The notes under the pieces are model-generated. The model saw nothing but the letters and a program-made list of their open reading frames with translations, was not told the origin of the DNA and ran no database searches. Of a stretch of 37,985 bases of DNA, positions 1 to 37,985 are shown piece after piece. Position 1 is the first letter of the stretch. Each line of letters starts with the position of its first letter. A program made the translations under genes and the position numbers. Source of the DNA: Terriglobia bacterium (GTDB taxonomy: Bacteria > Acidobacteriota > Terriglobia > UBA7540); NCBI GenBank assembly GCA_030038235.1, contig JASHPE010000216.1, forward strand, positions 1-37,985. The letters are read 5' to 3'.

Positions 1-128
1 CGGAAAGGAGTGTAGTAAAGAAGATCTTCCACCGTCTGAATGGCGCGACCGGCAAGCATAGCGGCGCGCGCCGGTCCGACACCCTTCAGGTACTTCACCT
101 CGGTACTGAGAGTAAGACGAGCGGGCAT
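1..128 (-). CDS. recG: ATP-dependent DNA helicase RecG, N-terminal fragment
   Basis: Only the first 42 codons are in the window; the gene runs off the left edge. Read on the minus strand from ATG at 128 the peptide contains YLKGVGPARAAMLAGRAIQT followed by VEDLLYYTPF. This is the typical opening of RecG, where a 'LKGVGPKRAELL...TVEDLLFYLP' segment begins the wedge domain that splits branched DNA. RecG remodels stalled forks and Holliday junctions in the cytoplasm. The helicase motifs lie outside the window, so the call rests on this N-terminal signature alone. A TATAAT hexamer lies just upstream at 147-152, giving a short leader. The gene is divergent from the beta-propeller gene at 304. Confidence 0.82.
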   Translation of the reverse strand, partial: MPARLTLSTEVKYLKGVGPARAAMLAGRAIQTVEDLLYYTPF

Positions 129-146
129 GAGGATTTCCGATGCTCG

Positions 147-187
147 ATTATAACGGCAACCATACGCTCCAAGGAGTCACCATACGC
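147..187 (-). promoter_or_regulatory. recG promoter region with 9-bp direct repeats
   Basis: On the minus strand a perfect TATAAT (147-152) lies 18 bases before the recG ATG. No good -35 is seen at standard spacing; TTGGAG at 167-172 would leave a 14-bp spacer. The nonamer ACCATACGC (plus strand) occurs at 159-167 and again at 179-187, exactly 20 bp apart. It brackets the -35 area, so it could be a regulator site. No regulator is identified. Confidence 0.4.
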
Positions 188-303
188 GCCGCTTCCGGAC
201 GCCGGTCCATTGTCAGGCCCAAGATAACCAGAAATTAATTTGCCTTGCGGGAAGCGGTGCGCCAGAATCGGTCTTTAACTCGATGAGTCTCTCGGGAGGG
301 AAC

Positions 304-1356
304 ATGAGAACCAAACAAGGTTTTCCGGCACTCTTCGTCGTGGTTCTTGCGGCCGTAGTCATCTCCGCGGCTCCGTGCGGTCCCACCTTCGCGGCGCAGT
401 CGAGCGGCTATCATTTGATCAAGAAGGTGCCGCTCGGCGGCGACGGCTTCTGGGACTACCTCGGCATCGATCCTGAAGGGCGGCATCTCTTCATCTCGCG
501 CGCCACGCACGTCATGGTTGTGGACGCCGACACATACGAAGTGGTCGGCGATATTCCCGACACCCAGGGCGTACACGGCATCGCCGTAGCGCCCGAGTTC
601 GGACGCGGATTTGTCAGCGACGGCCGCGCAGCACAGGTGACCATCTTCGACCTCAAGACGCTCAAGACCACCGGGACAGCCAAGACGGCCGAGGGACCGG
701 ACGGCATCATCTATGATCCCGGCTCCAAGCGTGTATTCACTTTCAACGGCCGCTCCGGCAGTTCCACGGCCATCGATGCCAAGAGTGGCGACGTGGTGGG
801 TACCTTTGATCTCGGCGGCGATCCCGAGTTTGCCGCGGCTGACGGCCAGGGCCATGTCTACAACAACCTCGAGGATAAGAGCATCGTGCTCGAGATCGAC
901 TCCAAGAATCTCAAGATATTGAACCGCTGGCCGCTGGCGCCCTGCGAGAGTCCTTCCGGCATGGCCATCGACACGGAACATCGGCGGCTGTTCATCGGTT
1001 GCCACAACAAGTTGATGGCGGTTATAGATGCGGATAATGGCAAGATAGTTACGACCGTGCCCATCGGCGAGGGCGTGGATGCCAATCGTTTCGACCCCGG
1101 CACGCAACTGGCCTTCGCCTCCACCGGCGACGGGACGCTCACCGCGGTCCACGAGGACTCGCCCGACAAGTACACCGTGGTCGATAATGTGCAGACGCAA
1201 CGCGGTGCACGAACGATGGAAGTAGATCCTAAGACGCATAACGTCTTCACGGTCACAGCGGAATTCGGGCCCATGCCCACCGACGTGAAGCCTGGCGAAC
1301 GACGCCGTCCCCCCATGATTCCCGGATCCTTCACCCTCTTAGTGTTTGGCCAGTAA
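304..1356 (+). CDS. Secreted YVTN/YncE-type beta-propeller protein
   Basis: A 350-residue exported protein. An N-terminal signal peptide is visible (MRTKQGFPALFVVVLAAVVI followed by a small-residue stretch ending FAAQ), so it should act in the periplasm or at the cell surface. The rest is a run of about seven blade-like repeats of the type 'PEGRHLFIS..THVMVVDADTYEVVGDI', 'SKRVFTFNGRSGSSTAIDAKSGDVVGTF' and 'EHRRLFIGCHNKLMAVIDADNGKIV', as in YVTN/YncE beta-propellers. The ligand or partner cannot be told from sequence. I chose ATG 304 rather than an upstream in-frame start at 283, because GGGAGG lies about 5 bases before it and the signal peptide then starts normally. The gene is monocistronic as far as visible and is followed by tRNA-Ala. 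Confidence 0.85.
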   Translation: MRTKQGFPALFVVVLAAVVISAAPCGPTFAAQSSGYHLIKKVPLGGDGFWDYLGIDPEGRHLFISRATHVMVVDADTYEVVGDIPDTQGVHGIAVAPEFGRGFVSDGRAAQVTIFDLKTLKTTGTAKTAEGPDGIIYDPGSKRVFTFNGRSGSSTAIDAKSGDVVGTFDLGGDPEFAAADGQGHVYNNLEDKSIVLEIDSKNLKILNRWPLAPCESPSGMAIDTEHRRLFIGCHNKLMAVIDADNGKIVTTVPIGEGVDANRFDPGTQLAFASTGDGTLTAVHEDSPDKYTVVDNVQTQRGARTMEVDPKTHNVFTVTAEFGPMPTDVKPGERRRPPMIPGSFTLLVFGQ

Positions 1357-1463
1357 CAAGGAGTCGCCTCTGGGGGTCCGGTCCCCCGGGTGCAGGCCTG
1401 CCGTGCCATGGTACACTGGCCACAGTTGCCTGCACAGGGCGGGTGTTGGCCACTTAGGCACTG

Positions 1464-1539
1464 GGGCGCGTAGCTCAGTTGGGAGAGCGCGGCGTTCGCA
1501 ACGCTGAGGTCGAGGGTTCGAATCCCTTCGCGTCCACCA
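1464..1539 (+). tRNA. tRNA-Ala (anticodon CGC)
   Basis: A complete 76-nt cloverleaf with encoded CCA. The acceptor stem GGGCGCG pairs with CGCGTCC and contains the G3:U70 wobble that is the identity element for alanyl-tRNA synthetase. The D stem is GCTC/GAGC. The anticodon stem CGGCG/CGCTG closes the loop TTCGCAA, so the anticodon is CGC, reading GCG. The T arm has GGTTCGAATCC, and the discriminator is A at 1536 before CCA at 1537-1539. No direct copy of its 3' end was found downstream, so nothing shows integration at this tRNA. Confidence 0.97.
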
Positions 1540-1971
1540 TTCTTACCCGAATACCAGATTGTGAATCTTATCCTTGGAATTCGTCGTCAACCTTGCTGAA
1601 GCGCTGGTATCCTCACCGGCGTCCTTCGGCACCAGGGACATCGGCGCTTGCAGTAGACGGATGTAAATTCTGTCGCGTCACGTGCACAATTTGCCCCCTT
1701 AATCGCCGTCTGACAATCCACTTGCGCCACCCTTCGGCACGCTGCCAAAGAGCCTGGACTCTGGCTGCGCGTTGCTAAACGGGCAAATACTCTGCCCCCG
1801 AGATTCCGAGTCTGGGGCGCCCCGAAGCCGGCCGGCAACCTCTCTCGGTTTGGCATCCGTCGTGCTTGGCCTTTCATGGCCAGATTTTGAAGAAGGCTTC
1901 GAGGGTCGAAGATGCGTCCCAAGGTCGAAAGCGAGGCCCGGCTTACTGGGGAATCCACGTCGGCAACTCTT
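1540..1971. other. Intergenic region without recognisable gene
   Basis: About 430 bases between tRNA-Ala and a tiny membrane-like frame. Short and medium open frames exist on both strands (for example minus 1587-2039), but none shows a recognisable motif, a ribosome binding site or coherent hydropathy. I see no hairpin with a T tract directly after the tRNA. Confidence 0.5.
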
Positions 1972-2079
1972 ATGTCCGGGGACGGGTCGCTGACTTGGTA
2001 CCAAGTCGTAGGAATTGAGTTCGTGCTGTTCGCCGCCATCTTAGTGCCGCTGATCTATGGCGCTCTACTCGCCCGCTAG
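1972..2079 (+). CDS. Possible 35-aa single-pass membrane microprotein
   Basis: From ATG 1972 the frame encodes MSGDGSLTWYQVVGIEFVLF followed by AAILVPLIYGALLAR and a TAG stop. The composition is a short polar head, an amphipathic aromatic patch, then about 20 hydrophobic residues and a terminal Arg, as in single transmembrane microproteins. No convincing ribosome binding site precedes the ATG, and there is no family I recognise. It could instead be the 3' remnant of a longer membrane-protein gene, since this stretch keeps coding character while the upstream sequence does not. Confidence 0.3.
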   Translation: MSGDGSLTWYQVVGIEFVLFAAILVPLIYGALLAR

Positions 2080-2209
2080 CGCCACTCCAAGACGCTCCCG
2101 ACTACCCTGTACCCCCAGCTCAGCGGGTAATCGAAAGAACTCGGAACGGCGCCGGCCGGCGCAAATTCAATCCGAAGATGGAAGAGGCTTACGGCAGGCC
2201 GGCGTAAGG

Positions 2210-2440
2210 CTAGCCCTTCGCGGCCCTCTTCCGCTCCGCCCATCGCTTCTTCATCATTTCCGAAATCTTCCTTCTGGCGGCGGCGCTCATATGCCGCCGG
2301 GTTGTACCCCCGCTGCCCGCGTTCGACGACCCCGGTGGCCTTCCCCGTCTCCGGCCGCTGCCGCCTTCGAGGGCGGCAATTGCCCGGTCAAGCCTATCTC
2401 TTTCTTCTTTCAACTGACTGACGATACTCTCCAGTGCCAA
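2210..2440 (-). CDS. Small basic coiled-coil protein with AT-hook-like motif
   Basis: A 76-residue protein in three parts. Residues 1-25 form a heptad-like helix (MALESIVSQLKEERDRLDRA). Residues 28-40 are a Gly/Arg segment containing RRRGRPPG, close to an AT-hook core. Residues 50-75 are a basic helix (MSAAARRKISEMMKKRWAER). The last part resembles short basic modules seen in small Acidobacteria proteins and NUMOD-like DNA-binding segments. The start is TTG at 2440, chosen because AGGAG sits 8 bases upstream. DNA or RNA binding as a dimer is likely from composition, but no function is established. It stands alone, downstream of and on the same strand as the two ABC permeases. Confidence 0.6.
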   Translation of the reverse strand: MALESIVSQLKEERDRLDRAIAALEGGSGRRRGRPPGSSNAGSGGTTRRHMSAAARRKISEMMKKRWAERKRAAKG

Positions 2441-2545
2441 GGGTGGATCTCCTCTCGGTGAGTTTAGTGGGACCTGAGTTCCAATGCCCTACGCCAGCCT
2501 AACGGTTTACGCTCCATTATTCAACATTATTATTCTTAAGATTCC

Positions 2546-3337
2546 TCATGAGCCGGTACTACTGTAGTTACGAACGCCACGGCCCCAAATGATGCAGGCT
2601 AATGAAAAAAAGCCGGCAGCCACCACCGGTACGAGGTGAAAATAAGCGTTGAATTGCGCGCGGTGCAGGAAGTGGGTGGTGGGGTAAAAGGAAGCGAAGC
2701 CGAACGGAATAATCCAACTGAGCATGAACTGAATAAAGACATTGTAGATGGTCAGCGGGTACCGGCCGAATGTCAGCATGTTGAATACCGGCGGCACGAT
2801 GCCCACCCGGTCCTCAAACCAGAAGGACACCGCCGTCAAAATCAAAAAGACCGATAGATAGATCACCGAACCGCACAGGACCACGACCGGAAGCCAGGCA
2901 TAGTCTGCTGCGGTCCAGTGCCCGCCGACACGCCGCGCGGCGATGGTGAGCACGGCGAGCCCGGTAACCACTTCCTGCAAGGACTCGATGCGGAATTTCT
3001 CAAAAAGCACCTGAAAAAGCGTGTTGATCGGCCGAAGCAGGATCCGGTCAAAGCGGCCCTGGATAATATAGAGATCGCCGAATTCGTAGAGGTTCCAACT
3101 GATGACGTTGAAAAAGCCCAGGGGCAGGAGCGAAAAGGCGTAAAGGAAGAGTATCTCGTTGAACGTCCATCCTTGCAGCCGTGGAATCTTGGTGAAGAGC
3201 ACAAAGACAAATCCGAATCCGATCACCGACGCGGCCATTGACGAAAAGAAGGCGATGAAGAAGTCCGCCTTGTATGCCAGGCGCACTTTGAAATATTGCG
3301 CGAAATAGAGGCCGAAAAGACGAAGATGGCGCTTCAT
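2546..3337 (-). CDS. ABC-2 family permease (COG3694-like)
   Basis: A 263-residue polytopic membrane protein with about six hydrophobic segments, beginning MKRHLRLFGLYFAQYFKVRL. The cytosolic loop 'GDLYIIQGRFDRILLRPINTLFQVL' matches the 'G.LD..L.rP.n.lfq.l' region of the PF06182/COG3694 permease family. Such permeases normally pair with a second permease (here 3504-4340) and an ATPase of the COG4586 type. The closest candidate ATPase is at 24086-25105, same strand but 20 kb away. The substrate is unknown. I chose ATG 3337 because the longer frame to 3397 adds 20 polar residues before the usual basic N-terminus. No strong Shine-Dalgarno is visible. Confidence 0.85.
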   Translation of the reverse strand: MKRHLRLFGLYFAQYFKVRLAYKADFFIAFFSSMAASVIGFGFVFVLFTKIPRLQGWTFNEILFLYAFSLLPLGFFNVISWNLYEFGDLYIIQGRFDRILLRPINTLFQVLFEKFRIESLQEVVTGLAVLTIAARRVGGHWTAADYAWLPVVVLCGSVIYLSVFLILTAVSFWFEDRVGIVPPVFNMLTFGRYPLTIYNVFIQFMLSWIIPFGFASFYPTTHFLHRAQFNAYFHLVPVVAAGFFSLACIIWGRGVRNYSSTGS

Positions 3338-3503
3338 CTCAGAGTCCGATCGAGTAGCATTCGGCACTCGGCAGCGCCGAACTTGTCGGGCGGTCACCGA
3401 AACGTCGGCTGCCGCCCCTGGCTGCCGATTGCTTCTTCCGACTGGCCAGCGCTTACCGCTGGCTGGCTTCTGCCCACTGCCAACTAGCCCTGCCGACTCT
3501 CCC

Positions 3504-4340
3504 TTAGCCCCCCTGAATGGTAATCTTCCGCGTCGACCACCGCCACATCGCGTGCCCGAGCGCCATCAGCGCCACAACCCAGAACAACTGGACGCCCAGA
3601 GCGCGCGCCATTGCCAGGCCACGCAGCTTTCCCAGGTAGAGCAGCACCGGAACGTAGCTGATGTACTGGAAGGGAAGCACGGCCAGCACCTTCTGGGCGG
3701 CATGCGGGAAGAAGGAAATGGGCAACAGCAAGCCCGAGAACAGTTCCAGCAGAAAATACTTTGCGCGCAGCAGACCGAGGATCGATTGCAGCCGGATCGC
3801 CAACGTGCCCACCGCGAAGTTGATGCCCGCCACGATGAAGAAGCTCAGCACCACGCTCCAGAAGAACGCGAGAAACGACGCCCAACCGGCCGGCCAGCGC
3901 AAGGGATACACCAGAAGCAGCACCAGCGCCGTGGGCGCGGTGAGAAGCGCCAGGCGGAATACGGCCTCCCCGAACGCCTGCGCCACGTACATCGACTGGA
4001 CGTTCACCGGCTTGATCAGGTCCATAGCGAGCTTGCCCTCGATCACCTGCTGCGCCATGTCCTGATCGATGTTGTTGAAGTAGAACGAGCGGATGATCCA
4101 GCCGACCGCGATGTAGGTCAGAATCTGGCTGAAGTCGAAGCCTTCAATCTTCTGGCCGTGCTCGAAAATCGCCTTCCAGATGAAGTAGTAGACGGCAACG
4201 TAGATGAAGTACGTGACGATGCCCGTGTAGTAGCGCAACCGGTAGGCCAGGGTATTCACGAAGCCGACACGCATGAACTGACCGAAGACGCGCAGTGCCC
4301 GGACAGCGGGTTGGAAATCGAGCTTCACCCTACCGTTCAC
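3504..4340 (-). CDS. ABC-2 family permease (COG4587-like)
   Basis: A 278-residue inner-membrane protein with about six membrane spans. The segment VGFVNTLAYRLRYYTGIVTY, the 'IVTYFIYVAVYYFIWKAIF' first span and the loop 'QQVIEGKLAMDLIKPVNVQSMYVAQAFGE' are typical of the COG4587 permease that pairs with a COG3694 permease. The gene starts with GTG at 4340 and is followed after 166 bases by the partner permease, so the two are probably cotranscribed. Together they should form the transmembrane part of an ABC exporter. No ATPase gene is adjacent, which is unusual for this family. Confidence 0.85.
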   Translation of the reverse strand: MNGRVKLDFQPAVRALRVFGQFMRVGFVNTLAYRLRYYTGIVTYFIYVAVYYFIWKAIFEHGQKIEGFDFSQILTYIAVGWIIRSFYFNNIDQDMAQQVIEGKLAMDLIKPVNVQSMYVAQAFGEAVFRLALLTAPTALVLLLVYPLRWPAGWASFLAFFWSVVLSFFIVAGINFAVGTLAIRLQSILGLLRAKYFLLELFSGLLLPISFFPHAAQKVLAVLPFQYISYVPVLLYLGKLRGLAMARALGVQLFWVVALMALGHAMWRWSTRKITIQGG

Positions 4341-4397
4341 AAAGTTGACCCGCCGCTCTCCGTGTCCTCTGTTGACAAAAAGCTCTCACCCTGGCAC

Positions 4398-4420
4398 GGC
4401 CTTTTGCCCGCAACCAAACG
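4398..4420 (+). repeat. Interspersed motif copy 1 (core GCAACCAA)
   Basis: GGCCTTTTGCCCGCAACCAA continues with ACG. It shares a CTT-n-GCCcGCAACCAAaC pattern with copies at 8786-8809, 14721-14744 and 23885-23910. All four are on the plus strand and in noncoding DNA. Confidence 0.5.
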
Positions 4421-4485
4421 TGAAGAGGCGTTCCCTTTGGTCGTATCATTATAGTTTTGAATACACAGCGATACGACGGGGCGCC

Positions 4486-4719
4486 ATGAACGAGTTTATC
4501 GCGAAATCCCCGGATGACTTGCAAGGAGTGCTGTCGGGATTTGAGCGGCTGGCGATTCGCTGCCTGCCGACCCTGAATTTCCCCGGCCCATCGTTCCCCG
4601 CACGGGGTGCCCAAGCGCTTCCAGGGGGAAGTCCTCACCGCAGGAGCACCGTCGACGCTCAGCCCAGGTTAGCAGCCGAACAGGCTACTCTCAATCAATT
4701 GATTGCTAAAGCCGCCTAG
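4486..4719 (+). pseudogene. N-terminal remnant of a 'QGVLSGF(D/E)RL' family protein
   Basis: From ATG 4486 the frame reads MNEFIAKSPDDLQGVLSGFE followed by RLAIR. This closely resembles the N-terminus of a family of several-hundred-residue uncharacterised proteins that begin '(M)nef.aK....qGVLSGFDRLvfrG'. After residue 25 the similarity stops and the frame continues for some 50 residues of low-complexity sequence to TAG at 4719. I read it as a truncated 5' end joined to unrelated DNA. It lies next to a decayed transposase, which fits local rearrangement. The family attribution is from memory and unverified. Confidence 0.4.
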
Positions 4720-4758
4720 CGAAATCTTCGCGGCCCGAGACGAAAATGAACGTTAGCA

Positions 4759-5094
4759 TTACAGAGATCGCAGAGGTTCAGAAAGCGGTTCTCCGGATAG
4801 GTTTCGCGAACGCTGCTGCAAACCGCTATTCTTCAATTGCTCCAGTCGCACCGGAATTTCCGCCAAGGCCCACCCCAGCCGCCGGCGCTGTTTTTCCGCC
4901 AGTTCCAACCCGGGCCGCTCGTTGAAACTTCGGCGTTACAAGCTTGCTGCCAATGGCGAATCTGGCGGCGAATCTGGGCCCGCTCCGCCCGCAACTTCGG
5001 GACCGTGTCAACCCGACTGGCAAGGCATTGGCTTTCACGCGAGTCGAGTCAATGGCCACGTGACCCAAGCGCCTAGCCCCGCCCTTTCTCAGCC
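4759..5094 (-). pseudogene. Decayed transposase fragment (IS1182-like internal region)
   Basis: On the minus strand the sequence reads 'RRLGHVAIDSTRVKANA', then shifts frame to 'SRVDTVPKLRAERAQIRRQIRHWQQACNAE', then shifts again to 'RPGLELAEKQRRRLGWALAE' and 'IPVRLEQLKNSG'. 'LGHVAIDSTRVKANAS' is the segment carrying the first catalytic Asp (D of AIDST) in IS1182/IS4-group DDE transposases, and the helical region follows it as in intact members. At least two frameshifts and missing ends make it non-functional. No terminal inverted repeats were found. Confidence 0.6.
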
Positions 5095-5199
5095 TTATTC
5101 AGCGCCGTACTAGGCTACAGAGCTTGCGGTGTCTTGACATCCGGCCTCGCCGGCGCTATGGTTCTTCTGGCGTCCGCGTCAGGGACGCGTGGAGGCGTC

Positions 5200-5718
5200 G
5201 TGAGCGAGGGGCGAGTCGAGGGAATTTTTGTAGGGGCGTCGGCAGCGGCGACGCTGGATGCCGTGCGCGAGGCCTACGCGGAGCGGGGACGAGGCCTGGT
5301 CGGCGACCGCTATTGGTCGGGACGGGGCACTTTTTGGAAACCGCTCGCCGATCGCGAGATTACGCTCATCGAAACGGAGGCGCTGGAAGCGCTGGCGGCT
5401 GAAACCGGAGTCACGCTCGAACCGCGCGATGCTCGCCGCAACGTCGCCACGCGCGGCGTGCGCCTGAACGATCTCGTCAATCGCCGCTTTCGCGTCGGCG
5501 ACGCGGCCCTGCTCGGCATCCGCCTGTGTGAGCCGTGCGGCCACCTGGAACGGCTCACCGCGAAGACGCTCCGTCCGGCTTTGGCCGGGCACGGCGGGCT
5601 GCGCGCCGCGATCCTGACGGGAGGCGTGATCCGTGTGGGCGACGCGGTCGAAGTCGAGCGCGATTCCGAGACGCAGATCGCGGCAGAGTCCGTGCTCGCC
5701 TCCAAGACCGCCGGTTGA
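5200..5718 (+). CDS. MOSC domain protein (molybdenum cofactor sulfurase C-terminal-like)
   Basis: About 172 residues forming a single MOSC domain: 'GRVEGIFVG' start strand, 'GLVGDRYWSGRGTF' loop, 'ITLIETEALEAL' helix, 'ARRNVATRGVRLNDLVNRRF' and the cysteine-containing 'LLGIRLCEPCGHLERLT'. MOSC proteins bind sulfur or molybdenum cofactor species. Small bacterial ones such as YiiM and YuaD act in reduction of N-hydroxylated compounds or sulfur carriage, and the exact role here is not predictable. The frame extends upstream to TTG 5134. I chose GTG 5200 because GGAGG sits 4 bases before it and the domain begins immediately. It is followed after 60 bases by the relB/relE-type pair. Confidence 0.8.
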   Translation: MSEGRVEGIFVGASAAATLDAVREAYAERGRGLVGDRYWSGRGTFWKPLADREITLIETEALEALAAETGVTLEPRDARRNVATRGVRLNDLVNRRFRVGDAALLGIRLCEPCGHLERLTAKTLRPALAGHGGLRAAILTGGVIRVGDAVEVERDSETQIAAESVLASKTAG

Positions 5719-5778
5719 AAATCCACCTGCCACTCGACTACCCTCAAAGGGAAGGATTTCTCGTCGGGCAGGACGCCG

Positions 5779-5982
5779 ATGGCCAAGATTCGCGAACGCG
5801 TGGTGTTTGGTAAGGACGGGAAACCGTCCGGCGTCCACCTCGACTTCACAGAGTGCGGCGACCTGCTTGCGGAACTCGAAGCGGAACAATCCGCGCGGGC
5901 GTACGACGAAGCTGTGGAGTCCAGCCTTGACGCGGTACCGTTTGAGCAAGCCATCAGCGAGATCGAGCGCGGACGTCTGTGA
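5779..5982 (+). CDS. RelB/Phd-type antitoxin
   Basis: A 67-residue acidic protein, MAKIRERVVFGKDGKPSGVH followed by a helix-rich acidic region ending 'VPFEQAISEIERGRL'. The size, the beta-rich opening and the acidic C-terminal helices fit an antitoxin that wraps a RelE-fold toxin. The stop codon TGA overlaps the GTG start of the next gene by 4 bases (GTGA), typical of coupled toxin-antitoxin operons. AGGA lies just before the ATG. The pair probably autorepresses its own transcription, but no operator was recognised. Confidence 0.75.
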   Translation: MAKIRERVVFGKDGKPSGVHLDFTECGDLLAELEAEQSARAYDEAVESSLDAVPFEQAISEIERGRL

Positions 5983-6227
5983 GTTACAACCTGCTGATCA
6001 CTCGCCCTGCGGCGCGCCAGCTCGCCGGGCTCCCGCCTGAAATCTATTTCGAATTGCGTGACCGCATCCGCAATCTGGGCGCCGACCCACTGCCTTCCGA
6101 CGCTGAGAAAATCGAGGGCAAGGAAGGCTGGCGGCTCTACGTGAGCAATCATCGCCTGATCTATACGTTTGACCGCACGGCGGGAAGCGTCACGATCCTC
6201 GGCGTGGCGCGACGGAGCGACGCCTAG
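5979..6227 (+). CDS. RelE/ParE-superfamily toxin
   Basis: An 82-residue protein starting at GTG 5979 with 'SYNLLITRPAARQLAGLPPE', then 'LRDRIRNLGADPLPSDAEKIEGKEGWRLYVSNHRLIYTFDRTAGSVTILGVARRSDA'. The 'W-R-L-Y-V-x-N-H-R-L-I-Y' strand followed by 'V.Il.VarRsda' is the classic RelE-fold C-terminal sheet with its conserved Arg. RelE toxins cut mRNA in the ribosomal A site; ParE relatives poison gyrase. It is translationally coupled to the antitoxin and ends 7 bases from the convergent XRE gene. Confidence 0.85.
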   Translation: MSYNLLITRPAARQLAGLPPEIYFELRDRIRNLGADPLPSDAEKIEGKEGWRLYVSNHRLIYTFDRTAGSVTILGVARRSDA

Positions 6228-6234
6228 TCAGACA

Positions 6235-6510
6235 CTAGTTCGCCGTAAGACGTAGATGGAGCCTGTTTCCCGTGGCCTTGGCAATGCGCAGGAGCATCCT
6301 GATACTGGGCATTCTCTGACCGCTCTCCAGGCGAGCGACGACCGACGGGATGGTGCCGATTCGTTTGGCCAGTTCCGACTGCGACAGGCCGGCGCGGCGG
6401 CGTGCTTTGATCAATTCGAGCCGGTACCCGACAGCAAGCGCGTCACAGTCGGGCGTGATACTGGAATTCATCATGGGGCGGTCTTCGGATTCGTCGATCT
6501 GGATGGCCAT
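6235..6510 (-). CDS. XRE-family HTH regulator, downstream of lexA
   Basis: A 91-residue protein with one helix-turn-helix domain: 'LELIKARRRAGLSQSELAKR' and 'IGTIPSVVARLESGQRMPSI', then 'RMLLRIAKATGNRLHLRL'. This is the XRE/HigA-type fold that binds operator DNA as a dimer. ATG 6510 is preferred over the frame start at 6555 because GGAGGAG lies 8 bases upstream. The gene begins 41 bases after the lexA stop on the same strand, so it is probably cotranscribed with lexA and SOS-induced. It faces the RelE-type toxin tail to tail. It could be an orphan HigA-type antitoxin or a regulator in its own right. Confidence 0.82.
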   Translation of the reverse strand: MAIQIDESEDRPMMNSSITPDCDALAVGYRLELIKARRRAGLSQSELAKRIGTIPSVVARLESGQRMPSIRMLLRIAKATGNRLHLRLTAN

Positions 6511-6551
6511 TCTGGTCTCCTCCGCCAGCCAAGGGTAACACATCTGCGCGA

Positions 6552-7205
6552 TCAATACTTCCGAAGTACACCGATCACGCGGCCCTGGATCTTTACGTCG
6601 CGCGCCGGCACCACGATCGGATCCATGCGTGAATTGGCGGGCTGCAGGCGGACCTTGCCCTTATCCATGCGGAAGAAGCGCTTCAGCGTGGCGTCTGTGC
6701 CCTCGATCAGCGCCACCACGATCTCGCCGTTGGCGGCCGTGTTCACGCCCTCCACCAAGATGTAGTCGCCGTCGCAAATGTGATCGTCGATCATGGAGTC
6801 GCCCTTCACGCGCAGCACAAATATCTTGCTCCCCGCCCGCGCAAAATCGCCCAGGGAGAGCGTTTCAGTATTGGCGACTGCCTCGACCGGCAGGCCAGCG
6901 GCGATGCGGCCGAGCAGCGGAAACTCGAGCGCGCCCAACTCTGCCACGGTCGCCTCCGGTCCCCGCGCCGCCCGGGTGAAAGGCACAGGCCCCGGCAACG
7001 CCACCACGTCAATCGAGCGGCTCTGATTATAGCCTCGACGGATGAAGCCTTTACGTTCCAGAGTGGCCACGTGCTTGTGGACGGTCGCGAGCGACGAGAG
7101 ATCGAGCGAGTGTGCGATCTCTTCGAAGCTCGGCGCATAGCCCTTTTCATTGATGAATCCGACGAGGAAGTCGAGCACTTGCTTCTGCCGCTTTGTGAGC
7201 GCCAT
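6552..7205 (-). CDS. lexA: SOS response repressor LexA
   Basis: A full-length 217-residue LexA. Residues 1-65 are the winged helix DNA-binding domain (MALTKRQKQVLDFLVGFINE, 'PSFEEIAHSLDLSSLATVHKHVATLERKGFI'). The self-cleavage bond is Ala103-Gly104 in 'RIAAGLPVEA'. The catalytic dyad is Ser137 in 'KGDSMIDD' and Lys175 in 'DATLKRFF'. RecA filaments trigger cleavage and derepress DNA-damage genes. A GGAGG ribosome binding site precedes the ATG, and a sigma70-type promoter with direct-repeat operator candidates lies upstream (7229-7287). An XRE regulator follows in the probable operon. Confidence 0.96.
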   Translation of the reverse strand: MALTKRQKQVLDFLVGFINEKGYAPSFEEIAHSLDLSSLATVHKHVATLERKGFIRRGYNQSRSIDVVALPGPVPFTRAARGPEATVAELGALEFPLLGRIAAGLPVEAVANTETLSLGDFARAGSKIFVLRVKGDSMIDDHICDGDYILVEGVNTAANGEIVVALIEGTDATLKRFFRMDKGKVRLQPANSRMDPIVVPARDVKIQGRVIGVLRKY

Positions 7206-7228
7206 AAGAACCTCCGCTGCAAAACTCT

Positions 7229-7257
7229 ATTGTAGGCGAATAAAAGGCGAATCGCAA
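7229..7257 (-). promoter_or_regulatory. lexA promoter with direct-repeat operator in the spacer
   Basis: On the minus strand TTGCGA (7252-7257), a 17-bp spacer and TACAAT (7229-7234) form a near-consensus sigma70 promoter. The spacer holds two copies of ATTCGCC (plus-strand GGCGAAT at 7235-7241 and 7246-7252), exactly 11 bp apart. Reduced to the core this is ATTC-N7-ATTC, the same geometry as the alphaproteobacterial LexA box GTTC-N7-GTTC. A repressor bound here would block RNA polymerase, so autoregulation by LexA is likely but unproven. Confidence 0.65.
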
Positions 7258-7268
7258 GAAAAGAAAGT

Positions 7269-7287
7269 CGCGAGTGAAAGGCGAGTG
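7269..7287 (-). promoter_or_regulatory. Second 11-bp-period direct repeat upstream of lexA
   Basis: GCGAGTG on the plus strand occurs at 7270-7276 and 7281-7287, again an 11-bp period. It differs from the promoter repeat only by A-to-G inside GGCGAAT and lies 23 bp farther upstream. It may be an auxiliary, weaker operator for the same repressor. Confidence 0.4.
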
Positions 7288-7367
7288 TTAGTTGATTGAA
7301 GGTCATCAGGGTGCCAGTATCTCAGTGCGTCAGCCAGTCAGCCTTTCAGTCCACTGCCGAACTGAAA

Positions 7368-7428
7368 TACTGACGTACTGACAAACTGACCTACTGACGT
7401 CACTCGTCACTTGCCACTCGTCACTTGC
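7368..7428. repeat. Two short tandem repeats at the 3' end of the MFS gene
   Basis: Four copies of (T/A)ACTGAC occur at an exact 8-bp period (starts 7368, 7376, 7384, 7392). Then come two perfect tandem copies of CACTCGTCACTTGC at 7401-7414 and 7415-7428. The second copy overlaps the stop codon of the MFS gene. Such arrays change by slippage and would be strain-variable. Confidence 0.7.
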
Positions 7429-8743
7429 CACTGCTTTTGAGATCCGGCCAGGGCAACCTCGCCGTCTTCCGGAGACGCGGGAGCGATATCAGGAGGATCG
7501 CGAAATAGCACAGGCAGACTGAACCGCCAAAGGTGAGCGAAAATCGCGTTCCGAGCTTTTCCGCGACCGACCCGACCCAGAGGCTGCCAAGCGGCGCGAG
7601 ACCCATTATGGCGAGCGCATAGAAGCTCATGATTCGCCCGCGCAGCTCCGGCGGGCTGATGAGCTGCAGCGTGGTGTTGGTAAGCGCCAGCGCGCCCACC
7701 ATGGTGGCGCCGATCACCGCCAGCAGCACGAACGACCACCAGAAGGTGTGAGCGCGCGACAGCAGGATCAGCGCCAGCGAGAGCACTGCGGCGCAGGTGA
7801 AGATGAATCCCCCGCGGCCTTCGGCACTGCGCTGCGCCGCCAGCGTCAAGGCGGAAATCACCGCGCCCAGACCTGCTCCGGCCATCAGGTAGCCGAGGCC
7901 CGAGGCCCCCAGGTGCAGCAGGTCGCGCGCGAAAGCGGGCATCAGCACCACGAAGGGTAGGGCGAACAGCGCCAGAAACGCGGGCACCGAGAGCAGAATC
8001 ACGATCAGCCGGTGCTGGTAGATGAAGCGTCCGCCATCGAGGACCGCGCCCCACATGCCCGGACCCGGTTCCACACGCTTGTCCGGCACACGCAGCACGA
8101 GCAGAGCGATGATCAGCGCCAGAAAACTGAACGAATTCAGGTAGTAGCATCCGGCCACGCCCACCGCACCGAGGGCGAGGCCGGCGAGCGTAGGCCCGAT
8201 GGCGCGCGACAGATTGAATTGCGCCGAATTCAGCGCCACCGCGTTCACCAGGTCCTCGCGCTCCACGAGATCGGGGACCATGGCCTGATAGGCCGGGCTG
8301 TTCAGTGCCGAAGCAAGACCAGTGAGGAAGCTGATGGCCAGAATCTCGTTGATCCGCACCACATGGAACGAGGTCAACACGCCCAGGACAAGCGCGAGCA
8401 CCGCCATGGCCGTCTGCGTGACCAGCATCAGCCGGCGGCGGCTGAGGCGGTCGGCGATGGCGCCGCCGGGCAACGAGAACACCAACGACGGCAGGGTGCC
8501 GAGAAACCCATTCAGTCCCAGCAAAAACGGCGAGTTCGTCATCAGCAGAATCTGCCAGCCCAGCGCCAGATTCTGCATCCAGGTGCCGATGTTCGAAAGA
8601 AAATTGCCCGTCCAGAAAAGCGCATAGTCGCGATGACGCAGCGATCGGAACATGGCCGGCAGACGGGTGGCCGGCTCGGGTTCGGGCGCTGAGACGGCGA
8701 CAGGCGCCGCGGGCTGGGTGCGGGCGGATTCCATTGGACGCAT
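7421..8743 (-). CDS. MFS transporter (EntS/MFS_3-like)
   Basis: A 440-residue transporter with about 12 hydrophobic spans. The first domain starts after a Pro/Ala-rich cytosolic tail with 'MFRSLRHRDYALFWTGNFLSNIGTWMQNLALGWQI'. The intracellular loop 'LPGGAIADRLSRRRLMLVTQ' is the MFS motif A equivalent (G-x-x-x-D-R-x-x-R-R). 'VPDLVEREDLVNAVALNSAQFNLSRAIGPTLAG' is characteristic of the EntS/MFS_3 exporters, proton-driven effluxers of siderophores or drugs; the substrate is unknown. I prefer ATG 8743 (or 8734) over the frame start at 8806, which is inside a repeated intergenic motif. A TATAAT on the minus strand at 8747-8752 lies directly before ATG 8743, so the transcript may be nearly leaderless from 8734. 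Confidence 0.9.
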   Translation of the reverse strand: MRPMESARTQPAAPVAVSAPEPEPATRLPAMFRSLRHRDYALFWTGNFLSNIGTWMQNLALGWQILLMTNSPFLLGLNGFLGTLPSLVFSLPGGAIADRLSRRRLMLVTQTAMAVLALVLGVLTSFHVVRINEILAISFLTGLASALNSPAYQAMVPDLVEREDLVNAVALNSAQFNLSRAIGPTLAGLALGAVGVAGCYYLNSFSFLALIIALLVLRVPDKRVEPGPGMWGAVLDGGRFIYQHRLIVILLSVPAFLALFALPFVVLMPAFARDLLHLGASGLGYLMAGAGLGAVISALTLAAQRSAEGRGGFIFTCAAVLSLALILLSRAHTFWWSFVLLAVIGATMVGALALTNTTLQLISPPELRGRIMSFYALAIMGLAPLGSLWVGSVAEKLGTRFSLTFGGSVCLCYFAILLISLPRLRKTARLPWPDLKSSGK

Positions 8744-8785
8744 TTCATTATAGGCGAGCGGCGGGCCCAGGACTTTGGTCTTGGC

Positions 8786-8809
8786 GCCGCCTTCGGCCGC
8801 AACCAAACG
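8786..8809 (+). repeat. Interspersed motif copy 2 (core GCAACCAA)
   Basis: CCTTCGGCCGCAACCAAACG, preceded by GCCG, upstream of the MFS gene. It is the closest match to copy 1, sharing CGCAACCAAACG exactly. Confidence 0.5.
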
Positions 8810-9017
8810 AGATCCCGTTCGCTCCGCTCAGGGCAGGCTCTTCGCTACTATCAGGATGACGCGCATGGTCGAGCATGTGGCGCAGCCCCACCCGCGGGTC
8901 ACGGCCCAAGATGCTTGGCGCTCGGCCGTGCCTATCGGAGCGAATTCTGCTGCTGTGACTTGGGATACAAGTCTGTTGATAGCAGATGGGTCCCAGGCGG
9001 TTTTTTTCGTCCCGATC

Positions 9018-9983
9018 TCACATCGGCGGCTTCGTGGCCGCCGGCTTCTTCTGATCCGTGCCCACCGAGAACAACTGATAGTCGGAATAGCTGTGGCGAT
9101 TATGGAACGTCTCCCCGAAAAAATCTGCGGTTACATCAACCACTTGCGGCAACCACAGAACGGCGGCGCTCTGGCGGAAATGGACTTCACCGTAGACGGC
9201 CGATGTGTCGAGGCGCGACAGGCCGGCGAAGCTCAAAGGAGCCAGCAGTTCGGTCTGCATTAGCGCCACCTGGTTCGTGGTAGCGTCGATCCAGACAATG
9301 CCCTGCAGAATAAGCGGAATCGCCTTGCCGGAGAGCATGAATTCTCCCGAGATCGCCGCTTCGATGGGATGACCGGCAAACGCGATCACCTTCGTGGGCC
9401 GGCCGTCGACCGTTTGCGAGCCCAGATACTTGAAATCATATTGGCGCTGGCGGTCCGAGCTCAATTCCATCGGCATCGAGGCAAAGCCGGCAGTCTTCAC
9501 AAAGCCCGGTTTCGGATTTTTGGGGGTCTCCTCGCGGCCGAGCAGGTCAGTACGGTATTCTTTGAGCGCCACCTCGTTGCCGGGATTCGTCAGGATGAGG
9601 TATCGAAACTGCTCCCGGACCACGCGGCCGCGGCGCGACCCGTTCGGTTTCAGCCGCTCCTGCTCGACGGTTTCGAGTGAAGTGGTGTTGGCGAAGTTCA
9701 CGCGAAACGCCTGAATGTTCTCCGCCAAGCGACTCAGGATGTGGGCGAGCGATGACTGGTCGGTATCGGCCGCCAGGCCGTTAAGCGAGGGGATTCGCGC
9801 CTGCAGCTTGTCCAAGGGCCAGCCTGTCAGGGGCTGCGCCCAGTAGTAACTCGTGAGCGCCTCTTCCCGATCAGTCGATCGCGACTGAGCATGGGCGGGC
9901 TTGACGCCCCGCAAAGCCGCAATTGCAGCGACGACCTCGATCGCTGCCAAGAAAGTCACCGGAAAGAGCCTCGACTGGAACAT
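9018..9983 (-). CDS. Secreted protein of unknown function
   Basis: A 321-residue protein with a signal peptide: MFQSRLFPVTFLAAIEVVAA, then 'IAALRGVKPAHAQ'. The mature part has beta-rich segments such as 'REQFRYLILTNPGNEVALKEYRTD', 'YDFKYLGSQTVDGRPTKVIAFAG', 'GIVWIDATTNQVALMQTEL' and 'YGEVHFRQSAAVLWLPQVVDV'. The alternation of 'G.qtvdGrp..vi' with 'G.iWID..t.qv.r.e' resembles LolA/LolB-like outer-membrane lipoprotein-sorting folds, but I cannot assign it firmly. ATG 9983 gives a normal signal peptide; the frame continues to 10022. It is divergent from the VWFA protein gene at 10095. Confidence 0.75.
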   Translation of the reverse strand: MFQSRLFPVTFLAAIEVVAAIAALRGVKPAHAQSRSTDREEALTSYYWAQPLTGWPLDKLQARIPSLNGLAADTDQSSLAHILSRLAENIQAFRVNFANTTSLETVEQERLKPNGSRRGRVVREQFRYLILTNPGNEVALKEYRTDLLGREETPKNPKPGFVKTAGFASMPMELSSDRQRQYDFKYLGSQTVDGRPTKVIAFAGHPIEAAISGEFMLSGKAIPLILQGIVWIDATTNQVALMQTELLAPLSFAGLSRLDTSAVYGEVHFRQSAAVLWLPQVVDVTADFFGETFHNRHSYSDYQLFSVGTDQKKPAATKPPM

Positions 9984-10094
9984 GATTCCATAAGCATGCC
10001 CCAGTGCTGTGACTTGCTGCAATCGCGGCCAACTCCAGCATGGCTTGTTCCATCGAACTTTTCAGGTCACGATGGGCCAGAGGGGGCCTTCACG

Positions 10095-11306
10095 ATGCAT
10101 CTTGCAGATTCTTCGCTTCGCTCTGCTGTGCTCAGAAAGACACGCGATCCTCGAGCGGCGCAGGATCGAGGAGCGCCGGCTGTTTTGCCGGCCGCGATCC
10201 TGCTGATGCTGATGTCTCTGCCTCTGCAAGCCGCGCAGCTATCGGCGCAGCCGCAGACGACTCCTCAGCAAGCCACTCCGCAGCGATCAGGTCCGCCAGC
10301 ACCCGTTCTGCAGAAGCCCGCTCCCCAATCGACCGTATCCGTTGAAGTGAAAGTGGTGAACGTCTACGCCACGGTGCGCAAGAAGAAGGGCGACATCGTT
10401 TCTGACCTGACGAAGGATGACTTCACCCTGGCAGAAGACGGCCGCCCCCAGACGATCCGCTATTTTTCGCGAGAGAGCGACCTTCCTCTCGATCTCGGCC
10501 TGCTGGTTGACACCAGTATGAGCCAGCGTCGGCTGCTGGACCAGGAGCGCAGCGCCAGCGCCACGTTTATCGATCAAGTGCTGCGGGTCGACAAGGACAA
10601 GGCCTTCGTGATCCACTTCGACCGGGAAGTGGAACTGCTGCAGGATCTCACTTCTTCGCGCGAGAAACTACAGGCCGCGATCGGACTGCTGGGGTCGCCG
10701 CAGATGGCCTCGCGCGATCCGGACGACCCGCAATCGCAGAACCCCGACCAAGGCTCCCGGCGCGGCTCCTGGAGCGGGGGTGGCGGGACGCTGCTTTACG
10801 ATGCGATCTATCTGGCCTCGAATGAGATCATGAAGCCCCAACCGAGTCGCAAAGCCGTGATCGTTCTCTCCGACGGCGTGGACCGCGGCAGCCGCGAGAC
10901 TCTGGCGAGCGCCGTCGAGGCCGCGCAGCGGGCCGACACGATGGTCTATTCGATACTGTTCACGGACGACGAGGATTACGGCTATCGCGGCGGTTACGGC
11001 GGTATGGGAGGCATGGGACGTCACGGCGGGCGCGGAAGGTACCCGCAAGAGGAGCGTCCGGACGGCAAGAAGATCCTCGAGCAGATCTGCAAGGCGACGG
11101 GAGGCCAGCTCTTCCAGGTCTCAAAGAAAGAGCCGCTCGAGCAGATATACGCCACCATTCAGGAAGATCTCCGGTCTCAATACAGCCTGGGCTATACGCC
11201 CGATCCCGCCAATTCCGAGCCCGGCTATCATAAGATCGCTCTCACCGCGAAAGGGAAAGACCTTGTGGTGCAGAGCAGAGCCGGCTACTACAGCGATCAT
11301 CGGTAA
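10095..11306 (+). CDS. VWFA-related Acidobacterial domain protein
   Basis: A 403-residue exported protein. A hydrophobic segment 'AVLPAAILLMLMSLPLQAAQ' acts as signal peptide after an unusually long 28-residue head. A Gln/Pro-rich linker follows, then 'VEVKVVNVYATVRKKKGDIVSDLTKDDFTLAEDGRPQTIRYF', diagnostic of the TIGR03436 family. A von Willebrand factor A domain follows, with a MIDAS motif DTSMS at residues 139-143 and 'VLSDGVD'. Between the last VWA strands a Gly/Tyr-rich loop ('YGYRGGYGGMGGMGRHGGRG') is inserted. The C-terminus 'YSLGYTPDPANSEPGYHKIAL' is typical. A ligand-binding or adhesion role outside the cytoplasm is likely. ATG 10095 has AGGGGG upstream; GTG 10128 is an alternative. 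Confidence 0.9.
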   Translation: MHLADSSLRSAVLRKTRDPRAAQDRGAPAVLPAAILLMLMSLPLQAAQLSAQPQTTPQQATPQRSGPPAPVLQKPAPQSTVSVEVKVVNVYATVRKKKGDIVSDLTKDDFTLAEDGRPQTIRYFSRESDLPLDLGLLVDTSMSQRRLLDQERSASATFIDQVLRVDKDKAFVIHFDREVELLQDLTSSREKLQAAIGLLGSPQMASRDPDDPQSQNPDQGSRRGSWSGGGGTLLYDAIYLASNEIMKPQPSRKAVIVLSDGVDRGSRETLASAVEAAQRADTMVYSILFTDDEDYGYRGGYGGMGGMGRHGGRGRYPQEERPDGKKILEQICKATGGQLFQVSKKEPLEQIYATIQEDLRSQYSLGYTPDPANSEPGYHKIALTAKGKDLVVQSRAGYYSDHR

Positions 11307-11308
11307 CA

Positions 11309-11329
11309 GCTGGGCTTTTGAAGCCCAGC
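11309..11329 (+). terminator. Hairpin after the VWFA gene
   Basis: GCTGGGCTT, loop TTG, AAGCCCAGC: a perfect 9-bp stem starting 3 bases after the stop codon. There is no T tract after it, so it may act as an mRNA 3' stabiliser or a weak terminator rather than a standard intrinsic terminator. Confidence 0.45.
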
Positions 11330-11351
11330 CCTTCCGCACATCCGACACGAA

Positions 11352-11397
11352 CTGTCGTTAATTTGTAACCTGAATGTCACATTTAGCGGGGTAAACT
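11352..11397 (+). promoter_or_regulatory. Pho-box-like array and promoter of pit
   Basis: Three heptamers at an 11-bp period: CTGTCGT (11352-11358), TTGTAAC (11363-11369) and ATGTCAC (11374-11380). The first two with their 4-base spacer match the PhoB box layout CTGTCAT-N4-CTGTCAC. A -10-like TAAACT at 11392-11397 lies 11 bases after the last repeat, the spacing at which PhoB replaces a -35 element. The next gene is a phosphate transporter, which supports phosphate-starvation control. Confidence 0.6.
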
Positions 11398-11448
11398 CGC
11401 CGGTTACTCTCTTAAATCGACTTCTACGCTTGGATTGAGGGGTTGACC

Positions 11449-13044
11449 ATGGCTACAGCTGCACCGGTCCCGACGACACTCGACGCAAAACTGGCGAAGC
11501 CGCGAGGCGCCAAGATCGGCATGGCCGTTTTCGGAGTGGCCCTGGTTGTGGGCCTGATCTATGCGGGCACGCAACTGGCATCCGATCTCTCGACCGTGCG
11601 CAACCCTTCGGTCTATCCTTTTGTGCTTTTGGGTGTTGCGCTTTTCATCGCCCTGGGCTTCGAGTTTGTAAATGGATTTCACGACACGGCCAACGCCGTG
11701 GCCACGGTCATCTACACACACTCGCTGGACCCGCACATTGCGGTAGTCTGGTCCGGAATCTGGAACTTCGTCGGCGTGCTGGTCTCCGGGGGCGCCGTGG
11801 CTTTTTCGATCATTACGCTGCTCCCCGTCGAACTGATCCTTCAAGTCGGCAGCGGCGCGGGTTTCGCCATGGTATTCGCCCTGCTGGTGGCCGCGATCAT
11901 CTGGAACATGGGAACGTGGTTCTTCGGCCTGCCCGCTTCCAGCTCCCACACCATGATCGGATCGATCATCGGCGTGGGCATCGCCAACCAATTGATGAAT
12001 CCCAGAACGGGCACGAGTGGCGTCGACTGGTCCCAGGCTGCCACCGTCGGGAAAACGCTGCTGCTGTCCCCCGTTGTCGGCTTTGGACTTGCCTTTCTTG
12101 TGCTCCTGCTGGCGAAAGTGTTCCTGAAGGACAAGCGTCTCTACGAGGCTCCCAAAGGAACCGAGCCGCCGCCGTTCTGGATCCGTTGCCTGCTGATCCT
12201 GACCTGCACGGGAGTCAGCTACGCTCATGGCTCAAACGACGGCCAGAAGGGCATGGGCCTTATCATGCTGATCCTGATTGGGACGGTTCCCACCGCCTAC
12301 GCCTTGAACCACGCCGTGAATCCCAAAGAGACCCAGGACTTTATTGCCGTCTCCCGCGAGACGGCGAACACGCTGGATAAGTACGTGGTCCCCTCGGCTG
12401 TCGTCGGTGACCCTCGCGACGACGTAGAGGCGTACATCCGCACCAGGGAATTCAAGCCGAACACCATGCTGGCCTTGCAGCAGCTCGTTAACGGTATCGG
12501 CGATGAGATGGCGATTTATAAAGACCTCAAGGCCGTGCCGCAGAACTCGGTCCGGAACTTCCGCAACGACATGTACGTGGTGAGCGAAGCCCTGCGGCTG
12601 ATGCAGAAGTCCGGCCAGCCGCATTTCACGGCGGCCGAGCAGGCGCAGCTTGCGAATTACAAGAAGCACGTGGACGCCTCTACCAAGTTCATCCCCACGT
12701 GGGTCAAAGTCGCCGTGGCCATCGCGCTCGGGCTCGGCACCATGGTAGGTTGGAAGCGCATCGTGGTGACTGTGGGCGAAAAGATCGGGAAGGATCACCT
12801 GACCTACGCGCAGGGAGCGTCAGCCGAGATCGTGGCCATGGCCACCATCGAGATGGCCGACCATCTCGGGATGCCCGTCAGCACCACTCACGTTCTCTCT
12901 TCGGGCGTGGCCGGAACCATGTTGGCCAATCATTCCGGATTGCAGTGGTCAACCGTGCGGAACCTGGCGCTCGCATGGGTGCTCACACTGCCCGTCGCCA
13001 TTATGCTGTCCGGCTTTCTGTTCTGGCTGTTCCGCAGGATCTGA
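11449..13044 (+). CDS. pit: Inorganic phosphate transporter, Pit family
   Basis: A 531-residue inner-membrane carrier of the PHO4/Pit family (PF01384), which takes up metal-phosphate with protons. Both halves of the family signature are visible: 'FVNGFHDTANAVATVIYTHS' near residues 73-92 and 'GVSYAHGSNDGQKGMGLIML' in the second half. 'MPVSTTHVLSSGVAGTML' lies near the C-terminus. About 10-12 hydrophobic spans are separated by a cytosolic central loop of about 130 residues. I chose ATG 11449 (GAGGGG upstream) over TTG 11443. A Pho-box-like array lies upstream. No phoU or DUF47 partner gene is adjacent. Confidence 0.95.
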   Translation: MATAAPVPTTLDAKLAKPRGAKIGMAVFGVALVVGLIYAGTQLASDLSTVRNPSVYPFVLLGVALFIALGFEFVNGFHDTANAVATVIYTHSLDPHIAVVWSGIWNFVGVLVSGGAVAFSIITLLPVELILQVGSGAGFAMVFALLVAAIIWNMGTWFFGLPASSSHTMIGSIIGVGIANQLMNPRTGTSGVDWSQAATVGKTLLLSPVVGFGLAFLVLLLAKVFLKDKRLYEAPKGTEPPPFWIRCLLILTCTGVSYAHGSNDGQKGMGLIMLILIGTVPTAYALNHAVNPKETQDFIAVSRETANTLDKYVVPSAVVGDPRDDVEAYIRTREFKPNTMLALQQLVNGIGDEMAIYKDLKAVPQNSVRNFRNDMYVVSEALRLMQKSGQPHFTAAEQAQLANYKKHVDASTKFIPTWVKVAVAIALGLGTMVGWKRIVVTVGEKIGKDHLTYAQGASAEIVAMATIEMADHLGMPVSTTHVLSSGVAGTMLANHSGLQWSTVRNLALAWVLTLPVAIMLSGFLFWLFRRI

Positions 13045-13326
13045 GGGGACCACGTACCGCGAATGCCTGCTCCGCCCGAAAGCGAAGCACCGCGAGGCGG
13101 TCTGCCCTTGAACTGGCAAGGGTAGTGGATCAGTCTCGCGTGCCCAGCCTTATCCATGTCGCGCTGGCCCCGCTGCCGCAGGACCACGCACACGGCGCGC
13201 TTCGGCTGCAGAGTGATGCTGCGCAGCAGATGGAGCTTGAATCCGGGATTAAAGCGCCGAAAACGCCTGACGTTCGTGAGGCAGGCAGGCCGGAGTCCAC
13301 GATTAACGGGGGGGCGGTCACCGGTA
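13045..13326. other. Intergenic region between pit and the MetE-like gene
   Basis: About 280 bases between convergent genes. Open frames on both strands run through it without motifs or ribosome binding sites. I see no strong hairpin with a T tract. Confidence 0.4.
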
Positions 13327-14391
13327 TCACACGCCGAGTGCTCTGGCTGCCATTTCGGTGCCTGCAACCCGCGACCGAATCTTCTCGAACGCTGTCTCGC
13401 GGGCTGTCGAGGTGTCGTCGCTGAAGGGCGCGAACCCGCAATCGTCCGTGCTGCCAAGCCGTTCGATCGGAATGATAACGGCAGCTTCCAAAATCCTGTC
13501 GCGCACCTCTTCCGCCGTCTCGATCCTGCGATCGATCGGGTCGATCACACCGACAAAGATCATCTGGTCCGGCCGTGCGTACTCACGGATCAGCCGAAGT
13601 ACGCGTCGCCGGTCCTTTTCGCTCGCCAGTTGAAGATAGAAGTTGCCCGCGTTCAGCGCGAAGAGGTCCGGCAGCAGATCGGCGTAGTCCACGTCGGCGC
13701 TGTGCGTGGCGTCCCAGTCGCCCCCGGGACACGTGTGAACGCCGATCCTGCGTCGTTCTTCAGCGCTGAATCGACCGAGCACCTTGTTATTCAGATCAAT
13801 GAATTGGCGAAGCAGCCGTCGTGAAGGATCGAGCTTGATGGAGAGACGCGCCTCGGTGAAGTCGATTTGCACCTTTTGAGCGCTGGCGTCCAGGCAGCAG
13901 CGGATGTCGGCCGCTGCTTCACGCACCAGATCGCTGAGGAACTGCTCCTGCGGATACCGTTCGATGCCCGCTTGCGGATAGAGCAGACTCAGCAGAGATG
14001 CGGAGATAACGGCTTGTTTGAGCGGTCGTGTGGCGTATTGCTGCGCGGCTCGAAGAAAACTGTCGGCGTGAGTCTGGTAATAGAAAGGGCCGGCCGTCAA
14101 TCGCGGCAACTGCCGGGTGTGACCATCGGCGAAAGGTACGGTGATGCCATCCGGCGCCAGATTCGCGAGCCCGTGGACCGGATAAGTGGCGAAACTGGGC
14201 TTGGTCTGCTCGCCATCCGTGATCACAGGCGATCCGGTCTGTTCGAATCGAGAGATGGTATCGCGCAAGGCGTCGGCACAAAGGGCATCGACTCTGTCGG
14301 CAGTCAGACGGCCCTGCTGGAATTCGCGCATCGCCCCGATCAGTTCAGCGGGTCGCGGAATGCTTCCGATAGGTTCGGTTGGGATCGGCAT
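13327..14391 (-). CDS. Cobalamin-independent methionine synthase-like methyltransferase (MetE C-terminal type)
   Basis: A 354-residue single-barrel protein like the catalytic half of MetE (UROD/MetE superfamily). It begins MPIPTEPIGSIPRPAELIGA, the usual 'GS.pRp.el..a' opening. Zinc ligands are visible as His219 and Cys221 in 'GVHTCPGGD' and Cys318 in 'GSTDDCGFAPF'. 'QIDFTEARLSIKLDP' corresponds to the conserved 'iQiDEPal' strand, with Glu180 retained. MetE proper is about 750 residues; this core-only form transfers methyl groups to thiols from an unknown donor. The stand-alone context gives no donor clue. It could serve methionine synthesis from methylcobalamin or degrade small methylated or epoxide-derived thiols. 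Confidence 0.85.
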   Translation of the reverse strand: MPIPTEPIGSIPRPAELIGAMREFQQGRLTADRVDALCADALRDTISRFEQTGSPVITDGEQTKPSFATYPVHGLANLAPDGITVPFADGHTRQLPRLTAGPFYYQTHADSFLRAAQQYATRPLKQAVISASLLSLLYPQAGIERYPQEQFLSDLVREAAADIRCCLDASAQKVQIDFTEARLSIKLDPSRRLLRQFIDLNNKVLGRFSAEERRRIGVHTCPGGDWDATHSADVDYADLLPDLFALNAGNFYLQLASEKDRRRVLRLIREYARPDQMIFVGVIDPIDRRIETAEEVRDRILEAAVIIPIERLGSTDDCGFAPFSDDTSTARETAFEKIRSRVAGTEMAARALGV

Positions 14392-14720
14392 GGCCGGAGT
14401 TTATAGAAGGGCAGCAGTGGTGTCAAAGGGTACCGCACCGATAATGCATAATAGTCGCGCAAGTAGTGGCTTCTGATTACTTCCGCTATCCAAAGCTGGG
14501 CCGGGTTTCGGCAGGACGCGCGCACGCAGTGGTAGCGGGAGTTCAGTCGCTCCGAATCAGGCACGACCTGAAGTAGGAAAGCAGAAGGAACGGCCGGACG
14601 CGCGTGGAATCCATCATAAGACCAGGGATCGAATCACTTGAGTATTGAGTTCGCTTACCAAACGGTATATAAGTAGAATGTTTGAGCGAAGACCCGCTGC
14701 GCTTGCGCTGAGGTGGTTTG

Positions 14721-14744
14721 GTGCCTTTGCTCGCAACCAACCCG
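14721..14744 (+). repeat. Interspersed motif copy 3 (core GCAACCAA)
   Basis: GTGCCTTTGCTCGCAACCAA followed by CCCG. It is the most diverged of the four copies but keeps CTTTGC-n-CGCAACCAA in the same orientation. Confidence 0.45.
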
Positions 14745-14942
14745 GAGACGAAGTACGGGGCTGCCCGCCGGCATATCCTCGCGCTCCGGCCGGCTACACT
14801 TTTTAGCAACACACCTAGGCTCGAAAATCGCGAATGGGCGGATTTCGCGAAAATCCTCCCCCCTTCCCCCGCCTTAAATTTTGCCCATTTTCGGAAAACG
14901 AAGGTACCCAACTCTTTTATAATCAACAAAACGGCCAAAAAT

Positions 14943-15014
14943 GAAGCTAAACGAAGCTACGCTTTCATGCAATTATGGCCGGTTCAGGCTAAACGAACCT
15001 AAACGAAGCTAAAC
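14943..15014 (+). repeat. Clusters of 10-bp direct repeats (GAAGCTAAAC)
   Basis: GAAGCTAAAC at 14943-14952 is followed by GAAGCTACGC at 14953-14962. After 22 bases there are three contiguous units: CAGGCTAAAC (14985-14994), GAACCTAAAC (14995-15004) and GAAGCTAAAC (15005-15014). A 10-bp period puts the copies on one face of the helix, as in arrays bound by a protein. They lie about 85 bases upstream of the proS -35. Confidence 0.65.
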
Positions 15015-15098
15015 AAGGGCCGATTTGCGATCGACAATCGCAAGTGCTCACAGCGCGACCACAGAATCGTCAGTCGCCAATCCCTAATCGGCAATTCC

Positions 15099-15127
15099 TT
15101 GACAACCTCCCGCGGCTCGCCAACAAT
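15099..15127 (+). promoter_or_regulatory. proS promoter
   Basis: TTGACA at 15099-15104, a 17-bp spacer and AACAAT at 15122-15127 (4 of 6 matches to TATAAT). This predicts a start near 15134 and a leader of about 70 bases before the proS ATG. Confidence 0.6.
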
Positions 15128-15204
15128 TGATTGACTTCCCTGGTGGCCTGAGCGCCCGGTCGGGCTCGTCCCTGTTCAGCTCAAGCGGCCCCAAAGGACC
15201 ATGC

Positions 15205-16914
15205 ATGCGTTGGAGCCAAGCCTTTATTCCTACTCTGCGCGAAGTGCCCGCCGAAGCCGAAGCGGCCAGCCATCGCCTCCTGCTGCGCGCCGGCTACGTG
15301 CGGCAAGTCTCAGCGGGGATTTACGCTCACCTCATGCTGGCGCGACGGTCGCTGTTGAAGATCATGCAGATTATCCGCGAGGAAATGAACGCCATCGGCG
15401 GCCAGGAGTTCTACCTGCCGAGTCTGAACCCCGCCGAACTCTGGCGCGAGAGCGGACGCTGGGACGCAGTCGATGTGATCTTCAAGCTGAAGGATCGCGC
15501 CGGGCACGACCTGTGTCTCGGCATCACGCACGAAGAGGAGATGACCAACATCGCCCGCGGTGAGCTTCGCAGCTACAAGCAGCTTCCGCAGATCTGGTAT
15601 CAGATCCAGTCGAAGTACCGCGACGAGCCGCGTCCGAAGTCCGGCCTGCTGCGCCTGCGCGAGTTCTTCATGAAGGACTCGTACTCGTTCGACCTTGACG
15701 AAGCCGGACTCGACGTGAGCTACGACAAGCACGTGCAGGCTTATACCAACACCTTTAAGCGCTGCGGCGTCCGCGCGCTATTTGTGGAGGCTTTTTCCGG
15801 CATGATGGGCGGATCGGTCTCGGGCGAGTTCACCGCGCCTACCGAAGCCGGCGAGGACTTCATCGCCATCTCGGAGTGCGGCTACTCCGCCAACCTCGAG
15901 AAGGCGGTCTCCGGGCTCGCGCCCGTGGAAGATCCTGTGGGGAACGAGTCTCCGGAGACGATCGCGACGCCCGGTCAGAAGACCATCGAAGACCTGGTGC
16001 GATTCACCGGCGAGCGTCCGGAGCGCATGATCAAGACGCTGGTCTACGTGGTGGAGAGCGAGCCCGTCGTGATCCTGATGCGCGGGGATCACGCGCTCAG
16101 CGAGACCAAGCTTTCAGCCGCGCTCGGAACCGCCGTATTCCGTCCGGCGACGCCTGAAGAGGCATTCAAGCTGCACCACGCGCATCTGGGATCGCTTGGT
16201 CCTGTGGGTCTCGCGTCGACCGGGCACGCAAAGGTCCGGATTCTCGCGGACAAGGCGCTCGAGGGACGGCGTGACATGACGACCGGCGCCAATCAGGACG
16301 ACATGCACCTGCGTCACGTGACGCCCGGGCGCGACTTCCAGGCGGAATACCGCGATCTGCGAGCCGTCGCGGAAGGCGATCCTTGCATCAAATGCGGCAA
16401 GCCGCTGGAGCTGGTGAAAGCAGTGGAGCTTGGCCACGTCTTCAAGCTGGGCCGTCGCTACTCCAAGGCGATGCATGCGAACGTGCTGGACGCGGCGGGC
16501 AAGGAAGTGGAGATCGTGATGGGGTCGTACGGCATCGGCGTGGAGCGCATCCTCACGGCGGCCGTCGAACAGAACCACGACAAGGACGGCATGTTCCTGC
16601 CGAAGTCCATCGCACCGTTTCAGGTGATCCTGACGGCGGCCAACATGGACGACGCCCCGCTGAGGGAAGCCGGAGAAGGGCTTTACAAGCAAATGCTAGC
16701 GGAGGGCGTCGAGGTGCTCTTCGACGATCGCGATGAGCGTCCGGGCGTCAAGTTCAAAGACGCCGATCTCATCGGCGTGCCCTATCGTCTGACGCTCGGG
16801 CGCCGCAAGTTCGAGCAGGGACAGGCCGAGATCCTGGTGCGCTCGACAAAGCAAGTTCAGGATGTTAGCCTTGAGAGGGCGGTGCAGGCACTGAAACAGC
16901 ATCTCCTCAGCTAG
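15205..16914 (+). CDS. proS: Prolyl-tRNA synthetase
   Basis: A 569-residue class II synthetase that charges tRNA-Pro in the cytoplasm. It is the bacterial type with an editing insertion. The N-terminus MRWSQAFIPTLREVPAEAEA is standard. The substrate loop THEEE is at 108-112 and motif 2 is 'YRDEPRPKSGLLRLREFFMKDSYSF' at about 138-162. The YbaK-like INS editing domain spans roughly 230-390 ('FTGERPERMIKTLVYV', 'ILMRGDHALSETKLSAALG'). Motif 3 is 'VMGSYGIGVERIL', followed by an anticodon-binding domain. The frame is open from 15127, but ATG 15205 follows AAAGGA and matches the family start. It heads the cluster proS-DUF4845-PBP-TPR. Confidence 0.97.
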   Translation: MRWSQAFIPTLREVPAEAEAASHRLLLRAGYVRQVSAGIYAHLMLARRSLLKIMQIIREEMNAIGGQEFYLPSLNPAELWRESGRWDAVDVIFKLKDRAGHDLCLGITHEEEMTNIARGELRSYKQLPQIWYQIQSKYRDEPRPKSGLLRLREFFMKDSYSFDLDEAGLDVSYDKHVQAYTNTFKRCGVRALFVEAFSGMMGGSVSGEFTAPTEAGEDFIAISECGYSANLEKAVSGLAPVEDPVGNESPETIATPGQKTIEDLVRFTGERPERMIKTLVYVVESEPVVILMRGDHALSETKLSAALGTAVFRPATPEEAFKLHHAHLGSLGPVGLASTGHAKVRILADKALEGRRDMTTGANQDDMHLRHVTPGRDFQAEYRDLRAVAEGDPCIKCGKPLELVKAVELGHVFKLGRRYSKAMHANVLDAAGKEVEIVMGSYGIGVERILTAAVEQNHDKDGMFLPKSIAPFQVILTAANMDDAPLREAGEGLYKQMLAEGVEVLFDDRDERPGVKFKDADLIGVPYRLTLGRRKFEQGQAEILVRSTKQVQDVSLERAVQALKQHLLS

Positions 16915-16949
16915 CACCCCGGCGGCCGGAGGGGAAATCCAGGTGAGTC

Positions 16950-17312
16950 ATGCCGCTTCGAGATCGCCGGACAGCCATTCTCAAGCCGATTGCAGGTCTC
17001 GCTCTCCTGGGCGCGGTCATACTTGTCGGCACCCGAGTGGTTCCCGTCTATAACAACAGCAGCCGCCTGGCGGATTACATTCGCGACCAGGCCGTCCGGG
17101 TTGCCGCACAGAATCCCGCTGCCGGCGAGATCCAGGCGGACGTCGTGCAGCACGCACGCGTCCTCGGGCTGCCCGTTTCTGCCGAACAAGTCAGCGTTAC
17201 CAGCGATCAGGGCACTTTGAGCATCAAACTAGACTACACGGTTCCGGTGGACCTCTCGATCGTCACCTGGAACCTGCACTTTACGCCCTCCGTAATCAGC
17301 CGGGCGTACTGA
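16950..17312 (+). CDS. Single-pass membrane protein, DUF4845-like
   Basis: A 120-residue protein with one N-terminal membrane anchor (about residues 11-31, 'LKPIAGLALLGAVILVGTRVV'). An extracytoplasmic part follows: 'PVYNNSSRLADYIRDQAVRV', 'VQHARVLGLPVSAEQVSVTSDQGTLSIKLDYTVPVDL'. The 'P.Y......d.i......A...g..v....I.v......l.I...Y.v.vdL' pattern is like DUF4845 proteins, whose function is unknown. It starts 35 bases after proS and ends 20 bases before the PBP gene, so it is probably in the same operon. A role in the envelope is the most that context allows. Confidence 0.7.
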   Translation: MPLRDRRTAILKPIAGLALLGAVILVGTRVVPVYNNSSRLADYIRDQAVRVAAQNPAAGEIQADVVQHARVLGLPVSAEQVSVTSDQGTLSIKLDYTVPVDLSIVTWNLHFTPSVISRAY

Positions 17313-17332
17313 AGGATGAGGATCTCCGACCT

Positions 17333-19981
17333 TTGAAGTCATCTGTGCCAAACCGGCTGGCGCGCGGCACACGTGCTGTGGCCGGCAAGATCGTGCGGTG
17401 GCGCCGCGGGCTGATATACGCCGGCATCGCGCTGTTTGTGGTGTTTGCCACGCTCTTCGTCTACGCCTACGCTCACGTCAGCGCCGAGATCGACGCCCGC
17501 TTGAGCGGGCAGGTGTTCAAACGCGCGTCCGTGATATTCTCCGCGCCAACCCCGATCACGGTCGGCGAGCGGATTACGGCTGACGAGGTTGCGTCACGCC
17601 TGCGGGCCGGACTCTACTCCGAAGGTGGCGGCTCCAGGGTTGGAACGTATACGCTGAACGGCGCGCGGATGGAAATCCGGCCCGGTCCTCTCTCCTATTT
17701 TGCCGGAATGCCGCCTACCGAGGGTCCGGCGACAGTGGAATTCGCCGGAGGCAAGATCGCCTCGATTGACCTCCAGACTCCTGCCACAGACGACAATCCA
17801 TCGCCGCGAGACGTCTATCTGCTCGAGCCGGAACCGGTCACCACCCTATTTGACGCCAGCCGCACCAAACGCCGACTGATTCGCTACCAGGATCTGCCGC
17901 CGGTGCTCGTCGATGCCGTGCTTGCGGCTGAAGACCGGCGGTTCTTCTCGCACCACGGCGTGAACGTCTACCGGATCTTCGACGCTGCCTTTCGCGATCT
18001 GATGGCGGACGAGCGCCTGCAGGGTGGCAGCACGCTGACCATGCAATTGGCTCGCAATTTCTTCCTGTCGCCCAAGCGCACGCTGCGGCGCAAGACCGAG
18101 GAAGTCTTCCTGGCCCTGGCCATGGAGCAGCGCCTGACGAAGGAGCAGATATTTGAGTTTTATGCCAATGAGGTGTACCTCGGCCAGCGCGGCAGTTTCT
18201 CCATCGACGGATTCGCCGCGGGGTCCGAGGCTTACTTCAACAAGAATGTCAAAAACCTGACGCTGTCGCAGGCGGCGCTGCTCGCGGGTCTGATTCGCGG
18301 GCCTAACCTGTATTCGCCCTATCGTCATGCGACCCAGGCGTTGCGCGTGCGCAACTACGTCCTCCACGAGATGCGGGAAGACGGCTTCATCACCGCTGAG
18401 CAGGAGCAGGACGCGGCTGCGGCTCCGCTCGCCATCGCACCGCAGAACGTGGAGGGCAGCCAGGCCCCATTCTTCGTGGACATGGTCAAGGACCAGCTGC
18501 TCGACCATTTCTCCGAGCAGGACCTGCTCTCGCAGAGCTATCGCGTTTACACGACGCTTGATCCGGCCTTGCAGGGCGTCGCCTCGGAAGCGGTCCGCGA
18601 CGGGATGACGGAAGTCGACGAGACCATCGACAAGCGTCATCACGCCAAAGACGCGCCGCCACGCGATCCCAACCAGCCGCAAGTGTCGCTGGTGGTGTTG
18701 GATCCTCACACGGGCGAGCTGCGTGCGCTGGTAGGAGGGCGCAACTATGCCGTAAGCCAGTTGAACCACGCGTTGGCGAAGCGGCAACCCGGTTCGTCGT
18801 TCAAGCCCTTTGTTTACGCGGCGGCCCTGAGCTCCGCCGTTGATGGTTCACAGCCGCTTGTGACGCCCGCCACAGTTTTGATGGACGAGCCGACGACGTT
18901 CGAATTCGATAACAAGGTCTACGAGCCGCGCAACTACAAGGAGGAGTACTACGGGCCTATAACCCTAAGAGAAGGCTTGGCTTATTCGCTGAACTGCGCG
19001 ACCGTCAGCCTTGCACAGATGGTTGGATACCAGAAAGTTAAGGATTTAGCTGTCGCGGCGGGCATCAACCACGATCTCTTGGCGACCCCGGCACTTGCGC
19101 TTGGTTCGTATGATGCGACGCCCCTCGAGATCGCTGGCGGTTACACGATCTTTTCCAACTCCGGGGAATACGTGGCGCCAAGGCTGATTCTGGCCGTGCG
19201 GGACGATTCCGGCAACGTGCTGTGGCAGACGGAGCCGACTGAGCGGCAAGTGCTGGATCCCAGGGTAGCGTACCAGATGATCAGTCTGATGGGAAGCGTG
19301 ATCGATCACGGCACCGGCGCCAGCGTCCGAAGCCGTGGATTCACGCTGCCAGCGGCCGGCAAGACCGGGACCTCCCACGATGCCTGGTTTGCGGGCTTCA
19401 CCACGAATCTCCTAGCGGTGGTTTGGGTCGGATACGACGACGATCGTGACATCGGGCTGTCGGGAGCAGTTGCGGCCCTCCCCGTCTGGACCGATTTCAT
19501 GAAGACCGCCACCGAGCTCCCCGATTATCGAAACGTGCACGACTTCCCCGAGCCTGAGGGACTGGTTATGGCGTCTATTCAGTTGCCCCAGACTCCTCCG
19601 GGAGAACCCGTGCCCCTTGCCGCCTCATCGCAGGAGATTTTCGTCCAAGGCACCGAGCCTCACGGAAATCTCGCCGTTCTGAGCGGCGTCAAAGGCCTGT
19701 TCAGCCGAATTCTGGGAATTGGCGGAACGGAAGCGGCAGCCGCCAAGCCCAACAACCCGGCTACACCGCCTCCGCCCGGAGCCGCGGGGATACCCCCGGC
19801 AGCAGGCGCGCAAGCCTCCAATAGCCAACCCGTGCAGCCGGGCGTCACCAAGAAAAAACCGGGACCTATCAAACGGTTCTTCTCGATTTTTAAAGGTGGC
19901 GGATCCAAGGACGAATCGAAGGGTAGCGCCGGTGACAACCCGCCGCCAAATAATGATGCCGATCCTCAAAATCAGGAGTAG
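17333..19981 (+). CDS. Class A penicillin-binding protein (PBP1B-like)
   Basis: An 882-residue bifunctional peptidoglycan synthase. A membrane anchor lies at about 26-47. A UB2H-like region follows ('FKRASVIFSAPTPITVGERI'). The GT51 glycosyltransferase has catalytic Glu200 in 'LAAEDRRFFSHHGVN' and 'GGSTLTMQLARNFF' at 231-244. The transpeptidase carries SSFK (Ser488, Lys491), SxN at 552-554 (YSLNCA) and KTGT at 677. The C-terminal ~110 residues are a Pro/Ala/Gly-rich then basic disordered tail. The start codon is TTG 17333 with GAGG 11 bases upstream; GTG 17345 is possible. It polymerises and cross-links glycan strands at the periplasmic face of the inner membrane. Confidence 0.94.
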   Translation: MKSSVPNRLARGTRAVAGKIVRWRRGLIYAGIALFVVFATLFVYAYAHVSAEIDARLSGQVFKRASVIFSAPTPITVGERITADEVASRLRAGLYSEGGGSRVGTYTLNGARMEIRPGPLSYFAGMPPTEGPATVEFAGGKIASIDLQTPATDDNPSPRDVYLLEPEPVTTLFDASRTKRRLIRYQDLPPVLVDAVLAAEDRRFFSHHGVNVYRIFDAAFRDLMADERLQGGSTLTMQLARNFFLSPKRTLRRKTEEVFLALAMEQRLTKEQIFEFYANEVYLGQRGSFSIDGFAAGSEAYFNKNVKNLTLSQAALLAGLIRGPNLYSPYRHATQALRVRNYVLHEMREDGFITAEQEQDAAAAPLAIAPQNVEGSQAPFFVDMVKDQLLDHFSEQDLLSQSYRVYTTLDPALQGVASEAVRDGMTEVDETIDKRHHAKDAPPRDPNQPQVSLVVLDPHTGELRALVGGRNYAVSQLNHALAKRQPGSSFKPFVYAAALSSAVDGSQPLVTPATVLMDEPTTFEFDNKVYEPRNYKEEYYGPITLREGLAYSLNCATVSLAQMVGYQKVKDLAVAAGINHDLLATPALALGSYDATPLEIAGGYTIFSNSGEYVAPRLILAVRDDSGNVLWQTEPTERQVLDPRVAYQMISLMGSVIDHGTGASVRSRGFTLPAAGKTGTSHDAWFAGFTTNLLAVVWVGYDDDRDIGLSGAVAALPVWTDFMKTATELPDYRNVHDFPEPEGLVMASIQLPQTPPGEPVPLAASSQEIFVQGTEPHGNLAVLSGVKGLFSRILGIGGTEAAAAKPNNPATPPPPGAAGIPPAAGAQASNSQPVQPGVTKKKPGPIKRFFSIFKGGGSKDESKGSAGDNPPPNNDADPQNQE

Positions 19982-20052
19982 AATAGCTCAGGGTCGAGGG
20001 AGCCGGCCGGTCACCGAATCGGATGCAGCCGGTTTTGAAAAGGGGGTTTGCC

Positions 20053-20868
20053 ATGGGCGGACTCACGCAGGCGGTACCCAGCCTCTATTTCTGTCTATAT
20101 CTTGCCAGTCTCGGTAGTGTAGGTGCGCGTGTCGCGCCGCAGCCGCAGGGTCTTACTCCGCCTTCGGCCGCAGGGCAGGTGCCGGCCCGTACGGAACTCA
20201 CTCCGGAGCAGCGTGGTGACATCTTCATGGCGCGGAAGAGTTACGCCGACGCCGTGGATTACTACGCGCGTGCCCTCCGCCAGGGCAATTCCCATGAAGC
20301 AGCGGCCACGATCTGGAACAAGATGGGGATTTCCTTCCAGCAACAGGACGATTATGTGGCGGCGCGCAAGTCTTACAAAAAGGCATTGCAGCTCAATCCC
20401 GACCTTTCCGAAGCCTGGAACAATCTGGGCACGACGTATTTCCTGCAGAACAAGGTCGGCAAATCCGTGAAGTACTACCAGCACGCCATTGCGCTCGATC
20501 CCTCGTCGGCCTCGTTCCACATGAATCTGGGGACGTCTTACACGAGGATGAAAAAGTTCGCGCCCGCCGTGGGGGAGTATCGCGCGGCGCTCACGTTGGA
20601 CCCCACGATTTTGATGGAGCATTCCACTACGGGCACGGTCGTCCAGCCGCGCCAGGCCGATGCGGATTACTTCTACTACATGGCCAAGGTCTTTGCCTCT
20701 CTTGGCCGCGCTCCTGAGGCGATCAGCTATCTGCGGCGTGCCTTCGAAGAAGGATTCCGGAACGTCAAGCAGCTCGATCAGGATCCTGACTTCGCCAAGA
20801 TCAGCAAAGACGCGGAATACGTTGCGTTGCGCAACAGTCCGCCCGTGCCGATCCCCGCCACCGAGTAG
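20053..20868 (+). CDS. Exported tetratricopeptide repeat protein
   Basis: A 271-residue protein with an N-terminal hydrophobic signal (MGGLTQAVPSLYFCLYLASL) and at least four TPR units: 'AVDYYARALRQGNSHEAAATIWNKMGISFQQ', 'AARKSYKKALQLNPDLSEAWNNLGTTYFLQ', 'SVKYYQHAIALDPSSASFHMNLGTSYTRM', 'AVGEYRAALTLDP'. A final pair is near 'AISYLRRAFEEGF'. TPR arrays are protein-binding scaffolds, and the partner is unknown. ATG 20053 follows AGGGGG; the frame is open from 20023. It lies 71 bases after the PBP gene on the same strand and may assist envelope assembly. Confidence 0.85.
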   Translation: MGGLTQAVPSLYFCLYLASLGSVGARVAPQPQGLTPPSAAGQVPARTELTPEQRGDIFMARKSYADAVDYYARALRQGNSHEAAATIWNKMGISFQQQDDYVAARKSYKKALQLNPDLSEAWNNLGTTYFLQNKVGKSVKYYQHAIALDPSSASFHMNLGTSYTRMKKFAPAVGEYRAALTLDPTILMEHSTTGTVVQPRQADADYFYYMAKVFASLGRAPEAISYLRRAFEEGFRNVKQLDQDPDFAKISKDAEYVALRNSPPVPIPATE

Positions 20869-21335
20869 CGTTTGCTTTGCGGCAGCACGGGTTGGCGGCG
20901 TAGCGCGGCGTCACTATTTTGCGAGCCTCAATAAGGTCCTTTGGCTCCTGAAAACTCCCTGACAAACCGCAGAAACTACCGTTCTTCGGCGGCCCCGTTT
21001 TCGATGCCACCCATGTGTCCACAGACGAAGGTGTAAGTGTCGTGCCCGGGCGGGAACCGCGCCAGCTTGCGCGATACGTGGTTTGATTCGTCCTGAAGTA
21101 TTTTGGAACTTTGCGGCAGGTTTTGCGGAATTCTAAAGTGATCATGCCGAAAGTTCGGCCCACTGGCGCACAAGGCGAACGTGTAAAGTGACCGCCTCAG
21201 CGGTGAGCAGAGACGTGGTTCCCTGCCCCCGAAACAGACAACCTTGCAAACTGCTCCTGGACAGCGGCAACCCGGCACAGTCCGCAAGCGTCTATACAAG
21301 ACACAGTCCAATGGAAAGGGAAAGGTAGCACTTCG
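20869..21335. other. Intergenic region with a coding-like minus-strand remnant
   Basis: About 470 bases between two plus-strand genes. On the minus strand a frame ending at 20976 contains 'SRKLARFPPGHDTYTFVCGH' and 'MGGIENGAAEER', with ordered hydropathy and GC-ending codons. It suggests the 3' end of a lost gene, but I cannot name the family. The upstream part of that frame looks random. Confidence 0.3.
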
Positions 21336-21779
21336 ATGAAATGTGTGTGGATCACGGTGCTTATTCTGGCGCTGGGAACTCTGCCTGCGTGGGCGTCGCT
21401 CGGTGACAACGTGTCAACGGTCGCATTCGACGCTCAAGCCCTTGGCGGGCAGGAGGTGAAAGTAGCCAAAACGGGCTTCGATCTCCACCAGATCACCCTG
21501 AAAGACGGCACCGTTGTAAACGAATTCGTCTCGCCCGAGGGAACCGTGTTCGGCATTTCCTGGCAAGGCCATTTTATTCCCAACCTCCACCAGTTGTTGG
21601 GGACCTATATCACCAACCTTCAGGAGGGCCAGCGAACGCAGGTGATGCGGCGACGGGCCATAACCATTCAGGGTGACAACTTTGTGTTTTCGAGTGTGGG
21701 GCATATGCGATTTTTCCGGGGCCGCGCTTATGTGCCAGGCCTGGTTCCCGCCAACGTGAAAGCGGAAGTGGTGCAATGA
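21336..21779 (+). CDS. DUF2844 family secreted protein
   Basis: A 147-residue protein with a signal peptide (MKCVWITVLILALGTLPAWA). The mature domain fits PF11005/DUF2844: 'SLGDNVSTVAFDAQALGGQ', 'FDLHQITLKDGTVVNEFVSPEGTVFGISWQGHFIPNLHQLLG'. The motif 'GT.V.E.vsp.G.VF.i.W.G...P.l..lLG' is the family core. Function is unknown. The stop overlaps the ATG of the DUF3443 gene by 4 bases, so the two are translationally coupled; the pairing is recurrent in other phyla. AAAGGT lies upstream of the ATG. Confidence 0.85.
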   Translation: MKCVWITVLILALGTLPAWASLGDNVSTVAFDAQALGGQEVKVAKTGFDLHQITLKDGTVVNEFVSPEGTVFGISWQGHFIPNLHQLLGTYITNLQEGQRTQVMRRRAITIQGDNFVFSSVGHMRFFRGRAYVPGLVPANVKAEVVQ

Positions 21780-23860
21780 ACATGGGACGAGTCAGAAACC
21801 AGAAAGCGAACGTTGAAACATGCGATTTCGGAGCATCGGTCCGGCGAAAGCAGGTGTCCGCCGCAACGATGCTCGGAACCGTTTTGCTAATCGCGGCAGC
21901 AATCATCATGGCAGGGTGCGGAGGCGGATCCAGCAGCAGCAGTTCAAGCGGCACGCCCGCCGTGACCCTTTCTGCGAGCAGCCTCACTTTCTCGAGCGGT
22001 GTGAACGTTGCCAGCGCTTCCCAGACCGTGACGATCACCGATTCCGGGACCGGCACTCTGAGCTTCTCCGGATTTGCGGTCACGCCGAGCACTTTCACTG
22101 AGACCAATACGTGTGGCACCGGCATCGCGGCGGGATCAAATTGCACCGTCAGCGTGATCTTCACTCCGACGGCAGCGGGCACGGCGAGCGGCAGCCTGAC
22201 CGTCACGGACAACGCCAGCGGCAGCCCTCAGACTGTGACCCTGAGCGGATCGAGCACCAGCGTTTCCGTCTCCCCCGCCAGCCTGACGCTTACGCCTTCC
22301 AGCGCTTCTCAGACCGTCACGCTCGCGAACGCCGGCTCTTCCTCAGTTGCCATCACCAGCATCGCTGTGACGGCCGGATCGAGCAACTTCAGTGAGTCGA
22401 ACAATTGCGGCTCCAGCCTTGCTGGCGGTGCGAGCTGCACGATTACAGTCAAGTTCACGTCGTCAGGGAGCGGCACCGTCACCGGCACCCTGACCGTCAC
22501 CGATGCCGCCGGGACGCAGACGGTGTCGCTGTCGGGATCGAGCAGCGTTTCCAATACGGCGCAGGTCACCGTCAGCTTCGGACCCAATGGATATCAAGGA
22601 GCTCCGGCCGCAAGCTCAACCTCGGAAACGATCTCGTACTATAACGACATCACCACTACGGTCATCGTTTGCGAGCCGGGCACCACGACCTGCGTAACCG
22701 TTCCCAACGTCCTGGTGGACACCGGTTCAGTGGGGCTGCGGATTCTTTCCAGCGCGCTGCCCGGGATCACCCTTCCTGCCATTAACGATACTTCGACGGG
22801 CGACCCATTCTACGAGTGCGTTCAGTATGGCGATCTGTCCTATACTTGGGGACCGATGGAGTTGGCGACGGTTCAGGTGGGCGGGGAAACCGCATCGCAA
22901 CTTCCGGGAACAGCCGCAAATTCAGGGATTCCCATCCAGGTCATCAGCGCCAACACGACTGCTCCCGAGGACATTTACTCCGGTCCGAACAGCGACTATT
23001 CCGCAATCATAAACCCCTGCCTTGCCTTGCCGGGCAGTGACGATGAGGAGCTCTCCGGCGGACTGGATGACGATACCGTCGCCGCTCTTGGAGACAACGG
23101 CATTCTGGGGGTTGGCGCTTTCCCCCAGGATTGTGGGGCTGGCTGCGCTTCGCTGGATAGCGCCAGCGGCGAGTACATGATTTGCAGCAGCGGTACGTGC
23201 GGAATACAAGCGATCCCTGTGAACGATCAGGCTTCGAATCCCGTTACGGGATTTCCGGTGGATAACAACGGCGTGTTGATCACACTGCCTATGCTGCCGG
23301 CGGCCGGAGCAGCTACGGCCACGGGTACACTGACGTTTGGCATCGGTACAGAGTCGAACAATGCGATTACCACCCAGAAAGTGTATGAGCTCGATGACTA
23401 CGGCAATTTCGAATCATCCACCTATGATGGTGTCCAATCTACGTCTTCGAATAGCGGCGGCACATTTATCGACAGCGGCTCGAATGCGTTTCTCGTCTCC
23501 GACGAAACCACTCTTAACACCACCGACTGCCTGGTGAGCGGTTACGACATCGGTTTCTACTGCCCCAGCAGTCCGCCCTTGACGGTCTCACTCCAGCTTG
23601 CCGGCTCGAATAACAACACGACGACGGTTTCTCTATCCATTGGAAACGCACTGGACTTGTTTTCCGCCAACACTTCGTTCTCGGCGTTTGGCAACTTGGG
23701 GGAGGCAAGTTGCGTTCCGTCTACTGGCTCTCCTTGCAATGCGTCTACCGACACGTGGGACCTTGGGCTGCCGTTCTTCTTCGGCCGTCCGATCTTTGTG
23801 GGAATTGCAGGGGCAACGACGGGAACACCCAACGAGGCGAATGGCTACTGGGCGTTCTAG
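21776..23860 (+). CDS. DUF3443 lipoprotein with two immunoglobulin-like anchor domains
   Basis: A 694-residue envelope protein. A lipobox IMAGC puts the lipidated Cys at residue 48 after a long 31-residue head. A Ser-rich linker follows, then two choice-of-anchor-D/ASH-like Ig repeats of about 95 residues, each with 'tnnCG.slaaGasCtitV.Ft....Gt.tGtLtvtd'. From about residue 262 the DUF3443 (PF11925) domain follows, with 'VLVDTGSVGLRIL' at 312-324 and 'FYECVQYGDLSYTWGPMELATVQVGGE'. The DTGS (315-318) resembles the catalytic loop of aspartic proteases, but activity is unproven. It is coupled to the DUF2844 gene. Three spaced Cys pairs suggest disulfides outside the cytoplasm. Confidence 0.85.
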   Translation: MNMGRVRNQKANVETCDFGASVRRKQVSAATMLGTVLLIAAAIIMAGCGGGSSSSSSSGTPAVTLSASSLTFSSGVNVASASQTVTITDSGTGTLSFSGFAVTPSTFTETNTCGTGIAAGSNCTVSVIFTPTAAGTASGSLTVTDNASGSPQTVTLSGSSTSVSVSPASLTLTPSSASQTVTLANAGSSSVAITSIAVTAGSSNFSESNNCGSSLAGGASCTITVKFTSSGSGTVTGTLTVTDAAGTQTVSLSGSSSVSNTAQVTVSFGPNGYQGAPAASSTSETISYYNDITTTVIVCEPGTTTCVTVPNVLVDTGSVGLRILSSALPGITLPAINDTSTGDPFYECVQYGDLSYTWGPMELATVQVGGETASQLPGTAANSGIPIQVISANTTAPEDIYSGPNSDYSAIINPCLALPGSDDEELSGGLDDDTVAALGDNGILGVGAFPQDCGAGCASLDSASGEYMICSSGTCGIQAIPVNDQASNPVTGFPVDNNGVLITLPMLPAAGAATATGTLTFGIGTESNNAITTQKVYELDDYGNFESSTYDGVQSTSSNSGGTFIDSGSNAFLVSDETTLNTTDCLVSGYDIGFYCPSSPPLTVSLQLAGSNNNTTTVSLSIGNALDLFSANTSFSAFGNLGEASCVPSTGSPCNASTDTWDLGLPFFFGRPIFVGIAGATTGTPNEANGYWAF

Positions 23861-23884
23861 TCCATGCTGGGAGGATTAAACCTG

Positions 23885-23910
23885 GCGCAGCTTGGCCGCA
23901 ACCAAACCCG
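23885..23910 (+). repeat. Interspersed motif copy 4 (core GCAACCAA)
   Basis: CAGCTTGGCCGCAACCAAAC, then CCG, between the convergent DUF3443 and ABC ATPase genes. It shares GGCCGCAACCAAAC with copy 2. Confidence 0.5.
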
Positions 23911-24085
23911 ATCCTCCGTGCTGAGAAGTCTCTTAACACAGAGTTCACGGAGACCCTGTGGCCTCAGTGTTGAAACCTGGCTCTCGGACACGGTGCAGGC
24001 GCCGACCCTGTGGAGCGCAAACAGCGCGCCGCCGAGTTGTACGGCATCTGGCGCGACTCCGTGGAGAGCGCCCTCAAGAATGCAT

Positions 24086-25105
24086 TCACGCTTCCGTTCT
24101 CAGGCCGACTTCGTGGCTCAGATAAATTCTCTTCACGATGTCCTCGATGGGCTCTTCTTGAACGAAAATATCCTGCACCTCAAGCGTGTTGACGAGATTC
24201 CGGATAACCTCGGCCGTGGAGTGCAGCTTGCGATCGAAGCGCATCACGTAAGTCAACTCATCAATGCGCTCGCACCGGATGCCGTCGCGTGAGACCAGAT
24301 CGAGGCGCGCCACCTGGGAGCGGTCCTTGAGGAAAAACTTCACCTGGTTGTACTCGGCCAGCCGGTCCTTCATCTCCGCGAGCGGCCCGTCAAAAAGAAC
24401 CTTGCCCTTATCGATCACGATGATCCGCCGGCACAGCTCCTCGATGTCGGCAAGGTCGTGCGTGGTCAGCAACACCGTGGTGCGATGCATGCGGTTCACT
24501 TCCTTCAGGAACTCGCGGATGCGGTCCTTGGCCACCACGTCGAGTCCGATGGTAGGCTCGTCGAGAAAAAGCAGCGGCGGATTGTGCAGCAGCGACGCAG
24601 CCAGATCGCAGCGCATGCGCTCGCCGAGGCTCAGCTTGCGCACGGGCGTGTGCAGGTAGTCCTGCACGTTGAGGATTTCGGAGAACAGGCCCAGGCGCTC
24701 GCGATAGTCCGCGTCGGAAATCTCATAAATCTCCTTGAGCAGCCGGAACGACTCCACCACCGCGATGTCCCACCAAAGCTGTGTCCGCTGGCCGAAGACT
24801 ACACCGAGATGACGCGTGTAGCGGCTGCGGTCCCGGTGAGGGACGAAGCCGTTCGCCACCAGGCGTCCGCCGCTCGGCACCAGAATGCCGGTCAGCATCT
24901 TGATGGTCGTCGACTTCCCTGCTCCGTTGGCGCCGATGTAGCCCACCATCTCGCCAGGCTCGATCGAGAACGAGATGTGGTCGACCGCATGGATGGTCAC
25001 GTACTCGCGCACAAACAGGTTCTGCAGCGCGCCCCAAACGCCCTCGCGGCGGCGAAAGCTGCGAAACTCCTTGGTGAGCTCCTCGACTTGGATCATCGGT
25101 GGCAT
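24086..25105 (-). CDS. ABC transporter ATPase (COG4586-like)
   Basis: A 339-residue ATP-binding subunit. Walker A GANGAGKST is at 58-66. The signature is LSLGE (158-162, a variant of LSGGQ), Walker B LLFLDEP is at 178-184, and the switch His is in 'LLTTHDLADIEELC'. The N-terminal extension 'VEELTKEFRSFRRREGVWGALQNLFVREYVTIHAVDHISF' and the phrase 'GVVFGQRTQLWWDIAVVESFRLLKEIY' are diagnostic of the COG4586 ATPase that works with COG4587/COG3694 permeases. Those permeases are at 2546-4340, same strand. The frame is open to 25345, but ATG 25105 (or 25096) starts the domain. It is divergent from the flavin monooxygenase. Confidence 0.88.
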   Translation of the reverse strand: MPPMIQVEELTKEFRSFRRREGVWGALQNLFVREYVTIHAVDHISFSIEPGEMVGYIGANGAGKSTTIKMLTGILVPSGGRLVANGFVPHRDRSRYTRHLGVVFGQRTQLWWDIAVVESFRLLKEIYEISDADYRERLGLFSEILNVQDYLHTPVRKLSLGERMRCDLAASLLHNPPLLFLDEPTIGLDVVAKDRIREFLKEVNRMHRTTVLLTTHDLADIEELCRRIIVIDKGKVLFDGPLAEMKDRLAEYNQVKFFLKDRSQVARLDLVSRDGIRCERIDELTYVMRFDRKLHSTAEVIRNLVNTLEVQDIFVQEEPIEDIVKRIYLSHEVGLRTEA

Positions 25106-25292
25106 GGGAAATAGGCGGCGGGCGACGGCAGCGCAACCGCGTTCTACATTGTAATAGACTCGTGCAGGACCGGCAGGATGCGCGGATCGAAACACCTTTT
25201 CGTGCTTGGGAGCCGGCAGCAGGCCCGCCACCTGATTCCAGATACAAAACGGCAATTCTATGGTACGTTCGAGCAACAATCTGGAGCGGACG

Positions 25293-26810
25293 ATGGCTGC
25301 GGAACGTTTCGACGTGTTGATCATGGGCGCGGGCTTGTCGGGCATCGGCGCGGCCTATCACCTGCAGAAACATTGCCCGAACAAGACCTACGCCATCATT
25401 GAGCAGCGCCAGCGAATCGGCGGGACTTGGGATCTGTTTCGCTATCCAGGCGTCCGGTCGGACTCCGACATGCTGACCATGGGCTATTCCTTCCGCCCCT
25501 GGACCAGCGCCCGGGCTATTGCCCCCGGCGACGACATTCGCAACTACATCACGGACACGGCGCGCGACGAGGGCATCGACCGGCACATCCGCTTCCGTCA
25601 CCGAATCGAGCGCGCAGCGTGGTCCTCCGAAGACGCGATATGGACGGTCACTGCATCGCGCCAGGAACCTGGCGGGCGCGAAACGCCAGTGACCTTCACC
25701 TGCAATTTTCTGCTCTCGTGCGCGGGCTATTACCGATATGGCTCCGGTTACTTGCCGGAGTTTCCGGACGTTGACCGCTTCACTGGCCGCGTCGTCCACC
25801 CGCAAGCCTGGCCCGATGATCTGGACTATGCCGGCAAGCGCGTGACCATCATCGGCAGCGGGGCGACAGCGGTAACGCTCCTGCCCGCGCTGGCCAGGAC
25901 CGCGGCCCACGTGACCATGCTGCAGCGGTCGCCCACCTATATCGTTTCCATGCCCGAGCAGGACAGGATCACCAATGCGCTGCGGCGTGTGTTGCCCAAC
26001 ACGTGGGCCTGCCGGCTCGGGCGCTGGAAGAATACGGCCTACATGATCTACGTTTACCAACTGGCGCAGCGCTTTCCGGATTTCGTGAAAGCCGGAATTA
26101 TCAAGATGATCCGCAAGGAACTGGGTCCCGAGTACGACGTGGCCACGCACTTTACCCCGCGCTACAATCCCTGGGAGCAGCGGCTGTGCCTGGTTCCGAA
26201 CTCCGATTTTTTTCGGGCGATCAAGGCGGGGCGAGCCAGCGTGGTCACCGGCCAGATCGAACGGTTCACGGAACGAGGCATGCGGCTGCAATCGGGGACC
26301 GAGATCGAAGCCGACATCGTGGTGACGGCGACGGGCCTGGTGTTGCAGGCTCTGGGCGGGGCAGATCTCGCGGTCGACGGACGCCGTGTGGATCTGGGCA
26401 AGACGCTCGCTTACAAAGGAGTGATGTTTTCGGGCGTGCCCAACCTGGCCGCGGTATTCGGTTACATCAACGCGTCCTGGACGCTCAAGGCAGACCTCAT
26501 CAGTACATACGTATGCCGGCTCTTGAATCTCATGGACCGGAAAGACGCCCGCCAGGTCACGCCCCGGAATGGACATGAAACGGCGGTCGCGAACTTCGTG
26601 GAGAAATTCACGCCGGGCTATATGCAGCGCGCGGTCGATAAGTGGCCAAAGCAGGGTGCGAAGACGCCCTGGCGGGTTCATCAGGACTACATTCGCGACA
26701 TGGTGAGCCTGAAGTGGAGCCCTGTAGACGACGGAGCCCTGGAGTTCTCGAGCCCGGCGAAAGCTCCTGCGAAACCCATTCTGGCCCAAGCAACCGGAGC
26801 CGCGAAATAG
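25293..26810 (+). CDS. Flavin-containing monooxygenase (EthA/Baeyer-Villiger-like)
   Basis: A 505-residue FAD/NADPH enzyme. The FAD-binding Rossmann motif GAGLSG is at 12-17, followed by 'RIGGTWDLFRYPGVRSDSDM'. The Baeyer-Villiger/FMO fingerprint F-x-G-x-x-x-H-x-x-x-W is at 163-173 (FTGRVVHPQAW). The second NADPH Rossmann motif is 'VTIIGSGATAVTLL'. The layout and 'YPGVRSDSDM' place it with EthA-type enzymes, which oxidise ketones or sulfur compounds. The substrate cannot be predicted. ATG 25293 follows GGAG; ATG 25260 is in frame upstream without such a site. It stands alone. Confidence 0.9.
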   Translation: MAAERFDVLIMGAGLSGIGAAYHLQKHCPNKTYAIIEQRQRIGGTWDLFRYPGVRSDSDMLTMGYSFRPWTSARAIAPGDDIRNYITDTARDEGIDRHIRFRHRIERAAWSSEDAIWTVTASRQEPGGRETPVTFTCNFLLSCAGYYRYGSGYLPEFPDVDRFTGRVVHPQAWPDDLDYAGKRVTIIGSGATAVTLLPALARTAAHVTMLQRSPTYIVSMPEQDRITNALRRVLPNTWACRLGRWKNTAYMIYVYQLAQRFPDFVKAGIIKMIRKELGPEYDVATHFTPRYNPWEQRLCLVPNSDFFRAIKAGRASVVTGQIERFTERGMRLQSGTEIEADIVVTATGLVLQALGGADLAVDGRRVDLGKTLAYKGVMFSGVPNLAAVFGYINASWTLKADLISTYVCRLLNLMDRKDARQVTPRNGHETAVANFVEKFTPGYMQRAVDKWPKQGAKTPWRVHQDYIRDMVSLKWSPVDDGALEFSSPAKAPAKPILAQATGAAK

Positions 26811-26839
26811 ATCAGAGCAATCCTGGCTCAATGGTGGTG

Positions 26840-26890
26840 CGGCCTTCAGGCCGGCATGTTGTACCAGGGCACGGCTTCAGCCGTGCCCTG
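26840..26890. repeat. Pair of hairpins with TTCA loops
   Basis: CGGCC-TTCA-GGCCG (26840-26853) is followed by CAGGGCACGGC-TTCA-GCCGTGCCCTG (26865-26890; 11-bp stem). Both have the same TTCA loop and sit between two plus-strand genes. They resemble dispersed palindromes and may slow transcription or protect mRNA ends. Confidence 0.6.
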
Positions 26891-26946
26891 ATACGGCGTT
26901 TACACGAACTGCCGTGCTGGATCCGCATGCGCGCGAGGTTACGACG

Positions 26947-27411
26947 ATGCTGCGCCGCCTGCTGGTGATCGCCTTGGGATCGATCCTGGTGGGATGGGCG
27001 ACTCTTTTCGCCCTTACTTACCTCGTGGAGCGTCCCGTTCTGATCTGGACCGCGCCCGTGCTCGGGGCGCACTGGGTGGCGACGGCGAAGTTATCGCTCG
27101 ACTGCATGGCGCTGGCGGCGACGGGCTGGGTGATCGGCCGTCTGCACCGGGACACACCTGTGGTGGGTGCACTGCTATTTGCTGCGACGCTGGCGTTTTG
27201 CAACATCGATTCGCTGCTCGACGTCAATGTTCTGGCGCTGATCCGGCTGGCGGCAGACGCTCTGCACGATACTCGTTTGCTGGGTCCGCTGGCGACGACC
27301 GCGGTTCAGTATTCTTTTCTATTTGGGAGTCTGATGGTCGGCGCGCTGCTCAGCCGCCCGTCCACCGCCCCTTTGTCGATCTTCCGTGAGAACATGCGAC
27401 GTCCTGTTTAG
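26947..27411 (+). CDS. Small integral membrane protein of unknown function
   Basis: A 154-residue protein with four hydrophobic spans: MLRRLLVIALGSILVGWATL, a 'LSLDCMALAATGWVIGRLH' span, 'VGALLFAATLAFCNIDSLLD' and 'TAVQYSFLFGSLMVGALLS'. The C-terminus is basic, which suggests both ends are cytoplasmic. No family is recognised. ATG 26947 follows GAGG; the frame begins at 26914. Its stop overlaps that of the convergent truA by four bases (27408-27411). Confidence 0.7.
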   Translation: MLRRLLVIALGSILVGWATLFALTYLVERPVLIWTAPVLGAHWVATAKLSLDCMALAATGWVIGRLHRDTPVVGALLFAATLAFCNIDSLLDVNVLALIRLAADALHDTRLLGPLATTAVQYSFLFGSLMVGALLSRPSTAPLSIFRENMRRPV

Positions 27412-28193
27412 TACTCAACACGCGTCAGGCATAAGCCCTGCGGCGGCGCTGTCGGCCCTGCGAGCGTTCGGTCGCGCGCTTTTAGAATCCGCAGCACATC
27501 GGCAGGCGTGAAGCGGGCTCGTCCCACTTCGACCAGAGTGCCCACGAGATTGCGGACCATGTGATGCAGAAACCCGCTGCCGCGAACCTCATAAGCCAGC
27601 AGACCGTTGCGCTCGCGCCAGACAATCCTGGAAGCAAATATGCTCCGCACCATGGAGGGCTCGAGATCGCCTTCCTCGGTGGGTCCCGTCGCAGCAAACG
27701 ACGTGAAATCGTGCTCCCCGATAAACACTCTTGCCGCCTCCGCCATTCGCCGGCGGTCGAGAGCGCGGGGATGGTGCCAAACAAAGCGCCAGAGAAAGGG
27801 AAGGCATAAGTCCGTTTGGAGAATCCTGTAACGATAGGTTTTGGATCGCGCGGCATAGCGCGCATGAAACTCGGGCGCTACCTCGTCGACAGCGCGCACG
27901 CGGATGCCGGGCGGCAGAATGTCATTGAGCGCCTTGCCCAAGTTCGCTTCCGGAATCGGACACGAGGTGGCGAAATTCGCCACCTGACCGTGTGCATGGA
28001 CACCCGCGTCCGTTCGCCCGGAGGCGTACACCCTTACCGGTTCGCCCACAATCCTGGCAATCGCACTCTCAACAGCGGCCTGAACGGTCTTGAGCCCCGG
28101 TTGGCGCTGCCAACCGTGAAAGTCAGTCCCGTCGTAGGCAAGCAACAGGCGCAGGTTACGCGTCGGCGGCTGGCTGGCGGTTGCATCAAGCAT
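27408..28193 (-). CDS. truA: tRNA pseudouridine synthase A
   Basis: A 261-residue enzyme that converts uridines 38-40 of the tRNA anticodon arm to pseudouridine. Visible family blocks are 'LLLAYDGTDFHGWQRQPGLK', 'VYASGRTDAGVHAHGQVANF' with the catalytic Asp in GRTDAGVH, and 'KTYRYRI'. 'DFTSFAATG' and 'GSGFLHHMVRNLVGTLVEVG' follow near the C-terminus. Length is normal for TruA. It is monocistronic here and overlaps the 3' end of the membrane gene on the other strand. Confidence 0.96.
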   Translation of the reverse strand: MLDATASQPPTRNLRLLLAYDGTDFHGWQRQPGLKTVQAAVESAIARIVGEPVRVYASGRTDAGVHAHGQVANFATSCPIPEANLGKALNDILPPGIRVRAVDEVAPEFHARYAARSKTYRYRILQTDLCLPFLWRFVWHHPRALDRRRMAEAARVFIGEHDFTSFAATGPTEEGDLEPSMVRSIFASRIVWRERNGLLAYEVRGSGFLHHMVRNLVGTLVEVGRARFTPADVLRILKARDRTLAGPTAPPQGLCLTRVEY

Positions 28194-28608
28194 GGCTCAG
28201 ATAGACTACCAGTCTCCTGAAGCGTGGCGGCGAGTTTACCTCGTCAAACGGCGGCGTAAAGCCGCCACTAGGTCAAATTGGTCCACTTCCCGCGAAGTTG
28301 TCCATTTTCGGACATCGGTTCGCATCAGCGGGCATCAACTGATACCGGTCGGCCGGCTATCTCCAAGCTGCCCTTACCTTTACTTCAACTGCGCTATGGA
28401 ATCCGGCGTGCCGCTTTCCATGCGCTACGAAACCCGGACTGGCGGAGGGCGTCCGGGCAAAAGCCGTCCCCGATTGGCGCGGCCGGCGCTAAGCGGCGCG
28501 CGTGAGCATTGCGGTCGTGACTGCGCGTTTGAAACTTCGCATCCTAGAGTTTCGTAATTGTAGATTGAGTTTGACAAGAGATTCCCTCGGCAAGGAGAAG
28601 CATAACCG
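28194..28608. other. Intergenic region between truA and the TolC-like gene
   Basis: About 415 bases with divergent neighbours. It contains a GGCGGC-GTAAA-GCCGCC hairpin near 28249-28266. A TGTCC-n6-GGACA inverted repeat lies near 28300-28316, preceded by a further GTCCA at about 28278, which could be an operator. GGAG precedes the downstream ATG. No credible open frame was found, and no standard -35/-10 pair stood out. Confidence 0.45.
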
Positions 28609-30633
28609 ATGAGACCTTCAAGCGCACGGGCGCTCATAGTATTTGTGTTATTTGCCTGGCTGGGGCTCAGCTTGAGCGCCAGCCCGCTGGCGGCACAGGA
28701 AAATGGAGGTTTGATCCAAGCCCCCGCCCCCAGCACGCGGACTGCCCAGTTTGCGCCGTCCGGCGGACTCGCGCCTGGGGCCACGACGATGGATTACAGC
28801 CGCAGTCATGCCTTCCCGAACATCCTGGCGCCGTATACCTTCGAGCCCGTTCCGGAACCCAGCATGAACAACTCGCAACTCCTTCACTCGCTGATGACCA
28901 GCGGCAAGCTCGAACTCTCGCTCGACGACGCGATCGCGCTGGCGCTTGAGAACAATCTCACTATCGCCGTGCAACGATTCAATATCCCCTTCGCCCAACT
29001 CGACTACTTGCGGACCAAGGCGGGCGGCGCTCCGCGCGGCGTGGCCGGAGCCTTCATCTCGAACTCGCTTCAAGCCGGCGCGCTCGGCTCGGGACTCAGC
29101 AGTTCGGGCAGCGGCGGCAGCAGCGGCGGTGGCGGGGCTCTCGGCGGCGGCGGCCCCATCAATGAGGGGTCCATTTCCTGCTGTGATCCCGTCGCTGGCT
29201 TTAACTACGGCTGGACCTACAACGTCAGCCCGCTGAACTACGAAACGGTCAACCTCGCGCCGACGGTCGGTACCCACCTGTTCAGCATGAACAGTTACTT
29301 TGGTCAGGGGTTTTTGACGGGAACAAGTTATGTGGTGGGTTTGGGCGGTAGCCGTGAGAGCAGCACCTCGCCTGGCGTTTTGTATGATCCCGAAGTGCCC
29401 ACGGGCCTGGGCTTTGGCATCGACCAGCAGCTCCTCAACGGTTTCGGCTATCGCGCCAACGCGAAATTCATTCGCATCGCTCAGAACGACCTGAAATTCG
29501 CCGACGCTGCCTTCCGCCTCCAAGTCAGCACGACCATAGCGCAGGTCGTCAATGACTATTACACGTTGCTGTATGATCGCCAGAACGTGGGGGTCGCCCA
29601 GGAAGCTGTCAATTACTCCCAACACCTGCTTGATGACAACAAGAAACAAGTGGAAATCGGGACGCTGGCGCCCATCGAGGTGGTGCGGGCGGAATCGGAG
29701 CTGGCCACTGATCAACAAACCCTCATCGTGGCGCAGACCACCCTGAAGCAGCAGGAACAGGTTCTGAAAACCGAGCTTTCCAAACAAGTCACACCTGACT
29801 TGGCGGCGATCGAGGTTGATCCGACCGACAAATTTCCTGACTCGGAAGCCGAGAGCGTCCCTCCGGTCGAGCAAGCCCTCGAGCTCGCGTACCAGAATCG
29901 TCCCGAAATGACCGAGGCCAATCTGAACCTCGCCAACCAGGACATCACGCTGAAGGCGGTCCGCAACGCGCTTCTGCCCACCTTGACGGCTTACGCCAGC
30001 TACACGCCCTCGGGCCTTTCGGGAACCCTCATCTGCGAGCCGGCGGTCAATCTGTTGGCTTGTCCTAACGGCGCTCCTATCGGGATCGTAAGTAGGGGCG
30101 GGATTGCACAGTCCCTGACCGGGCTTTTTCAGGGCAAATACCCGTACTACTCATATGGGATTAACTTGCAGATTCCCATTCGTAACCGCACCGAACAGGC
30201 CGACTCTGCCAGAGCGCTCTTTGAGCAGCGGCAGTTACAGACGCAGCTCCAGGTGCAGAAGAATACCATTGCCCAGGACGTGCGTAACGCCGAGATCGCC
30301 ATAACCCAGGCGAAGGCACAGATCAATGCCACCATCAAGGCCTCAGACTTGGCCCGGCAGACGCTCGACGCCGATCAGAAAAAGTTCCAACTGGGCGAGT
30401 CCACCACGTTTCAGTTGATCCAGGACCAGCGCGACTTGACCACGGCCGAAGGCAACCAGGCCAAGGCTTATCAAACGTTCTCTGCCGCTCTGACGCAGTT
30501 CAGCCAGGCCACCGGCACCACGCTCGACCGGTATCACGTTGAGATGGGCGACGCCAAGATGGGCAGGGTCACGCATCTTCCGAATATTCCGGGTGCTGCA
30601 CCCGTGCAGGCAGGCGCGAACCTATCCCAGTAA
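28609..30633 (+). CDS. TolC-family outer membrane efflux protein
   Basis: A 674-residue secreted protein with a signal peptide (MRPSSARALIVFVLFAWLGL, cleavage after LAAQ region). Two OEP repeats are visible. Each has 'LSLDDAIALALENNLTIAVQ' or 'VEQALELAYQNRPEMTEANL', and long helices with 'LQVSTTIAQVVNDYYTLLYDRQNV' and 'IAQDVRNAEIAITQAKAQI'. A beta-barrel plus periplasmic coiled-coil trimer forming an exit duct is expected. A Gly/Ser-rich insert lies near residues 163-190 in the first half. No membrane-fusion protein gene is adjacent, so its inner-membrane partner is unknown. It ends in an intrinsic terminator at 30648. Confidence 0.9.
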   Translation: MRPSSARALIVFVLFAWLGLSLSASPLAAQENGGLIQAPAPSTRTAQFAPSGGLAPGATTMDYSRSHAFPNILAPYTFEPVPEPSMNNSQLLHSLMTSGKLELSLDDAIALALENNLTIAVQRFNIPFAQLDYLRTKAGGAPRGVAGAFISNSLQAGALGSGLSSSGSGGSSGGGGALGGGGPINEGSISCCDPVAGFNYGWTYNVSPLNYETVNLAPTVGTHLFSMNSYFGQGFLTGTSYVVGLGGSRESSTSPGVLYDPEVPTGLGFGIDQQLLNGFGYRANAKFIRIAQNDLKFADAAFRLQVSTTIAQVVNDYYTLLYDRQNVGVAQEAVNYSQHLLDDNKKQVEIGTLAPIEVVRAESELATDQQTLIVAQTTLKQQEQVLKTELSKQVTPDLAAIEVDPTDKFPDSEAESVPPVEQALELAYQNRPEMTEANLNLANQDITLKAVRNALLPTLTAYASYTPSGLSGTLICEPAVNLLACPNGAPIGIVSRGGIAQSLTGLFQGKYPYYSYGINLQIPIRNRTEQADSARALFEQRQLQTQLQVQKNTIAQDVRNAEIAITQAKAQINATIKASDLARQTLDADQKKFQLGESTTFQLIQDQRDLTTAEGNQAKAYQTFSAALTQFSQATGTTLDRYHVEMGDAKMGRVTHLPNIPGAAPVQAGANLSQ

Positions 30634-30647
30634 CACGCATACGCCAG

Positions 30648-30680
30648 GGCACGCCCCGCGCGTGCCTTTCTCTTTTCTTT
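30648..30680 (+). terminator. Intrinsic terminator of the TolC-like gene
   Basis: GGCACGC (30648-30654), 5-base loop, GCGTGCC (30660-30666), followed by the T-rich tail TTTCTCTTTTCTTT. It starts 14 bases after the stop codon and separates this gene from the ABC ATPase. Confidence 0.75.
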
Positions 30681-30819
30681 GGGCACGCGCGAGCGTCCAG
30701 CACCTCGGCAAGTCTCGCACCTCCCGTGTAATTTCCTATGCCTCCACTCGTAAATGCAACAGGCTGGCTTAGAGCTGCACTCGCGGTACAGCACAGCCTG
30801 AAGGCCAGGGAGCGAGCGC

Positions 30820-31752
30820 ATGAGCGCGAAGAACGGATCTGCGATTGTCCAGGTGAGCGGCCTTCGCAAGAACTACGGCGACGTGGAGGCCATCCGCGGC
30901 ATCAGTTTCGAGATCCGTGAAGGCGAGGTCTTCGGGCTGCTCGGGCCGAACGGCGCCGGCAAGACCAGCACCATCGAAATTCTGGAAGGACTGCGCCAGC
31001 CCGACGCCGGCACGGTGCGCGTGTGCGGCCTGGAGCCTGCGCACGAAAGCCAGCAATTGAAGCAGCGAATCGGCGCTCAGCTTCAAAACACCGTCCTCCC
31101 TGACAAGATCACCGTCGAAGAAGCGCTTCGCCTCTTCGCCAGCTTTTACGATCGCACGGTCGCGGTGGATCAGCTGATGGAGCGATTCGGCCTGGCGGAG
31201 AAGCGCCGCGCCTACTACGAGACACTCTCCGGAGGGCAGAAGCAGCGCCTGGCCCTGGCGCTGGCGCTCGTCAACACGCCGGAGCTGGTTTTGCTCGATG
31301 AACCCACGGCGGGTCTCGATGCCATGGTGCGCCGCGACATCTACGCTCTGATCGAACAATTGCGCGCTGAGCACCGCACTGTCCTGCTCACCACGCATTA
31401 CATCGAGGAAGCGGAACGGCTTTGCGACCGCGTGGCCATTGTGGATCACGGCCTGATTGCCGCCATCGGCACGCCGCGCGAGCTGGTCCAGAAATCCGGC
31501 AAAGGCGCGCGCATCGAGGTCCGGCTGGAGAAAACCATCGCTCCTGAACGGCTGCGGACGCTGGACGCCGTGCTCGACTGCGCCGAACGTGACGGAGCTT
31601 ACTTCCTTCGCGTCGACCCTGTGGCCAAAGCCGTGGTCGCCCTGGTGCGACTGCTCGAGGCCGAAGGCAATACGCTGGTGGACCTGCACATCACTCGTCC
31701 CTCGCTCGAGGATGTCTTTGTGGAGATGACCGGACGATCCCTCGAGGATTGA
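30820..31752 (+). CDS. ABC transporter ATPase (DrrA-type)
   Basis: A 310-residue ATP-binding subunit. Walker A GPNGAGKT is at 42-49, the signature LSGGQKQR at 137-144, Walker B LVLLDEP at 157-163 and the switch His at 194 in 'LLTTHYIEEAERLC'. The C-terminal 'TLVDLHITRPSLEDVFVEMTGRSLED' is the DrrA/CcmA-type tail. Such ATPases drive two-gene ABC-2 exporters, and the next gene begins with the matching permease. 67 bases separate the two genes, so they form an operon. The substrate is unknown. Confidence 0.93.
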   Translation: MSAKNGSAIVQVSGLRKNYGDVEAIRGISFEIREGEVFGLLGPNGAGKTSTIEILEGLRQPDAGTVRVCGLEPAHESQQLKQRIGAQLQNTVLPDKITVEEALRLFASFYDRTVAVDQLMERFGLAEKRRAYYETLSGGQKQRLALALALVNTPELVLLDEPTAGLDAMVRRDIYALIEQLRAEHRTVLLTTHYIEEAERLCDRVAIVDHGLIAAIGTPRELVQKSGKGARIEVRLEKTIAPERLRTLDAVLDCAERDGAYFLRVDPVAKAVVALVRLLEAEGNTLVDLHITRPSLEDVFVEMTGRSLED

Positions 31753-31818
31753 CAAGTCCGCTCGGCGGGGATCGAGAGCGGATCGAAGCCGGTTGGCTGG
31801 GGAATTCAGGAGACGACG

Positions 31819-34467
31819 ATGGCGGCAATCCGAATTGCGCTGCTGAACATCCGGCTCGCGATGCGAACCAAGGTGGCGCTCTTCTTCACCTTCATTTTCC
31901 CGCTGATCTTCCTGTTCGTTTACGGGGGTATTTTTGCCCACGACAGCCCCGCCGGCATGGCCTTCCTGTTCGGACCTGTCATCGTGTTGCAGGTGATCGG
32001 CAGCTCGCTGTGGGGTCTCGGCATGCGGTCCGTTATGGAACGGGAGCGCGGCAGCCTGCGTCGTTATCGGCTGGCGCCGATCGGCGCTGGAGCCATGGTG
32101 GTCAGCAGCATGCTCGCCGGCTATCTTCTACTGATACCAACCGTGGCCGTGATGCTGCTGAGCGCGCGGGTGTTCTTTCACATGCCGATGACGATCGGCA
32201 TCCTGGATCTGTGGATTCTCGTCACGGCTGGAAGCTTTGCCTTTGCCGGTTTCGGACTCACCATCGCCAGCGTGGCCAATACCATGCAAGAGGCCCAGGT
32301 GTACAACAACATCGCCTTCTTCCCCCTGCTGTTTCTCTCCGGCGCCACCATTCCGCTGGGAGCCCTGCCGCATTGGTTGCAATCTGTGGCCGCTTTCCTG
32401 CCCGCCACTTATCTCGTGAGCGCCTTCCAGGGCGTGATGTCCCAGTCGGAACCGCTTATCCGCCACATCCCGGAGTTGTTGGCCCTGGTCATCTCCGGCG
32501 TCTTCGGCCTGGCGTTTGCCTGGAAGCTCTTCCGCTGGGAAAAGGATGAAAGGATCAACCGATCCGACAAGCTCTGGGCGCTCGTATTTCTGCTTCCGTT
32601 TCTCGCCATGGGGACGTGGATGAACGCAAACGGCTCCGCCATGGCCGCCTGGTCGCGGACGCTCAACAGTCTCGACAATTCCGATCAATCCCACAGCTCC
32701 GGCTCGGCGGCAAAGACGACGGGGAACGGGCCCTTTGCGATCGAGCACGTGCGGGTGTTCGACGGCGCGCAGGTGAGTCCAGCCGACACGGTGGTCGTGC
32801 AAGACGGCAAGATCGTGGCTGTAGGCTCCGGCCTCCAACCGCCGGCGGGAGCGCAGGTGGTTGACGGGACTGGAGACACCCTGTTGCCAGGCTTCATCGA
32901 CGCTCATGTGCACGTTCTCGACCGCGACGCCTTGAGACAGTCGCTGGTCTTCGGCGTGACTACCGATCTGGATATGTTCATGGACTGGCACCTGGCTCAG
33001 CAGATCCGGAAGGAGCAGGCCGCCGGACGGGACCTCGACTCCGCGGACTTGCGTTCGGCGGGCACGCTGACCACCGCACCGGGCGGTCACGGCACGGAAT
33101 ACGGTCTCAAGATTCCCACCCTCACTTCGCCTGAGGACGCCCAAGCCTTCGTCGACGCGCGCATCGCGGAAGGGTCCGACTATATCAAGATCATTTACGA
33201 CGACGGCAGCGCTTATGGCATGCACTTTCCCACTCTGAGCCCCGCAACGATGGCTGCGGTGGTCGAGGCCGCGCATCGCCGAGGCAAATTGGCGGTGGCT
33301 CACATTGGGTCTTTGCAGGGAGCGCGCGATGCCATCAATGCCGGCGTTGACGGATTGATGCACCTCTTTATCGACCGCGCGCCTGACCCGGACTTCGGGC
33401 GCTTCGTCGCTGAGCATCACGCGTTCGTGGTCCCAACGCTCAGCGTGCTTAAGAGTGTGTGCGGCACGCCCAGCGGGGAGTCGCTCATCACCGATCCCCA
33501 AGTCGGTCCCTACCTGCCCGAATCTGCCCTTGCCAACCTCAAGCAGAGTTTTCCTCAACATCCTGGCGAGCACTGCGATTACGACGCTGCCCCGGCCAGC
33601 ATTCGTCTGCTGCAGGCCGCCGGCGTGGTGATTCTGGCGGGCACGGATTCGCCCAATCCGGGCACCACGTTTGGCGCCAGCCTGCATCGTGAGCTCGAAT
33701 TGCTTGTCGAAGCCGGCATGACGCCGCAAGCGGCTCTGGTGGCGGCGACCTCAGCCCCGGCGCACGCCTTTCATCTCGACGATCGCGGACGCATCGCGCC
33801 GGGTCTGCGCGCCGATCTGGTGTTGGTGAAAGGCGATCCGACTGCCGATATCAAAGCGACCCGCGACATCGCGGCGGTATGGAAGCTGGGAGTTCAGGTG
33901 GACCGCGAGGCCTGGCGGGCGCAGGTGGAGAAGGCGAACAAGACAGCCGCCACTGCCCCGCAGGGTTCAGAGTCAGGTCTGGTGAGCGACTTCGACGAGG
34001 GTACGCCGACTGCGAGCTTCGGCTCCGGCTGGGTGAAGTCCTCGGATTCGATGATGGGCGGCAAGTCGGTGGTTGATTTCAAGGTCGTTGAGGGCGGCGC
34101 GCAGAACAGTAAAGGCTCGCTCGAAATCGACGGTGAGATTCTGCCCGGCTACGCATTCCCCTGGGCGGGCGCGATGTTCATGCCGGGCGCGCAGCCGTTC
34201 GCCCCGGCCAATCTGTCGTCGAAGAAAGCGATCAGCTTCTGGGCGAAAGGCGATGGGAAGACTTACCGGGTAATGATGTTCGCTGCCAGCATCGGGTCCA
34301 TTCCGGCGTGGCAGAGCTTCGTGGCGGGCCCGGACTGGAGACACTACAGCTTGCCCTTCGCTTCGTTCCGGGGTGTGGACGGCCATGATTTAGAGGGCCT
34401 GTTGTTCTCCGGCGGCCCGGAGCCGGGCAAATTCTCCTTTCAGATCGACGACGTGCAGTTTCAGTGA
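31819..34467 (+). CDS. ABC-2 permease / amidohydrolase / CIA30 triple fusion
   Basis: One uninterrupted 882-codon frame holds three units. Residues 1-240 are a complete DrrB-type ABC-2 permease with six spans and 'LPLLFLSGATIPLGALPHWLQ'. A seventh span at about 252-270, preceded by basic residues (RINRSDK), would place what follows in the periplasm. Residues 306-710 are an amidohydrolase with metal ligands in 'GFIDAHVH' (His363, His365), Lys457, His495, His515 and Asp610. Residues 720-882 match CIA30-type beta-sandwich domains ('FDEGTPTASFGSGWVKSSDSMMGGKS', 'ISFWAKGDGKTYRVMMFA'). CAGGAG precedes ATG 31819. The upstream ATPase should energise the permease part. The linked hydrolase substrate is unknown. 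Confidence 0.88.
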   Translation: MAAIRIALLNIRLAMRTKVALFFTFIFPLIFLFVYGGIFAHDSPAGMAFLFGPVIVLQVIGSSLWGLGMRSVMERERGSLRRYRLAPIGAGAMVVSSMLAGYLLLIPTVAVMLLSARVFFHMPMTIGILDLWILVTAGSFAFAGFGLTIASVANTMQEAQVYNNIAFFPLLFLSGATIPLGALPHWLQSVAAFLPATYLVSAFQGVMSQSEPLIRHIPELLALVISGVFGLAFAWKLFRWEKDERINRSDKLWALVFLLPFLAMGTWMNANGSAMAAWSRTLNSLDNSDQSHSSGSAAKTTGNGPFAIEHVRVFDGAQVSPADTVVVQDGKIVAVGSGLQPPAGAQVVDGTGDTLLPGFIDAHVHVLDRDALRQSLVFGVTTDLDMFMDWHLAQQIRKEQAAGRDLDSADLRSAGTLTTAPGGHGTEYGLKIPTLTSPEDAQAFVDARIAEGSDYIKIIYDDGSAYGMHFPTLSPATMAAVVEAAHRRGKLAVAHIGSLQGARDAINAGVDGLMHLFIDRAPDPDFGRFVAEHHAFVVPTLSVLKSVCGTPSGESLITDPQVGPYLPESALANLKQSFPQHPGEHCDYDAAPASIRLLQAAGVVILAGTDSPNPGTTFGASLHRELELLVEAGMTPQAALVAATSAPAHAFHLDDRGRIAPGLRADLVLVKGDPTADIKATRDIAAVWKLGVQVDREAWRAQVEKANKTAATAPQGSESGLVSDFDEGTPTASFGSGWVKSSDSMMGGKSVVDFKVVEGGAQNSKGSLEIDGEILPGYAFPWAGAMFMPGAQPFAPANLSSKKAISFWAKGDGKTYRVMMFAASIGSIPAWQSFVAGPDWRHYSLPFASFRGVDGHDLEGLLFSGGPEPGKFSFQIDDVQFQ

Positions 34468-34543
34468 TGGATTCGCCGCGACGATGGATAATGGTCTCAC
34501 TTGCTGATTGAAACCTTGTCAGGGACATCGTCATTGTTAGGGA

Positions 34544-34577
34544 CATCGTCATTCCCGCGAAAGCGGGAATGACGATG
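34544..34577. terminator. Perfect 15-bp hairpin with GAAA loop between convergent genes
   Basis: CATCGTCATTCCCGC, loop GAAA, then the exact complement. It lies between the fusion gene (plus) and acsA (minus) and may end transcription in both directions. The half AGGGACATCGTCATT occurs twice at an 18-bp period (34521 and 34539), and GCAATGACGATG follows at about 34585, so the palindrome looks like a dispersed repeat unit. Confidence 0.65.
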
Positions 34578-34625
34578 GCGCAGCGGCAATGACGATGCTG
34601 CAAATGACACCACTCCCCGACGATC

Positions 34626-36593
34626 TCACTCCTTGCTTTCGTACTGCTGCCTCAGACTCGCCACCACCGCCGGATCGGCGAGCGTGGTGGTGTCGCCAAG
34701 CACCCGGCCTTCGGCAATATCGCGCAGCAGCCGCCGCATGATTTTGGCGCTGCGCGTCTTGGGCAATTCGGCGCTGAAGAAGATGTCGTCCGGACGCGCC
34801 AGTGCACCAATCTTGTGTCCGACGTGCTGCTTCAACTCTTCCTTGAGACGATCGGTGGCGGGCGTGCCTTCTTTCAGCGTCACGAAGGCGCTGATGGCCT
34901 GCCCTTTCACGTCGTGAGTCTTGCCGATCACCGCAGCTTCCGCCACCGCAGGATGATCGACCAGTGCGCTTTCAACTTCGTACGTCGAGATGCGATGCCC
35001 TGAGACGTTCATCACGTCATCCACGCGGCCGAGCAGCCAGAAATAACCGTCCTCGTCCACCTTGGCGCCGTCGCCGGCGAAGTATCGCCCAGGATAGCGC
35101 GACCAGTACTGCCGCACGTAACGATCCGGATCGCCGTAAATGGTGCGGAACATCGCCGGCCAAGGCTTGTTCAGAACGAGGTAGCCGCCCGCACCGGGCC
35201 CCACGCGCTCGCCCTTCTCATCGAGCACTTCGGCGTCGATTCCGGGAAAGGGTCGCGTGGCCGAGCCCGGCTTGGTGGACGTAAGGCCGGGCAGCGGGGT
35301 GATCATGCACATGCCGGTTTCCGTCTGCCACCAGGTATCGACAATGGGGCAGCGTGCGCGGCCGATGTTCTGGTGATACCAGATCCACGCCTCGGGATTG
35401 ATGGGCTCGCCCACCGTGCCGAGCAGGCGCAGCGCGGAGAGGTCGTACTTCGCGGGCCACTCCGTGCCCCAGCGCATGAAGGTGCGGATCGCCGTAGGCG
35501 CGGTGTATAGGATGTTCACGCCGTACTTCTGCGCGATCTCCCAGAACCGGCCGCGGTCCGGATAATCGGGCGAGCCCTCGTACATCAGGCTGGTGGTGCA
35601 GTTCGCGAGCGGCCCGTACACGATGTACGAGTGACCCGTGACCCAGCCGATGTCCGCCGTGCACCAGTAGACGTCGTTCTCTTTGACGTCGAAGATGTAG
35701 CGGTGCGTCGCCGCCGTACCGACCAGGTACCCGCCCGTTGTGTGTACGATCCCTTTGGGCTTGCCGGTGGTGCCGCTGGTGTAGAGGAGATACAGGATGT
35801 CCTCCGCGTCCATCGGCTCGGCTTCGCACTTGTCCGAGGCGTGCTCGACCAGATGGTGCCACCACAGGTCGCGTCCTTCCTGCATGGCGGCTTCGGCGCG
35901 CTCGCCGACGCGCTGCACGACGACCACCTTCTCGATCGAGGGTGTTCCCTGCAGCGCCTCATCGGCGTTGTGCTTCAGATGAACTACGTGGCCGCGTCGC
36001 CAGGCGCCGTCGCAGGTGATCAGGAGTTTCGCCTGAGCGTCGTTGATGCGCTCCCGCAGCGACTCGGCTGAGAATCCGCCGAACACCACGCTGTGCGGCG
36101 CGCCGATCTTGGCGCAGGCCAGCAGGGCGATGGGCAGCTCGGGCACCATGCCCATGTAGATCGCCACGCGATCGCCCTTCCCCACTCCAAGCGACTTCAG
36201 CGCGTTCGCGAATCGGTTCACCTCGCGCTGCAGCATGCCGAAGGTCAGCACACGCGAGTCGCCGGGTTCACCTTCCCAAATGATCGCGGCCTTATTGCGC
36301 CGCTCCGAGGCAGCATGGCGATCGACGCAGTTGTAAGCGATGTTCAGCCGCCCGCCGACGAACCACTTCGCCCAGGGGAAATTCCACTCCAGCACCTTGT
36401 CCCATGGCTTAAACCAGTCGATCCGCTTGGCTTCGTCGGCCCAGAACGCTTCGAGATCGGCGGAAGCGCGCTGATAGATGGCGGGATCGGACAGATTGGC
36501 CTGGCGCCGGAATTCCTCCGCCGGCGGGAAAGTCCGCCGCTCGTCGAGAAGTGCATCAAGCCGCTCCTGCTGAACTGCCGCGCCGTCCGCCAT
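34626..36593 (-). CDS. acsA: Acetyl-CoA synthetase
   Basis: A 655-residue AMP-forming enzyme that makes acetyl-CoA from acetate, ATP and CoA. The family blocks are present: '[20 protein letters not shown]' (P-loop), '[10 protein letters not shown]', '[34 protein letters not shown]' and the acetate-pocket Trp in the WWQTE block. The regulatory Lys617 lies in '[12 protein letters not shown]'. The usual Gly before this Lys is Ala616, which may affect recognition by the acetyltransferase that inactivates the enzyme. ATG 36593 follows GGAGG by 6 bases, and the frame is open to 36608. It follows the MGMT-like gene by 65 bases on the same strand. Confidence 0.96.
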
Positions 36594-36658
36594 CAGAAAC
36601 CTCCGCACGAAGTGAGAACAAGTCGTTCATCATTCATTGTTCATCTCATTGTTCTGCT

Positions 36659-37153
36659 TCACCAGCTTACCAGTCTCTGCTCAAAGTCGATTACGGCGCA
36701 GCCTTTGCCGATCCATTTCACTTCGTGGCCTTCGCCTTTCAATTGCCTGGCTTGCGCCACGACGCCGCCCGGATACTTCTCGTTCAGCCGGCCGCCTCCG
36801 CGCAGCACACGCCAGTAAGGCGTCACGCAGCTCTTCCCTGCCTCGCGATCCTCCTCGGCCGTTTCTGCCGCGATGCGCAGGAAGATGCCGGTGACCATCG
36901 GACAAGTACAGTCCGCACCGTATTCAGACGCCAGACGCGCGCGAATCTGGTTCACCGTTACCAGCCTCCCGCGAGGAACTTCACGCACGAGCGCGTCCAC
37001 GTCGCGCGGGCACGGAATCAGCATCTTGCCTTCACCCCACTGGCGCTGCATGCGTGGCGGCACGTCAACGATCTTGGGCTCTTGTTGCTTCTCGAGCTTC
37101 GCCCGCCAGCTCGTCCGCGAGGTGAATTTTGTGTTCACGATTTTCGATCTCAT
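36659..37153 (-). CDS. MGMT-fold alkyltransferase-like protein without active-site Cys
   Basis: A 164-residue protein. From about residue 48 it has the fold of the O6-alkylguanine transferase C-terminal domain: 'DVDALVREVPRGRLVTVNQI' (cf. 'f...VY..v..IP.G.v.TY..iA') and, at 110-116, 'VTPYWRV' where MGMT has 'vPCHRV'. Both the nucleophilic Cys and the His are replaced (Tyr113, Trp114). Alkyltransferase-like (ATL) proteins lose the Cys too (PWHR) and only flag alkylated guanines for excision repair. A sensing role is therefore more likely than transfer. ATG 37153 is chosen; GTG 37174 is in frame upstream. It is probably cotranscribed with the nuclease-like gene 26 bases upstream. Confidence 0.75.
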   Translation of the reverse strand: MRSKIVNTKFTSRTSWRAKLEKQQEPKIVDVPPRMQRQWGEGKMLIPCPRDVDALVREVPRGRLVTVNQIRARLASEYGADCTCPMVTGIFLRIAAETAEEDREAGKSCVTPYWRVLRGGGRLNEKYPGGVVAQARQLKGEGHEVKWIGKGCAVIDFEQRLVSW

Positions 37154-37179
37154 AACTCCGCATCCTTGCACCACAGGTC

Positions 37180-37985
37180 TCAGCGGAAGATGCCCCGGAG
37201 GAGAGGTGCGACTTGGGAATTAAGTAGTGTATGTGTCTCTCCTTGCTGGATCACAACGGCAATTCCCAGCTCTGTTGCAAGATTGATCCGTTCCCGGTCG
37301 AGTTGCTGGTCGAGAAATATGATCATCCCGGGGCTCCCTAAAGTGTCATGGGCATAGTCCAGAATTTGGCCGAGGGCAGCGCGGAAAGCCTCGGCAACAG
37401 TAAGATATTTCGTGACTTTGACCTCGCCTATGAACATCTTGCCAGCAGTCGTGAACCTTACATCTATGAAGTCCTGCTCGCACTCTGCCACGACTCCCTT
37501 TCTTTTTAGAAACGTTTTCAACCTGACTTGGTAATTGTGATGTGCCGGAAACGCAGATCTCTTGCCGACATCTATTACGTACTCGTACGCCTGTCTGAGT
37601 TCGTCCATCGTGGAGGGCCGCCTCAAGCGAGTAAGCTCCTCTTGGTGCACAGCCCCTCGCTGATGGGCCAAGGGCCGATGGTCCACGGGCCGCAACAACT
37701 GTTTCGCCCGCACGAAACACTTCGAACAAGGCGGTTTAGTTTTGGAAAACGGATGCGAGCGGTTCCACCTTACAAGTTCGGCCTCGTGATCCGAGCAGAG
37801 CTTTATGAAGGTGGTATCGTTATGGTGGCCGTGCTTGTTGTTGATTGAGCTGCAGCTCGAGCGGTGAAGACGGAAGTATCGAACCAGTCGTTTATCGCAA
37901 TTTGCGACGTACCCCATCAGGATGAGCGCTAAGCCAACGGAGATACTCCTCCTCGTCGTTCTCGAACTTGACGACATCGAAACCG
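37180..37985 (-). CDS. PD-(D/E)XK nuclease-like protein, 5'-partial, with apparent frameshift
   Basis: The gene extends beyond the right edge. The C-terminal ~120 residues show a restriction-endonuclease-type core: 'EQDFIDVRFTTAGKMFIGEVKV' (Asp, then E-x-K with Glu at 37433-37435 and Lys at 37427-37429) and 'EAFRAALGQILDYAH'. The N-terminal domain is split. One frame reads 'VVKFENDEEEYLRWLSAHPDG' up to a GGGG run (plus-strand CCCC 37912-37915). The next frame continues 'YVANCDKRLVRYFRLHRSSC'. Removing one G joins them into a single zinc-ribbon-like domain ending 'CSKC'. The continuous frame starting at ATG 37977 is thus probably not the true start. It could be a sequencing error or a real mutation. 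Confidence 0.65.
   Translation of the reverse strand, partial: VSMSSSSRTTRRSISVGLALILMGYVANCDKRLVRYFRLHRSSCSSINNKHGHHNDTTFIKLCSDHEAELVRWNRSHPFSKTKPPCSKCFVRAKQLLRPVDHRPLAHQRGAVHQEELTRLRRPSTMDELRQAYEYVIDVGKRSAFPAHHNYQVRLKTFLKRKGVVAECEQDFIDVRFTTAGKMFIGEVKVTKYLTVAEAFRAALGQILDYAHDTLGSPGMIIFLDQQLDRERINLATELGIAVVIQQGETHTLLNSQVAPLLRGIFR

Follow-up and report, generated by a model that had tools for sequence, protein, structure and literature searches.

The window analysed here, 37,985 nucleotides of contig JASHPE010000216.1 (assembly GCA_030038235.1) from a Terriglobia soil bacterium whose genus we label g1, encodes an ABC-2 permease that runs on, within a single polypeptide, into an amidohydrolase (AMH) and a CIA30-type beta domain. 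On balance we lean towards the view that this protein and its ATPase form an exporter equipped with a periplasmic, carboxypeptidase-like hydrolase head, which would act on a compound that is either exported or incoming.

The fusion gene occupies 31819-34467 on the forward strand and translates as one stop-free frame of 882 aa, with a good AGGAG ribosome-binding site (31808-31812, +) ending 6 nt upstream of the start codon (ATG, 31819). Residues 1-245 (31819-32553, +) comprise the permease (PF01061, PF12698), with six hydropathy spans at residues 21-238 and an ABC2_membrane match at residues 11-207 (E 3e-20) scoring 73 bits against the PF01061 cut-off of 26.9. A seventh span at approximately residues 252-270 (32572-32628, +) is followed by a polar, Ser/Asn/Gln-rich and putatively periplasmic linker (residues 271-302; 32629-32724, +), the amidohydrolase domain (residues 303-700; 32725-33918, +) and the CIA30-type domain (residues 718-882; 33970-34464, +). 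The Amidohydro_1 match (PF01979) covers residues 354-692 with E 1e-24, above its curated cut-off, and the CIA30 match (PF08547) covers residues 736-851 with E 1e-6 and 29.1 bits against a gathering cut-off of 24. Both the unbroken joining of the three parts and the six-span architecture of the permease, as first described from the letters alone, are confirmed by these data. In the AlphaFold model pLDDT exceeds 90 across nearly all of residues 303-882 and is around 35-45 in the linker; over the permease, where the alignment is shallow, the model cannot be relied on. A genome search found no CIA30 protein besides the fusion protein (32.9 bits for its domain), and among the roughly ten ABC2_membrane proteins of the genome the fusion has by far the longest open frame, of 904 aa, with the others at 414 aa or less.

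The probability that two adjacent genes were joined here by a sequencing or assembly error is negligible, even though both sequences with the window-type fusion come from draft metagenome-type assemblies. The second of these, from another genome of the genus (G001, contig JASHQD010000796), carries this fusion, likewise in frame, over residues 1-867, up to the contig end, with 88% identity and with the same order of outer-membrane factor, ATPase and fusion. At a dS of about 0.7 between the two, the permease has a dN/dS of 0.057, the seventh span with the linker 0.165, the amidohydrolase 0.106 and the CIA30 domain 0.046, and the alignment has one gap in all, a single residue long, in the linker. 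The shared, unbroken frame, together with purifying selection to either side of the junction, therefore disposes of an assembly artefact, and many more fusions are known in other genera (see below). Thus the hidden stop or frameshift that the sequence-only reading had named beforehand as fatal to its interpretation is absent. Its other reservation, that related genomes might always have two separate genes, holds for far relatives only: near relatives either have no amidohydrolase or have it fused.

The exporter's ATPase, of 310 aa (30820-31752, +; PF00005, E 6e-32), lies 66 nt upstream of the fusion gene, the partnership characteristic of an ABC-2 exporter. An ATPase adjoins the permease in nearly all permease relatives examined, these ATPases being 45-92% identical. 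Both genomes of the genus also have, farther upstream and on the strand of the ATPase, a TolC-type outer-membrane factor (28609-30633, + in the window; 674 aa; PF02321, E 4e-32), the counterpart in G001 being 85% identical. It could possibly provide the outer-membrane exit, and is perhaps a transcription unit of its own; a terminator-like hairpin at 30646-30668 separates it from the ATPase, a weak indication given that the scan detects such sites no more often than in shuffled sequence. Downstream lies an acetyl-CoA synthetase-like gene. Between these neighbours there is no two-component system adjoining the ABC genes, and no informative biosynthetic neighbourhood surrounds the fusion. Elsewhere in the window, frame 24089-25354 on the reverse strand encodes a further ABC ATPase, 31% identical to that of the exporter, and is overlapped by a flavin-monooxygenase-like frame (25260-26810, +). 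Just 3' of the fusion gene, amid imperfect direct repeats, is a perfect 28-nt palindrome (CGTCATTCCCGCGAAAGCGGGAATGACG, 34547-34574), the exact form of which occurs at just one other site in the genome.

The seventh span had been read as the signal peptide of a formerly separate secreted enzyme, an idea that the relatives of the permease contradict. The same span (KLWALVFLLPFLAMGTW) is found in bare permeases of family f6 and elsewhere (for example G056, G115 and G094), which end some 25-50 residues beyond it with nothing attached. It is also found in two genera of the window's own family (g2 and g3) and in family f15, in which permeases 56-67% identical to that of the window continue through the span directly into a CIA30 domain; the close relatives G002 and G003 are without amidohydrolase. 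It follows that the span belongs to the permease clade itself, and the window linker contains no second hydrophobic stretch that might represent a signal-peptide relic. In the window protein it falls slightly below the hydropathy threshold that its relatives exceed, and AlphaFold places a low-confidence helix (248-284) over it. Such a span would pre-adapt the C-terminus of the permease to a location on the outer side, and residues 303-882 presumably lie on the periplasmic side. The outside placement of the enzyme in the sequence-only reading, unlike its signal peptide, is supported by the positive-inside loops, the hydrophobic seventh span and the signal-peptide-like N-termini of the closest unfused enzymes.

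In agreement with the sequence-only reading, the amidohydrolase keeps all six metal ligands (H363, H365, K457, H495, H515 and D610) in the ligand alignment, and this HxH, Lys, His, His, Asp set in a TIM barrel, along with the fold match, places it in the binuclear amidohydrolase superfamily. Foldseek matches it to 2p9b and 3mtw (E ~1e-28), the closest folds (E 1e-20 to 1e-28) being the L-Lys/L-Arg carboxypeptidase Cc2672, prolidases and the ochratoxin amidohydrolases ADH3 and LlADH. Judged by predicted fold and by sequence, it would belong with COG1228-like carboxypeptidases, prolidases, N-acyl-amino-acid hydrolases and ochratoxin amidohydrolases, and its likely target is therefore an amide bond such as occurs in N-acyl amino acids or dipeptides. 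It is not identifiable as a Xaa-Pro dipeptidase by the NF051886 equivalog, for which it scores 105 bits against a cut-off of 500.

The closest amidohydrolases are unfused AMH-CIA30 proteins of Acidobacteriota and Myxococcota, 43-61% identical and with signal-peptide-like N-termini, including one (at locus L037) that starts with a signal-peptide-like span. AMH-CIA30 matches are present in 37 of 396 sampled Acidobacteriota genomes, that of the window included. In the tree the window enzyme is nested within the secreted AMH-CIA30 clade with support of 98, and this family is its source. Among the approximately 33 such loci examined (seven from one family, and some with clipped flanks), eight directly adjoin an ABC ATPase, an ABC-2 permease, a HisKA_3-type histidine kinase and a NarL-type regulator. 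These five-gene clusters come from several Acidobacteriota families; the order is ATPase, permease, AMH-CIA30, kinase, regulator in seven loci of other families (L162, L168, L169, L170, L171, L178 and L180), with the AMH gene first in L037. One further locus has the kinase and regulator only. Of the approximately 33 genes, 25 are without an ABC neighbour of this type and the operon permeases are far from that of the window, both of which count against the hydrolase head that we prefer. Derivation of the fusion from such an operon through loss of a stop codon was considered, and is unlikely because of this same distance between the permeases. The CIA30 domains of the window protein and of G002 cluster together inside AMH-CIA30 diversity in a weak tree (support 96/54), a hint of amidohydrolase loss in G002 rather than gain in g1. 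Directly beside one AMH-CIA30 gene, in G427, lies a gene for a 295-aa CIA30 protein (L137:3590-4474); its domain is sister to that of its neighbour, probably reflecting local duplication.

The combination seen in the window, which had appeared isolated, turns out to have many counterparts. A search across the class, with 399 genomes sampled, found full-length fusions of permease and amidohydrolase in one frame in 48, of which 47 belong to family f5 and one to f8; in about 24 more f5 genomes the match ends inside the enzyme and a few have the permease bare. In f5 the permease is almost always fused. A triple permease-AMH-CIA30 fusion of 906 aa is present in a genome of another class (G732, L182:6752-9469), followed by a histidine kinase and, farther along, a regulator-like frame. 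The fused enzymes of f5 and f8 form their own clade, to which the G732 fusion is likely sister (90). Forcing them into one clade with the window enzyme is rejected (log-likelihood difference 75, AU p 6e-5), which excludes a single origin of all the fused amidohydrolases: an amidohydrolase has therefore been joined to this type of permease at least twice. The genomic context in f5 (purH, an S9 peptidase, fmt, rsmB) is uninformative as a guide to substrate.

Within f5 and f8 the enzyme half can be followed from complete metal sites to remnants lacking the barrel (loci L051, L086-L105 and L119). Of 22 aligned fusions, eight keep all ligands, ten are without the middle of the barrel and its K, H and H, three are of full length but with most ligands lost, and one has only the second H changed, to Y. 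Hydrolysis is thus not needed for the role of the fused head in those 14. What persists is mainly the outer strands of the beta-sandwich and the final segment of the barrel. The remnants are nevertheless under purifying selection (dN/dS 0.18-0.23), and the permease tree places degenerate forms in at least three to four lineages. In a model of one remnant the membrane part is better than in that of the window protein, and the match to the amidohydrolase fold is loose (rmsd mostly 9-14 Å).

Under the preferred reading, the gene pair at 30820-34467 would be a DrrAB/NodIJ-like ABC-2 exporter whose permease bears its own periplasmic hydrolase. The six spans would form the export channel and the seventh would take the C-terminus across the membrane, where the secreted-type AMH-CIA30 module, elsewhere a separate enzyme and sometimes beside an ABC exporter and two-component system, would be attached. 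The enzyme would cut an amide bond of the pump's compound. It might disarm a toxin entering the cell, peptide-like or an N-acyl amino acid, which the pump would expel as well, or it might trim a product on its way out; of the two, detoxification seems the likelier. The two-component systems recurring at unfused loci, along with the kinase at the G732 fusion, suggest, by analogy with LnrJK-LnrLMN, that resistance might be inducible. The CIA30 domain may, at a guess, bind glycan or envelope. Coupling of the enzyme to export, already proposed by the sequence-only reading, is favoured by the independent fusions and the recurrent operons; its catalytic activity and a substrate common to enzyme and pump are what we infer.

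A non-catalytic head finds its best support in the decay series. The extracytoplasmic domain could be mainly a docking, gating or ligand-binding structure, comparable to pseudoenzyme domains derived from enzymes, with catalysis optional or a relic, and the 14 fusions with lost ligands or barrel middle, the selection on their remnants, their occurrence in several lineages and the fusion of CIA30 by itself in g2, g3 and f15 would all fit. The truncation or divergence of the enzyme in around a third of f5 fusions equally counts against a hydrolase head, as does its absence from the close relatives G002 and G003. We nonetheless think this fairly unlikely for the window protein, which has all ligands and a dN/dS of 0.106 in its enzyme and comes from a different, catalytically intact family; even in f5 and f8, at least eight fusions retain every ligand. 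The non-catalytic role may well hold for f5 even with the window protein active. Quite improbable, in our estimation, is a surface enzyme digesting environmental dipeptides or N-acyl amino acids, for which the permease is only an anchor and the pump unrelated. It would suit the closest solved relatives, which are broad dipeptidase/carboxypeptidase-type enzymes, and the similarity of CIA30 to carbohydrate-binding folds (CBM_11 matches are weak), but random anchoring would not be expected to produce independent fusions to the same permease type or recurrent adjacency to ABC exporters, and the natural partner of a scavenger is an importer, not an ABC-2 exporter. An anti-phage role was also considered and dropped, the fused protein having no match in PADLOC.

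A broader proposal, tentative and somewhat short of probable, is that hydrolase-headed ABC-2 exporters are a class evolved by convergence: the seven-span permease clade would have repeatedly gained extracytoplasmic heads (CIA30, the f5/f8 amidohydrolase and the AMH-CIA30 module of the window genus), with the enzyme head turning, in several lineages, into a conserved pseudoenzyme that recognises or gates the exported compound. What an ABC-2 exporter carries is, as a rule, guessed. Repeated attachment of a hydrolase of known chemical class would narrow the substrate of this pump to compounds containing an amide bond or something like it, and residues 303-882 offer a soluble handle for finding it. 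The series from intact to barrel-less forms within one family is a natural experiment in the conversion of an enzyme to an accessory domain of a transporter and, since some f5 homologues come from genomes that are closed or almost so, it may be feasible to test them in laboratory strains.

Each part of the protein is from a known family, and the combination is without description in the open literature searched: nothing relevant was found there for CIA30 with amidohydrolase or for an ABC-2-amidohydrolase fusion. ABC-2 permeases fused to M1 aminopeptidase also unite permease and hydrolase in one chain, with a peptidase fold unrelated to the window amidohydrolase; our literature search found no paper on them. 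Exporters of the DrrAB/NodIJ type similarly pair a single ATPase gene with a single ABC-2 permease gene behind it, but lack the seventh span and the two extracytoplasmic domains. The best matches of the ATPase are the drrA and nodI models and the best ABC match of the permease is drrB, all below curated NCBIfam cut-offs (259 against 312 bits for drrA, 50 against 223 for drrB). The LnrJK-LnrLMN system of Bacillus subtilis, in which a two-component system beside an ABC transporter confers linearmycin/polyene resistance (PMC7472640), resembles in gene arrangement the five-gene operons with unfused AMH-CIA30; it has no hydrolase, and the window locus no adjoining kinase or regulator. COG1228-type amidohydrolases (Cc2672, Xaa-Pro dipeptidase/prolidases, ADH3, LlADH) share the fold and the HxH/K/H/H/D ligands of the window enzyme, which is only ~25% identical to them and is fused to a transporter and CIA30. 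Closest of all are the secreted AMH-CIA30 proteins first found here, which have the two domains in the same order as the window protein and among which it nests, but which are encoded by separate genes and start with a signal-peptide-like segment.
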